Assembly: GCA_902787835.1 (NCBI GenBank)
Contig: CADAHU010000042.1
Location: forward strand, 1-37,216
Length of the DNA: 37,216 bases
Reading direction: 5' to 3'
Source: an uncultured Eubacteriales bacterium
Lineage (GTDB): Bacteria > Bacillota > Clostridia > Christensenellales > Aristaeellaceae
Part shown: positions 1 through 37,216 of the stretch, in pieces
Position numbering within the stretch: position 1 is the stretch's first letter
Layout: each line of letters begins with the position of its first letter
Translations under genes and position numbers: made by a program
The notes under the pieces: model-generated
Database searches by the model: none
Seen by the model: the letters and a program-made list of their open reading frames with translations, nothing else
What the model was told of the DNA's origin: nothing

Positions 1-19
1 GTAAAATCCAGCAACAGCA

Positions 20-101
20 GTGGCGACAAACGCAGCTTTCTTCGGTTCCTTCTTGGGCTCCAAGAAGGAACGCCTCCGTTCGTACCCCTCCCCCGCCAAT
101 T
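20..101 (-). repeat. Structured intergenic repeat, copy 1
   Basis: Non-coding sequence with a perfect 12-bp inverted repeat (45-56 with 60-71, 3-nt loop). Read on the minus strand it has a TGGCGGG..AGGGGTACG segment (81-99) followed by the hairpin and then AAGAAAGCTGC (34-44). The same two blocks, in the same order around a different hairpin, recur on the plus strand at 21857-21899. This suggests a dispersed family of intergenic elements. I cannot name the family. The rest of 1-186 holds no gene that I can support. Confidence 0.5.
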
Positions 102-186
102 ACGGTTTATCTGATTCTATTCAGAGAGAATATTACATAAAAAAGAATCCCCCTGCTCATTGCCACCAAAATCCCCCTCGCAGCGA

Positions 187-215
187 TTGAAACCCCGGGA
201 AAAGTATGCTATAAT
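187..215 (+). promoter_or_regulatory. Promoter of tRNA-Leu
   Basis: TTGAAA at 187-192 and a consensus TATAAT at 210-215 are separated by 17 bp. The -10 box ends 9 bp before the first tRNA base, so transcription would start only a few bases upstream of the mature 5' end. This is a vegetative sigma-A type promoter. Confidence 0.85.
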
Positions 216-224
216 GATTTTTGT

Positions 225-308
225 GCCGAAGTGGCGGAATGGCAGACGCAGGGGACTTAAAATCCCCCGGCTCCGGCTGTACGGGTTCGAGTCCCGTCTT
301 CGGCACCA
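225..308 (+). tRNA. tRNA-Leu, anticodon UAA
   Basis: The acceptor strands GCCGAAG (225-231) and CTTCGGC (298-304) pair fully and are followed by A and an encoded CCA (306-308). The anticodon stem GGGGA/TCCCC encloses CTTAAAA, giving anticodon TAA for leucine UUA codons. A long variable arm (class II tRNA) and a GGGTTCGAGTCCC T arm are present. The gene has its own promoter and two downstream terminators, so it is monocistronic. Confidence 0.97.
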
Positions 309-312
309 TATA

Positions 313-346
313 CAAAAGGCATTTTCGGAAACGGAAATGCCTTTTG
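313..346 (+). terminator. Terminator hairpin after tRNA-Leu
   Basis: A 14-bp stem (313-326 with 333-346, one G-U pair) with a 6-nt loop begins 5 bp after the tRNA CCA. Its 3' arm ends in CTTTTG, a modest U-tract. It is probably the first of two stacked intrinsic terminators. Confidence 0.7.
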
Positions 347-354
347 CATTGTCA

Positions 355-391
355 CAGGCTGTTTATTTAAGAAAAACAGCCTGCTTTTTTT
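355..391 (+). terminator. Second intrinsic terminator
   Basis: A 10-bp perfect stem, CAGGCTGTTT (355-364) with AAACAGCCTG (374-383), is followed by C and seven T residues (385-391). It separates the tRNA unit from the rpsF promoter. Confidence 0.85.
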
Positions 392-412
392 CAATTTTTC
401 TGGTTTTACCTC

Positions 413-441
413 TTGCAAAATTCACGTTCCTCCTGTATAAT
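413..441 (+). promoter_or_regulatory. Promoter of rpsF-ssb-rpsR
   Basis: TTGCAA (413-418) and TATAAT (436-441) are separated by 17 bp. The predicted start near 448 leaves a leader of about 60 nt with a stable hairpin before rpsF. Confidence 0.8.
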
Positions 442-448
442 TCTTAAT

Positions 449-500
449 TGGCACTTTCTTGCGCCGCGTGATGCCGCGGCGCCATATGTCCATGAGGAGG
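449..500 (+). promoter_or_regulatory. Possible S6:S18 autoregulatory leader hairpin
   Basis: The rpsF leader folds into a GC-rich hairpin: GCGCCGCG (461-468) pairs with CGCGGCGC (475-482), with a short loop containing TGATGC. The rpsF Shine-Dalgarno GAGGAGG (494-500) lies just downstream. Bacterial rpsF mRNAs often carry a hairpin with an exposed CCG that the S6:S18 heterodimer binds to repress its own operon. CCG triplets are present here, but I cannot confirm the full consensus, and a GC-rich hairpin alone is weak evidence. Confidence 0.4.
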
Positions 501-508
501 TGAAATGT

Positions 509-919
509 ATGAACAAGTACGAACTGGTCTACGTCATTGACGCCGCGCTGGAGGATGAGGCCCGCAAGGCGGTCATCGACCGCTTCAACGGCATGATCGA
601 ACAGAACGGCGGCAAGGTGCTGAAGGTGGATGAATGGGGCAAGCGCCGTCTGGCCTATCCCATCAACTACAAGACCGAAGGCTACTATCTGCTGGTGAAC
701 TTTGAATCCGAGGCTACCCTGCCCCGCGAGATCGAGCGCAACTTGCAGATCGCCGAAACCATCCTTCGTTACCTGATCGTGAAGGTGGAAGACAAGCGCA
801 GCAACGTGAAGCCCCGTCCCGTGCGCGTAGCGCCCGAGGCCGCCGAGGCTCCCGAAGCTCCCGCTGCCGAAGCTCCCGCCGAAGCTGAAGCGCCCGCCGC
901 TCCCGCCGAGGCCGAGTAA
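509..919 (+). CDS. rpsF: 30S ribosomal protein S6
   Basis: A protein of 136 residues opening MNKYELVYVIDAALEDE, typical of S6. S6 binds 16S rRNA in the central domain of the 30S subunit as a dimer with S18. The start at 509 is set by GAGGAGG eight bases upstream; an ATG at 505 is out of frame. The C-terminal ~35 residues are a low-complexity tail of Ala, Pro and Glu (pattern APEAAEAPEAP), longer than the core domain needs; acidic S6 tails are known in other bacteria. First gene of the conserved rpsF-ssb-rpsR operon, with ssb 17 bp downstream. Confidence 0.97.
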   Translation: MNKYELVYVIDAALEDEARKAVIDRFNGMIEQNGGKVLKVDEWGKRRLAYPINYKTEGYYLLVNFESEATLPREIERNLQIAETILRYLIVKVEDKRSNVKPRPVRVAPEAAEAPEAPAAEAPAEAEAPAAPAEAE

Positions 920-936
920 TTCAAGGAGGGATACGA

Positions 937-1362
937 ATGAACAAGGTTTTCATTGTTGGGAACCTGACACGCGATCCCGAATTGCGTTCCACCCGTGACG
1001 GCATTTCGGTTTGCTCGTTCACCGTGGCGGTCAACCGCCGCGTGCGCAACGCGGAAGCCGGTCAGCCCGAGGCTGATTTCTTCCGCGTATCCGCCTGGCG
1101 TGGCCTGGGCGAGAACTGCGCAAAGTACCTGGCCAAGGGCCGCAAGGTGGCCGTGACCGGCAGCGTAAGCGTAAGCACTTACACCGGCAACGACGGCAAC
1201 ACCCGCGCCAGCCTGGAAGTGACGGCCGACGATGTGGAATTCCTGACGCCCCGCGGCGAGGTGGGCGATGTGCCCGCTCCCGCTCCCCGCGCTCAGGCCG
1301 CTCCCGCCGCCCCCCAGAGCAACGGCTTTGTACAGGTGGATGACGACGAACTGCCCTTCTGA
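937..1362 (+). CDS. ssb: Single-stranded DNA-binding protein
   Basis: A protein of 141 residues. An N-terminal OB-fold (about 1-105) opens MNKVFIVGNLTRDPELR and includes DFFRVSAWRGLGENCAKYL. A disordered Ala/Pro linker follows, and the acidic tip VDDDELPF is the peptide that recruits repair and replication partners. It coats single-stranded DNA in replication, recombination and repair. AAGGAGGG lies just upstream. Its place between rpsF and rpsR is the usual Bacillota arrangement, tying supply to ribosome synthesis. Confidence 0.97.
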   Translation: MNKVFIVGNLTRDPELRSTRDGISVCSFTVAVNRRVRNAEAGQPEADFFRVSAWRGLGENCAKYLAKGRKVAVTGSVSVSTYTGNDGNTRASLEVTADDVEFLTPRGEVGDVPAPAPRAQAAPAAPQSNGFVQVDDDELPF

Positions 1363-1395
1363 TCAAAATACACGTAATAGGAGGATAAAAGATCT

Positions 1396-1650
1396 ATGTC
1401 TGAAGATCGTGGCGAACGTAAAATGCGCCCCCGCGGCCGGAAACCCCGCCGCAAGGTGTGCGATTTCTGCGTCAATAAGATCGCTTACATCGACTACAAG
1501 GACGTGAACCGCCTGCGCCGTTACATCAACGAGCGCGGCAAGATCATGCCCCGCCGTATGACCGGCACCTGCGCGAAGCATCAGCGCCAGCTGTCCGAGG
1601 CCATCAAGCGCGCCCGTGCCATCGCGCTGCTGCCCTACACGGTCGATTAA
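1396..1650 (+). CDS. rpsR: 30S ribosomal protein S18
   Basis: An 84-residue basic protein with S18 hallmarks: a KVCDFCVNK segment, [22 protein letters not shown], and the C-terminal [19 protein letters not shown]. It joins S6 in the platform of the small subunit. The Cys residues (C..C and TGTC) suggest a zinc-binding form. TAGGAGG lies upstream. It is the last gene of the operon, followed 18 bp later by a strong terminator. Confidence 0.97.
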
Positions 1651-1660
1651 TCAAACACAT

Positions 1661-1693
1661 AAAAAAGTCCGCTCCTGTGGGGCGGATTTTTTT
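1661..1693. terminator. Bidirectional terminator between rpsR and the acetyltransferase gene
   Basis: TCCGCTCC (1668-1675) pairs with GGGGCGGA (1679-1686), including one G-U, around a 3-nt loop. T7 follows on the plus strand, and A6 precedes, giving a U-tract when read on minus. It therefore serves the plus-strand ribosomal operon and the converging minus-strand gene ending at 1769. Confidence 0.88.
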
Positions 1694-1768
1694 ATGTCCA
1701 TGTACCGGATGCGGCAGGCTTTAACGGGATGGAGAACGAACGAAGGCCGGTTTTATGCAATGCTCCGG

Positions 1769-2434
1769 TCAGTCCGGCGCGGCGGGATAGCGGATGGGAT
1801 CCTGGTTTTCAGCCCACATGCGCCGCATATTCTCCAGGGCCTCCGGATCCGCCGGCACCCGGCGGAAATAGGTATCCCGGTCGGCCTCGGTGATGGGCCT
1901 GATAACCCGGCAGGGGTTGCCCGCCGCCACGCACCAGGACGGGATATCCTTTGTGACCACGCTGCCCGCGCCGATCACCACGTTATCGCCGATATGCACC
2001 CCCGGCAGGATCACGCTGCTGCCGCCGATCCACACGTTATGGCCGATGGCCACGCCGATGCCATACTCGTAGCCCGTGTTCCGGGCGGCGGGGTGCACCG
2101 GATGGCCGGCGGTATAGATGGAAACGTTGGGGGCCATCTGGCAGTTATCGCCGATGACCACCGGCGCCACATCGATGATGGTGCAGTTGTAATTGGCAAA
2201 GAAGTTTTTGCCCACGTGGATATGGCTGCCGTAATCGCAGTAAAAGGGCGGGTTGACAAAGGCCCCGTCGCTGGAGCCGAACAGCTCCCTGACCGTGGCC
2301 GCGATGCCCGCAAGATCCGTGCGGTCCATAAAGTTAAGCCGCTGCAGGATCGCCCGGCAGCCCAGCATCTCCCGGAATACCGCCTCATCCGCAACGTACA
2401 GGATCTCCTTGTCCCTGCGCTCCCTATTGTCCAT
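1769..2434 (-). CDS. Sugar O-acetyltransferase (maltose/galactoside acetyltransferase type)
   Basis: A 221-residue protein, the usual size for the Maa/LacA family. An N-terminal capping region (to about residue 60) precedes a left-handed beta-helix of hexapeptide repeats. Recognisable pieces are NPPFYCDYGSHIHVGKNFFANYNC, a catalytic-His segment in IYTAGHPVHPAARN, and VIGAGSVVTKDIPSWCVAAGNPCRVIR. The family moves an acetyl group from acetyl-CoA to a sugar hydroxyl, perhaps to detoxify surplus imported sugar. The start at 2434 has GGGGGAGG about 7 bases upstream; an ATG 18 bases earlier overlaps that site. Last gene of the minus-strand sugar series; the exact acceptor sugar is unknown. Confidence 0.9.
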   Translation of the reverse strand: MDNRERRDKEILYVADEAVFREMLGCRAILQRLNFMDRTDLAGIAATVRELFGSSDGAFVNPPFYCDYGSHIHVGKNFFANYNCTIIDVAPVVIGDNCQMAPNVSIYTAGHPVHPAARNTGYEYGIGVAIGHNVWIGGSSVILPGVHIGDNVVIGAGSVVTKDIPSWCVAAGNPCRVIRPITEADRDTYFRRVPADPEALENMRRMWAENQDPIRYPAAPD

Positions 2435-2460
2435 TGTTTTTGCCTCCCCCATATCAAAAT

Positions 2461-3027
2461 TCAAAAAACGCCGATCAAGCCCAGCGCCACGCCCGCCGCG
2501 CCGCAAAGCGCCATCACCAGGATGGGGCTCCACTTGAACCGGCGCAGCGCAAAAAACGCCGCCGCGAACAGCGCCAGGCCCGCCCATTGCACCTGATCCA
2601 GGGCCAGCGCCCGCCCGCTGCCAAAGGCCACCTGCAGCAGCATATTGAGCCCTGCGGCGCTGATCAGCGCCACCACCGCGGGGCGCAGGCTGCCCAGCAC
2701 GCCCTGCAGCAGGGGCAGCTCCCGGTATTTGCGGTAGATAAAGGCCAGCAGCGATACGAGGATCAGCGAGGGCAGGATACAGCCGAAGGTGGCCGCGGCC
2801 GCCCCGGCGATGCCCGCCACCCGCAGCCCCACAAAGGTGGCGCCGTTTACGGCGATGGGGCCGGGCGTCATCTCGGCAATGGTGGCCAGATCCATGAACT
2901 GGCTTTGGGTCAGCCAGCCGTGTATCTCCACCGTTTGGCTCTGGATCAGCGGGATGGCCGCGTAGCCGCCGCCGATGGAAAACAGCCCGATCTGCAAAAA
3001 GCTCAGGAAGAGCTGCAGCAGGATCAT
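2461..3027 (-). CDS. Chromate transporter family protein, second half-size subunit
   Basis: A 188-residue hydrophobic protein of the CHR (ChrA) family, with about five or six membrane segments. Key stretches are LFSIGGGYAAIPLI near residue 15 and ATIAEMTPGPIAVNGATFVG, the half-repeat signature of ChrA. Full-length ChrA has two such halves fused; here each half is a gene, as in paired short-chain CHR transporters. The start overlaps the upstream stop by 4 bp (ATGA), implying translational coupling and a heterodimer. Some CHR proteins export chromate, but the real substrate here is unknown. It sits oddly within a sugar operon. Confidence 0.88.
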   Translation of the reverse strand: MILLQLFLSFLQIGLFSIGGGYAAIPLIQSQTVEIHGWLTQSQFMDLATIAEMTPGPIAVNGATFVGLRVAGIAGAAAATFGCILPSLILVSLLAFIYRKYRELPLLQGVLGSLRPAVVALISAAGLNMLLQVAFGSGRALALDQVQWAGLALFAAAFFALRRFKWSPILVMALCGAAGVALGLIGVF

Positions 3028-3596
3028 CCCCGCGCACCCCCTCTCCGCCCAAGCAGCGCCATCCCCACGCCGATGGCGGCGGCGCAGAGGATGATCCAGA
3101 TCACATTGATATGGAAAAAGAAGGTGGCGATAAAGGCGGCGGCCATCACGGCCAGATGGATCCACTGCTTCCCCTTCAGCACCTTGAGCCCCAGGCTCAC
3201 CGATACATCCAGGATCACCGCGGCCACGCCGCTCTGCATACCGCGCAGCGCCAGCGCCACATAGCGGTTCTCCGCAAACAGGCGGTAGAACAGGGAGATC
3301 GCCGACAGGATCGCCATGGGCGGCAGGATGGTGCCCAGCACCGCCGCCAGCATGCCGGCAAAGCCCGCGGCCTTCCACCCCACCAGGATGGCGGCGTTCA
3401 CGGCGATGGCCCCCGGGGCGGACTGGGCCAGGGCGGTCATATCCAGCATCTCGGTCTCATCCAGCCAGTGCAGCTCGTCCACAAACTTGCGCTTCATAAA
3501 GGTGACGATCACAAAGCCGCCGCCAAAGGTGAAAGCGCTGATATACAGCATGCTGGAAAATAGCGTCCAGAGCGTTTTAAGCCGTTTGGTTTCCAT
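3024..3596 (-). CDS. Chromate transporter family protein, first half-size subunit
   Basis: A 190-residue membrane protein with the CHR signature: AFTFGGGFVIVTFMKRKFV near residue 20 and TALAQSAPGAIAVNAAILVGW near 55. Several hydrophobic helices follow, ending in a basic tail. It is the partner of the next gene, whose start codon overlaps its stop. The two together have the length of one ChrA protein. It begins 5 bp after the HAD hydrolase gene ends, so the two are probably cotranscribed. Anion transport is the family role; substrate not determinable. Confidence 0.88.
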   Translation of the reverse strand: METKRLKTLWTLFSSMLYISAFTFGGGFVIVTFMKRKFVDELHWLDETEMLDMTALAQSAPGAIAVNAAILVGWKAAGFAGMLAAVLGTILPPMAILSAISLFYRLFAENRYVALALRGMQSGVAAVILDVSVSLGLKVLKGKQWIHLAVMAAAFIATFFFHINVIWIILCAAAIGVGMALLGRRGGARG

Positions 3597-3601
3597 ATTA
3601 T

Positions 3602-4432
3602 TTATTGGCCCAGATTGGCGTTGAATTCGTCCAGCAGCGATTGCTGGTATTCCCCCGCGTATTCTCCCCGCAGGAAGCGTCCCAGCGCCTCCCCAAGGAA
3701 CCGCGCCCAGCTTTCATCCTCCCGGTTGACCAGGATGGGATAATAGAGCACATGGTTTTTGCGGGCGGCCTGCTCGTCCCCCGGGGCGTCGCCGCACATC
3801 AGGATGGCGTCATAGCCCTTTTTGACCAATTCGCCGATGCAGTAGGCCTTGCTGCCCATCTCCTGGGTGCACAGCAGATCGACCTCCTCCAGCAGGTGGA
3901 AGCGCCGCCATTCCTGGCGCACGGCCTCCGGGTTGGCGCTGGAGACCACCACCACGTCCGCCTGGGCGTGAGCGGCGACCAGCGCCTCCTTCACATGCAG
4001 GAAGGGCTTTACCTCCTCCTGGGGCAGCGCCTCGATGGCGCGGTTCACCGCCTGGCTCCAGCGCAGGGCCTTGCCGAAGATCGGGTGCTCCGCGGCCATT
4101 TTGCCCACGGCGTCGTTGGAGAGCTCCGGCGCGGTTTTGGCCCAATCGTTCAGCCGGTCAACGCCGTCGATGGGCGTATACTGCCGGTCGATCTCCGCCA
4201 GCGCCATGGCCAGGCCCTTGAAGCGGTTGATGCCCCGGGTGCCGGAATAGAGGTTGATCACGTTCCAGCGGTCCAGGATGGCGTCCCGCCACTGCTCCAG
4301 CCCCCATTCCGCCACCATGCAGGGCCCGAAGCAGCGGAAATGCTTGATGTTCATGGTGTCCATGGCGCAGCCGTCGGAATCCACGCACACCGCAAAGCGC
4401 TTGATCCGTTTGTATTCTTCCAATGCCGACAT
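3602..4432 (-). CDS. HAD-superfamily hydrolase
   Basis: About 276 residues. Visible HAD motifs: motif I FAVCVDSDGCAMD near residue 13 (nucleophile Asp and acid/base Asp in DSD), motif II VVVVSSANPEA (Ser), a Lys region around MGSKAYCI, and motif IV ILMCGDAPGD. A large helical cap lies between motifs I and II. It is probably a phosphatase or phosphonatase-like enzyme; no substrate can be assigned. Start choice: the first ATG (4438) overlaps the upstream stop but is only one base from GGAGG, while the ATG at 4432 has 7-nt spacing, so I prefer 4432. Confidence 0.75.
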   Translation of the reverse strand: MSALEEYKRIKRFAVCVDSDGCAMDTMNIKHFRCFGPCMVAEWGLEQWRDAILDRWNVINLYSGTRGINRFKGLAMALAEIDRQYTPIDGVDRLNDWAKTAPELSNDAVGKMAAEHPIFGKALRWSQAVNRAIEALPQEEVKPFLHVKEALVAAHAQADVVVVSSANPEAVRQEWRRFHLLEEVDLLCTQEMGSKAYCIGELVKKGYDAILMCGDAPGDEQAARKNHVLYYPILVNREDESWARFLGEALGRFLRGEYAGEYQQSLLDEFNANLGQ

Positions 4433-4434
4433 GC

Positions 4435-5442
4435 TCATTCCTCCCGGCTGTTTTGGATGGCCCCCAGCCGCGCCTCCAGCGTCTGGATGGCCGCTGCGGG
4501 CAGGCCCATATACTGCAGGCTGTCCCGCAGGGTGATCACGTCCATGGCCGCCGCGGGCGCGCCGCCGTTGGGCCGTCCGCCCGTCAGCTCCTCCAGGATC
4601 GCCCTGCCCTGGGGATGGGCCGTCAGGTGCGCGATGGTGCAATCCAGGTTCAGCGTCTTTTGCCGATTGCCGTTGATCGCGGAGCCGAAGCGCGGCGCTG
4701 TCAGTCCCTGAGCGCTGACGCCGCCCAGCACGTCGCTCAGCCAGGCGATGCTGTCCCCCACCCAATCGGGATACCGGTCGCAGAAGGCCTGGCCGTTGAT
4801 GCTGGCATCGCCGGTGGACAGGCCGTGGGGACCGTTGGAATAGATATGGCTCTCAAAGGCGATATCATGGGCCAGCAGGGCGTTGACCATGTGCACGGCG
4901 TTGCGCACCGGCACCAGGTTATCGGTGCGGGTGGCAAACACGAAGCAGGGGCAGGTGTTTTCATCCACGGCGGAGGGCACATCCGGCGCGGTGGGCAGGT
5001 AATCCTGGGCGCAGTCGCCATCGATGACCGGATAGCCCAGGATGGCGGCGTTGGGCCGGTTGACTGACATGGCGGCGGCGCAGGCCGCCAGATGCCCGCC
5101 GGCGGAAAAGCCGATCACGGCGATGCGGTCGGCGGCCACATGCCATTTTTCCGCGTTCTGCCGGATCAGCGCCATGGCCTGCTCGTAATCGCTGAGCGGG
5201 TTGGGCCACAGGGCCTGCTCATTCAGGGAATAGCGCAGGATAAAGGCCTGATAACCCGCCTTCAGGTACGGAAAGGCCACGGGATCGGCCTCCCGGTCGG
5301 AGCAGAAATGATAGCCGCCGCCGGGGATGATCAGCACGGCGGGCCGATGGGTCAGCCCCGCAAAATCGCCGCCCACCGGCTGCACATAGGCCGTCAGATT
5401 GACGTTTCTCTCCGCATTGAGCACGATATATTCCGTTTGCAT
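4435..5442 (-). CDS. Alpha/beta-hydrolase esterase with C-terminal helical tail
   Basis: A 335-residue protein without signal peptide, so cytoplasmic. Oxyanion region IPGGGYHF (residues 39-46), nucleophile elbow GFSAGGHLA with Ser113, probable Asp174 (TRTDNLVP) and His206 (NGPHGLS) form the triad. This resembles the BD-FAE/acetyl-xylan esterase-like carbohydrate esterases. Placed among glycosidases it probably removes acetyl or acyl groups from imported oligosaccharides (inference). Residues 269-335 lie beyond the hydrolase fold and resemble the tails of the GH78 and GH2 enzymes in this window. AAAGGAGA lies upstream of the start. Confidence 0.85.
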   Translation of the reverse strand: MQTEYIVLNAERNVNLTAYVQPVGGDFAGLTHRPAVLIIPGGGYHFCSDREADPVAFPYLKAGYQAFILRYSLNEQALWPNPLSDYEQAMALIRQNAEKWHVAADRIAVIGFSAGGHLAACAAAMSVNRPNAAILGYPVIDGDCAQDYLPTAPDVPSAVDENTCPCFVFATRTDNLVPVRNAVHMVNALLAHDIAFESHIYSNGPHGLSTGDASINGQAFCDRYPDWVGDSIAWLSDVLGGVSAQGLTAPRFGSAINGNRQKTLNLDCTIAHLTAHPQGRAILEELTGGRPNGGAPAAAMDVITLRDSLQYMGLPAAAIQTLEARLGAIQNSREE

Positions 5443-5454
5443 GGATATTCTCCT

Positions 5455-7203
5455 TTACAGTCGGGTATCCCAGCGGCCGCAGAATACGGTATCCTCCGCC
5501 TGGCCGCGGAAGGCGCTTTTGCCGGTGATCTTCTCCACGGCGGCGCGCACGTTCTCCCGGTTCGGGCCGTAGGCGTTGATGAAGGTGTGGATGTTGGCGC
5601 AGTCCACCAGATGGTTGGTATAGTTCAGGCTGACGCCCACGGTGGGCGCCTCCTCGGTGTACCAGGGCATCTCCATGCTGTGGCCGCTGCTCCAGGCCAG
5701 GCGCTCGATGTTGCGCTGGGCGTAGCCCTTCACATAGATGAACACGAACACCACGTCGTATTTCTTTTTGAAATCCTCCCGGCGGCCCATCTGCATCATT
5801 TTGACGAAGTTCATGGGATGGGGGCCGTTTTCGATCTCCAGATCATAGAAGCTGGGGCACTGGGTCACATGGAAGCCCGCCCGTTCCAGCTCCTCGGTGA
5901 TCAGGGCGCGCATGCCGTCGCCCTGATAGGCCTTGCTGTTGGGGGTGCTCTGCGCGTAGATCAGCAGGGCGTTTTTCTTTTGCGCCGGATCGATGGGCAG
6001 CAAATGCCGGGTATCCTTGACCAGGGTGACGCCGGCATCGGCGGCCTGAACGGTAAACTGTTTGTGCGCCTCGCAGCCGATCACATCCAGCCCGGCCTTC
6101 TCCGGATACCGCACGGCGTCGTCGTACAGCTTCAGATGCGCTTTCAGGCCCAATACGCGGTGCAGCGCGTCGTTCAGGCGCTCCTCGGTGACGACGCCCT
6201 GTTCATACCCGGCCTTCAGGTAGCCCAGGTCCTCCTCAAAATCGTTGGCGAACAGGAACATATCGCAGCCCGCGGCGATGCAGGCGGGCACGGCGGCGCT
6301 GCGCGCCATCACGCCGGACATGCCGATCATGTGGGAGGCGTCGGAGATGATCAGGCCGTTGAAGCCCATCTGCCCGCGCAGCAGATCCTGCAGCAGCTCC
6401 GGGGCCAGGGAGGCGGGCAGGATCTCCTCGTCCCGGATGCCCGGTCGGAGCTTCCGGCTCATGGCGGGCAGGGAAATTTGCCCGGTCATGATGGTCTCCA
6501 GGCCCTCGTCGATCATGGTCTGATAGACTTTGCCATAGGAAGAAAGCCATTCCTCCGCGCCGGCCTCGTTATGGGCCGGGGAGATATGGGGATCCAATTC
6601 GTCCCAGCCGTCGCCGGGGAAATGCTTGCAGGTGCAGGCCATATGGGGCGCGGCGTCCTTGATGCCCCGGATATACGCCCGCACGCAGGCGATCACCCGA
6701 TCGGGATCGCTGCTGAAGGCGCGGGTGTTGACGATGGTGTTGCGCCAGTTTTTGTATACATCGGCCACCGGATTGAACATCCAGTTGACGCCGATGGCCG
6801 CCGCTTCCCTGCCCGCGGCATAGCCCATATGATAGGCGGTCTCGGTGCCCTCGCTGGCTCCGGCCTCGGCGGCGGTGGCCACAAAGGTGCCCTCCTTGGG
6901 CAATACGCCGTTGCCGCCGTCATCGCAGTTGCCGGCGATGAGCACGGGGATGCGGCTGAACTGCTGGAAATACCGGTTCTGCTGCCAGACGCTCTCCTTA
7001 TCGCCGCCCTGCCAGCGCATGCCGCCGGGGCGGGCGGTTTCCATCAGGCTTTTGATCTGCCCTTCGTTTACGCCGGGCACAGCCTTGAGCAGCACAAACA
7101 GCTGGCTCAGCTTTTCCTCCAGGGTCATGGAGGCCAGGGTGTCCTCCACCCATTTGATTTCCGCGTCCGTCAGATAAAAGGGCTTAGCCTTCAAATCCAC
7201 CAT
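5455..7203 (-). CDS. Glycoside hydrolase family 3 enzyme (NagZ-like acid/base), copy B
   Basis: A 582-residue cytoplasmic GH3 protein. The barrel contains KHFPGDG (193-199) followed four residues later by D204-P-H206, the Asp-His dyad position of NagZ-type enzymes, and nucleophile Asp288 in FNGLIISDAS. A C-terminal alpha/beta sandwich starts near residue 370 (VTLVKDTRHLLPI). Classic beta-glucosidases use a Glu here instead, so a beta-N-acetylglucosaminidase or a GH3 phosphorylase is more likely than an ordinary beta-glucosidase. Start: ATG 7203 has GAGGAG at good spacing, and its N-terminus matches copy A (MVDLKAKPF against MINLKANPF); an upstream GTG at 7218 is less likely. Confidence 0.9.
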   Translation of the reverse strand: MVDLKAKPFYLTDAEIKWVEDTLASMTLEEKLSQLFVLLKAVPGVNEGQIKSLMETARPGGMRWQGGDKESVWQQNRYFQQFSRIPVLIAGNCDDGGNGVLPKEGTFVATAAEAGASEGTETAYHMGYAAGREAAAIGVNWMFNPVADVYKNWRNTIVNTRAFSSDPDRVIACVRAYIRGIKDAAPHMACTCKHFPGDGWDELDPHISPAHNEAGAEEWLSSYGKVYQTMIDEGLETIMTGQISLPAMSRKLRPGIRDEEILPASLAPELLQDLLRGQMGFNGLIISDASHMIGMSGVMARSAAVPACIAAGCDMFLFANDFEEDLGYLKAGYEQGVVTEERLNDALHRVLGLKAHLKLYDDAVRYPEKAGLDVIGCEAHKQFTVQAADAGVTLVKDTRHLLPIDPAQKKNALLIYAQSTPNSKAYQGDGMRALITEELERAGFHVTQCPSFYDLEIENGPHPMNFVKMMQMGRREDFKKKYDVVFVFIYVKGYAQRNIERLAWSSGHSMEMPWYTEEAPTVGVSLNYTNHLVDCANIHTFINAYGPNRENVRAAVEKITGKSAFRGQAEDTVFCGRWDTRL

Positions 7204-7214
7204 GGCGATGCTCC

Positions 7215-7856
7215 TCACTTAACGATATCGGTCAGTTCCCGGATGGTCTGCATGTTCCAGTCCCCCGCGCCGTTTTGGGCGGCGTCGCCCAGGCAGGCCA
7301 CCTTCATGCCGCCGGCATGGCCCGCTTCCGCGCCGGAAACGGCGTCCTCCACCACCAGGCAGCGCTCGGGGGCGATGCCCAGCATTTCGGCGGCCTTCAG
7401 GAAAACCTCCGGATCGGGCTTGGAGCGGGTGATGTTGTTGCCGTCGCTGACGGCGTCAAAATACCCGGCCAGGCCGATCTGCCCCAGGATGAAGGGCGTG
7501 TTTTTGGAGGAGGAGCCGATGGCTAATTTTAACCCCATGGCGCGCAGGCTGTCCAGCGTTTCTTTTACCTCATCGCTCAGATCCCGGGGGCTCATTTCAT
7601 GCAGGGATTCCCGGTACAGGTCGTTTTTCTGCCGGGCCAGCTCCGCCTTCTTTTCAGCGCTCAGGGCGGGGCCGTCATACTTTTCCAGGATGATTTCCAG
7701 GCTGTCCATGCGGCTCACGCCCCGCAGGCGGTTGTTGATGGTGCGGTCAAAGGGGATGCCCATGCCGTCCGCCATGGCCTTCCAGGCGCGGTAATGGTAT
7801 TCGTCGGTAAAGCAGATCACGCCGTCCAGATCAAAGATGACCGCTTGAAACTTCAT
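7215..7856 (-). CDS. pgmB: Beta-phosphoglucomutase-like HAD enzyme
   Basis: A 213-residue protein with all beta-PGM landmarks: FDLDGVICFTDEYHYRAWK (residues 8-26; nucleophile and acid/base Asp of DLD), cap motif RLRGVSRMDSLE, IGSSSKN, SKPDPEVF and VVEDAVSGAEAG. Beta-PGM converts beta-glucose 1-phosphate to glucose 6-phosphate, and normally follows a phosphorylase. Its position between two GH3 genes, with no GH65 or other recognised phosphorylase in the window, is notable. GGAGG precedes the ATG by 8 bases. The neighbouring GH3 start lies 12 bp past its stop, so they are in one operon. Confidence 0.93.
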   Translation of the reverse strand: MKFQAVIFDLDGVICFTDEYHYRAWKAMADGMGIPFDRTINNRLRGVSRMDSLEIILEKYDGPALSAEKKAELARQKNDLYRESLHEMSPRDLSDEVKETLDSLRAMGLKLAIGSSSKNTPFILGQIGLAGYFDAVSDGNNITRSKPDPEVFLKAAEMLGIAPERCLVVEDAVSGAEAGHAGGMKVACLGDAAQNGAGDWNMQTIRELTDIVK

Positions 7857-7868
7857 TTTCTTGCCTCC

Positions 7869-9569
7869 TCAGTAGCGCAGATATTCCTTGCCGCAGAAGG
7901 GATCCACGGGGCTGACGCCCTTGAATTCGCTCTTGCCCAGCAGCTTTTCCACCACGGTATCGATCATCAGATCATGGTTGGAATAGGCGTTGATGTAGGT
8001 TTTTACCATGGGCACGTCCAGCAGGTGATAGGGATTCTGCAGGGAGATGAACACCGTGGGCACGATCTCCACAAACCAGGGGATGTTGTTGCCCGCGCCG
8101 AAGGGGGCATGCCAGTTGAGGCGGGCGGTGGTCTTGTTGCTGGCGTTCTCCACGTTGCCGATGTACACCACCAGATCATACTTGCTGCGGAACTCCTCCA
8201 CCGTCTCAAACCGCATGGGCTTGGAGAAGTCAAAAACCTCCTCCTGGTAGGGGATCATCTCGAAGCCCTCTTTTTCCATATCGGCGATGAAGCGCGCCGC
8301 CACCCGCTGCTCGCTGGGGCACTTGCCCAGGATTTCAAACAGCACGCGGCGATGCTTTTTGGGGCTGATGGGCAGCAGATGCTGGGTATCCTTGACCAGG
8401 GTCACGGCCTTGTCGGCGCACTCCCTGGCCCAGGCCTGGTGCTGTTCGCAGGCGATGACGCTCAGCCCGTCCTTGCTGGGGGCCAGGGCGCCGCTTTTCT
8501 GCTTTTCGTGCAGCTTCAGCGCGGCCTTGGCGGCCAGGATGCGGGTGATGGCCTCCTCCAGTCGCTGTTCACTCAGGATGCCCTGCTCATAGCCCTGGCG
8601 CATATAGCCCAGGTCCTCCTCGTAATCCTTGTTGAACAGCAGCATATCGCAGCCCGCCTCGATGGCGTAGGGCACGCTCTGCCGCCGGTCCATGGCGCAC
8701 AGGAAGCCCACCATGGGGCTGGCGTCGCTGATGATCATGCCGTTGAAGCCCAGCTTTTCCCGCAGCAGGTTTTTGAGCAGCTCCGGCGACAGGGTGGCGG
8801 GCATCAGCTTATCGGGATGATTGGGATTGAATTTTTTCTGGTAAGCGGGCATGGCGATATGGCCCACCATCACGGTCAGCGCGCCGTTATCGATCAGCGT
8901 CTGGTAAATATCGCCGTAGGTTTTGTCCCACTCCTCGCAGGAGAGGCTGTTTACGCTGGTCAGGATGTGCTGGTCGCACTCGTCCACGCCGTCGCCGGGG
9001 AAATGCTTGATGGATACGGCGCTGCCGCATTCCTTGGCGCCCTTCATGTAGGCCAGGCCGCACTTTTTCACCATCTCCGGATCGCTGCCGTAGGTGCGCA
9101 CGTTGGTGATGGGGTTATGGTAGTTCAGGTCGATATCCACCACCGGGGCGAAGGCGTAATTGCAGCCCACGGCCTGGCCCTCGGCGCAGCTGATCTTGCC
9201 CAGCCGGTAGGCCTGCTCGGGATCGCCGGTGGCCGCCGCCTGCATCTGCTTGCCGAAAGCCGTGCCCTCCGCCACGATGCCGTCGCCGCCGGCTTCCAGG
9301 TTGGCCGCCAGGAACAGGGGGATCTTGGTATGGTTCTGCAGGTAGGAGTAAGCGCTGAACAGCTCCTCGGTGGTGCCGGCGCGGAACATGACGCCGCCCG
9401 GGCCGCGGTTCAGCAGCTCGTACTGCAGATAACCCTCGTTGGCGGAATAGCCGATGGGGAAAAACAGCTGCCGCAGCTTTTCCTCGGTGGTCATGGAGGC
9501 TTTGGTCTCCTCCACCCAGCGGATGTCCGCGTCGCTCAGGAAAAAGGGATTGGCCTTCAGATTGATCAT
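7869..9569 (-). CDS. Glycoside hydrolase family 3 enzyme (NagZ-like acid/base), copy A
   Basis: A 566-residue cytoplasmic GH3 protein, paralogous to the gene at 5455-7203 along its whole length. KHFPGDG (188-194) is followed by D199-Q-H201, the Asp-His dyad, and the nucleophile is Asp282 in FNGMIISDAS. The C-terminal domain holds AVTLVKDTQHLLPIS and ends in a short aromatic tail. Substrate is probably a beta-linked disaccharide released by or imported with its neighbours; whether it hydrolyses or phosphorolyses the bond is open. AAGGAGG lies 8 bases before the start. It ends 13 bp before pgmB begins. Confidence 0.92.
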   Translation of the reverse strand: MINLKANPFFLSDADIRWVEETKASMTTEEKLRQLFFPIGYSANEGYLQYELLNRGPGGVMFRAGTTEELFSAYSYLQNHTKIPLFLAANLEAGGDGIVAEGTAFGKQMQAAATGDPEQAYRLGKISCAEGQAVGCNYAFAPVVDIDLNYHNPITNVRTYGSDPEMVKKCGLAYMKGAKECGSAVSIKHFPGDGVDECDQHILTSVNSLSCEEWDKTYGDIYQTLIDNGALTVMVGHIAMPAYQKKFNPNHPDKLMPATLSPELLKNLLREKLGFNGMIISDASPMVGFLCAMDRRQSVPYAIEAGCDMLLFNKDYEEDLGYMRQGYEQGILSEQRLEEAITRILAAKAALKLHEKQKSGALAPSKDGLSVIACEQHQAWARECADKAVTLVKDTQHLLPISPKKHRRVLFEILGKCPSEQRVAARFIADMEKEGFEMIPYQEEVFDFSKPMRFETVEEFRSKYDLVVYIGNVENASNKTTARLNWHAPFGAGNNIPWFVEIVPTVFISLQNPYHLLDVPMVKTYINAYSNHDLMIDTVVEKLLGKSEFKGVSPVDPFCGKEYLRY

Positions 9570-9582
9570 GGTATTTTCCTCC

Positions 9583-12330
9583 TTATATCGCTTTCAGCTG
9601 AAGCAGCCGTTTTGTGCCTTCCGCAACCATCTGCGGGTTGAAGCCCCGGAAGAACAGGAATTGCAATTCGCTCAGGCGCATGGTCATAAACTCCTCGTCG
9701 CCGGAGGCGATCATATCATACGCCGCGGGCAGATCGGCCCGGAGCAGCTCCAGCGCCTCCGGATCGTCCTTCATTTCGCTCAGGCGGCTTTCCATGGTGT
9801 ATTTGAGCCGGTAATCGTGATCGGGCGTATAGGTCCTTTCAAACGTGCCCGCCGAAAGCTCGATGGTTTCATCGCTGCCCGGCAGCGCCGCCTCCGCCGT
9901 GCACCCGAAGGGCACCCGGAAGCGCACCGTCAGCGTACCGTCGGCGTTGATCTTCCAATAGGAGGCGTAGCGGCCGCTGACGGAATCATACGCGCAATCC
10001 ATCTCCCCCGCCCGCCAGACGGGCTGGGGCGCGAACCGTACCCGGGCAAAGCCGGGCGCCAGCGGCTGGATGCCCGCCAGATCGCGGAACACGTATTCCA
10101 TCACCGAGCCGTAGGAATAATGGTTCAGCGAGTTCATGCCGGTGCCGGAGATCGTGCCGTCATCCAGCACGCTGTTCCAGCGCTCCCAGATGGTGGTGGC
10201 CCCCAGATCGACGCAGTGCATCCAGCCGGGGAAGCCCTCCTGGAACAGAAAGTGCGCCGCCAGGTCCTCCATGCCGTTCTCGGCCAGCACCCGGCACATC
10301 ATGGTGGCCCCCACAAAGCCGCCCTTGATCTTGAAGCAGTCCTTCTGGAACCGCTTTTTGAGCCCTTCGATCACCCGGGCCTTATCCACGTATACGCCAA
10401 AGCTCAGGCACAGCAGATAGGCGGTCTGGGTATCCACGCACAGCCGCCCGCTGGGGCTGAAAAACTCCCGCAGGATGGCGGCGCGGATCTCCTCTGCCAG
10501 CCTGCCGAATTCCTCCGCGTCCGCAGTTTGATCCAGGATGCGGGCGGCCCGCTCGGTCTTGCGGGCGGAGGCGTAATAGTACATGCTGGCCACGAAGAAA
10601 TCATCGGTGCCGCCCTTCATGCTCTGGGGCGTTACGCCGTCCTGGGCCAGCCAGTCGCCAAAGTGGAAGCCGAAATCCCACAGCCGGCGGCCGCCGTTCT
10701 GATCATCCTGTCGGCGGATCCACCCCAGCCAGTCCCGCATCAGCGGATACTGCTCGGCCAGCGCTTCCCGATCGCCGTAAAAATCGTAAAGGGTGACGGG
10801 CAGGAAGGTGGCCACATCGCCCCACACGCTGCTGCCGCTGGGCATGGCGCTGAAGTTGGGCAGGTAGTTGGCCACGATGCCATCGTGCTTTTTCTGGTCG
10901 ATGCGCAGATCAAGCAGGAACTTGCGGTAGAAGGCCCGGGTATCCATCTGGAAGCAGGCCGTGGGCGAGAATACCTGGGCGTCGCCGGTCCAGCCCAGGC
11001 GCTCGTCCCGCTGGGGGCAGTCGGTGGGCATATCCAGGAAATTGCTGCGCTGGCCCCAGAAGGCGTTTGCCGCCAGGCGGTTCAGTTTTTCATTGCCGCT
11101 GCGGAAGGCGATGGCGGTATCCAGATCGGAGTACACCACCCGGCCGGTGAAATCCTCCTTTTTGATCTCCCCGGGCCAGCCGGTCACCCGCACATAGCGG
11201 AAGCCGAAGTAGGTAAAATGCGCCCGCACGGTCTCCCGCCGCCCGTCCGATACATAGATCATCTGCGCCTTTGCGGTGCGGTAGTTATCGTTATAGAAAT
11301 TGCCGCCCTGCAGGATCTCGCCGTGATCCAGGGTGATCTCCGTCCCCCTGGGGAAATCCGCCGTATACTCCACATAGCCGGTAAAATTCTGGCCCATATC
11401 CAGCACGGTCTCCCCCGCCGGGGTATGGAGGATCTCCCGCACGGGCAGGCTGTCCTTGACGATCACCGGCAGGCTGTAACGGTCCGTGATCGTTTTTTCC
11501 GGCATCAGGCAGACGGGCCTGTCCGGGTTTTCCCGATCCTGCCACAAAAGACGGTTCAGCCGCTCGCCGTCGTAGATATCGGTATATTCAAAATCGCTGC
11601 CCCGGTACTGCCAGTCCCCATCGGTGCCGATCACCTGCTCCGTGCCGTCCGCCAGGGTGACGCGCAGCTCGGCGATGGCCTGGAAGCGGTCGCCGTACAC
11701 CGCGCTGGCCCCCTCGTAGCCCAGCCGGCCCTTGTACCAGCCGTTGCCCAGGGCGATCTCCAGCCGGTTATCGCCGCATTTCAGCAGGCCGGTCACATCG
11801 TAGGTCTGGGCCTGCACCTGCTCGTTATAATCGTTGCAGAAGGGCGCAAGCAGGTCCACCCCCGCCTTTTGCCCGTTGATATAGGCCTCGTACAGGCCCA
11901 GGCCGGTGATATACAGCCGGGCGGACGCTGCCGCCTGCCCCACCGGGAAATCCCGGAAGAGCAGGGGATGGAAGGCATCCTCCGCCGCCGCGCCGATCCA
12001 CTTCGCCTGCCAGGGTTCGTCCATCTTGCCGGTCTCAAACCAGGATGTGCCCGCGGTCTCATCCCCGGCGTCGCCCCGCGCCTCCACCCGCACGTAATAC
12101 CGGGCGCGGGGAAGCAGCTGCAGGCTGACAGGCTCCCCGATGGATTGCAGCTTTTCGTTTTCCTTTTCAAACAGGATCTGCGAAAAATCGGGATCGGCGG
12201 CCACGCAAAGGCGCTCCCGCACGGGCCGGGCGGAGGCGGTCTCCTCCACCTTCCAGGAGATGGAAATATGGGGCAGCTGGAAGCCCAGGGGCTCCCGGAT
12301 GCCGTTGACGCGGATCTCTGTGATCTTCAT
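9583..12330 (-). CDS. GH78 alpha-L-rhamnosidase
   Basis: A 915-residue protein without signal peptide. Order: N-terminal beta-sandwich (PRARYYVRVEARGDAG near 74), a rhamnosidase N-domain (RLYITGLGLYEAYINGQ near 138), a second sandwich (VLDMGQNFTGYVEY near 309), and an (alpha/alpha)6 catalytic barrel from about 410 with DMPTDCPQRDERLGWTGD (433-450) containing the general-acid region and the later GATTIWERWNS. It removes terminal L-rhamnose from oligosaccharides or glycosides inside the cell. Residues 849-915 form a helical tail beyond the usual C-terminal beta domain, resembling the tails of the esterase and GH2 here. AAAGGAAA lies upstream, and a terminator-like hairpin separates it from the importer genes. 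Confidence 0.95.
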   Translation of the reverse strand: MKITEIRVNGIREPLGFQLPHISISWKVEETASARPVRERLCVAADPDFSQILFEKENEKLQSIGEPVSLQLLPRARYYVRVEARGDAGDETAGTSWFETGKMDEPWQAKWIGAAAEDAFHPLLFRDFPVGQAAASARLYITGLGLYEAYINGQKAGVDLLAPFCNDYNEQVQAQTYDVTGLLKCGDNRLEIALGNGWYKGRLGYEGASAVYGDRFQAIAELRVTLADGTEQVIGTDGDWQYRGSDFEYTDIYDGERLNRLLWQDRENPDRPVCLMPEKTITDRYSLPVIVKDSLPVREILHTPAGETVLDMGQNFTGYVEYTADFPRGTEITLDHGEILQGGNFYNDNYRTAKAQMIYVSDGRRETVRAHFTYFGFRYVRVTGWPGEIKKEDFTGRVVYSDLDTAIAFRSGNEKLNRLAANAFWGQRSNFLDMPTDCPQRDERLGWTGDAQVFSPTACFQMDTRAFYRKFLLDLRIDQKKHDGIVANYLPNFSAMPSGSSVWGDVATFLPVTLYDFYGDREALAEQYPLMRDWLGWIRRQDDQNGGRRLWDFGFHFGDWLAQDGVTPQSMKGGTDDFFVASMYYYASARKTERAARILDQTADAEEFGRLAEEIRAAILREFFSPSGRLCVDTQTAYLLCLSFGVYVDKARVIEGLKKRFQKDCFKIKGGFVGATMMCRVLAENGMEDLAAHFLFQEGFPGWMHCVDLGATTIWERWNSVLDDGTISGTGMNSLNHYSYGSVMEYVFRDLAGIQPLAPGFARVRFAPQPVWRAGEMDCAYDSVSGRYASYWKINADGTLTVRFRVPFGCTAEAALPGSDETIELSAGTFERTYTPDHDYRLKYTMESRLSEMKDDPEALELLRADLPAAYDMIASGDEEFMTMRLSELQFLFFRGFNPQMVAEGTKRLLQLKAI

Positions 12331-12344
12331 GGCGCTTTCCTTTC

Positions 12345-12383
12345 AAAAAAAGACGGGCGCGGTTTTTTGGTCCCTCGCCCGCC
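12345..12383 (-). terminator. Terminator-like hairpin between importer and GH78
   Basis: On the minus strand GGCGGGCG pairs with CGCCCGTC (8 bp, one G-U) across a roughly 16-nt loop and is followed by seven U residues. It lies after the importer permease stop and just before the GH78 ribosome binding site. It would let importer transcripts be more abundant than enzyme transcripts, by partial read-through. Confidence 0.65.
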
Positions 12384-12404
12384 CGATGATGGATCGTTGC
12401 GGAG

Positions 12405-13412
12405 TTATGCTTTTACCGGTTGGTGTGTGGCAAACAGCTTGCCCACCAGCTTTTTGAGGTTGCCGCTCTGTCCGGCCACCAGGTTGACCAGGAACACGAA
12501 CAGGCCCATCATGGCGGTGGAGATGGCGCCGCCCAGCTCGGCCTTGAACACGGTGGTGAGGCCCGTCTTCATCATGACGATGGCCAGGGAACCCATGACG
12601 ATGCCGATGGTATCGCCGCAGAAGGCGCCGATGTACAGGCCCACGAACACGGGCAGGATGTTGCTGAACAGCTCGCCCACCGTGCTCAGGGAGGAGAAGC
12701 TGGCGTCCCGCTTGCCCAGGGAGGCCCAGATGATGGTGGCAAAACCGAAGATCAGGCCGCTGTACACATAGCTCAGAATGACGTTCTTGTTCTCATTGAC
12801 GCCGATGTTCACCGCCGCCTGCTGGTTCTTGGCCAGCAGCAGGCTCTGCTTGCCGGTGGTGGCCAGGTAATTGTACACCGCGTACACCGCCACCGCGCAG
12901 GCAAAGGGAATCAGCACCAGGGGGAAGGAGCTGAGCTGCTTGATGAATTTGACGGAAATCAGGTTCACGCCGCCGCCGCCGAAGATCAGCGGGGTGATGG
13001 ACTCATAGAGCAGCGCCATGCCGATGGTGGCGATCATGATGGGCAGGCGGCCATATACATAGACCAGGGCCACGCCCACGCTGAGCAGCACGCATATGCC
13101 AACGGCCAGGGCGCAGAACAGCAGCGGGCTGCTGGTGCCGGAATCCCTGGCGATGCTGCCCGCCACGATGGCGGAAACCAGCATGATGGAGCCGCCGGAA
13201 AAGTCAAATCGTCCATTTTTGAACTGGAGGCCGATGCCCATGGCGCAGGCAACCGTTACGGCAACCTGGGGGATGATGACCATCCACATCTTCCAGTTTG
13301 CCAGATAGGGTTTCCCGTTGGCGCCGCACAGGATCTTCATGATCACGTACATGATCACGGGCAGCATGATGGTGCCTCCGATGCGCTTCAGAATGTCCAA
13401 TGTTTTTTTCAT
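12405..13412 (-). CDS. Ribose-type ABC importer, permease 2
   Basis: A 335-residue RbsC/BPD-transp-2 family permease with about ten hydrophobic helices. Features: FDFSGGSIMLVSAIVAGSIAR near residue 70, YGRLPIMIATIGMALLYESI near 120, and the cytoplasmic coupling loop segment with NIGVNENKNVILSYVYSGLIFG. It pairs with the permease at 14709-15704 and the ATPase at 15715-17220 as a heterodimeric translocator. It is encoded downstream of the binding protein, after a 14-bp intercistronic hairpin. CTGGAGGC lies upstream of the start. The solute is probably a sugar, but not identifiable from the permease. Confidence 0.9.
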   Translation of the reverse strand: MKKTLDILKRIGGTIMLPVIMYVIMKILCGANGKPYLANWKMWMVIIPQVAVTVACAMGIGLQFKNGRFDFSGGSIMLVSAIVAGSIARDSGTSSPLLFCALAVGICVLLSVGVALVYVYGRLPIMIATIGMALLYESITPLIFGGGGVNLISVKFIKQLSSFPLVLIPFACAVAVYAVYNYLATTGKQSLLLAKNQQAAVNIGVNENKNVILSYVYSGLIFGFATIIWASLGKRDASFSSLSTVGELFSNILPVFVGLYIGAFCGDTIGIVMGSLAIVMMKTGLTTVFKAELGGAISTAMMGLFVFLVNLVAGQSGNLKKLVGKLFATHQPVKA

Positions 13413-13461
13413 GGGGTCTGCCTCCAGTTATCAGCAGTGATGGATGATCGGATCTTTTCAG

Positions 13462-13495
13462 GATCCTTCCCGGGGACGCAGCCCCGGGAAGGATC
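13462..13495 (-). promoter_or_regulatory. Intercistronic mRNA hairpin 3' of the binding-protein gene
   Basis: A perfect 14-bp stem (13462-13475 with 13482-13495) with a 6-nt loop lies in the 94-bp gap between the binding-protein stop and the next permease. No U-tract follows on the minus strand, so it is not a typical terminator. It probably protects the 3' end of the binding-protein message and raises its yield. A counterpart occurs at 32204-32235. Confidence 0.75.
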
Positions 13496-13506
13496 GGGAA
13501 ATGGTT

Positions 13507-14649
13507 TTAGTTCATGTAGCCTTCCACGGTGAAGCTCTGGCAGTATTCGGTCAGGGCCTGGTAGGTGGCGTCGGGGTTCACGCTGGCGAAGAAGTCCTTC
13601 ATATCCTCCCAGCTGGCCTGAGCCAGGCCGAGGCGGTCGGCGTCGTTGGTGGCGCCCATGGGGCTGTTGTTGACCACGGCTTCAAACTTTTCGGTGCTGT
13701 TGATCACCATGATGCCGGAATCCAGCTGGGTCTTGTTGCCGGGATAATCCTTGTACATATTGCCGGTGATGGCGGCGTCGAGCATGGCCATGGGCCAGAT
13801 GATGCTCTCGAAGGCGGCGGTGGTCAGGCGCACGATATTCTTGTCGTCGCCGCAGTCGGCCATCAGATCGGGGTCGTTATCGAAGCCGCCGGTGATGATC
13901 TGCATATCGGGGTTGCAGATGCCCATGGCCTTGGCTTCCAGCACGCTGGGATAGAGGAAGGTGGTGCCGGCGCAGAAGCCCACGATGCAGTCCAGCTCGT
14001 CATGGCCGTCTTCAAACCAATAGGTGTTGTTGTCCAGGGGGCTGAAGTTCAGCACGGTGGCGTCGCCCACGATTTCGATGGGCTCGGCGGCGGTCTCGTT
14101 GTAGTTGGCGATGTAGGCGCGGAAGCCGGCGTCAGCCACGGTGTGCTTGGGATAAGCGTAGGCGGGGAAGATGCAGGTGGAAACCTTCTTGTAGCCGCGG
14201 TCGATGACTTCCTGCGCGTAGGCTTCGCCCAGGGTCAGGCCCAGGAAATGATCCTTTTCCAGCACGCCGGCGCTGGTGCCTTCGGGCGTATACACGGCAT
14301 CAAAGTCGGAGAAGAAGCCCACGACCCACAGATCGGGATATTCTTCCATGATGTTGATCAGGCCGCCGTCCTGGGTGGCGATCAGGCCCACCACGTCGGA
14401 GGTATAGGCGTTCTTCACGTTCTTCAGGTTGCCGGCGGGATCGTTGAAGCCGTCAGCGTATACGATTTCCACGGTGTAGCCCAGCTCCTTGGCCATCATG
14501 TTCAGGTAAGAGACGTAAAATTCATACTGCGCGCCGCTGTTCAGGTTGGACAGATACAGGATCTTGCCCTTGCTCTCGGCGGAAGCGGGAACGACGGCGA
14601 TGCCAAGCAGCATAACCAGGGTCAGAACGATAGCAATCAGCTTTTTCAT
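13507..14649 (-). CDS. Sugar ABC importer substrate-binding protein (periplasmic-binding-protein fold)
   Basis: A 380-residue exported protein. Residues 1-24 are a Sec signal (MKKLIAIVLTLVMLLGIA..) ending VPASA-ES, a signal peptidase I site; there is no lipobox Cys. The mature part resembles the ribose/galactose-binding (PBP1) type, with two Rossmann-like lobes: GKILYLSNLNSGAQYEFYV at the first strand, GLIATQDGGLINIMEEYPDLWVVGFFSD, and IITGGFDNDPDLMADCGDDKNIVRLTTAAFESI. It delivers solute to the flanking permeases. In a Gram-positive cell an unlipidated binding protein needs some other means of retention. AAGGAGG precedes the start. Flanked by hairpins at 14678-14693 and 13462-13495. Confidence 0.88.
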   Translation of the reverse strand: MKKLIAIVLTLVMLLGIAVVPASAESKGKILYLSNLNSGAQYEFYVSYLNMMAKELGYTVEIVYADGFNDPAGNLKNVKNAYTSDVVGLIATQDGGLINIMEEYPDLWVVGFFSDFDAVYTPEGTSAGVLEKDHFLGLTLGEAYAQEVIDRGYKKVSTCIFPAYAYPKHTVADAGFRAYIANYNETAAEPIEIVGDATVLNFSPLDNNTYWFEDGHDELDCIVGFCAGTTFLYPSVLEAKAMGICNPDMQIITGGFDNDPDLMADCGDDKNIVRLTTAAFESIIWPMAMLDAAITGNMYKDYPGNKTQLDSGIMVINSTEKFEAVVNNSPMGATNDADRLGLAQASWEDMKDFFASVNPDATYQALTEYCQSFTVEGYMN

Positions 14650-14677
14650 GGGATTTCCTCCTTAAATATTATCTTGA

Positions 14678-14693
14678 CAGGCGGATGCGCCTG
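14678..14693 (-). promoter_or_regulatory. Small intercistronic hairpin 5' of the binding-protein gene
   Basis: CAGGCG (14678-14683) pairs with CGCCTG (14688-14693) around a 4-nt loop, between the permease stop (14709) and the binding-protein ribosome binding site. It may set the 5' boundary of a processed binding-protein message. Six base pairs alone are weak evidence. Confidence 0.4.
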
Positions 14694-14708
14694 CGCAGGA
14701 TCGTTTTT

Positions 14709-15704
14709 TTACCGGGGCAGCGCGCCGCCCTTCTGACGGCAGGTGATCAGCACCACGATCAGGAAGATGGCGGCCTTGATCAGGAAGGTCATATTGGTGG
14801 GCACGCCGATGATGGGCAGCCCAACCGCCAGCAGGGAGAAGGTGAGGGAGCCGATGATGGCGCAGGAGAGGCGGGACTTCATGCCGCCCTTCAGAGGCAT
14901 GCCGCCCAGGATCAGGGAGACCATCACGTTCATCTCAAAGCCGGTGCCGGTGGAGTCCGATGCCGCGCCGGTGTAGCCCATCTGGAACAGGGAGGCCGTC
15001 ACCAGGCACACCGCCAGGAAGATGTAGGGGATCACGCGGTAGAGGATGATGTTGACGCCGCTCTGGGAGGTGGCGGTCTGGTTGGCGCCGATGGCCCGGG
15101 CGTACTTGCCGAACTTGGTAAAGTAGAAGAAGTAGCCGATCACCGCGTACTCGATGGCCAGCACCAGCACCATGAACCAGGGCTGACGGAACAGGGTCAG
15201 ATCAATGCCGGGATTCATGCTGATGTTGCGGGTGCCCAGGTTGGAATAGATGATGGTGGATATGCCGGAGAGCACCATCATGAACACCACCGAGGAGATA
15301 ACCGAGTACATGTGCAGCAGCTCGCCCGCGGAGCCGTTGATGATGCCGATGACCACCGCGATGGCCAGGCAGGCCAGGATGGCCAGCGGCAGGCTGCCCG
15401 TGCTGTTGCCGATCAGCACCAGCAGGGTGCTGTACAGGCCGATCTGCTTGCCGATGCTCACGTCCATGTTGCCCAGGGAGTAGATGAACACCGCGCCCAC
15501 CGCCATCAGGGCGGTAACGATCACATCGCCGATCAGGGTGGAGAGCTTGCTGGCGCTCCAGATGCTCTCGCCCTTCAGGCCGGTGGTGATGGTGAAGAAG
15601 ATCACGCAGAACAGCAGGCCGCCCATGGAGGCCACGGATGAACCGTGCTTTTTCAGCCACTGCTGCAGGGTTTGCTTTTCTTTTTCCTGTACGATCGCAG
15701 TCAT
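14709..15704 (-). CDS. Ribose-type ABC importer, permease 1
   Basis: A 331-residue BPD-transp-2 family protein with about eight to ten membrane helices. Landmarks: GAVFIYSLGNMDVSIGKQIGLYS near residue 70, KFGKYARAIGANQTATSQSGVNI (cytoplasmic coupling loop, near 190), and VMVSLILGGMPLKGGMKSRL. The basic N-terminus is cytoplasmic. TTAAGGAGGG precedes the ATG. It starts 10 bp after the ATPase gene ends, so the two are tightly coupled. Confidence 0.9.
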   Translation of the reverse strand: MTAIVQEKEKQTLQQWLKKHGSSVASMGGLLFCVIFFTITTGLKGESIWSASKLSTLIGDVIVTALMAVGAVFIYSLGNMDVSIGKQIGLYSTLLVLIGNSTGSLPLAILACLAIAVVIGIINGSAGELLHMYSVISSVVFMMVLSGISTIIYSNLGTRNISMNPGIDLTLFRQPWFMVLVLAIEYAVIGYFFYFTKFGKYARAIGANQTATSQSGVNIILYRVIPYIFLAVCLVTASLFQMGYTGAASDSTGTGFEMNVMVSLILGGMPLKGGMKSRLSCAIIGSLTFSLLAVGLPIIGVPTNMTFLIKAAIFLIVVLITCRQKGGALPR

Positions 15705-15714
15705 GGGGCCCTCC

Positions 15715-17220
15715 TTAAATCATGTACTCGATCAGGTCGGTCTGCTTGAGGTCCGGATTGCGCTCCACCTGATGGGTCACTTCAAAATCCTTCATGATGA
15801 TCAGCCGGTCCGCCATGCCGATCAGTTCGCTCAGCTCCTCGGAGATCATCAGGATGGCGCGGCCCTCTTTTTTCATATTCTCGATCAGCGTGTACATGGC
15901 CTGCTTGACGCCGATATCCACGCCGCGGGTGGGGCAGTCCATGATGATCACCTCGCTGCCCTTGGCGGTCCACTTGCCGAAGGAGACCTTTTGCTTGTTG
16001 CCGCCGGAGAGGGTGTTTACATACTGCTTGCCGCCGTGGCACTTGATGCGGTAGTTGCCGATCTCCACGTCGCTCAGCTTCTTTTCCGCCCGGGGGCTGA
16101 TAAAGGTTTTATGCTCCAGGGCGGGGATGGAGGGCAATACGATGTTGTCCTGGATGGGGCCGTTGAGAATCAGCGCCTCGGTATCGCGGTTCTTGCTGAT
16201 GTAGCCGATGCCGCTGTTGATGGCCTGCAGGGGCGTTTTGATCTCCTTGCCGTTCCTTAATACCTTGCCGCCGCTGAGCTTTTCCAGGCCGTAGGCGATG
16301 CGGCCGATATCGTGCATGCCGCAGCCGGAGAGGCCGCCCATGCCGATGATCTCGCCCTTGTGCAGCTTCAGGTTAAAATGCTGGATCCTGCCGAGGGATA
16401 CATCCTGCAATTCCAGCGCCACCTCGCTGCCGTGGCTGGTATCGTAATCCTCGCGGTAATACTTATCGCCGATCTCCCGGCCCACCATCATATAGCGGAT
16501 GGTTTTGACCGCGTCGGGGGCGTCCATCTCCTGCCGGGTCAGATGGCCGATGATATCGCCGTCGCGCAGCACCGTAAGATCGGTGCACTGCTCCAGGATC
16601 TCGTCCATATCGTGGGAGACGAACACGATGGCCTTGCCCTGATCCGCCATTTTGTGGATCAGCTTATACAGGATCTCGCGGCCCTCCAGCGACAGCGCCG
16701 TGGTGGTCTCGTCCACCACCAGGATCTCGGTCTGATCGGTGACGCAGCGCACCAATTCCACCAGCTTGCGATCCTCGAAGGTGTATTTGTCGATGAGGTC
16801 GCCGGCCTTGATATGGCCGATGCCGAAGCTCTCCAGCACCTTCTGGGCTTCCTTCTTCATCTTCGGCATGCTGATCACGCCGAATTTGGAGAACTCCGCC
16901 TCATGGCCGGAAAAGATGTTCTGCGCCACGGTCACGCCGGGAATGGTGTTGGCCTCCTGCAGGATCATGGAAATGCCCGCATCCTGGGCCTCCACCATGC
17001 TGCCGGGGTTCCAGGGCTTTCCTTTATAGAACATCTCGCCCTTGGTGGCGGGCTGCATGCCGGAGGCGATGGACATGATCGTGGATTTGCCCGATCCGTT
17101 TTCGCCCACCAGGCCGCGGATCTCTCCCCTGCGCAGGGTAAAATCCACGTCCTTCAGCGCGATGGTGGGGCCAAACTCCTTGCGCATGTGCTTCGCTTCA
17201 AAAATGATTTCCTTTTCCAT
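15715..17220 (-). CDS. Ribose-type ABC importer, double ATPase with one degenerate site
   Basis: About 501 residues: two nucleotide-binding domains in tandem, as in RbsA/MglA. Domain 1 has Walker A GENGSGKST (39-47), a non-canonical signature region KYTFEDRKLVEL (145-156) and Walker B ILVVDET (D170, E171). Domain 2 has a degenerate Walker A GLSGCGMHDI (297-306), an intact LSGGNKQKV signature (404-412) and IIMDCPTRGVD, where the usual catalytic Glu is Cys429. So one composite ATP site is intact and the other is lost in all three motifs. Start: ATG 17220 has GAGAGG six bases upstream; in-frame ATGs at 17241 and 17226 are less favoured. Confidence 0.92.
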   Translation of the reverse strand: MEKEIIFEAKHMRKEFGPTIALKDVDFTLRRGEIRGLVGENGSGKSTIMSIASGMQPATKGEMFYKGKPWNPGSMVEAQDAGISMILQEANTIPGVTVAQNIFSGHEAEFSKFGVISMPKMKKEAQKVLESFGIGHIKAGDLIDKYTFEDRKLVELVRCVTDQTEILVVDETTTALSLEGREILYKLIHKMADQGKAIVFVSHDMDEILEQCTDLTVLRDGDIIGHLTRQEMDAPDAVKTIRYMMVGREIGDKYYREDYDTSHGSEVALELQDVSLGRIQHFNLKLHKGEIIGMGGLSGCGMHDIGRIAYGLEKLSGGKVLRNGKEIKTPLQAINSGIGYISKNRDTEALILNGPIQDNIVLPSIPALEHKTFISPRAEKKLSDVEIGNYRIKCHGGKQYVNTLSGGNKQKVSFGKWTAKGSEVIIMDCPTRGVDIGVKQAMYTLIENMKKEGRAILMISEELSELIGMADRLIIMKDFEVTHQVERNPDLKQTDLIEYMI

Positions 17221-17440
17221 CTGCATCCTCTCGCTTTTCATGTAATAGCGGTCTCCGCATCGGTTGTATGATCAGGGTAACAGCACTATGTCATGTATAA
17301 TATAACATATTTTTCTCCCCAAATACACATACATTTTTCACCCGTTTTAGCACAATTTTCACATTCTATTGATTTATAAGGAATATTATGTTATTTTTAG
17401 GATAAAGTTCACTTTTGCGGAAAGCCGGGGTGAAATCGAT
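17221..17440. promoter_or_regulatory. Divergent promoter/operator region of the sugar locus
   Basis: An AT-rich stretch of about 200 bp between the importer ATPase (minus) and the AraC regulator (plus), in an otherwise GC-rich window. TATAAT occurs on plus at 17296-17301 inside a run of alternating TATA-rich sequence that also supplies TATATT/TATTAT on minus. No well-spaced -35 box is clear on either strand, as expected for an activator-dependent promoter. It is the likely binding site of the adjacent AraC protein (inference). Confidence 0.55.
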
Positions 17441-18673
17441 ATGATCTTGATGGATTTGCGGGACATCCTGCGGGATATTCTGGGCTCCTACCGGGTGCAA
17501 TTCCTCCTGCTGCGGCAGCGCTGCACGGTATCGGAGGCCTCCGCCCTGGATTTTTCCTTCCGGGATCAGCTGTACGAATCCTTCGATTACAGCGCCTTTG
17601 CCTCCGCCATCATGGCGCTGGTGCCCGAGGATAACGTGATCGATTATAAGGACGATTTCGGCCTGCATTACCTGGTGTTCCGGGGACGGGACATGGCGGA
17701 GGAGGCCTTTGCCTTCTGCGGCCCGTTTACCTATCACGCCTTCAATGAGACGGACTGGGAACGGCTGATCGAAAAGCACGGCCTGCAGGACGATTCCATG
17801 GACGCCATCCGCTGGTACTTCAAGCGCATCCCCGTGATCCAGGATTACCTGAGCTGGCAGCACATGTTCACCAGCCTTTTGGCCCGTTATCTGGCCAACC
17901 CCGATCTGCAGATCAAACCCGTTTCCTACGACCGGCCGAGCACGGCCAAGCAGAAGCCCGCCATTTCCCTTTCCACCATCCCCTATACCTCGGTGGAGGC
18001 GCGCTACCAGGTGGAGGACGCCATGCTGGACGCCATCCGCCGGGGCGATATCTCCGAGGCCATCTATCAGCAGAACCTGTTTATGGGCTTCCAGCTGGAT
18101 CAGCGGCTGCCTGACGCCCTGCGGGACGCCAAGGACATGATCATCTCCGTCAACACCGCCTACCGCAAGGCCATCCAGCAGGCCGCGGTGCATCCCCTGT
18201 ATATCGACGCCATCAGCGGCCAGTTTATCACCGAGATCGAAAACACCGAAAACGAGGAGCAGCTGATTGCGCTGATCCCCATAATGATCCGCCATTACTG
18301 CCTGCTGGTGCAGCAGCACTCCCTGGAGCGCTATTCCGGCCCGGTGCGCGGCTGCCTGAACTACATCGATTTCCATTATATGGAGCCCCTGAACCTGGAA
18401 AGCCTGGCGGCGCGGCTGGCGATCAACAAGAACTACCTGTCCACCCGTTTCCACAAGGAAGTGGGCATGACGGTGACCGATTATATCAACAGGACCCGCG
18501 TCCGGCGGGCGGAGGCGCTGCTGGGCAAAACGGCGCTGCCCATGCAGGCCATCGCCGAGCAGTGCGGCTTCAGCGACGCCAACTACTTTACCCGCACCTT
18601 CAAAAAGGTCAACGGCGTCTCCCCCAACGATTACCGCAAATCCCTGACCGCCCATCCCCTGCCTACCGCATAA
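17441..18673 (+). CDS. AraC-family transcriptional regulator
   Basis: About 410 residues. The C-terminal ~100 residues carry the two helix-turn-helix motifs: LNLESLAARLAINKNYLSTRFHKEVGMTVTDYIN, then AIAEQCGFSDANYFTRTFKKVNGVSPNDYRK. The N-terminal ~300 residues are a sensing region with no recognisable cupin or membrane helices. It is divergent from the ABC importer and cotranscribed with the GH2 and nucleoside-hydrolase-fold genes, so it is probably the activator of both directions. Start: ATG 17441 has GGGGTGA about 8 bases upstream; a TTG at 17369 would add 24 residues but lacks a good site. Confidence 0.9.
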   Translation: MILMDLRDILRDILGSYRVQFLLLRQRCTVSEASALDFSFRDQLYESFDYSAFASAIMALVPEDNVIDYKDDFGLHYLVFRGRDMAEEAFAFCGPFTYHAFNETDWERLIEKHGLQDDSMDAIRWYFKRIPVIQDYLSWQHMFTSLLARYLANPDLQIKPVSYDRPSTAKQKPAISLSTIPYTSVEARYQVEDAMLDAIRRGDISEAIYQQNLFMGFQLDQRLPDALRDAKDMIISVNTAYRKAIQQAAVHPLYIDAISGQFITEIENTENEEQLIALIPIMIRHYCLLVQQHSLERYSGPVRGCLNYIDFHYMEPLNLESLAARLAINKNYLSTRFHKEVGMTVTDYINRTRVRRAEALLGKTALPMQAIAEQCGFSDANYFTRTFKKVNGVSPNDYRKSLTAHPLPTA

Positions 18674-18690
18674 CAGGAGGAAAAAGAGCT

Positions 18691-20910
18691 ATGCAGACCC
18701 TGAGCCTGAACCCCTGCTGGAAATTCAAAAAGCTGCCCGGGCTGTCCATCGATCAGCTGCCCGATCCCCTGCCCGAAGGCGGCTGGGAGCAGGTTTCCCT
18801 GCCCCATACCTGGTACCGCGCCGACGACGCTTATCAGGGCCTGGCCGTATACGAAAAAACGGTCGCCCGGGACCCCGCCTGGCGCAAGGCCTTCCTGTCC
18901 TTCGAGGGCGCCGATCAGCAGTGCCGGGTATTTGTCAACGGCCACCCGGCGGGCAGCCATCGGGGCGGATATTCCCGCTTCCGCCTGCCCGTGCCCGAGG
19001 CCGTCCGGGCGGACGGCAGCTGGACGATCCGCGTCTTTGTGGAGAACAGCGAAAACGAGGAGATCGCGCCCTCCTTCGGCGATTTTACGGTGTACGGCGG
19101 GCTGACCCGCGGCGCGGAGCTGCTGATCGCCGGGGAAAGCCACTTCGACCGCTGCTATTGGGGCACGGACGGGGTGATCCTGCGCGCAAGCGTGGATGAT
19201 CAGGGCCGCGGCGTGCTGAACATCGAGCCCCACGTGATCTGCGATGACGAAAGCGCGGTGATCGCTTATGCGCTGTATGATCCGTCCGGCGCGCCGGCGC
19301 TGGCGGTGGAGGGCGGCATCCGGGAGAATGTTTCCCTGACGGTGGAGCATCCGCTGCTGTGGGACGGCCCGGGGCAGGCGCGCCTGTATACCCTGCGCGC
19401 GTCGCTGCTGGCGGACGGCCGCGCGGCGGACGAGGTGACCCTGCGCACGGGCTTCCGGCGCATCGATCTGCGCCCGGACACCGGCCTTTGGCTCAACGGC
19501 AAAAGGACGCCGCTGCGGGGCGTGGCCCGGCATCAGGACCGGGCGGGGCGTTATTGCACCGCGACGGAAGCCGATATCCGGGAGGATTTCAGCCTGATCG
19601 GGGAGATCGGGGCCAACGCCGTGCGCCTCTCCCATTATCAGCATCCCCAGGCCGCCTATGACCGCTGCGATGAAATGGGCCTGCTGGCCTGGGCCGAGAT
19701 CCCCATGCTCAAAATGACCGAGAGCGCCGCCCTGATGGAGAACGCCGCCGGGCAGCTGACCGAGCTGATCCTGCAAAACATCCATCACCCCGCCGTTTTC
19801 TGCTGGGGCATCCAGAACGAGATCGCCATGTTCCGGGACGCGCCCTTTATGCATGAGAACTGCCAACGGCTGCACGCCCTGGTAAAGTCCCTCGACCCCG
19901 GCCGCTGCTCCGCGTCGGCCAACCTGTACCCGCTCAAGGCCTCCAGCAAGCTCAACGGCATCACCGATCTGGTGGGCTACAACATTTACTTTGGCTGGTA
20001 TTACGGCGAGATATCGGATTACAGCGCCTACCTGGATCAGATGCACGCCGCCCGGCCGCGGCTGCCCCTGGGCATCAGCGAGTACGGCGTGGACGCCAAC
20101 CTGGCCCTGCACAGCGAGGCGCCCCAGGTGAAGGATTACTCCGAGGAATACCAGGCGCTGTGGCACGAGCGCGTTTATCCCCAGATCGAAGGCAAGGAGT
20201 ATCTTTGGGGCAGCTTTATCTGGAACATGTTTGATTTTTGCAGCGCCCGGCGCAACGAGGGCGGGCAGAAATACATCAACGCCAAGGGCCTGGTGACCCA
20301 CGACCGGCAGACCCGCAAGGACGCCTTCTATTATTATAAAGCGCGCTGGTCGGCGGAGCCCTTCGTGCATCTTTGCGCCCGGCGGTTCCTGAAGCGCGCC
20401 CAGGAAGCCATCGATATCAAATGCTATACCAACCAGCCCGCGGTGCGCCTGATCATGAACGGCAGCCTGATCAGCGAGGCCAGGGCCGAAAACGGCACGG
20501 CGGTGTTCCGCCGGGTGCCCCTGCGGATGGGCGAGAATCACGCGTCCGTAACCGCCGGGGACTGTACGGACAGCTGCGTATGGCAGCGCGTCAGCCAGCC
20601 CGAGGCCAGCTACCGTCTGCCCGATCAGGACGCCGGCGGCGCCGTGCGCAACTGGTTCCTGGCGGAGGACGACCTGCGGAAAGAAGGCTATTTTTCCATC
20701 CAGAACACCGCCCAGGAGCTGCTGAACAACCCGGATACCAAACGGGTGCTGGAAAAATACGTCCCCGCCCTGGTGCGCTTCATGACCGAAAAGAGCGTGA
20801 TCCCCCTGGGGCTGGCCATGAAGAGCATCCTGAGCCGGGACGCCGATGAAAAGCTGGATATAAAGGCGCTGAACGCGGAGCTGAACCGCATTCCCGATAC
20901 CGATCTGTAA
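18691..20910 (+). CDS. Glycoside hydrolase family 2 enzyme
   Basis: A 739-residue cytoplasmic GH2 protein: sugar-binding sandwich (SLPHTWYRADDAYQGLAVYEK near 35), immunoglobulin-like domain, then a TIM barrel from about 270. The catalytic acid/base is Glu in FCWGIQNEIAMF, the nucleophile Glu in LGISEYGVDAN, and GSFIWNMFDF is a typical barrel strand. Members are beta-galactosidases, beta-glucuronidases or beta-mannosidases; WNMFDF and the layout favour galactosidase-like activity, but I cannot settle it. Residues 672-739 form a helical tail after the last beta domain, resembling those of the GH78 and esterase. CAGGAGG lies 10 bases before the ATG; the AraC stop is 17 bp upstream. Confidence 0.92.
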   Translation: MQTLSLNPCWKFKKLPGLSIDQLPDPLPEGGWEQVSLPHTWYRADDAYQGLAVYEKTVARDPAWRKAFLSFEGADQQCRVFVNGHPAGSHRGGYSRFRLPVPEAVRADGSWTIRVFVENSENEEIAPSFGDFTVYGGLTRGAELLIAGESHFDRCYWGTDGVILRASVDDQGRGVLNIEPHVICDDESAVIAYALYDPSGAPALAVEGGIRENVSLTVEHPLLWDGPGQARLYTLRASLLADGRAADEVTLRTGFRRIDLRPDTGLWLNGKRTPLRGVARHQDRAGRYCTATEADIREDFSLIGEIGANAVRLSHYQHPQAAYDRCDEMGLLAWAEIPMLKMTESAALMENAAGQLTELILQNIHHPAVFCWGIQNEIAMFRDAPFMHENCQRLHALVKSLDPGRCSASANLYPLKASSKLNGITDLVGYNIYFGWYYGEISDYSAYLDQMHAARPRLPLGISEYGVDANLALHSEAPQVKDYSEEYQALWHERVYPQIEGKEYLWGSFIWNMFDFCSARRNEGGQKYINAKGLVTHDRQTRKDAFYYYKARWSAEPFVHLCARRFLKRAQEAIDIKCYTNQPAVRLIMNGSLISEARAENGTAVFRRVPLRMGENHASVTAGDCTDSCVWQRVSQPEASYRLPDQDAGGAVRNWFLAEDDLRKEGYFSIQNTAQELLNNPDTKRVLEKYVPALVRFMTEKSVIPLGLAMKSILSRDADEKLDIKALNAELNRIPDTDL

Positions 20911-20921
20911 GGAGCAAAGCC

Positions 20922-21848
20922 ATGAAACGAAGCGAAATTCTGCAGCGCATCGGCGTTACGCCGCCCGCCGCCGCCCGGCTGCGGGTGATCGTGGATACCG
21001 ACGCGAAAAACGAGGCCGACGATCAATACGCCATTATGCACCACCTGCTCTCCCCCATGCTGGACGTGCGGGGCATCGTGGCCGCGCATTTTGAGCAAAA
21101 GGCCGGCCACACCGGGCAATCCATGGAGGCCAGCTGGCAGGAGATCGGCAGACTGCTGGCGCTGGCGGAGATCGACGACGTGCCCTATTACCGGGGCTGC
21201 GTATCCCCCCTGCGCGACGTATCGGACACGGCGGATAACGAGGGCGTGCGCTTTATCATTCAGGAGGCGCGCAGGCCGGGCAAGCTGTACATCGCCGTGC
21301 AGGGGGCCATGACCAACGTGGCCGCCGCCCTGAACGCCGCGCCGGATATCGCCGGGAACATCGTTGTGCTCTGGAACGGCGGCGGCCCCTACCCGGAGGG
21401 ACGGCCGGAATTCAACGTGATGCAGGATCCGGAGGCCGTCCGCGCCGTGCTGCGGAGCGCCGCCGAGATATGGCAAACCGATCAGAGCGTATACTGCGCC
21501 CTGGAGGTCACGCTGGCGGAGCTGAAAAGCCGGGTATACCCCTGCGGCGCGCTGGGGCGCTACCTCTATGAGCAGCTGGAGGCCGAAAACCACGTGGAAT
21601 ATAACCCGCATTTTCTGCTGCGCACCGGCGAAAACTGGGTGCTGGGCGATAACACCACCGTGGCAATGCTGCTGATGAACCGCCTCCGCGGCAACTGGCA
21701 TATGCGGCCCGCGCCGATCCTGAGGGCCGACCTGACCTACGCACCCAACCCCGCGGGCAAGCCCATCCGCGTATACGACGCCATCGACGTACGCATGACG
21801 CTGGAGGATCTGTACGCCAAGCTGGCCCTGGCCTACGGGGAGCGGTAG
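20922..21848 (+). CDS. Nucleoside-hydrolase-fold protein, copy 1
   Basis: A 308-residue member of the IU-nucleoside hydrolase superfamily. The calcium-binding N-terminal motif is DTDAKNEADDQ (residues 25-35), two residues longer than the classic DTDPGxDDA form. LYIAVQGAMTNVAAAL (transition-state Asn), IVVLWNGGG and a C-terminal LGDNTTVAMLL complete the pattern. The fold cleaves N-ribosidic bonds, but this sub-type next to glycosidases may act on another ribosyl or glycosyl compound. It is 11 bp downstream of the GH2 gene and ends the AraC operon. A paralogue is at 29403-30464. Confidence 0.85.
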   Translation: MKRSEILQRIGVTPPAAARLRVIVDTDAKNEADDQYAIMHHLLSPMLDVRGIVAAHFEQKAGHTGQSMEASWQEIGRLLALAEIDDVPYYRGCVSPLRDVSDTADNEGVRFIIQEARRPGKLYIAVQGAMTNVAAALNAAPDIAGNIVVLWNGGGPYPEGRPEFNVMQDPEAVRAVLRSAAEIWQTDQSVYCALEVTLAELKSRVYPCGALGRYLYEQLEAENHVEYNPHFLLRTGENWVLGDNTTVAMLLMNRLRGNWHMRPAPILRADLTYAPNPAGKPIRVYDAIDVRMTLEDLYAKLALAYGER

Positions 21849-22180
21849 ATCGCAAACTGGCGGGAAGGGGTACGCGCTTTCTTCTGATAAGAAAGCTGCA
21901 AAGAAGCAGCCGGCGAATCCGGTCGAATGGACGAACAAACTTGCTTCCGCCAGTTTGTCCGTGGTCGCAAAGAGAGTTCCCGGGCAACAGAACACAGAAA
22001 AAATCTGTCAAAATCAAACTCGCTTGATTTTGACGGATTTTTTCTGTGTTCAGCGGTGCGCTTCGCGCACCGCGCGGCCAGCGAAGCTGGCCTTGCCCGG
22101 GGCCTTCCGGCCCGCCCTCCGCTGAAAACCGGCCCAAGGGCAGGTTTTCCGGGCGCTACGGGCCGTATCCCTCCCCGCGA
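21849..22180. repeat. Gene-free, hairpin-dense intergenic element (332 bp)
   Basis: No gene seen between two converging genes. From left to right: an outer inverted repeat CAAACTGGCGGGAAG (21853-21867) with CTTCCGCCAGTTTG (21944-21957), enclosing GCTTTCTT/AAGAAAGC (21876-21883, 21889-21896); the 27-bp stem described separately; then GCGGTGCGC/GCGCACCGC (22053-22061, 22065-22073), GGCCAGC/GCTGGCC (22076-22082, 22086-22092), GGGCC/GGCCC (22100-22104, 22109-22113), all inside CAGCGG/CCGCTG (22051-22056, 22119-22124); and AAAACC/GGTTTT (22125-22130, 22143-22148). It looks like a composite mobile or structural repeat rather than a plain terminator. Confidence 0.7.
21991..22050. terminator. 27-bp stem-loop, probable bidirectional terminator
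   Basis: Positions 21991-22017 pair with 22024-22050 over 27 bp with a single mismatch (G-U in one strand of RNA) and a 6-nt loop. Six A and six T residues are built into the two arms. It lies between the converging nucleoside-hydrolase-fold gene and the dehydratase gene, so termination in both directions is the simplest role. Confidence 0.65.
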
Positions 22181-23929
22181 TCAATCCTCAAACTTCAGAT
22201 ACGCGCCTTCCATGGGCGAGGCGGCGTGCTCGCTGAACAGGCGCAGCGCGCCATTTTTGTATTTGCGGGGCCTGGGCCGCCAGCGCGCTTTCCGTTCCGC
22301 CAGAATGCGCCCGATCTCCTCGGGCGTTTTCATTTCGCCGTGAATGCCCACGATGGCCAGGATGCGCTGCCCTACGTCCAGCCGGATCAGATCCCCCTCC
22401 TCCACCAGGGCGATGGGGCCGCCCGCCTGGGCCTCCGGGCTGCAGTGGCCGATCACCGGGCCGGTGGACGCGCCGGAAAAGCGGCCGTCGGTGATCAGGG
22501 CGATGGCGCGGCCCAGGTCTTTGTCCGAGCTGATGGCCTCGGAGGTATAGAACATTTCCGGCATGCCGGAGCCCTGGGGCCCCTCATAGCGGATGAACAC
22601 CGCGTCCCCCGGCTGCACCCGGTGATGCAATATGGCGTCGATGGCCTCCTCCTCGCTGTCGAAGGGCCGGGCGCGCAGCAGGGCGGAGAACATCTCCCGG
22701 GGGCAGGCGGTATGTTTGATCACCGCGCCCAAAGGGGCCAGGTTGCCGCGCAGCACGGCGATGGAGCCGTTCGTGCCCAGGGGCTCGTCATAGGGCCGGA
22801 TGATATCCTCTTTTTTAAGCCGGAGCCCGTATTTTTGATTGGCTGCCTCCAGCCAGTCCCGGCAGCGGGCATAATACCCGTCTGCCCTGAGCCCGTCCAG
22901 GTTTTCGCCCAGCGTTTTGCCGGTCACGGTCATGGCGTCCAGGTGCAGATGGGGCCGCAGCGCCTCCATGACGGCGGGAACGCCCCCGGCGTAGCAGAAG
23001 AACTCCGCCGGCCATTTTCCGGCGGGCCGCAGGTTCAAAAGATAATGCGCGCCGCGGTGCAGGCGGTCGAAGGTATCGCCATCGATGCGCAGGCCCAGCT
23101 CATGGGCGATGGCGGGCAGATGCAAAAGGCAGTTGGTGGAGCCGGATATGGCCGCGTGCACCAGGATGGCGTTTTCAAAGCTGTCCAGGGTCACGATATC
23201 CGAGGGCCGCAGCCCCGATTTTGCCAGCTCCACCGCCCGCTGGCCCGCGCGCCGGGCATACGCCAGCAGCACCGGGCTGTCCGCGGGCAGCAGCGCGCTG
23301 CCGGGCAGGGCCAGGCCCAGGGCCTCCGCCATGATCTGCATGGAGGATGCGGTGCCGATAAAGGAGCACGCGCCGCAGCCGGGGCAGGCGTTTTCCTGGG
23401 CCCAGCAGAGCTTTTCTTCGTCGATCTCGCCCCGCTGGTACTGGGCGGAATACATGCCCAGCTGCTCCAGGGTCAGCAGCTCCGGCCCCGCGCGCATCAC
23501 CCCGCCCGGCACCACCACGCCCGGGGTGTTCAGCCGGCACATGCCCATCAGGCTGCCGGGCATCCCCTTATCGCAGCTGGCGATGAACACGCCGCCGTCA
23601 AAGGGCGTGGCGGAGCCGTGGATCTCGATCATATTTGCGATCATCTCCCGGCTGACCAGGGAAAAATTGATGCCGTCGGTGCCCTGGCTCTCCCCATCGC
23701 ACATATCGGTGCAGAAGTACCGCGCCCCGTGGCCGCCGGCCTCCGCCGCGCCCTGCCGGGCCGCCTCCGCCAGCCGGTCCAGATGGACGGAGCCCGGATG
23801 GCTGTCGCCAAAGGTGCTCTCGATCAGGATCTGCGGCTTGCCCAGATCCTCCTTTGTCCATCCCGTGCCCAGGCGCAGGGGGTCCAGCTCCGGCGAAAGC
23901 CTGCGCATCCTTTGGCTGATCAGCTCCAT
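22181..23929 (-). CDS. IlvD/Edd-family dehydratase
   Basis: About 582 residues. Fe-S cluster cysteines are visible: C77 in TDMCDGESQGTDG, C119 in IASCDKGMPG, and C188 in CPGCGACSFIGTASSM. The C-terminal part has the family's TDGRFSGASTGPVIGHCSPEA. Members are dihydroxy-acid dehydratase (branched-chain amino acid synthesis), 6-phosphogluconate dehydratase and sugar-acid dehydratases. The gene stands alone next to sugar genes with no ilv neighbours, which favours a sugar-acid substrate (inference). Start: ATG 23935 is one base from GGAGG, so ATG 23929 with 7-nt spacing is preferred. Confidence 0.85.
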   Translation of the reverse strand: MELISQRMRRLSPELDPLRLGTGWTKEDLGKPQILIESTFGDSHPGSVHLDRLAEAARQGAAEAGGHGARYFCTDMCDGESQGTDGINFSLVSREMIANMIEIHGSATPFDGGVFIASCDKGMPGSLMGMCRLNTPGVVVPGGVMRAGPELLTLEQLGMYSAQYQRGEIDEEKLCWAQENACPGCGACSFIGTASSMQIMAEALGLALPGSALLPADSPVLLAYARRAGQRAVELAKSGLRPSDIVTLDSFENAILVHAAISGSTNCLLHLPAIAHELGLRIDGDTFDRLHRGAHYLLNLRPAGKWPAEFFCYAGGVPAVMEALRPHLHLDAMTVTGKTLGENLDGLRADGYYARCRDWLEAANQKYGLRLKKEDIIRPYDEPLGTNGSIAVLRGNLAPLGAVIKHTACPREMFSALLRARPFDSEEEAIDAILHHRVQPGDAVFIRYEGPQGSGMPEMFYTSEAISSDKDLGRAIALITDGRFSGASTGPVIGHCSPEAQAGGPIALVEEGDLIRLDVGQRILAIVGIHGEMKTPEEIGRILAERKARWRPRPRKYKNGALRLFSEHAASPMEGAYLKFED

Positions 23930-23979
23930 ATCCATTCCTCCCGGTATTTTTACCCTGGCAGCGTTTTCCGTATGCTTTG

Positions 23980-24007
23980 ATTGTAGCAGAAATCCGCGCA
24001 GATTCAA
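23980..24007 (-). promoter_or_regulatory. Promoter of the dehydratase gene
   Basis: On the minus strand TTGAAT (24007-24002) and TACAAT (23985-23980) are separated by 16 bp. The -10 box lies about 50 bp upstream of the dehydratase start codon. Confidence 0.65.
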
Positions 24008-24066
24008 AGGGCCTTTACGCGTTTTTTCATTGATAAAAGCCCCGGGCCCGCGGGCCGGTGCGCCGA

Positions 24067-24095
24067 TTGCCATTTATCGCGTTTGATGCTATAAT
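24067..24095 (+). promoter_or_regulatory. Promoter of the AEC transporter operon
   Basis: TTGCCA (24067-24072) and consensus TATAAT (24090-24095) are separated by 17 bp. The start codon is 26 bp past the -10 box, so the leader is short. Confidence 0.82.
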
Positions 24096-24121
24096 TTTTA
24101 CTCAAAGGGAGGGGATGCGTT

Positions 24122-25039
24122 ATGGAAACGGCCTGGATCCTGGCCCGCCAGATCCTGCAGATGTTTCTGTTGGCCGGGCTCGGCTTCGCGCTGTTCAGGG
24201 CGGGAAAGATCTCCCAGGAGGGCAGCAAGGCCCTGGGGAACATCCTGATCTATCTGGCGCTGCCTTCCGTGATCATCAACGGCTTTCTGGTGGAGCGCAC
24301 GGCGGAGCACGTGACGGGCATCCTGTACAGCGCCCTGGCGGCGGCGGCGCTGCTGCTGATTTCCATCCTGATCTCCCGTTTCTTTTTTCGCAGGGACGCC
24401 ATCGCCGCCTTTTCCGGGGTCTTTTCCAATCCCGGGTTCTTCGGCGTTCCGCTGATCATCGCCTCCATGGGCCAGGGGTCGGTGTTCTATGTGGCCTGCT
24501 TTATCGCCTTCCTCAACATCGGTCAATGGACCTACGGCGTATCCATCCTCACCGGCCAATCCATCGCCCAGGGCTTCCAGCCCAAAAAGCTGATCCGCGC
24601 GCCGTTCATCATCGCCATCCTGACCGGCCTCGCGCTGTTTTTGATCCAGCCGCCGCTGCCCGCCGTGGTCACCGGCGCGCTGTCCGCCGTGGCCGCGCTC
24701 AACACCCCGCTGGCCATGTTTACCGTGGGCATTTACCTGGCCCAGGCGGATATCCCCGGCCTGGTCCGCCGCAGATCGCTGTACGCCGTATCCGCCGTCC
24801 GGCTGCTGATCATCCCCGCCCTCGCCCTGGCGCTGCTCTCCCTGCTGCCGGGCTCCCTGCACGATATGAAGCTGGCGCTGCTGCTGGCCATCGCCTGCCC
24901 GGTGGGCTCCAACGTGGCCGTATACGCCCAGCTGCATGGAAAGGATTTTCCCTACGCCGTGGGCACGGTGATCGTATCCACCCTGTTTTCGCTGGTCACC
25001 ATTCCGCTTCTGGTCTGGCTGGCCGGGCTGATCTGGTAA
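24122..25039 (+). CDS. AEC-family (auxin efflux carrier-like) transporter
   Basis: A 305-residue membrane protein with about ten helices in two five-helix halves. Landmarks are NILIYLALPSVIINGFL near residue 40, GVFSNPGFFGVPLIIASMG near 98 (the NxGFxGxPL-type motif), and LAIACPVGSNVAVYAQLHG near 260, the equivalent broken helix of the second half. Bacterial members carry organic acids such as malate or malonate. Strong GGGAGGGG lies about 10 bases upstream. It leads an operon with the TetR and reductase genes; substrate unknown. Confidence 0.88.
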   Translation: METAWILARQILQMFLLAGLGFALFRAGKISQEGSKALGNILIYLALPSVIINGFLVERTAEHVTGILYSALAAAALLLISILISRFFFRRDAIAAFSGVFSNPGFFGVPLIIASMGQGSVFYVACFIAFLNIGQWTYGVSILTGQSIAQGFQPKKLIRAPFIIAILTGLALFLIQPPLPAVVTGALSAVAALNTPLAMFTVGIYLAQADIPGLVRRRSLYAVSAVRLLIIPALALALLSLLPGSLHDMKLALLLAIACPVGSNVAVYAQLHGKDFPYAVGTVIVSTLFSLVTIPLLVWLAGLIW

Positions 25040-25062
25040 ACCGTACGAAAGGAGCGCGCAGT

Positions 25063-25735
25063 ATGAAGAACGAGAATTCCAATTCCATCCTGATCAACCG
25101 CCGATTTCTGGATTCCCTGGTGATCGAGGGGCGCATCGTCGGCGCGGAAGGAAGAGATCATCGCGGCCTGCGGAAGGCTTTACGAAACCATGAGCTTCAA
25201 GGAGATCACCATCAAGGAGATCGGCGCGGAAACGTCCTTTACCCGCACATCCATTTATAATTATTTTGAAACGAAGGAAGAGATCTTCCTGGCCCTGCTG
25301 CAAAAGGAATACGACCTGTGGGTGGACGCCATGGACGCCGTAATGGCGGAAAACGCGGCCATGACCCGGGAGGAGCTGGCCCGGGCGCTGGCAAAAACGC
25401 TGACCGACCGGCCCCGCCTGCTGCGGCTTTTGTCCATGAACCTGTACGATATGGAGGCCGCCTCCCGGCCGGAGCAGCTGGCGGAGTTCAAGGTTTCCTT
25501 CGGCGCGTCCATGAAGGCGGTGGAGCGGATGCTGCAAAAATACCTGCCGGAGATGGACGCATCGGAGCGGGAAAGGTTTATGTACGCCTTTTTCCCTTTT
25601 ATCTACGGCATTTATCCCTACACCAGCGTAACGGAAAAGCAGCGCAGCGCCATGGAGCAGGCCGGGATCCCCTATGCATATCAATCGGCTTACGAGCTGA
25701 CTTATACCTGTCTTAAAAAACTGCTGGAGCAATAA
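25063..25735 (+). pseudogene. TetR-family regulator, frameshifted
   Basis: Translation from ATG 25063 (AAAGGAGC upstream) gives MKNENSNSILINRRFLDSL and runs in one frame to about 25140. The TetR helix-turn-helix continues in the +1 frame: RKEEIIAACGRLYE, then EITIKEIGAETSFTRTSIYNYF, and a ligand domain to the stop at 25733-25735. In that frame a stop at 25121-25123 blocks extension upstream. A one-base change between about 25124 and 25148 is therefore needed to join the halves. An internal start at 25190 would lose the first helix of the DNA-binding domain. Either a real inactivation or a sequencing error. Confidence 0.75.
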
Positions 25736-25747
25736 GGAGGAAGCGCA

Positions 25748-26731
25748 ATGAAGTACACCAAGCTTGGCAAATCCGATCTGACCGTATCCCGCATCTGCAT
25801 GGGCTGCATGGGCTTCGGCGAGGCCGCCCAAGGCCAGCACGGCTGGACGCTGGACGAGGAGCATTCCCGGGAGATCATCCGGCACGGGCTGGAATTGGGC
25901 GTCAATTTCTACGATACCGCCATCGCCTACCAGAGCGGCACCAGCGAGCAGTTTGTGGGCCGGGCGCTGCGGGATTTTGCCCGCCGGGACGAGGTGGTGG
26001 TGGCCACCAAATTCCTGCCCCGCACCCCGCAGGAGATCGAAAACGGCGTCACCGGCCAAACGCACATCGAAACCATGATCAACCAGAGCCTTAAAAACCT
26101 GGGCATGGACTATGTGGATCTGTATATTTACCATATGTGGGATTGGAACACGCCCATGGAGGATGTGCTGGACTCCAACTGCTTTGCCTGGCAGCTGGCC
26201 CAGGCCAACGCCCTGGCGGAAAAGGAGGGCTGAGCAAAGTTCATCTCCGTGCAGGGGCACTATAACCTGATCTTCCGGGAGGAGGAGCGGGAGATGGTCC
26301 CCTACTGCCGGCAGGAGGGCATCGCCCTGACGCCCTACAGCGCCCTGGCCGCGGGCCGCCTTGCCCGCAAGCCCGGCGAGACCTCCGAGCGGCTGGAAAA
26401 GGACGCCTACGCCAAATTCAAGTACGACGCCACCGCCCAGCAGGACGGCATGATCATCAGCCGCGTGGCGGAGCTGGCCGAAAAGCGCGGCGTATCCATG
26501 ACGGAAATCTCCCTGGCCTGGCTGCTGACCAAGGTGGCCGCCCCCGTGGTGGGCGCCACCAAATTCCATCATATGGAGGGCGCGGACAAGGCCACGGCGC
26601 TGGAGCTGACGGAGGAGGAGATCGCCTCTCTGGAGGCGCCCTACGTTCCCCATGCCCTGGCCGGCGTGATGGCCCAGAACAAGCCCGCCGCACCCCTGGG
26701 CAGCCATGTGTGGCCCGTCGGGCATGCGTAA
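25748..26731 (+). pseudogene. Aldo/keto reductase with internal deletion and in-frame stop
   Basis: An NADPH-dependent aldo/keto reductase of the YajO-like group. It starts MKYTKLGKSDLTVSRICMGCMGFGE, has catalytic NFYDTAIAYQSG (Asp, Tyr), and ends with LLTKVAAPVVGATK for cofactor binding. Two lesions: after NTPMEDVL the family's conserved stretch of about 17 residues (normally ending ..ARYIGAS/IS) is missing and the text resumes at SNCFAWQLA. An in-frame TGA at 26231-26233 then replaces the Trp of the usual GWAKF. The reading frame stays open on both sides. AAGGAGG lies upstream. It follows the frameshifted TetR by 12 bp. Confidence 0.8.
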
Positions 26732-26749
26732 ATGGAAGGAGGAAAAGCC

Positions 26750-27292
26750 ATGAAAAAGAATATTGGCGCGACCCTGGCCTTGTATCCCTCGCCCCTGATC
26801 GTGGTGGGGGCCATGGCGGAGGGCAAGCCCACCTGGACGCTGGTGGCCCACGCGGGCATCATGGCCCACAGCCATCTGATGGTCTCCCTGGTGCAGGCGC
26901 ACTACATCAACAAGGGCATCCGGGAAAACAAAAAGCTGTCCGTCAACGTGGTGGACGCCTCCTGGCTGAAGACGGCGGATAAAATGGGCACCATCAGCGG
27001 CAATAAGGTGGATAAATCCGAAGCCTTCGCCTGGACGATGGGCGAAAACGGCGCGCCGCTGATCGACGACGCCAGGGTGTCCATCGAATGCGAGGTGGAC
27101 GGCAACTACGAGCTGGAGCGCTTTGATCATTTCGTCTGTAAGATCCTGGCCACCTATGCCGATGAAGCCGTGCTCAACGAAAAGGATAAGATCGATTATC
27201 ACGTATTCAAGCCCGTGCTGTTCGAGTTCCCCACGTATGAATACTTCGTGACGGGCGAGAAGATCGGCGACTGCGGAAAGATGAATCTGTAA
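26750..27292 (+). CDS. Flavin-reductase-like FMN-binding split-barrel protein
   Basis: A 180-residue protein of the flavin reductase-like domain family: ATLALYPSPLIVVGAMAEGKPTWTLVAHAGIMAH at the N-terminus, YINKGIRENKKLSVNVV in the middle and CKILATYADE near 130. Such proteins bind FMN and act as oxidoreductases with varied partners. The start at 26750 has GGAGG about 8 bases upstream; an earlier in-frame ATG at 26732 overlaps that site. It lies 18 bp after the reductase remnant and just before the CMD-family gene. Intact, unlike the two preceding genes. Confidence 0.85.
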   Translation: MKKNIGATLALYPSPLIVVGAMAEGKPTWTLVAHAGIMAHSHLMVSLVQAHYINKGIRENKKLSVNVVDASWLKTADKMGTISGNKVDKSEAFAWTMGENGAPLIDDARVSIECEVDGNYELERFDHFVCKILATYADEAVLNEKDKIDYHVFKPVLFEFPTYEYFVTGEKIGDCGKMNL

Positions 27293-27305
27293 GGAGGAAC
27301 GCATC

Positions 27306-27638
27306 ATGAAGGAAAAAATCGTACAGACCGCGGGCAGGCAGCAGCTGGGGGCGTTTGCGCCCATGTTTGCCCATCTCAACGACGACGTGCTGTTTGGCGA
27401 GGTATGGAACGAGGACGCCATCGATATGAAAACCAAGTGCATCATCACCGTGGTATCGCTGATGGCCTCGGGCATCACCGATTCTTCCCTGGTTTACCAC
27501 CTGCAGAACGCCAAGGCCCACGGCGTCACCCGGGCGGAGATCGCCGCCATCATCACCCACGCCACCATGTACGTGGGCTGGCCCAAGGGCTGGGCGGTGT
27601 TCCGGCTGGCCAAGGAAGTCTGGAACGAACAGGAATAA
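27306..27638 (+). CDS. Carboxymuconolactone decarboxylase (CMD)-family protein
   Basis: A 110-residue helical protein: DAIDMKTKCIITVVSLMASG, LVYHLQNAKAHGVTRAEIAAIITHATMYVGWPKGW. This matches the CMD/gamma-carboxymuconolactone decarboxylase fold. It lacks the CxxC of AhpD-type peroxidases, so a thiol redox role by that mechanism is unlikely. These small proteins often accompany aldo/keto reductases and flavodoxins in Clostridia. AAGGAGG precedes the start; the neighbours are 13 and 15 bp away, consistent with one operon. Confidence 0.85.
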   Translation: MKEKIVQTAGRQQLGAFAPMFAHLNDDVLFGEVWNEDAIDMKTKCIITVVSLMASGITDSSLVYHLQNAKAHGVTRAEIAAIITHATMYVGWPKGWAVFRLAKEVWNEQE

Positions 27639-27653
27639 GAGGAGAACAACGCC

Positions 27654-28229
27654 ATGAAAAAGACAATCGCTGTCCTGATGGCCCTGCTGCTGGCCGTGCC
27701 GGCCCTTCCCTTTGCCTTCGCTGAGGAAGATACCGCCGAACCCGCCAGCCATATCCTGGTGGTATACTTTTCCGCCACCGGCACCACCAAGGGCGTGGCC
27801 GAAAAGCTGGCCGAGGGCCTGAGCGCCGATCTGTATGAGATCGTACCCGAGGTTCCCTACACCGCCGCCGATCTCGACTGGAACGACAGCAAGAGCCGCA
27901 CCACCCTTGAGACCGACGATCCCGAATGCCGCCCGGCCATCGCCGGCGAGCTGCCCGACCTGACGGGCTATGATACCCTCTTCATCGGCTATCCCATCTG
28001 GTGGGGCGACGTGCCGCGCATCGTAACCAATTTTGTGGAGCAGGCGGATCTGACCGACAAAACCCTGGCGGTGTTCTTCACCTCCGGCAGCAGCGGCCTG
28101 GGCAGCAGCATGAAGCACCTGGAGCAGCAAGCCGGCGCGGGGGTCTGGCTGGAGGGCAAGCGTTTTACCGCCCGCACGACGGCGGAGGAGCTGATCGATT
28201 GGGCCGCGGGGCTCGGCATCACGCCCTGA
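27654..28229 (+). CDS. Exported flavodoxin
   Basis: A 191-residue protein. Residues 1-23 form a Sec signal peptide ending PFAFA-EE, with no lipobox. The mature part is a flavodoxin: phosphate loop VVYFSATGTTKGVAEKL (FMN phosphate binding), then GYDTLFIGYPIWWGDVPRIV, where the Trp pair would stack on the flavin, and VFFTSGSSGLGSSM. It would carry electrons at the outer face of the membrane, an uncommon location. Last gene of the operon, followed 33 bp later by a terminator. GAGGAG lies before the start. Confidence 0.88.
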   Translation: MKKTIAVLMALLLAVPALPFAFAEEDTAEPASHILVVYFSATGTTKGVAEKLAEGLSADLYEIVPEVPYTAADLDWNDSKSRTTLETDDPECRPAIAGELPDLTGYDTLFIGYPIWWGDVPRIVTNFVEQADLTDKTLAVFFTSGSSGLGSSMKHLEQQAGAGVWLEGKRFTARTTAEELIDWAAGLGITP

Positions 28230-28262
28230 CCCGGTTTTCGGCACAAAATTGAATATCGTCCC

Positions 28263-28296
28263 AAAGCCTTCCCTGCCGAAATGGGGAAGGCTTTTT
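28263..28296 (+). terminator. Intrinsic terminator of the AEC-flavodoxin operon
   Basis: AAAGCCTTCCC (28263-28273) pairs perfectly with GGGAAGGCTTT (28284-28294) around a 10-nt loop, with five consecutive T residues at 28292-28296. Confidence 0.85.
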
Positions 28297-28350
28297 GTGA
28301 TATTCTGATATAATGCAGACAAACCGTAATGGACAAGGGGCTTTCCGGCG

Positions 28351-28420
28351 ATATAAAACTTCACTCCTCATTCTCAACGCTTGGCGTGAAGTGTGAAGAG
28401 TGAAGAGTGAAGATTTATAT
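28351..28420. repeat. Palindromic 70-bp intergenic element
   Basis: Terminal arms of 20 bp (28351-28370 and 28401-28420) match as an inverted repeat at 18 of 20 positions and start and end with ATATAAA/TTTATAT. The centre holds a small ACGC/GCGT hairpin. The right arm also contains tandem GTGAAGA/GAGTGAA units. It looks like a miniature palindromic repeat between the flavodoxin terminator and the converging ribokinase gene. The rest of 28297-28484 shows no gene. Confidence 0.6.
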
Positions 28421-28484
28421 AGTCTTCAGGACAGTGCGGTGATTAAGCGCAAGAGAGAAGCGTGCCTCGCTCCCCCTTTGCCTG

Positions 28485-29363
28485 TTAAAGGTCCAGCTCC
28501 CGCAGGCAGGGGATGGAGGAGGCCGCGCCCTTCCGGGTCACCGCGATGGCGGCGGCCCTGGCGGCCTTCCGCATGCTGGCCCGGATTCCCTCGCCGCGGC
28601 TCAGGCAGGCGAGCACATAGCCGGTATACGTATCTCCCGCTCCGGTGGTATCCACCGCGTCCGCGGGCATGGCCTCCTGGAAGATCGTTTCCTTTCCATC
28701 GGACCACAGGGAGCCTTTTTCCCCCAGGGTGAGGATCACCTCGGCCCGGGGATAGAGCGCCGCCATGGCCGCCAGGATGCCCTGCGGGTCCTCCTTGCCG
28801 GTCAGCCGCGCGCCTTCATCCTCATTGAGCAGGAAAAGGGAAACCTTCTCCAGCGGGCAGCGCAGCGCCGCGTCGCTCATCGGCGAGGGATTGAAGATCA
28901 CCCGCAGGCCCCGTTTTTCCGCCAGATCGATCAGCAGATCCACGTGGGAAATCTCATTTTGCGTCAGCAGCCAATCCCCGGCGGAAAAGCGATTCAGCAC
29001 CGCCAGGATATGCGCCTCGGTGATCGCCTTGTTGGCCCCGCCGCTGAGCACGATGCTGTTCTGCCCGTTCCTGTCCACCTGGATAAAGGCCTTGCCGGTG
29101 CCCACGTCCTCCAGCACCTTGAGGCAGGTACAGTCCACGCCGTCCTTTTCCAGCAGCTCCTTCAGGAAAAGCCCGTCCCTTCCGATCATGCCGGCGTGGA
29201 AGATCCGCCCGCCCGCCCGGGCGAAGGCGATGGACTGGTTGAGCCCCTTCCCGCCGGGAAAGCAGGTAACGTGCTGGGAATCGATCGTCTGGCCGGGCCG
29301 CGCGATCTCGCTTACCTGAAAGGTATAATCAATATTCAGGGAGCCAAAGTTTACAACGTTCAC
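28485..29363 (-). CDS. rbsK: Ribokinase (PfkB family)
   Basis: A 292-residue sugar kinase. N-terminal NVVNFGSLNIDYTFQV, substrate loop CFPGGKGLNQSIAFARAG near residue 33, and C-terminal AVDTTGAGDTYTGYVLACL with the catalytic Asp and anion hole. It phosphorylates D-ribose (or a close pentose) to ribose 5-phosphate with ATP. The start is GTG at 29363, with AAGGAGG about 9 bases upstream. It is the last gene of the second uptake operon, right after the nucleoside-hydrolase-fold gene whose reaction would release ribose. This context supports ribose rather than fructose as substrate. Confidence 0.88.
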   Translation of the reverse strand: MNVVNFGSLNIDYTFQVSEIARPGQTIDSQHVTCFPGGKGLNQSIAFARAGGRIFHAGMIGRDGLFLKELLEKDGVDCTCLKVLEDVGTGKAFIQVDRNGQNSIVLSGGANKAITEAHILAVLNRFSAGDWLLTQNEISHVDLLIDLAEKRGLRVIFNPSPMSDAALRCPLEKVSLFLLNEDEGARLTGKEDPQGILAAMAALYPRAEVILTLGEKGSLWSDGKETIFQEAMPADAVDTTGAGDTYTGYVLACLSRGEGIRASMRKAARAAAIAVTRKGAASSIPCLRELDL

Positions 29364-29402
29364 AGGCCGTCGCCTCCTTCGCTTTTCCGCTGTAACAGCA
29401 TA

Positions 29403-30464
29403 TCATTTTCCGGCGAGGGATGCAAACAGATCCCCGAAGATAAAATTGCGGTAGCAATAGGTGACCTGGCGGATCAAATGCCGTCCTTCCCCGGCCTGAG
29501 CCCAATGGAAATCATCGGTCAGCACGGGCGCGGGGATGAGCCTGGAGGGCGTCCAGTTGGGGTTCTTCAGGGCGGCAATGGCGGAAATATCCCATATGAT
29601 CCGGCTCCAGGCCACGCGCTCCGTGGGGAAGGCGGCCAGGTATTCCTCCATCTGGTCGCAGTTTTCCCGCAGAGAGGAGCCGCGCAGCAGCTGCATCATG
29701 GCGATCTCCGCCGCCGGCTCCCGGAAGGCGTCCAGCACCGTCCGGCAGAGCGCGTCGCACACCGGCCCCTTGCCCAGCAGGCGGCCCTTCAGCTCCTCCT
29801 CCGATACGGTCAGATGGGAGGCCACGTTGTTGCAGGGAACCCAGATCATGGGCACGCCGCTTTCCAGCACGATCTGGGCGGCGTACACATCCTGGATCAG
29901 GTTGAATTCGATCCCGTGGCCGTAGGCGGGCATATGACCCCCCAGCCACACCAGCACGATGCGGTCGGCAAGCCGCGGCTCCATCAGCAGGGCGGAGGCG
30001 ATGTTGGTCAGCGCCCCGATGGCGGCCACATACAGCGGCTCCGGGCCTTCCATGCCGCGGCGGACCAGATCCCGCGCCGCGTCGCTCTCCACGGGCTCTC
30101 TCCGGCTGGCCAGGTACCGCGGGGAGCCGTGATAAACCCGGCCCTCCGTGGGCAAACCCATCAGGGACAGGATGCGGACGATCTCATCATAGCTTTGGTT
30201 CATGCCGTCCGCCGGGCTTTCCGAATGCCCGTTCAGCGAGCCTGCCTGCGCCGCCAGCGCCGCGTCCTGGTTCAGCCTTTGGAAGCAATCATGGGAAAAG
30301 GGCACGGCATACAGCGCCTCCAGCTGGAAGCGCTCGGGGGAGGCCGCCGCCCAGGCGATGGCAAACTGGTCGTCCACCTCGTTTTTTGCATCGGTATCGA
30401 TCACCAGGCGCATTTTGCCCAGCGGCGCGTTCATCCGTTCAATTCTTTCTTTTTCGTTCAGCAT
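29403..30464 (-). CDS. Nucleoside-hydrolase-fold protein, copy 2
   Basis: About 353 residues. Calcium-binding motif DTDAKNEVDDQ (23-33), LYVAAIGALTNIASALL (catalytic Asn region), IVLVWLGGHMP and IEFNLIQDVYAAQ. It cleaves an N-ribosidic bond if it acts as its family does. Encoded between an ABC permease and ribokinase, this is the natural step from imported nucleoside to base plus ribose. It begins 5 bp after the permease stop. It shares the unusual motif form with the gene at 20922-21848 but is about 45 residues longer. Confidence 0.87.
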   Translation of the reverse strand: MLNEKERIERMNAPLGKMRLVIDTDAKNEVDDQFAIAWAAASPERFQLEALYAVPFSHDCFQRLNQDAALAAQAGSLNGHSESPADGMNQSYDEIVRILSLMGLPTEGRVYHGSPRYLASRREPVESDAARDLVRRGMEGPEPLYVAAIGALTNIASALLMEPRLADRIVLVWLGGHMPAYGHGIEFNLIQDVYAAQIVLESGVPMIWVPCNNVASHLTVSEEELKGRLLGKGPVCDALCRTVLDAFREPAAEIAMMQLLRGSSLRENCDQMEEYLAAFPTERVAWSRIIWDISAIAALKNPNWTPSRLIPAPVLTDDFHWAQAGEGRHLIRQVTYCYRNFIFGDLFASLAGK

Positions 30465-30469
30465 AAGGA

Positions 30470-31312
30470 TCAGCCTTTCACGCTGCCGGACGCAATGCCG
30501 GACACAAAGTACTTTTGGAAGGGCAGGAAGAGCAATACGGGGATCAGCGCCGAAATCATGGAGCTGGAATAGATCAGATTCCAATGCACCACGTTTTCCT
30601 CCTTAAACGCCGTGATCGCCACCGTAATGGTCTTGACCGCGTCCTTTCTGGCGGCCAGCAGGGGCCACAGATAATTGTTCCACTCGTTTACGAAGGTCAT
30701 CAGGCACATGGCGATGGTGGTGGGCACGCACAGCGGCATCACCACATGCCAGTAGCAGGTAAACCAGCTGGCGCCGTCCAGGTCGGAGGCCTCCAGCAGC
30801 GATATGGGCACATCCTTGAAGGCCTGCCGGTACATAAACAGCGTTAGCCCGTTGGCCAGGGAGGGCAATATCAGGGAAGAATAAGTATTGACCAGCCCCA
30901 GCCCGTTGATCAGCTGATAGAGGGGCAGCGCGATGGCCTCTCCCGGCACCATAAAGGTGAGCAGCAGCAGGGCGTACAGCGGCTTTTGCCCGCGGAAGTG
31001 ATAAAAGGCGAAGGCGTAGGCCGCCACCGAGCACATGATCACCGATACCGGCAGGATCACGCCCACCACCAGGAAGGTGTTCAGGAAGAAGCGCTCAAAA
31101 TGATAATCCCGGAACAGCGCGCCGTAGGCTTCCGCCGTCCAGTGCTCCGGCCAGAGGGTGTGGAGCTGAAACACGGTGTTGTACTGATAGATTTCCTGAT
31201 CCGTCCGGAAGGAGGAGACCAGCGGATAGAGGATCGGGAAGAGCGCGATGACAGAGATCAGCAGGAGCCCCAGCACCAGCAGCGCCCGCGTCAGATTTTT
31301 CTTAAGCGTCAT
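30470..31312 (-). CDS. MalG-type ABC importer permease
   Basis: A 280-residue inner-membrane protein with six predicted helices. The cytoplasmic EAA loop is EASDLDGASWFTCYWHVVMPLCVPT near residue 190, which docks the ATPase. An N-terminal helix and a periplasmic loop (SSFRTDQEIYQYN) are typical of MalG-like subunits. It partners the permease at 31322-32182. No ATPase gene is present in the operon, so an MsmX/UgpC-like shared ATPase elsewhere is probably used (inference). GAGGTGA precedes the start. Confidence 0.9.
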   Translation of the reverse strand: MTLKKNLTRALLVLGLLLISVIALFPILYPLVSSFRTDQEIYQYNTVFQLHTLWPEHWTAEAYGALFRDYHFERFFLNTFLVVGVILPVSVIMCSVAAYAFAFYHFRGQKPLYALLLLTFMVPGEAIALPLYQLINGLGLVNTYSSLILPSLANGLTLFMYRQAFKDVPISLLEASDLDGASWFTCYWHVVMPLCVPTTIAMCLMTFVNEWNNYLWPLLAARKDAVKTITVAITAFKEENVVHWNLIYSSSMISALIPVLLFLPFQKYFVSGIASGSVKG

Positions 31313-31321
31313 TTGTTCACC

Positions 31322-32182
31322 TCAATCCCTGTCCGCCATCATCCTGAACTGGATCATAACGATCAGCAGCGTAAAAACGATGAGCACGCTGGTAATGGCC
31401 GAGCCCTTATTGTAATTGCCGTATTTGAAGGCCTGGCGGTAGGCCTCGTACATCAGCACATCCGTGGTGCCGCGGGGGCCGCCGTCGGTGATCAGCTTCA
31501 TGGGGGCGAAGAGCAGCAGATTGATGGAGGTATCGGCCACCATGACGAACAGGCTGGTCCTGCGCAGCAGGGGCAGCGTGATGTGGAACAGCGTGCTGAA
31601 GTAGCCCGCCCCGTCCACCCGGGCGGCCTCGTACAGCGCTTCGTCGATCCCCTTGAGGCCGGCCAGGAAAAACATCATCCAGTACCCGCAGCCCTTCCAG
31701 GTGCACAGCAGGATGACGCAGGCCATGGCCTGTCCTTTATCGTTGAAAAAGCCCTGGGTGCCGATGCCGATGGCGTTCAGCATGGTGTTGGCCACGCCGT
31801 TGTTGTAGCTCAGGATCATGCTGAAGCAGATGGCGGCCACCGGCATGGAGATGGTGACCGGCAGATAAAAGACGCTGCGGAACGCGCCGATGCCCTTCAT
31901 GGTGTTGTTCACCATCAGCGCCAGGATCAGGGAGAGCACGATCTGCAGCGGCGTCATGATCAGGTTCATCCGGATGGTGACGAGCAGGGAATTGATGAAC
32001 ACGCTGTCCTGAAACAGCAGCTGATACGTGCGCAGGGACCAGTTCCCCTTGTAATGGAACCCGGAGATCGCGGAATAAAAGATGGGATACAGCTTGAACA
32101 CCGCCGCGAAGGCCAGCACCGGCAGAAGAAGCAGGTACGGCAAAAAACGGTCGCGCTTATCCCGGATGGTTCGCTGCTGCAT
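31322..32182 (-). CDS. MalF-type ABC importer permease
   Basis: A 286-residue membrane protein with six helices and a basic N-terminus. The EAA loop is EALYEAARVDGAGYFSTLFHITLPLL near residue 185; RSVFYLPVTISMPVAAI is a conserved helix-loop of MalF-like proteins. It forms the pore with the following permease. It lies after a stem-loop that follows the binding-protein gene, which would reduce permease expression relative to binding protein. Solute not directly determinable; neighbours suggest a nucleoside or ribosyl compound. Confidence 0.9.
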   Translation of the reverse strand: MQQRTIRDKRDRFLPYLLLLPVLAFAAVFKLYPIFYSAISGFHYKGNWSLRTYQLLFQDSVFINSLLVTIRMNLIMTPLQIVLSLILALMVNNTMKGIGAFRSVFYLPVTISMPVAAICFSMILSYNNGVANTMLNAIGIGTQGFFNDKGQAMACVILLCTWKGCGYWMMFFLAGLKGIDEALYEAARVDGAGYFSTLFHITLPLLRRTSLFVMVADTSINLLLFAPMKLITDGGPRGTTDVLMYEAYRQAFKYGNYNKGSAITSVLIVFTLLIVMIQFRMMADRD

Positions 32183-32203
32183 GGTTGCCTCCTTGGTGCA
32201 AGA

Positions 32204-32235
32204 ATGGCAGGGAGTCCGGGCGGGCTCCCTGCCAT
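32204..32235 (-). promoter_or_regulatory. Intercistronic mRNA hairpin 3' of the second binding-protein gene
   Basis: A perfect 11-bp stem (32204-32214 with 32225-32235) lies between the binding-protein stop (32250) and the MalF-type permease start (32182). It mirrors the hairpin at 13462-13495 in the first importer. It ends in few U residues, so message protection or partial attenuation is likelier than full termination. Confidence 0.72.
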
Positions 32236-32249
32236 GTTTTCAGTGCGAA

Positions 32250-33530
32250 TCAGTCAGCGTAGTATTCCAGCGCGCTGTCCAGCTGCGCCACGGCGTCCGC
32301 CACGCTGTCCTCAATGTCAGCGCCGTTGCGGATGTCTTCCCACATGGCGTTCAGCACCGCGCAGTACTCGTTGAAGCCGGGGGTGACGGCGCGGGGCACG
32401 GAGGTAACGCCGGATTCCGCCGCGGCGATCACCAGCGCGGGGTTGACCTCATACAGCTCCTCGGTGAAGCGGGAGGGCATGTTGGGCACCATGGATTCCT
32501 GCTTGAGGAACAGGTCGTTGCCCTCGCCGTAGGTGATCCAGTTGACGAACCGGCCGGCGGTTTCCTTATGGTTGGAGAAGGCGCTCACGGCGGCGGTCCA
32601 GTTGCCGCAGGCGGTGGCCACCTGATCCTCGTGGCCTTCAAAGGCGGGCAGGTAGGTGAAGCCGATATCCTCGGGCTTCATGCCGCCGGCCAGGGCGTAG
32701 TTGTAGGAGTCGGTGGTCATCACGATGAAGGGGATCTTGCCGGCGTAGAAGTTGCCGTAGCCCTCAAAGGCGCCCAGGCCCCGGTCAAAGATGCCAGCGT
32801 TCACGTTATCCTGATAGAACCTCAGCGCTTCCATCCAGGCGTCGCTGTCAATCACGCCGGACACCTTCAGGCCGTCCTCGCTGATGTTGGCGCCGCCCAG
32901 GCTGTTGGGCAGGGTGTTCATCATGTACACTTCGCTCACCTGGCCGAAGGCGATGGGGAACAGGATGCCGCGGCTGCCGTCGGGATCCAGGGCCTTGGTC
33001 ACCTGGGTGGCCAGGTCGATCAGGCCGGTCCAGGTCAGGCGGGAATTGACGCCGTCAAACTGGCTGAAATCGAATTCCACGCCGGATTCCGCCAGCAGCG
33101 CCTTGTTGTAATACAGGATGGTGCAGCTGTCGCCCATGGGCGCGCTGTAGAAGGTGCCGTTCACGGTGCCCTGCTTGACCAGCGCTTCGGAGAAAGCGCC
33201 GATTTCTTCCGTGGTGAAATAATCGGTCAGGGGGGCCAGATAGCCGCGGCTCACGTAAGCGGCGGTGTTGGGGCCGTCCACGATGATCACGTCGTACTCA
33301 TCGGATTTGGAAGAGAGCAGCACCTCGTACTGATCGTTCAGGGATTCGTAGGGGCAGTTGTCCACGATCACCTTTACGCCGGGGTTCGCGGCTTCAAAGG
33401 CGTCCTTGATGGCTTCGATCTGCGCGCCCATATGGGTGTACACGCGGATGGTTTCCTCCTCGGCCAGGGCAAAGGATGCCGCAGCCGCCGTGAGGACGAG
33501 GGCCAGGACCAACGCAAGCAGTTTCTTCAT
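32250..33530 (-). CDS. Family-1 extracellular solute-binding protein
   Basis: A 426-residue exported protein. The signal peptide MKKLLALVLALVLTAAAASF ends ALA-EE at about residue 23, a signal peptidase I site without a lipobox Cys. The mature protein has the cluster-1 (MalE-like) fold: TIRVYTHMGAQIEAIKDAFEAANPGVKVIV, YDVIIVDGPNTAAYVSRGYLAPL, FYSAPMGDSCTILYYNKALL. These proteins bind oligosaccharides and related polar solutes. GAGGAGG lies upstream; its promoter is the best in the window and is flanked by two operator-like palindromes, so it heads the regulated operon. Confidence 0.9.
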   Translation of the reverse strand: MKKLLALVLALVLTAAAASFALAEEETIRVYTHMGAQIEAIKDAFEAANPGVKVIVDNCPYESLNDQYEVLLSSKSDEYDVIIVDGPNTAAYVSRGYLAPLTDYFTTEEIGAFSEALVKQGTVNGTFYSAPMGDSCTILYYNKALLAESGVEFDFSQFDGVNSRLTWTGLIDLATQVTKALDPDGSRGILFPIAFGQVSEVYMMNTLPNSLGGANISEDGLKVSGVIDSDAWMEALRFYQDNVNAGIFDRGLGAFEGYGNFYAGKIPFIVMTTDSYNYALAGGMKPEDIGFTYLPAFEGHEDQVATACGNWTAAVSAFSNHKETAGRFVNWITYGEGNDLFLKQESMVPNMPSRFTEELYEVNPALVIAAAESGVTSVPRAVTPGFNEYCAVLNAMWEDIRNGADIEDSVADAVAQLDSALEYYAD

Positions 33531-33582
33531 TTCCGTTTTTCCTCCTCTTTTTTTGCTTTATAACCCTTTCGGGATATCGCAT

Positions 33583-33597
33583 AAATTTAGTAAATTT
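33583..33597. promoter_or_regulatory. Putative LacI-family operator O1
   Basis: AAATTTAGTAAATTT is a perfect 7-1-7 palindrome. It sits about 35 bp downstream of the expected transcription start of the binding-protein operon, a position that would block elongation or loading of RNA polymerase. A near-identical site lies at 33687-33701. Its assignment to the adjacent LacI protein is inference. Confidence 0.6.
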
Positions 33598-33632
33598 TAG
33601 TTTTCTTTGTCCAATTCGTTTCCCTATATTCC

Positions 33633-33660
33633 ATTATATAAATCATTCCCCGTTTGTCAA
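33633..33660 (-). promoter_or_regulatory. Promoter of the second importer operon
   Basis: On the minus strand TTGACA (33660-33655, perfect consensus) and TATAAT (33638-33633, perfect consensus) are separated by 16 bp. So strong a core promoter would need tight repression, which fits the flanking palindromes and divergent LacI gene. Confidence 0.88.
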
Positions 33661-33686
33661 TCGGGCGCGTCGGCTTCGCAGGGCTT

Positions 33687-33701
33687 TATTTTACTAAATT
33701 T
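33687..33701. promoter_or_regulatory. Putative LacI-family operator O2
   Basis: Read on minus it begins AAATTTAGTAAAAT, differing from O1 at only a couple of outer positions. Its centre lies 104 bp from that of O1, about ten helical turns, and it is about 20 bp upstream of the lacI-type gene's -35 box. It could serve repression by DNA looping and also autoregulation. Confidence 0.55.
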
Positions 33702-33721
33702 GTCATGCACTGTTCAAAGTT

Positions 33722-33750
33722 TTGTCATCCAATGCCCTTCCGCTTATGAT
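33722..33750 (+). promoter_or_regulatory. Promoter of the LacI-family gene
   Basis: TTGTCA (33722-33727) and TATGAT (33745-33750) are separated by 17 bp. The start codon is about 40 bp downstream. Confidence 0.65.
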
Positions 33751-33789
33751 ACAATGCTCCATAGATCAACGCAAAGGAAAGTGTGTGCC

Positions 33790-34842
33790 ATGAAACTGAA
33801 GGAGCTGGCGGCCCAGGCGGGCGTATCGGCAGCCACCGTATCCATCGTCCGGCAGGGCAAGCCGGGGGTCAGCGCCGCGGTGCGCCGCAGGATCCAGCTG
33901 CTGCTGGAGGAGCACGGCTACGATTATTTGCCCTACAGCCAGGCGGCCCATCCGCCCGCGCAGCTTCCCGTCCCCGGCGCGGAGAACCGGCGCATCTGCC
34001 TGCTGAAGCATTACCGCAGCGCCATGCTGACCGATAATAACGAAGGCTTTGTGGAGAGCGTCATCGACGCCATCGAATATGCGGCCCGCAGCGCTGGCTA
34101 TTCCCTGGTGCTCACCGCGGTGAACGCCGCGCAGTACGCGGAGCTGCTGGAAACCGATTTTCAGGCAGAGTACGCCGGCATCATCGTGATCGCCACGGAG
34201 ATGACCCGGCGGGAAATCGCGCTGCTGGAGCGCGTCGTCCTTCCCGTCGTGGTGCTGGATACCGATTATTCCTATATTCCCCATACCTCCGTTTCCATGA
34301 ACAACCGGAAATTGGCCTGGCAGGCGGTATCCCGGCTGGCGCGGGCGGGCGAGGTGGGCTACCTGCAGTCCAGCCAGGAGACTGGCAATTTTGCCGCCCG
34401 GGCCATCGGATACAGCGAGGCGGTGGAAAGCCTGGGGCTCAGCAGGGAAGAGCGCCTGGTTTTCAGCATTACGCCCGATCTGAACCAGGCCGAAAAGGAT
34501 ATGGACGCCTGGCTGTCAAAAAACCGGTCCCTCCCCAAAGCGCTCTTTGCCGATAACGACGTGATCGCCATCGGCTGCATGCGCTCCCTGCTGCGCCGCG
34601 GCGTGCGCATCCCACAGGACGTGCAGATCATCGCCGTGGACAACACGCTGCTCTCCCAGGTGATCACCCCCGCCCTTTCCTCGGTGCAGATCTCCAAGCG
34701 GCACATGGGGGAATTATCCATCCGGCTGCTGCTGGAAAAGATCGCCTCCCCCGAAACGCCCGACGTGCACGTCCGCATCGATACGCAGCTGATCTGCCGG
34801 GAATCTCTGGCGGAACAAGAGAAAGAGGTTGAAGCGCCATGA
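33790..34842 (+). CDS. LacI-family transcriptional regulator
   Basis: A 350-residue repressor. The N-terminal helix-turn-helix and hinge read MKLKELAAQAGVSAATVSIV, followed by VRRRIQLLLEEHGYDY. The effector domain is a PBP1-like fold: RREIALLERVVLPVVVLDTDY in the middle and ALFADNDVIAIGCMRSLLRRGVRIPQDVQIIAVDNTLLSQ near 265, with a C-terminal SSVQISKRHMGELSIRLLLEKI. The start at 33790 follows AAAGGAAA. It probably represses the divergent importer operon in the absence of its sugar or nucleoside ligand. Its stop overlaps the next start codon by 4 bp (ATGA). Confidence 0.92.
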   Translation: MKLKELAAQAGVSAATVSIVRQGKPGVSAAVRRRIQLLLEEHGYDYLPYSQAAHPPAQLPVPGAENRRICLLKHYRSAMLTDNNEGFVESVIDAIEYAARSAGYSLVLTAVNAAQYAELLETDFQAEYAGIIVIATEMTRREIALLERVVLPVVVLDTDYSYIPHTSVSMNNRKLAWQAVSRLARAGEVGYLQSSQETGNFAARAIGYSEAVESLGLSREERLVFSITPDLNQAEKDMDAWLSKNRSLPKALFADNDVIAIGCMRSLLRRGVRIPQDVQIIAVDNTLLSQVITPALSSVQISKRHMGELSIRLLLEKIASPETPDVHVRIDTQLICRESLAEQEKEVEAP

Positions 34843-37216
34843 TTTACTTTCAGCGGTTTTACCTGGATCGGGAAAAGGATATGGCGGTGGAGCTGTATAT
34901 GGAGGGCGAGCGGCTGTTTTACGTGATGCGCACGCCCAACCACCATACGGGGAACCTGATCACCAACCTGGCCCGGCTGTGCGGCCTGGAGACCGGCCTG
35001 GACGAAAACGGGCTGAAGGTGATCCGGGACGAGATCCCCTGCTATTTTGACGGGGACAACCGCAGGGTGTACATCCTGCGGCTGGGGAACACCAAGATCG
35101 CCAACATCTATCCCGACGGCCGGGTGGAGCTGAAGGCATCGATCCCCGCCATCTCCAAAACGCTGATGAGCCAGACCAAGGATTACCGGCTGGGCGTGGA
35201 AAAGACCATCGTAAAAACCTACATCCGCAGCGAATGCAAATTCCGAACCGATCTGCACACCCATATGAACGGCAACCTGCCCCCGGACGCGCTGATCGCC
35301 CTGGGGATCATGCACCAGATCGGATATCCCTATTATTACATCAAAAAGCTGGGCCTCAGCTGCACCCCCTCCCAGCTGGAGGGGCTGGAGGCCCGGCGGC
35401 GGGTGGCGGAGGCGGAGCTTGCCTCCCTGCCGCTGACGGGGTACCGCCGGGAGCGCAGGATCGACGATTATACCCTGATCAACTTTGCCGATCTGATCCT
35501 GGGCAACCTGCCCGCCGCGGCGGACAACATCGACCGGATCCGCAACTCCCTGACCATTCCCAAGGACGGCCAGGCCGTTTTTGAAAACCTGGAAAAGGTG
35601 TATCTGTACCGCTATGTGTTCACCAAGGCCCAAAAGGCCAGGGAGCAGTTTACCGGCGTCAACATCGAGGGCATCCCGGACCGGGAGGTGCGCGCCTACG
35701 CCGCCCGCATCCTCCGGGACCGGGAGGATCCCCGGTACAGCCACAACACCCTCTACCAGGATCTGCTGCTGTGGATCGCCCGGGAGTATCAAAGGCACGG
35801 CATTCAGTACGCGGAGATCACCGATACCGCCTTGCTCAAGCGCCAGGAGTTCCCCGACAAGCTGCGGCAGATCCATGAGATCATGCCCACCGTCACCCGG
35901 GAGACCGGCGTGCTGCTACGCTTCCTGGCCGGCATCCGCCGCATCCCCCTGACCATCATCAAGGATCAATTGGTGCCTGACGATTACCTGGCCGATAACC
36001 TGCGTTGCCTCCGGGTGGTGGCGGGCGATCCCTACGTGGCGGGCAGCGATATCATCGGCGAGGAGATCAACGATATCCTGGAGATGCGCGGCGTGATCCA
36101 CGAGCTGGTGGAGATCGCCGGGGAGCATCCCGGGTTTGTGATCCGCATCCACGCGGGCGAGAACGACTCCCTGCGGGACAACGTGGCCAATAGCATCCGC
36201 TGCGTGGCGGAGTCCCTCTCTCCCGGCCAGCCCATGCCGCCCCTGCGGGTGGGCCATGGCCTGTATACCTGCGATCTGCGCAGCGCCAAGGGGAAAAAGC
36301 TGCTGGAGGATATGCGCCGGTACGGCGTTACGCTGGAGTTCCAGATCACCTCCAACGTGCGGCTCAACAACCTGAGCCATATGAGCCGCCACCCGCTGCG
36401 CCAGTACCTGCAGGCGGGCATCCGCTGCGTGCAGGGCACCGACGGCGGCGCGCTTTACGGCACCAATTCCATCGACGAGGAGCTGAGCCTGGAAAAGCTG
36501 CTGGGGCTCACCTTTCCGGAATTGTGCCGCATGCGGCAGGCGGAGGACGATATCCTGTCGGAAAGCCTGCGGGTATTTGAGGAAAAACGCCGGGCTTTCC
36601 TGGCCGCCTGCCCCGGCGGGGACGCGGAGCAGTATTACCTGCGCAGGATGGAGGCCGCCCAATCGCCCCGGCGCAAGCTGTGGCAAAGCAGCGGCCGCAT
36701 CGGCGCGGAGGAAAGCCTGCAGGGCCAGCTGGCATCGCTGCCCGAGGGCATGACGCCCATTGTGGTGGCCGGCGGCAGCTTTAACAGCAGCGGACGGCGC
36801 ACCCAGATGCGGCCCGAGGACCGCAATTTCATCGATGGTCTGCTGGCCGGGGCCGATCCCAGCCGGGTCTTCTTTGTGGTGGGCCATACCCTCTCCGCCC
36901 AGGAAGGGTATCTTGTGCGTCAGGCCGCCGGCGCATTCCGCGTGTTTGCCATCGTGCCCAGCCAGATCACGCGGCAGGAAAGGGCGCGGCTGCAGGCGTC
37001 GGGCGTCGGGATCCTGGTGTCCATCGAAAGCTCCGGCATGGGGCTGTACAAGAGCTTTTCCTACGAGGTTTTCAGGCGCTATCCCTCCGTGCTGCTGGCC
37101 TTCGACGGCAATTCCGCCGCCCTCAACCTGATCCAGGAGGCCCGCAACAGCCGCAACAAATGCCGGATCTTTGTCAACTCCCATTCCCGCGGCCTGTCCG
37201 AAAAGGCCGCGCTGCT
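34839..37216 (+). CDS. Adenosine-deaminase-family protein fused to a Rossmann-like (SLOG/DprA-like) domain, truncated at window end
   Basis: At least 792 residues, open to the window edge. Residues 1-130 are an unrecognised N-terminal domain. From 135 to about 590 is an adenosine-deaminase TIM barrel: metal ligands H140 and H142 (DLHTHMNGNLPP), H438 and catalytic E441 (RIHAGEND), H473 (VGHGL), the TSN strand (504-506) and metal Asp535 (QGTDGG). Canonical enzymes have a second Asp where this has Gly536. After a charged linker, residues 639-792 begin IVVAGGSFNSSG and contain VFFVVGHTLSAQEG and a predicted alternating strand/helix pattern resembling SLOG/DprA folds (inference). It overlaps the LacI gene by 4 bp. 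Probably deaminates a nucleoside or nucleotide derivative; substrate unknown. Confidence 0.8.
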   Translation, partial: MIYFQRFYLDREKDMAVELYMEGERLFYVMRTPNHHTGNLITNLARLCGLETGLDENGLKVIRDEIPCYFDGDNRRVYILRLGNTKIANIYPDGRVELKASIPAISKTLMSQTKDYRLGVEKTIVKTYIRSECKFRTDLHTHMNGNLPPDALIALGIMHQIGYPYYYIKKLGLSCTPSQLEGLEARRRVAEAELASLPLTGYRRERRIDDYTLINFADLILGNLPAAADNIDRIRNSLTIPKDGQAVFENLEKVYLYRYVFTKAQKAREQFTGVNIEGIPDREVRAYAARILRDREDPRYSHNTLYQDLLLWIAREYQRHGIQYAEITDTALLKRQEFPDKLRQIHEIMPTVTRETGVLLRFLAGIRRIPLTIIKDQLVPDDYLADNLRCLRVVAGDPYVAGSDIIGEEINDILEMRGVIHELVEIAGEHPGFVIRIHAGENDSLRDNVANSIRCVAESLSPGQPMPPLRVGHGLYTCDLRSAKGKKLLEDMRRYGVTLEFQITSNVRLNNLSHMSRHPLRQYLQAGIRCVQGTDGGALYGTNSIDEELSLEKLLGLTFPELCRMRQAEDDILSESLRVFEEKRRAFLAACPGGDAEQYYLRRMEAAQSPRRKLWQSSGRIGAEESLQGQLASLPEGMTPIVVAGGSFNSSGRRTQMRPEDRNFIDGLLAGADPSRVFFVVGHTLSAQEGYLVRQAAGAFRVFAIVPSQITRQERARLQASGVGILVSIESSGMGLYKSFSYEVFRRYPSVLLAFDGNSAALNLIQEARNSRNKCRIFVNSHSRGLSEKAAL

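Follow-up and report, generated by a model that had tools for sequence, protein, structure and literature searches.

An adenosine-deaminase barrel fused to a C-terminal SLOG-like domain in rumen and gut Clostridia

Cad1 unites a CARF sensor with an adenosine deaminase (ADA) and is reported to respond to the binding of cyclic oligoadenylates by converting ATP to ITP (PMC11645235). A second study lists the residues H152/H154/H498/E501/H530 for RdrB (PMC9994260). Among SLOG proteins, Thoeris ThsA uses its SLOG domain as a sensor (PMC12948488) and the SLOG region of TRPM2 has been reported to bind ADP-ribose (PMC13143021).

The ADA-SLOG fusion analysed here resembles Cad1 in that a Rossmann-type, putatively nucleotide-sensing domain accompanies an ADA-fold deaminase, and the ADA parts of the two align. 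In Cad1, however, the CARF domain lies ahead of the deaminase, the protein is about 600 aa long and it is tied to type III CRISPR, whereas the fusion has a SLOG-like domain in place of CARF, carries it at the C-terminus, measures about 815 aa and has no linked signalling genes that we could see. Of 51 members, 42 are hit by the PADLOC model CARF_ADA (best E 1.8e-9), and where the aligned range is given, in two members, it covers the deaminase; no CARF domain was detected in the fusion, the model aligning only over residues 313-538 and no Pfam CARF family being matched. Like RdrB, the fusion is large and has the ADA fold, is extended at its N-terminus and has its catalytic core split by an insertion, and the five RdrB residues listed above have H140/H142/H438/E441/H473 as their counterparts.

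LSDAT, the TRPM-type SLOG family, was reportedly defined by Burroughs in 2015 (NAR). No report of an ADA-SLOG fusion was found in the literature searched, which did not take in that defining paper; SLOG is mentioned without an ADA fusion in passages of PMC12948488, PMC9503650, PMC7159879 and PMC10952713. The fusion points to a large family in Clostridia of rumen and gut that the libraries consulted label just 'adenosine deaminase', and whose SLOG domain no Pfam model catches.

Reading frame, domains and distribution

The window, that is, the whole stretch of 37,216 nucleotides analysed, is the entire contig C42 of a 2.57-Mb genome in 206 contigs. A single open frame with an ATG start (34839-37214, + strand) encodes 792 residues and is free of stops up to the contig end; since closed homologues with an assigned start measure 795-847 aa, some 20-40 C-terminal residues of the window protein lie beyond that end. 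The frame comprises an N-terminal domain, an ADA barrel and a C-terminal Rossmannoid domain, which bears out the original prediction of a deaminase and a second alpha/beta domain in one frame. The beta-rich N-terminal domain (about residues 1-133; 34839..35237, +) belongs to no Pfam family, ADA being the sole Pfam family across the whole window protein; in a model of the homologue L060 it consists of strands and one helix, with 10-residue pLDDT means of 78-92 up to residue 100 and of 43-59 for residues 101-130. There follow the ADA barrel (about residues 134-566; 35238..36536, +), a variable linker (residues 567-633; 36537..36737, +) and the C-terminal SLOG-like Rossmannoid domain (residue 634 onward; 36738..37214, +).

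Identities and residue conservation refer throughout to an alignment of 51 sequences, the window protein included. Mean pairwise identity is 74% over residues 1-130, the N-terminal domain being kept along with the rest of the protein, 32% in the linker and 58% over residues 634-790. The contrast between linker and C-terminal part, together with a pLDDT of 92.6 for the AF2 model of the homologous C-terminal region from L060, confirms that the fusion is genuine and not a chance open frame. Its conservation, which the original prediction had proposed to check, is evident from 80 kept loci, mostly from rumen and gut Clostridia: the match runs through the C-terminal domain in 78, and the other two end at contig ends. 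Occurrence is patchy (11 of 100 genomes, source genome included) and in the gene tree the sequences group according to the family label of their bacteria. A search of the source genome with a relative's C-terminal part returned the window copy as its sole match.

The barrel and the C-terminal domain

Over residues 313-565 the barrel matches PF00962 (E 8e-12; 45.3 bits vs a gathering threshold of 27), and the metal and catalytic residues of the HxH, HAGE and GHG motifs and the Asp of TD (H140, H142, H438, E441, H473 and D535) are all invariant (51/51 sequences). Its best Foldseek matches, among the 50 rows listed, include ADA, AMP deaminase, ADAL/MAPDA and Cad1. Barrel and metal/catalytic residues are therefore held in common with classical ADA and ADAL (PF00962); unlike these, the fusion has two additional conserved domains, N144 in place of the classical Asp in the alignment (46/51, with Ser in the other 5) and G536 (51/51) at what we take to be the position of the second Asp, where the ADA side of the alignment reads TDD/TDDP-like. 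It also scores far under the NCBIfam adenosine deaminase equivalog cut-offs (33.3 vs 216.55 bits for TIGR01430, 38.3 vs 459 bits for NF006846). The full-length L060 model has a pLDDT of 83, falling below 50 in several barrel loops, so that the packing of the domains is not readable from it.

The C-terminal domain, in which IVVAGGSFNSSG occupies residues 641-652 of the window protein, was called SLOG in the original prediction from motifs only, and that call is now supported by the AF2 model, by Foldseek and by profile comparison. With the C-terminal model as query, 49 of the 50 rows listed, out of 1323 matches, were SLOG-superfamily entries, among them the Moco carrier protein, TRPM8 and TRPM2, LOG/YvdD, YgdH and DprA; we take the Moco carrier protein and YgdH to be members of that superfamily. 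The strength of these matches is modest, with 1 of 1323 at E<=0.001 (best 9.7e-4, TM 0.59/0.69). In hhalign, the C-terminal alignment scored 92.6% (E 4.7e-7) against the C-termini of L024 and L141, two divergent homologues of the same architecture, vs at best 2.8% (E 0.016) for 44 unrelated neighbour families. These two homologues provide a bridge to LSDAT: L024 matches LSDAT_prok (PF18171) with E 8e-4 for its C-terminal fragment and 0.0069 for the full protein, both below gathering (19.1 bits vs 25.4), and LSDAT_euk was matched by one of the eight proteins of A5 (E 0.0014). The SLOG-type Rossmann fold of the domain is that of a predicted model. No already named extension is given for it by Pfam, NCBIfam or PADLOC.

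The window protein gave no PF18171 match at E<=1, the 11 families listed at E<=10 across 30 members include no Pfam SLOG family, and a PF18171 search of 148 class genomes yielded one match, below cut-off. The hhalign comparison with LOG (6 sequences picked by the LOG motif) and DprA (2 sequences passing the filter) was null, LOG vs DprA itself reaching only 1.3%, and a PDB sequence search with the C-terminal profile gave at best an arginase (E 0.32), taken as chance. The fusion shares with TRPM SLOG proteins the PF18171 match of L024 and the structural matches to TRPM8 and TRPM2; it differs from them in having no channel, in the sub-gathering score of the L024 match and in the lack of any such match for the window protein. 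With the nucleotide N-glycosidases LOG and YgdH and with DprA it has the superfamily fold in common, as judged by Foldseek with the model, but neither profile similarity nor PGGxGTxxE, the LOG catalytic motif, which occurs in 0/77 sequences (L101 and L111 among them end before that region). At the corresponding place in the fold we read FDGNSAAxNLIQEA, a placement made by eye and not by computed alignment. Seven polar residues of the domain, Y737, K738, S739, E743, N763, Q766 and N770, are fixed in 51/51 sequences.

Proposed function and alternatives

We propose, at about even odds in our own judgement, that the fusion is a stand-alone ADA-fold deaminase of an adenine nucleoside or nucleotide, controlled by its ligand-binding SLOG domain. 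In such a protein the metal-dependent barrel would remove the amino group from the adenine nucleoside or nucleotide, the SLOG domain would bind a small nucleotide-type ligand, and this binding would control the barrel; alternatively, the SLOG domain would position the barrel's substrate. That the fusion deaminates, binds a ligand and couples the two allosterically is what we infer, and the original suggestion of an enzyme that both senses and deaminates a ribonucleotide-like compound is plausible. Since it lacks the LOG catalytic motif, the SLOG domain probably serves for sensing and not as a second enzyme. A bolder reading, which we hold only tentatively, is that ADA-SLOG may constitute a new class of adenine-nucleotide deaminase gated by a second messenger or a metabolite. 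It would be a counterpart of Cad1 that is chromosomal and independent of CRISPR, and through it gut Clostridia would adjust their purine nucleotide pool to a nucleotide signal new for these bacteria (ADP-ribose-type, cyclic or guanosine-type). If SLOG does gate the deaminase, identifying the ligand would uncover a nucleotide signal of gut bacteria, and sensor-deaminase fusions would not be confined to phage defence. Being encoded by a single gene, the system lends itself to direct study with one purified protein.

In an alternative reading, a bifunctional catabolic enzyme, AMP or adenosine would be deaminated by the barrel, and the SLOG domain would cleave base from sugar, in the manner of LOG or YgdH-type (PpnN) enzymes. 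In favour, LOG, YvdD and YgdH are among the best structural matches, seven polar residues of the domain are fixed, and N144 for Asp could admit a 5'-phosphate, as in ADAL/MAPDA; against this stand the missing LOG motif and the different segment that we read in its place, and we consider a second enzyme unlikely. We rate as quite unlikely an ordinary adenosine deaminase of purine salvage, with a C-terminal domain that merely stabilises or oligomerises the protein. The fusion was the only PF00962 match in each of the 10 genomes where that search detected it and was absent from the 3 with a canonical-length ADA, as though it took the place of ADA, in a comparison of small numbers with several genomes incomplete; clustering of the tree by family label points the same way. 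The fixed polar SLOG residues nevertheless argue for ligand binding, and the invariant G536 and the patchy occurrence also speak against simple salvage.

Genomic neighbourhood

No neighbour is widely common to 77 loci. Of the 277 neighbours lying no more than two genes from the fusion, 143 were scanned. At E<=1e-10 PADLOC returned 22 families, of which mad3 was seen in 5 members and every other family in one (they include reverse-transcriptase, viperin, PsyrT, ShosT and Avs1a models), Pfam AAA_21 was found in 3, and no integrase or transposase was among the 25 commonest of 182 neighbour Pfam families. No copy of the fusion was found in the viral contigs, plasmids or phages searched, on which ground a mobile-element or phage gene was rejected; the fusion has the look of a chromosomal singleton. 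Neither the 77 loci nor the neighbour Pfam families show a signal-producing enzyme linked to it, which leaves the supposed ligand without a nearby source.

An anti-phage effector like Cad1 or RADAR, in which an infection signal bound by SLOG would switch on ATP deamination, is very unlikely: the parallel to Cad1 architecture, the CARF_ADA matches, the sensor role of SLOG in ThsA and the defence-type neighbours favour it, but those neighbours are single genes of general kinds, and the lack of RdrA, of a widely common neighbour, of integrases or transposases and of mobile copies in these searches, with the family-wise tree, weighs against it. As for RADAR itself, the comparison with RdrB drawn in the original prediction found no profile counterpart, RdrB being absent from the PADLOC families matched by the 51 members at E<=10 (assuming that PADLOC includes an RdrB model) and from the 50 Foldseek rows listed for the barrel; with no RdrA among the PADLOC matches of the 143 neighbours either, RADAR was rejected.

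The uptake and catabolic genes first regarded as partners did not recur. By tblastn (E<=1e-10), the window's solute-binding protein and nucleoside hydrolase were found in 0/80 homologous loci, PfkB in 1/80, the two permeases in 5/80 and 7/80 and LacI in 3/80 (L129, L133 and L135, more than 7 kb upstream of the fusion), the best permease and LacI matches being only 24-29% identical. An operon joining the fusion to the ABC importer, nucleoside hydrolase, PfkB and LacI genes of the window was rejected, since in the homologous loci it is absent except for these weak permease and LacI matches and one PfkB.

The LacI-family regulator beside the fusion (33607..34842, +; Pfam LacI and Peripla_BP_3) is local context only and not conserved. 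Its gene overlaps the start of the fusion by 4 bp, and its true start, judging from the sequence, is likely the in-frame ATG at 33790.

A three-domain putative deaminase and its distribution

The open reading frame at 34839-37214 (+) is, we conclude, real: it encodes a conserved protein of three domains, widespread yet unnamed, a putative deaminase with a SLOG-type C-terminus. It begins with ATG and contains no stop codon; because the window is a complete contig (one of 206 in a genome of 2.57 Mb) that stops inside the frame, this copy is without its gene end, and closed homologues with an assigned start measure 795-847 aa. A search with the C-terminal part of a relative located a single copy in the genome. 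Pfam gives A_deaminase alone (residues 313-565, E 8e-12), PADLOC gives CARF_ADA alone (residues 313-538), and the NCBIfam adenosine-deaminase models score far under their cut-offs. The N-terminal domain (34839-35237, approximately 130 residues), which has no family match in this Pfam search, is conserved like the barrel (mean pairwise identity 74% versus 70%); its value is the highest of the three domains.

Among 100 genomes, 11 (own included) contain a match covering both the deaminase and C-terminal parts, one of these (G007) in two parts on two contigs. A class-level search of 391 genomes yielded ten further full-length members, the window's own not counted, and a divergent homologue (L024, 783 aa), while the full-length matches in a phylum-level search of 398 genomes were the window's own and one known from the class search, with no others. 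Scanning a genome collection confirmed at least 505 of 595 pattern-matching stretches, a count in which one gene may yield two stretches, and the 80 loci kept are titled chiefly as rumen or gut Clostridia; a few bear the names Blautia, Pseudobutyrivibrio, Solobacterium or Erysipelotrichaceae. The fusion, whose conservation the original prediction proposed to check, is indeed conserved: the match extends to residue 789 or further, into the C-terminal domain, in 78 of 80 loci, and the other two (L101, L111) end with their contigs. Gene-level counts refer to 77 loci (L114, L119 and L121 left out) in which one ORF of >500 aa bears both HAGEND and KDGQAVF; in 75 of them GGSF is followed by 156-188 residues, L101 and L111 being the exceptions.

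In a gene tree of 87 rows, 45 of them without a family label, the labels cluster (8 changes, against a least possible 5 and a shuffled mean of 21.4). Two loci titled Blautia sp. (L095, L126) branch inside the Oscillospiraceae part, which may reflect transfer or misbinned contigs. One copy (L008:1501-3855, genome G001) carries an in-frame TAG, as a broken gene or an assembly error.

A remote SLOG domain

Modelled alone from 30 sequences, the C-terminal domain of a homologue (L060, 815 aa) is predicted to adopt an alternating beta-alpha fold (pLDDT 92.6). Foldseek against the PDB recovered Moco carrier proteins, TRPM8, YvdD/LOG, YgdH, DprA and TRPM2, and SLOG-superfamily entries constitute 49 of the best 50 of 1323 matches at E<=10, the exception being NorQD. 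A single match of the 1323 passes E<=0.001 (9.7e-4), and TM-scores lie near 0.5-0.6; taken alone, this support would count as moderate. Two divergent homologues, L024 (904-3252) and L141 (1486-3837), supply independent support at the sequence level. These proteins of 783-784 aa, encoded in a pair of small genomes that belong to a single genus within the same order, share the domain order of the window protein at 24-25% identity; their SLOG domain is nearer LSDAT and their N-terminal domain shorter. LSDAT_prok is matched by the C-terminal fragment of L024 at 19.1 bits (E 8e-4) and by the whole protein at 16.1 bits (E 0.0069), both under the gathering score of 25.4; LSDAT_euk was matched at 0.0014 by one of the eight proteins of set A5. 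By hhalign, the window family's C-terminal domain aligns with the L024/L141 C-termini at 92.6% (E 4.7e-7), against a best of 2.8% (E 0.016) for 44 unrelated neighbour families. That the domain is SLOG, though remote, is well supported, and a call first made from motif pattern has gained a structural match and a profile bridge. The relation to DprA appeared among the Foldseek structures and not in profiles. Two results weigh against the SLOG call: hhalign to LOG (six sequences) and DprA (two sequences) was null, LOG versus DprA being itself nearly null (1.3%), and 0 of 30 fusion members match a Pfam SLOG family.

The LOG motif PGGxGTxxE occurs in none of the 77 loci, counting L101 and L111, which both end at a contig end. 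GGSF is kept in 75 of 77 and YKSxx(Y/D)E(I/L/V)F in 74 of 77, and Y737, K738, S739, E743, G757, N763, Q766 and N770 are each present in 51 of 51 aligned sequences. Because polar residues are strongly kept without the known catalytic motif, putative ligand binding fits better than a structural role; alternatively, these residues may belong to a SLOG domain catalysing a different chemistry.

The deaminase barrel, Cad1 and RdrB

Within the barrel, H140, H142, H438, E441, H473 and D535 are each found in 51 of 51 aligned sequences, and the profile tdlhthmngnl aligns with TDIHRHLDGNI of Salmonella ADA. Where classical ADAs have Asp after HxH the family has N144 (46 of 51; Ser in five), and where they have a second Asp after the catalytic one it has G536 (51 of 51). 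Changes near the ribose end can separate nucleotide from nucleoside deaminases. The nearest solved structures to a full-length model (pLDDT 83) include ADA, AMP deaminase, ADAL/MAPDA and Cad1, with RdrB absent among the best 50 matches. The comparison with RdrB of RADAR-type defence found no kinship in sequence profiles; its active-site residues are similarly spaced (PMC9994260).

Cad1 combines a nucleotide sensor with a deaminase (PMC11645235). By analogy, the fusion most plausibly works like Cad1 while standing outside the Cad1 family: its C-terminal SLOG domain would sense a nucleotide-type ligand and couple this to the putative deaminase. We set it apart because no CARF domain was detected by Pfam or by PADLOC, whose CARF_ADA alignment spans the barrel region alone, and no fixed partners were seen.

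Neighbouring genes and single-domain relatives

A LacI gene overlaps the fusion start by 4 bp in the window, which also holds genes for an importer, a nucleoside hydrolase and PfkB in divergent orientation. These neighbours are peculiar to the window, and the earlier view of uptake and catabolic genes as partners did not hold: across 80 loci (tblastn, E<=1e-10) the solute-binding protein and nucleoside hydrolase occur in none, PfkB in one, LacI in three and the permeases in five and seven. The nucleoside-hydrolase-like gene at 29403-30584 (-) adjoins the importer and PfkB, with which it likely forms a cluster for nucleoside uptake; in other genomes this has no relation to the fusion. A second such gene lies at 20922-21848 (+), called by eye from its IVDTDAKNEADDQ motif.

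In a census of flanks of up to 10 kb, with genes called by a custom codon score and neighbours on both sides in 67 of 77 loci, the most frequent neighbour cluster is found at 15 of 77, in varying positions and strands, and the second at seven. The 277 neighbours within two genes of the fusion form 223 clusters; 143 neighbours of 110-700 aa were scanned, usually one per cluster and limited by total length. Pfam assigned these to 182 families, the 25 commonest of which are general chromosomal ones (ABC_tran, five members; aminotransferase, four; MatE, EamA, GGDEF and AAA_21, three each) and include no integrase or transposase. PADLOC matched 22 families at E<=1e-10 (mad3 with five members, the others with one each), which we tentatively read as single genes, not systems. 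No fusion copies were found in viral contigs, plasmids or phages.

A PF00962 search of the 100 genomes gave matches in 15: in ten (own included) the fusion itself with no second one, in three an ADA of canonical length where the fusion is lacking, and in two weak matches, a comparison that is small because the split G007 copy was missed and several genomes are incomplete. A single-domain ADA relative of 367 aa without SLOG (L143, 1453-2556) shares 32% identity with the L024 barrel and could represent either an ancestor-like state or a reduced one. A NUDIX-like ORF adjoins it and a radical-SAM-like ORF lies two ORFs off, both recognized by eye.
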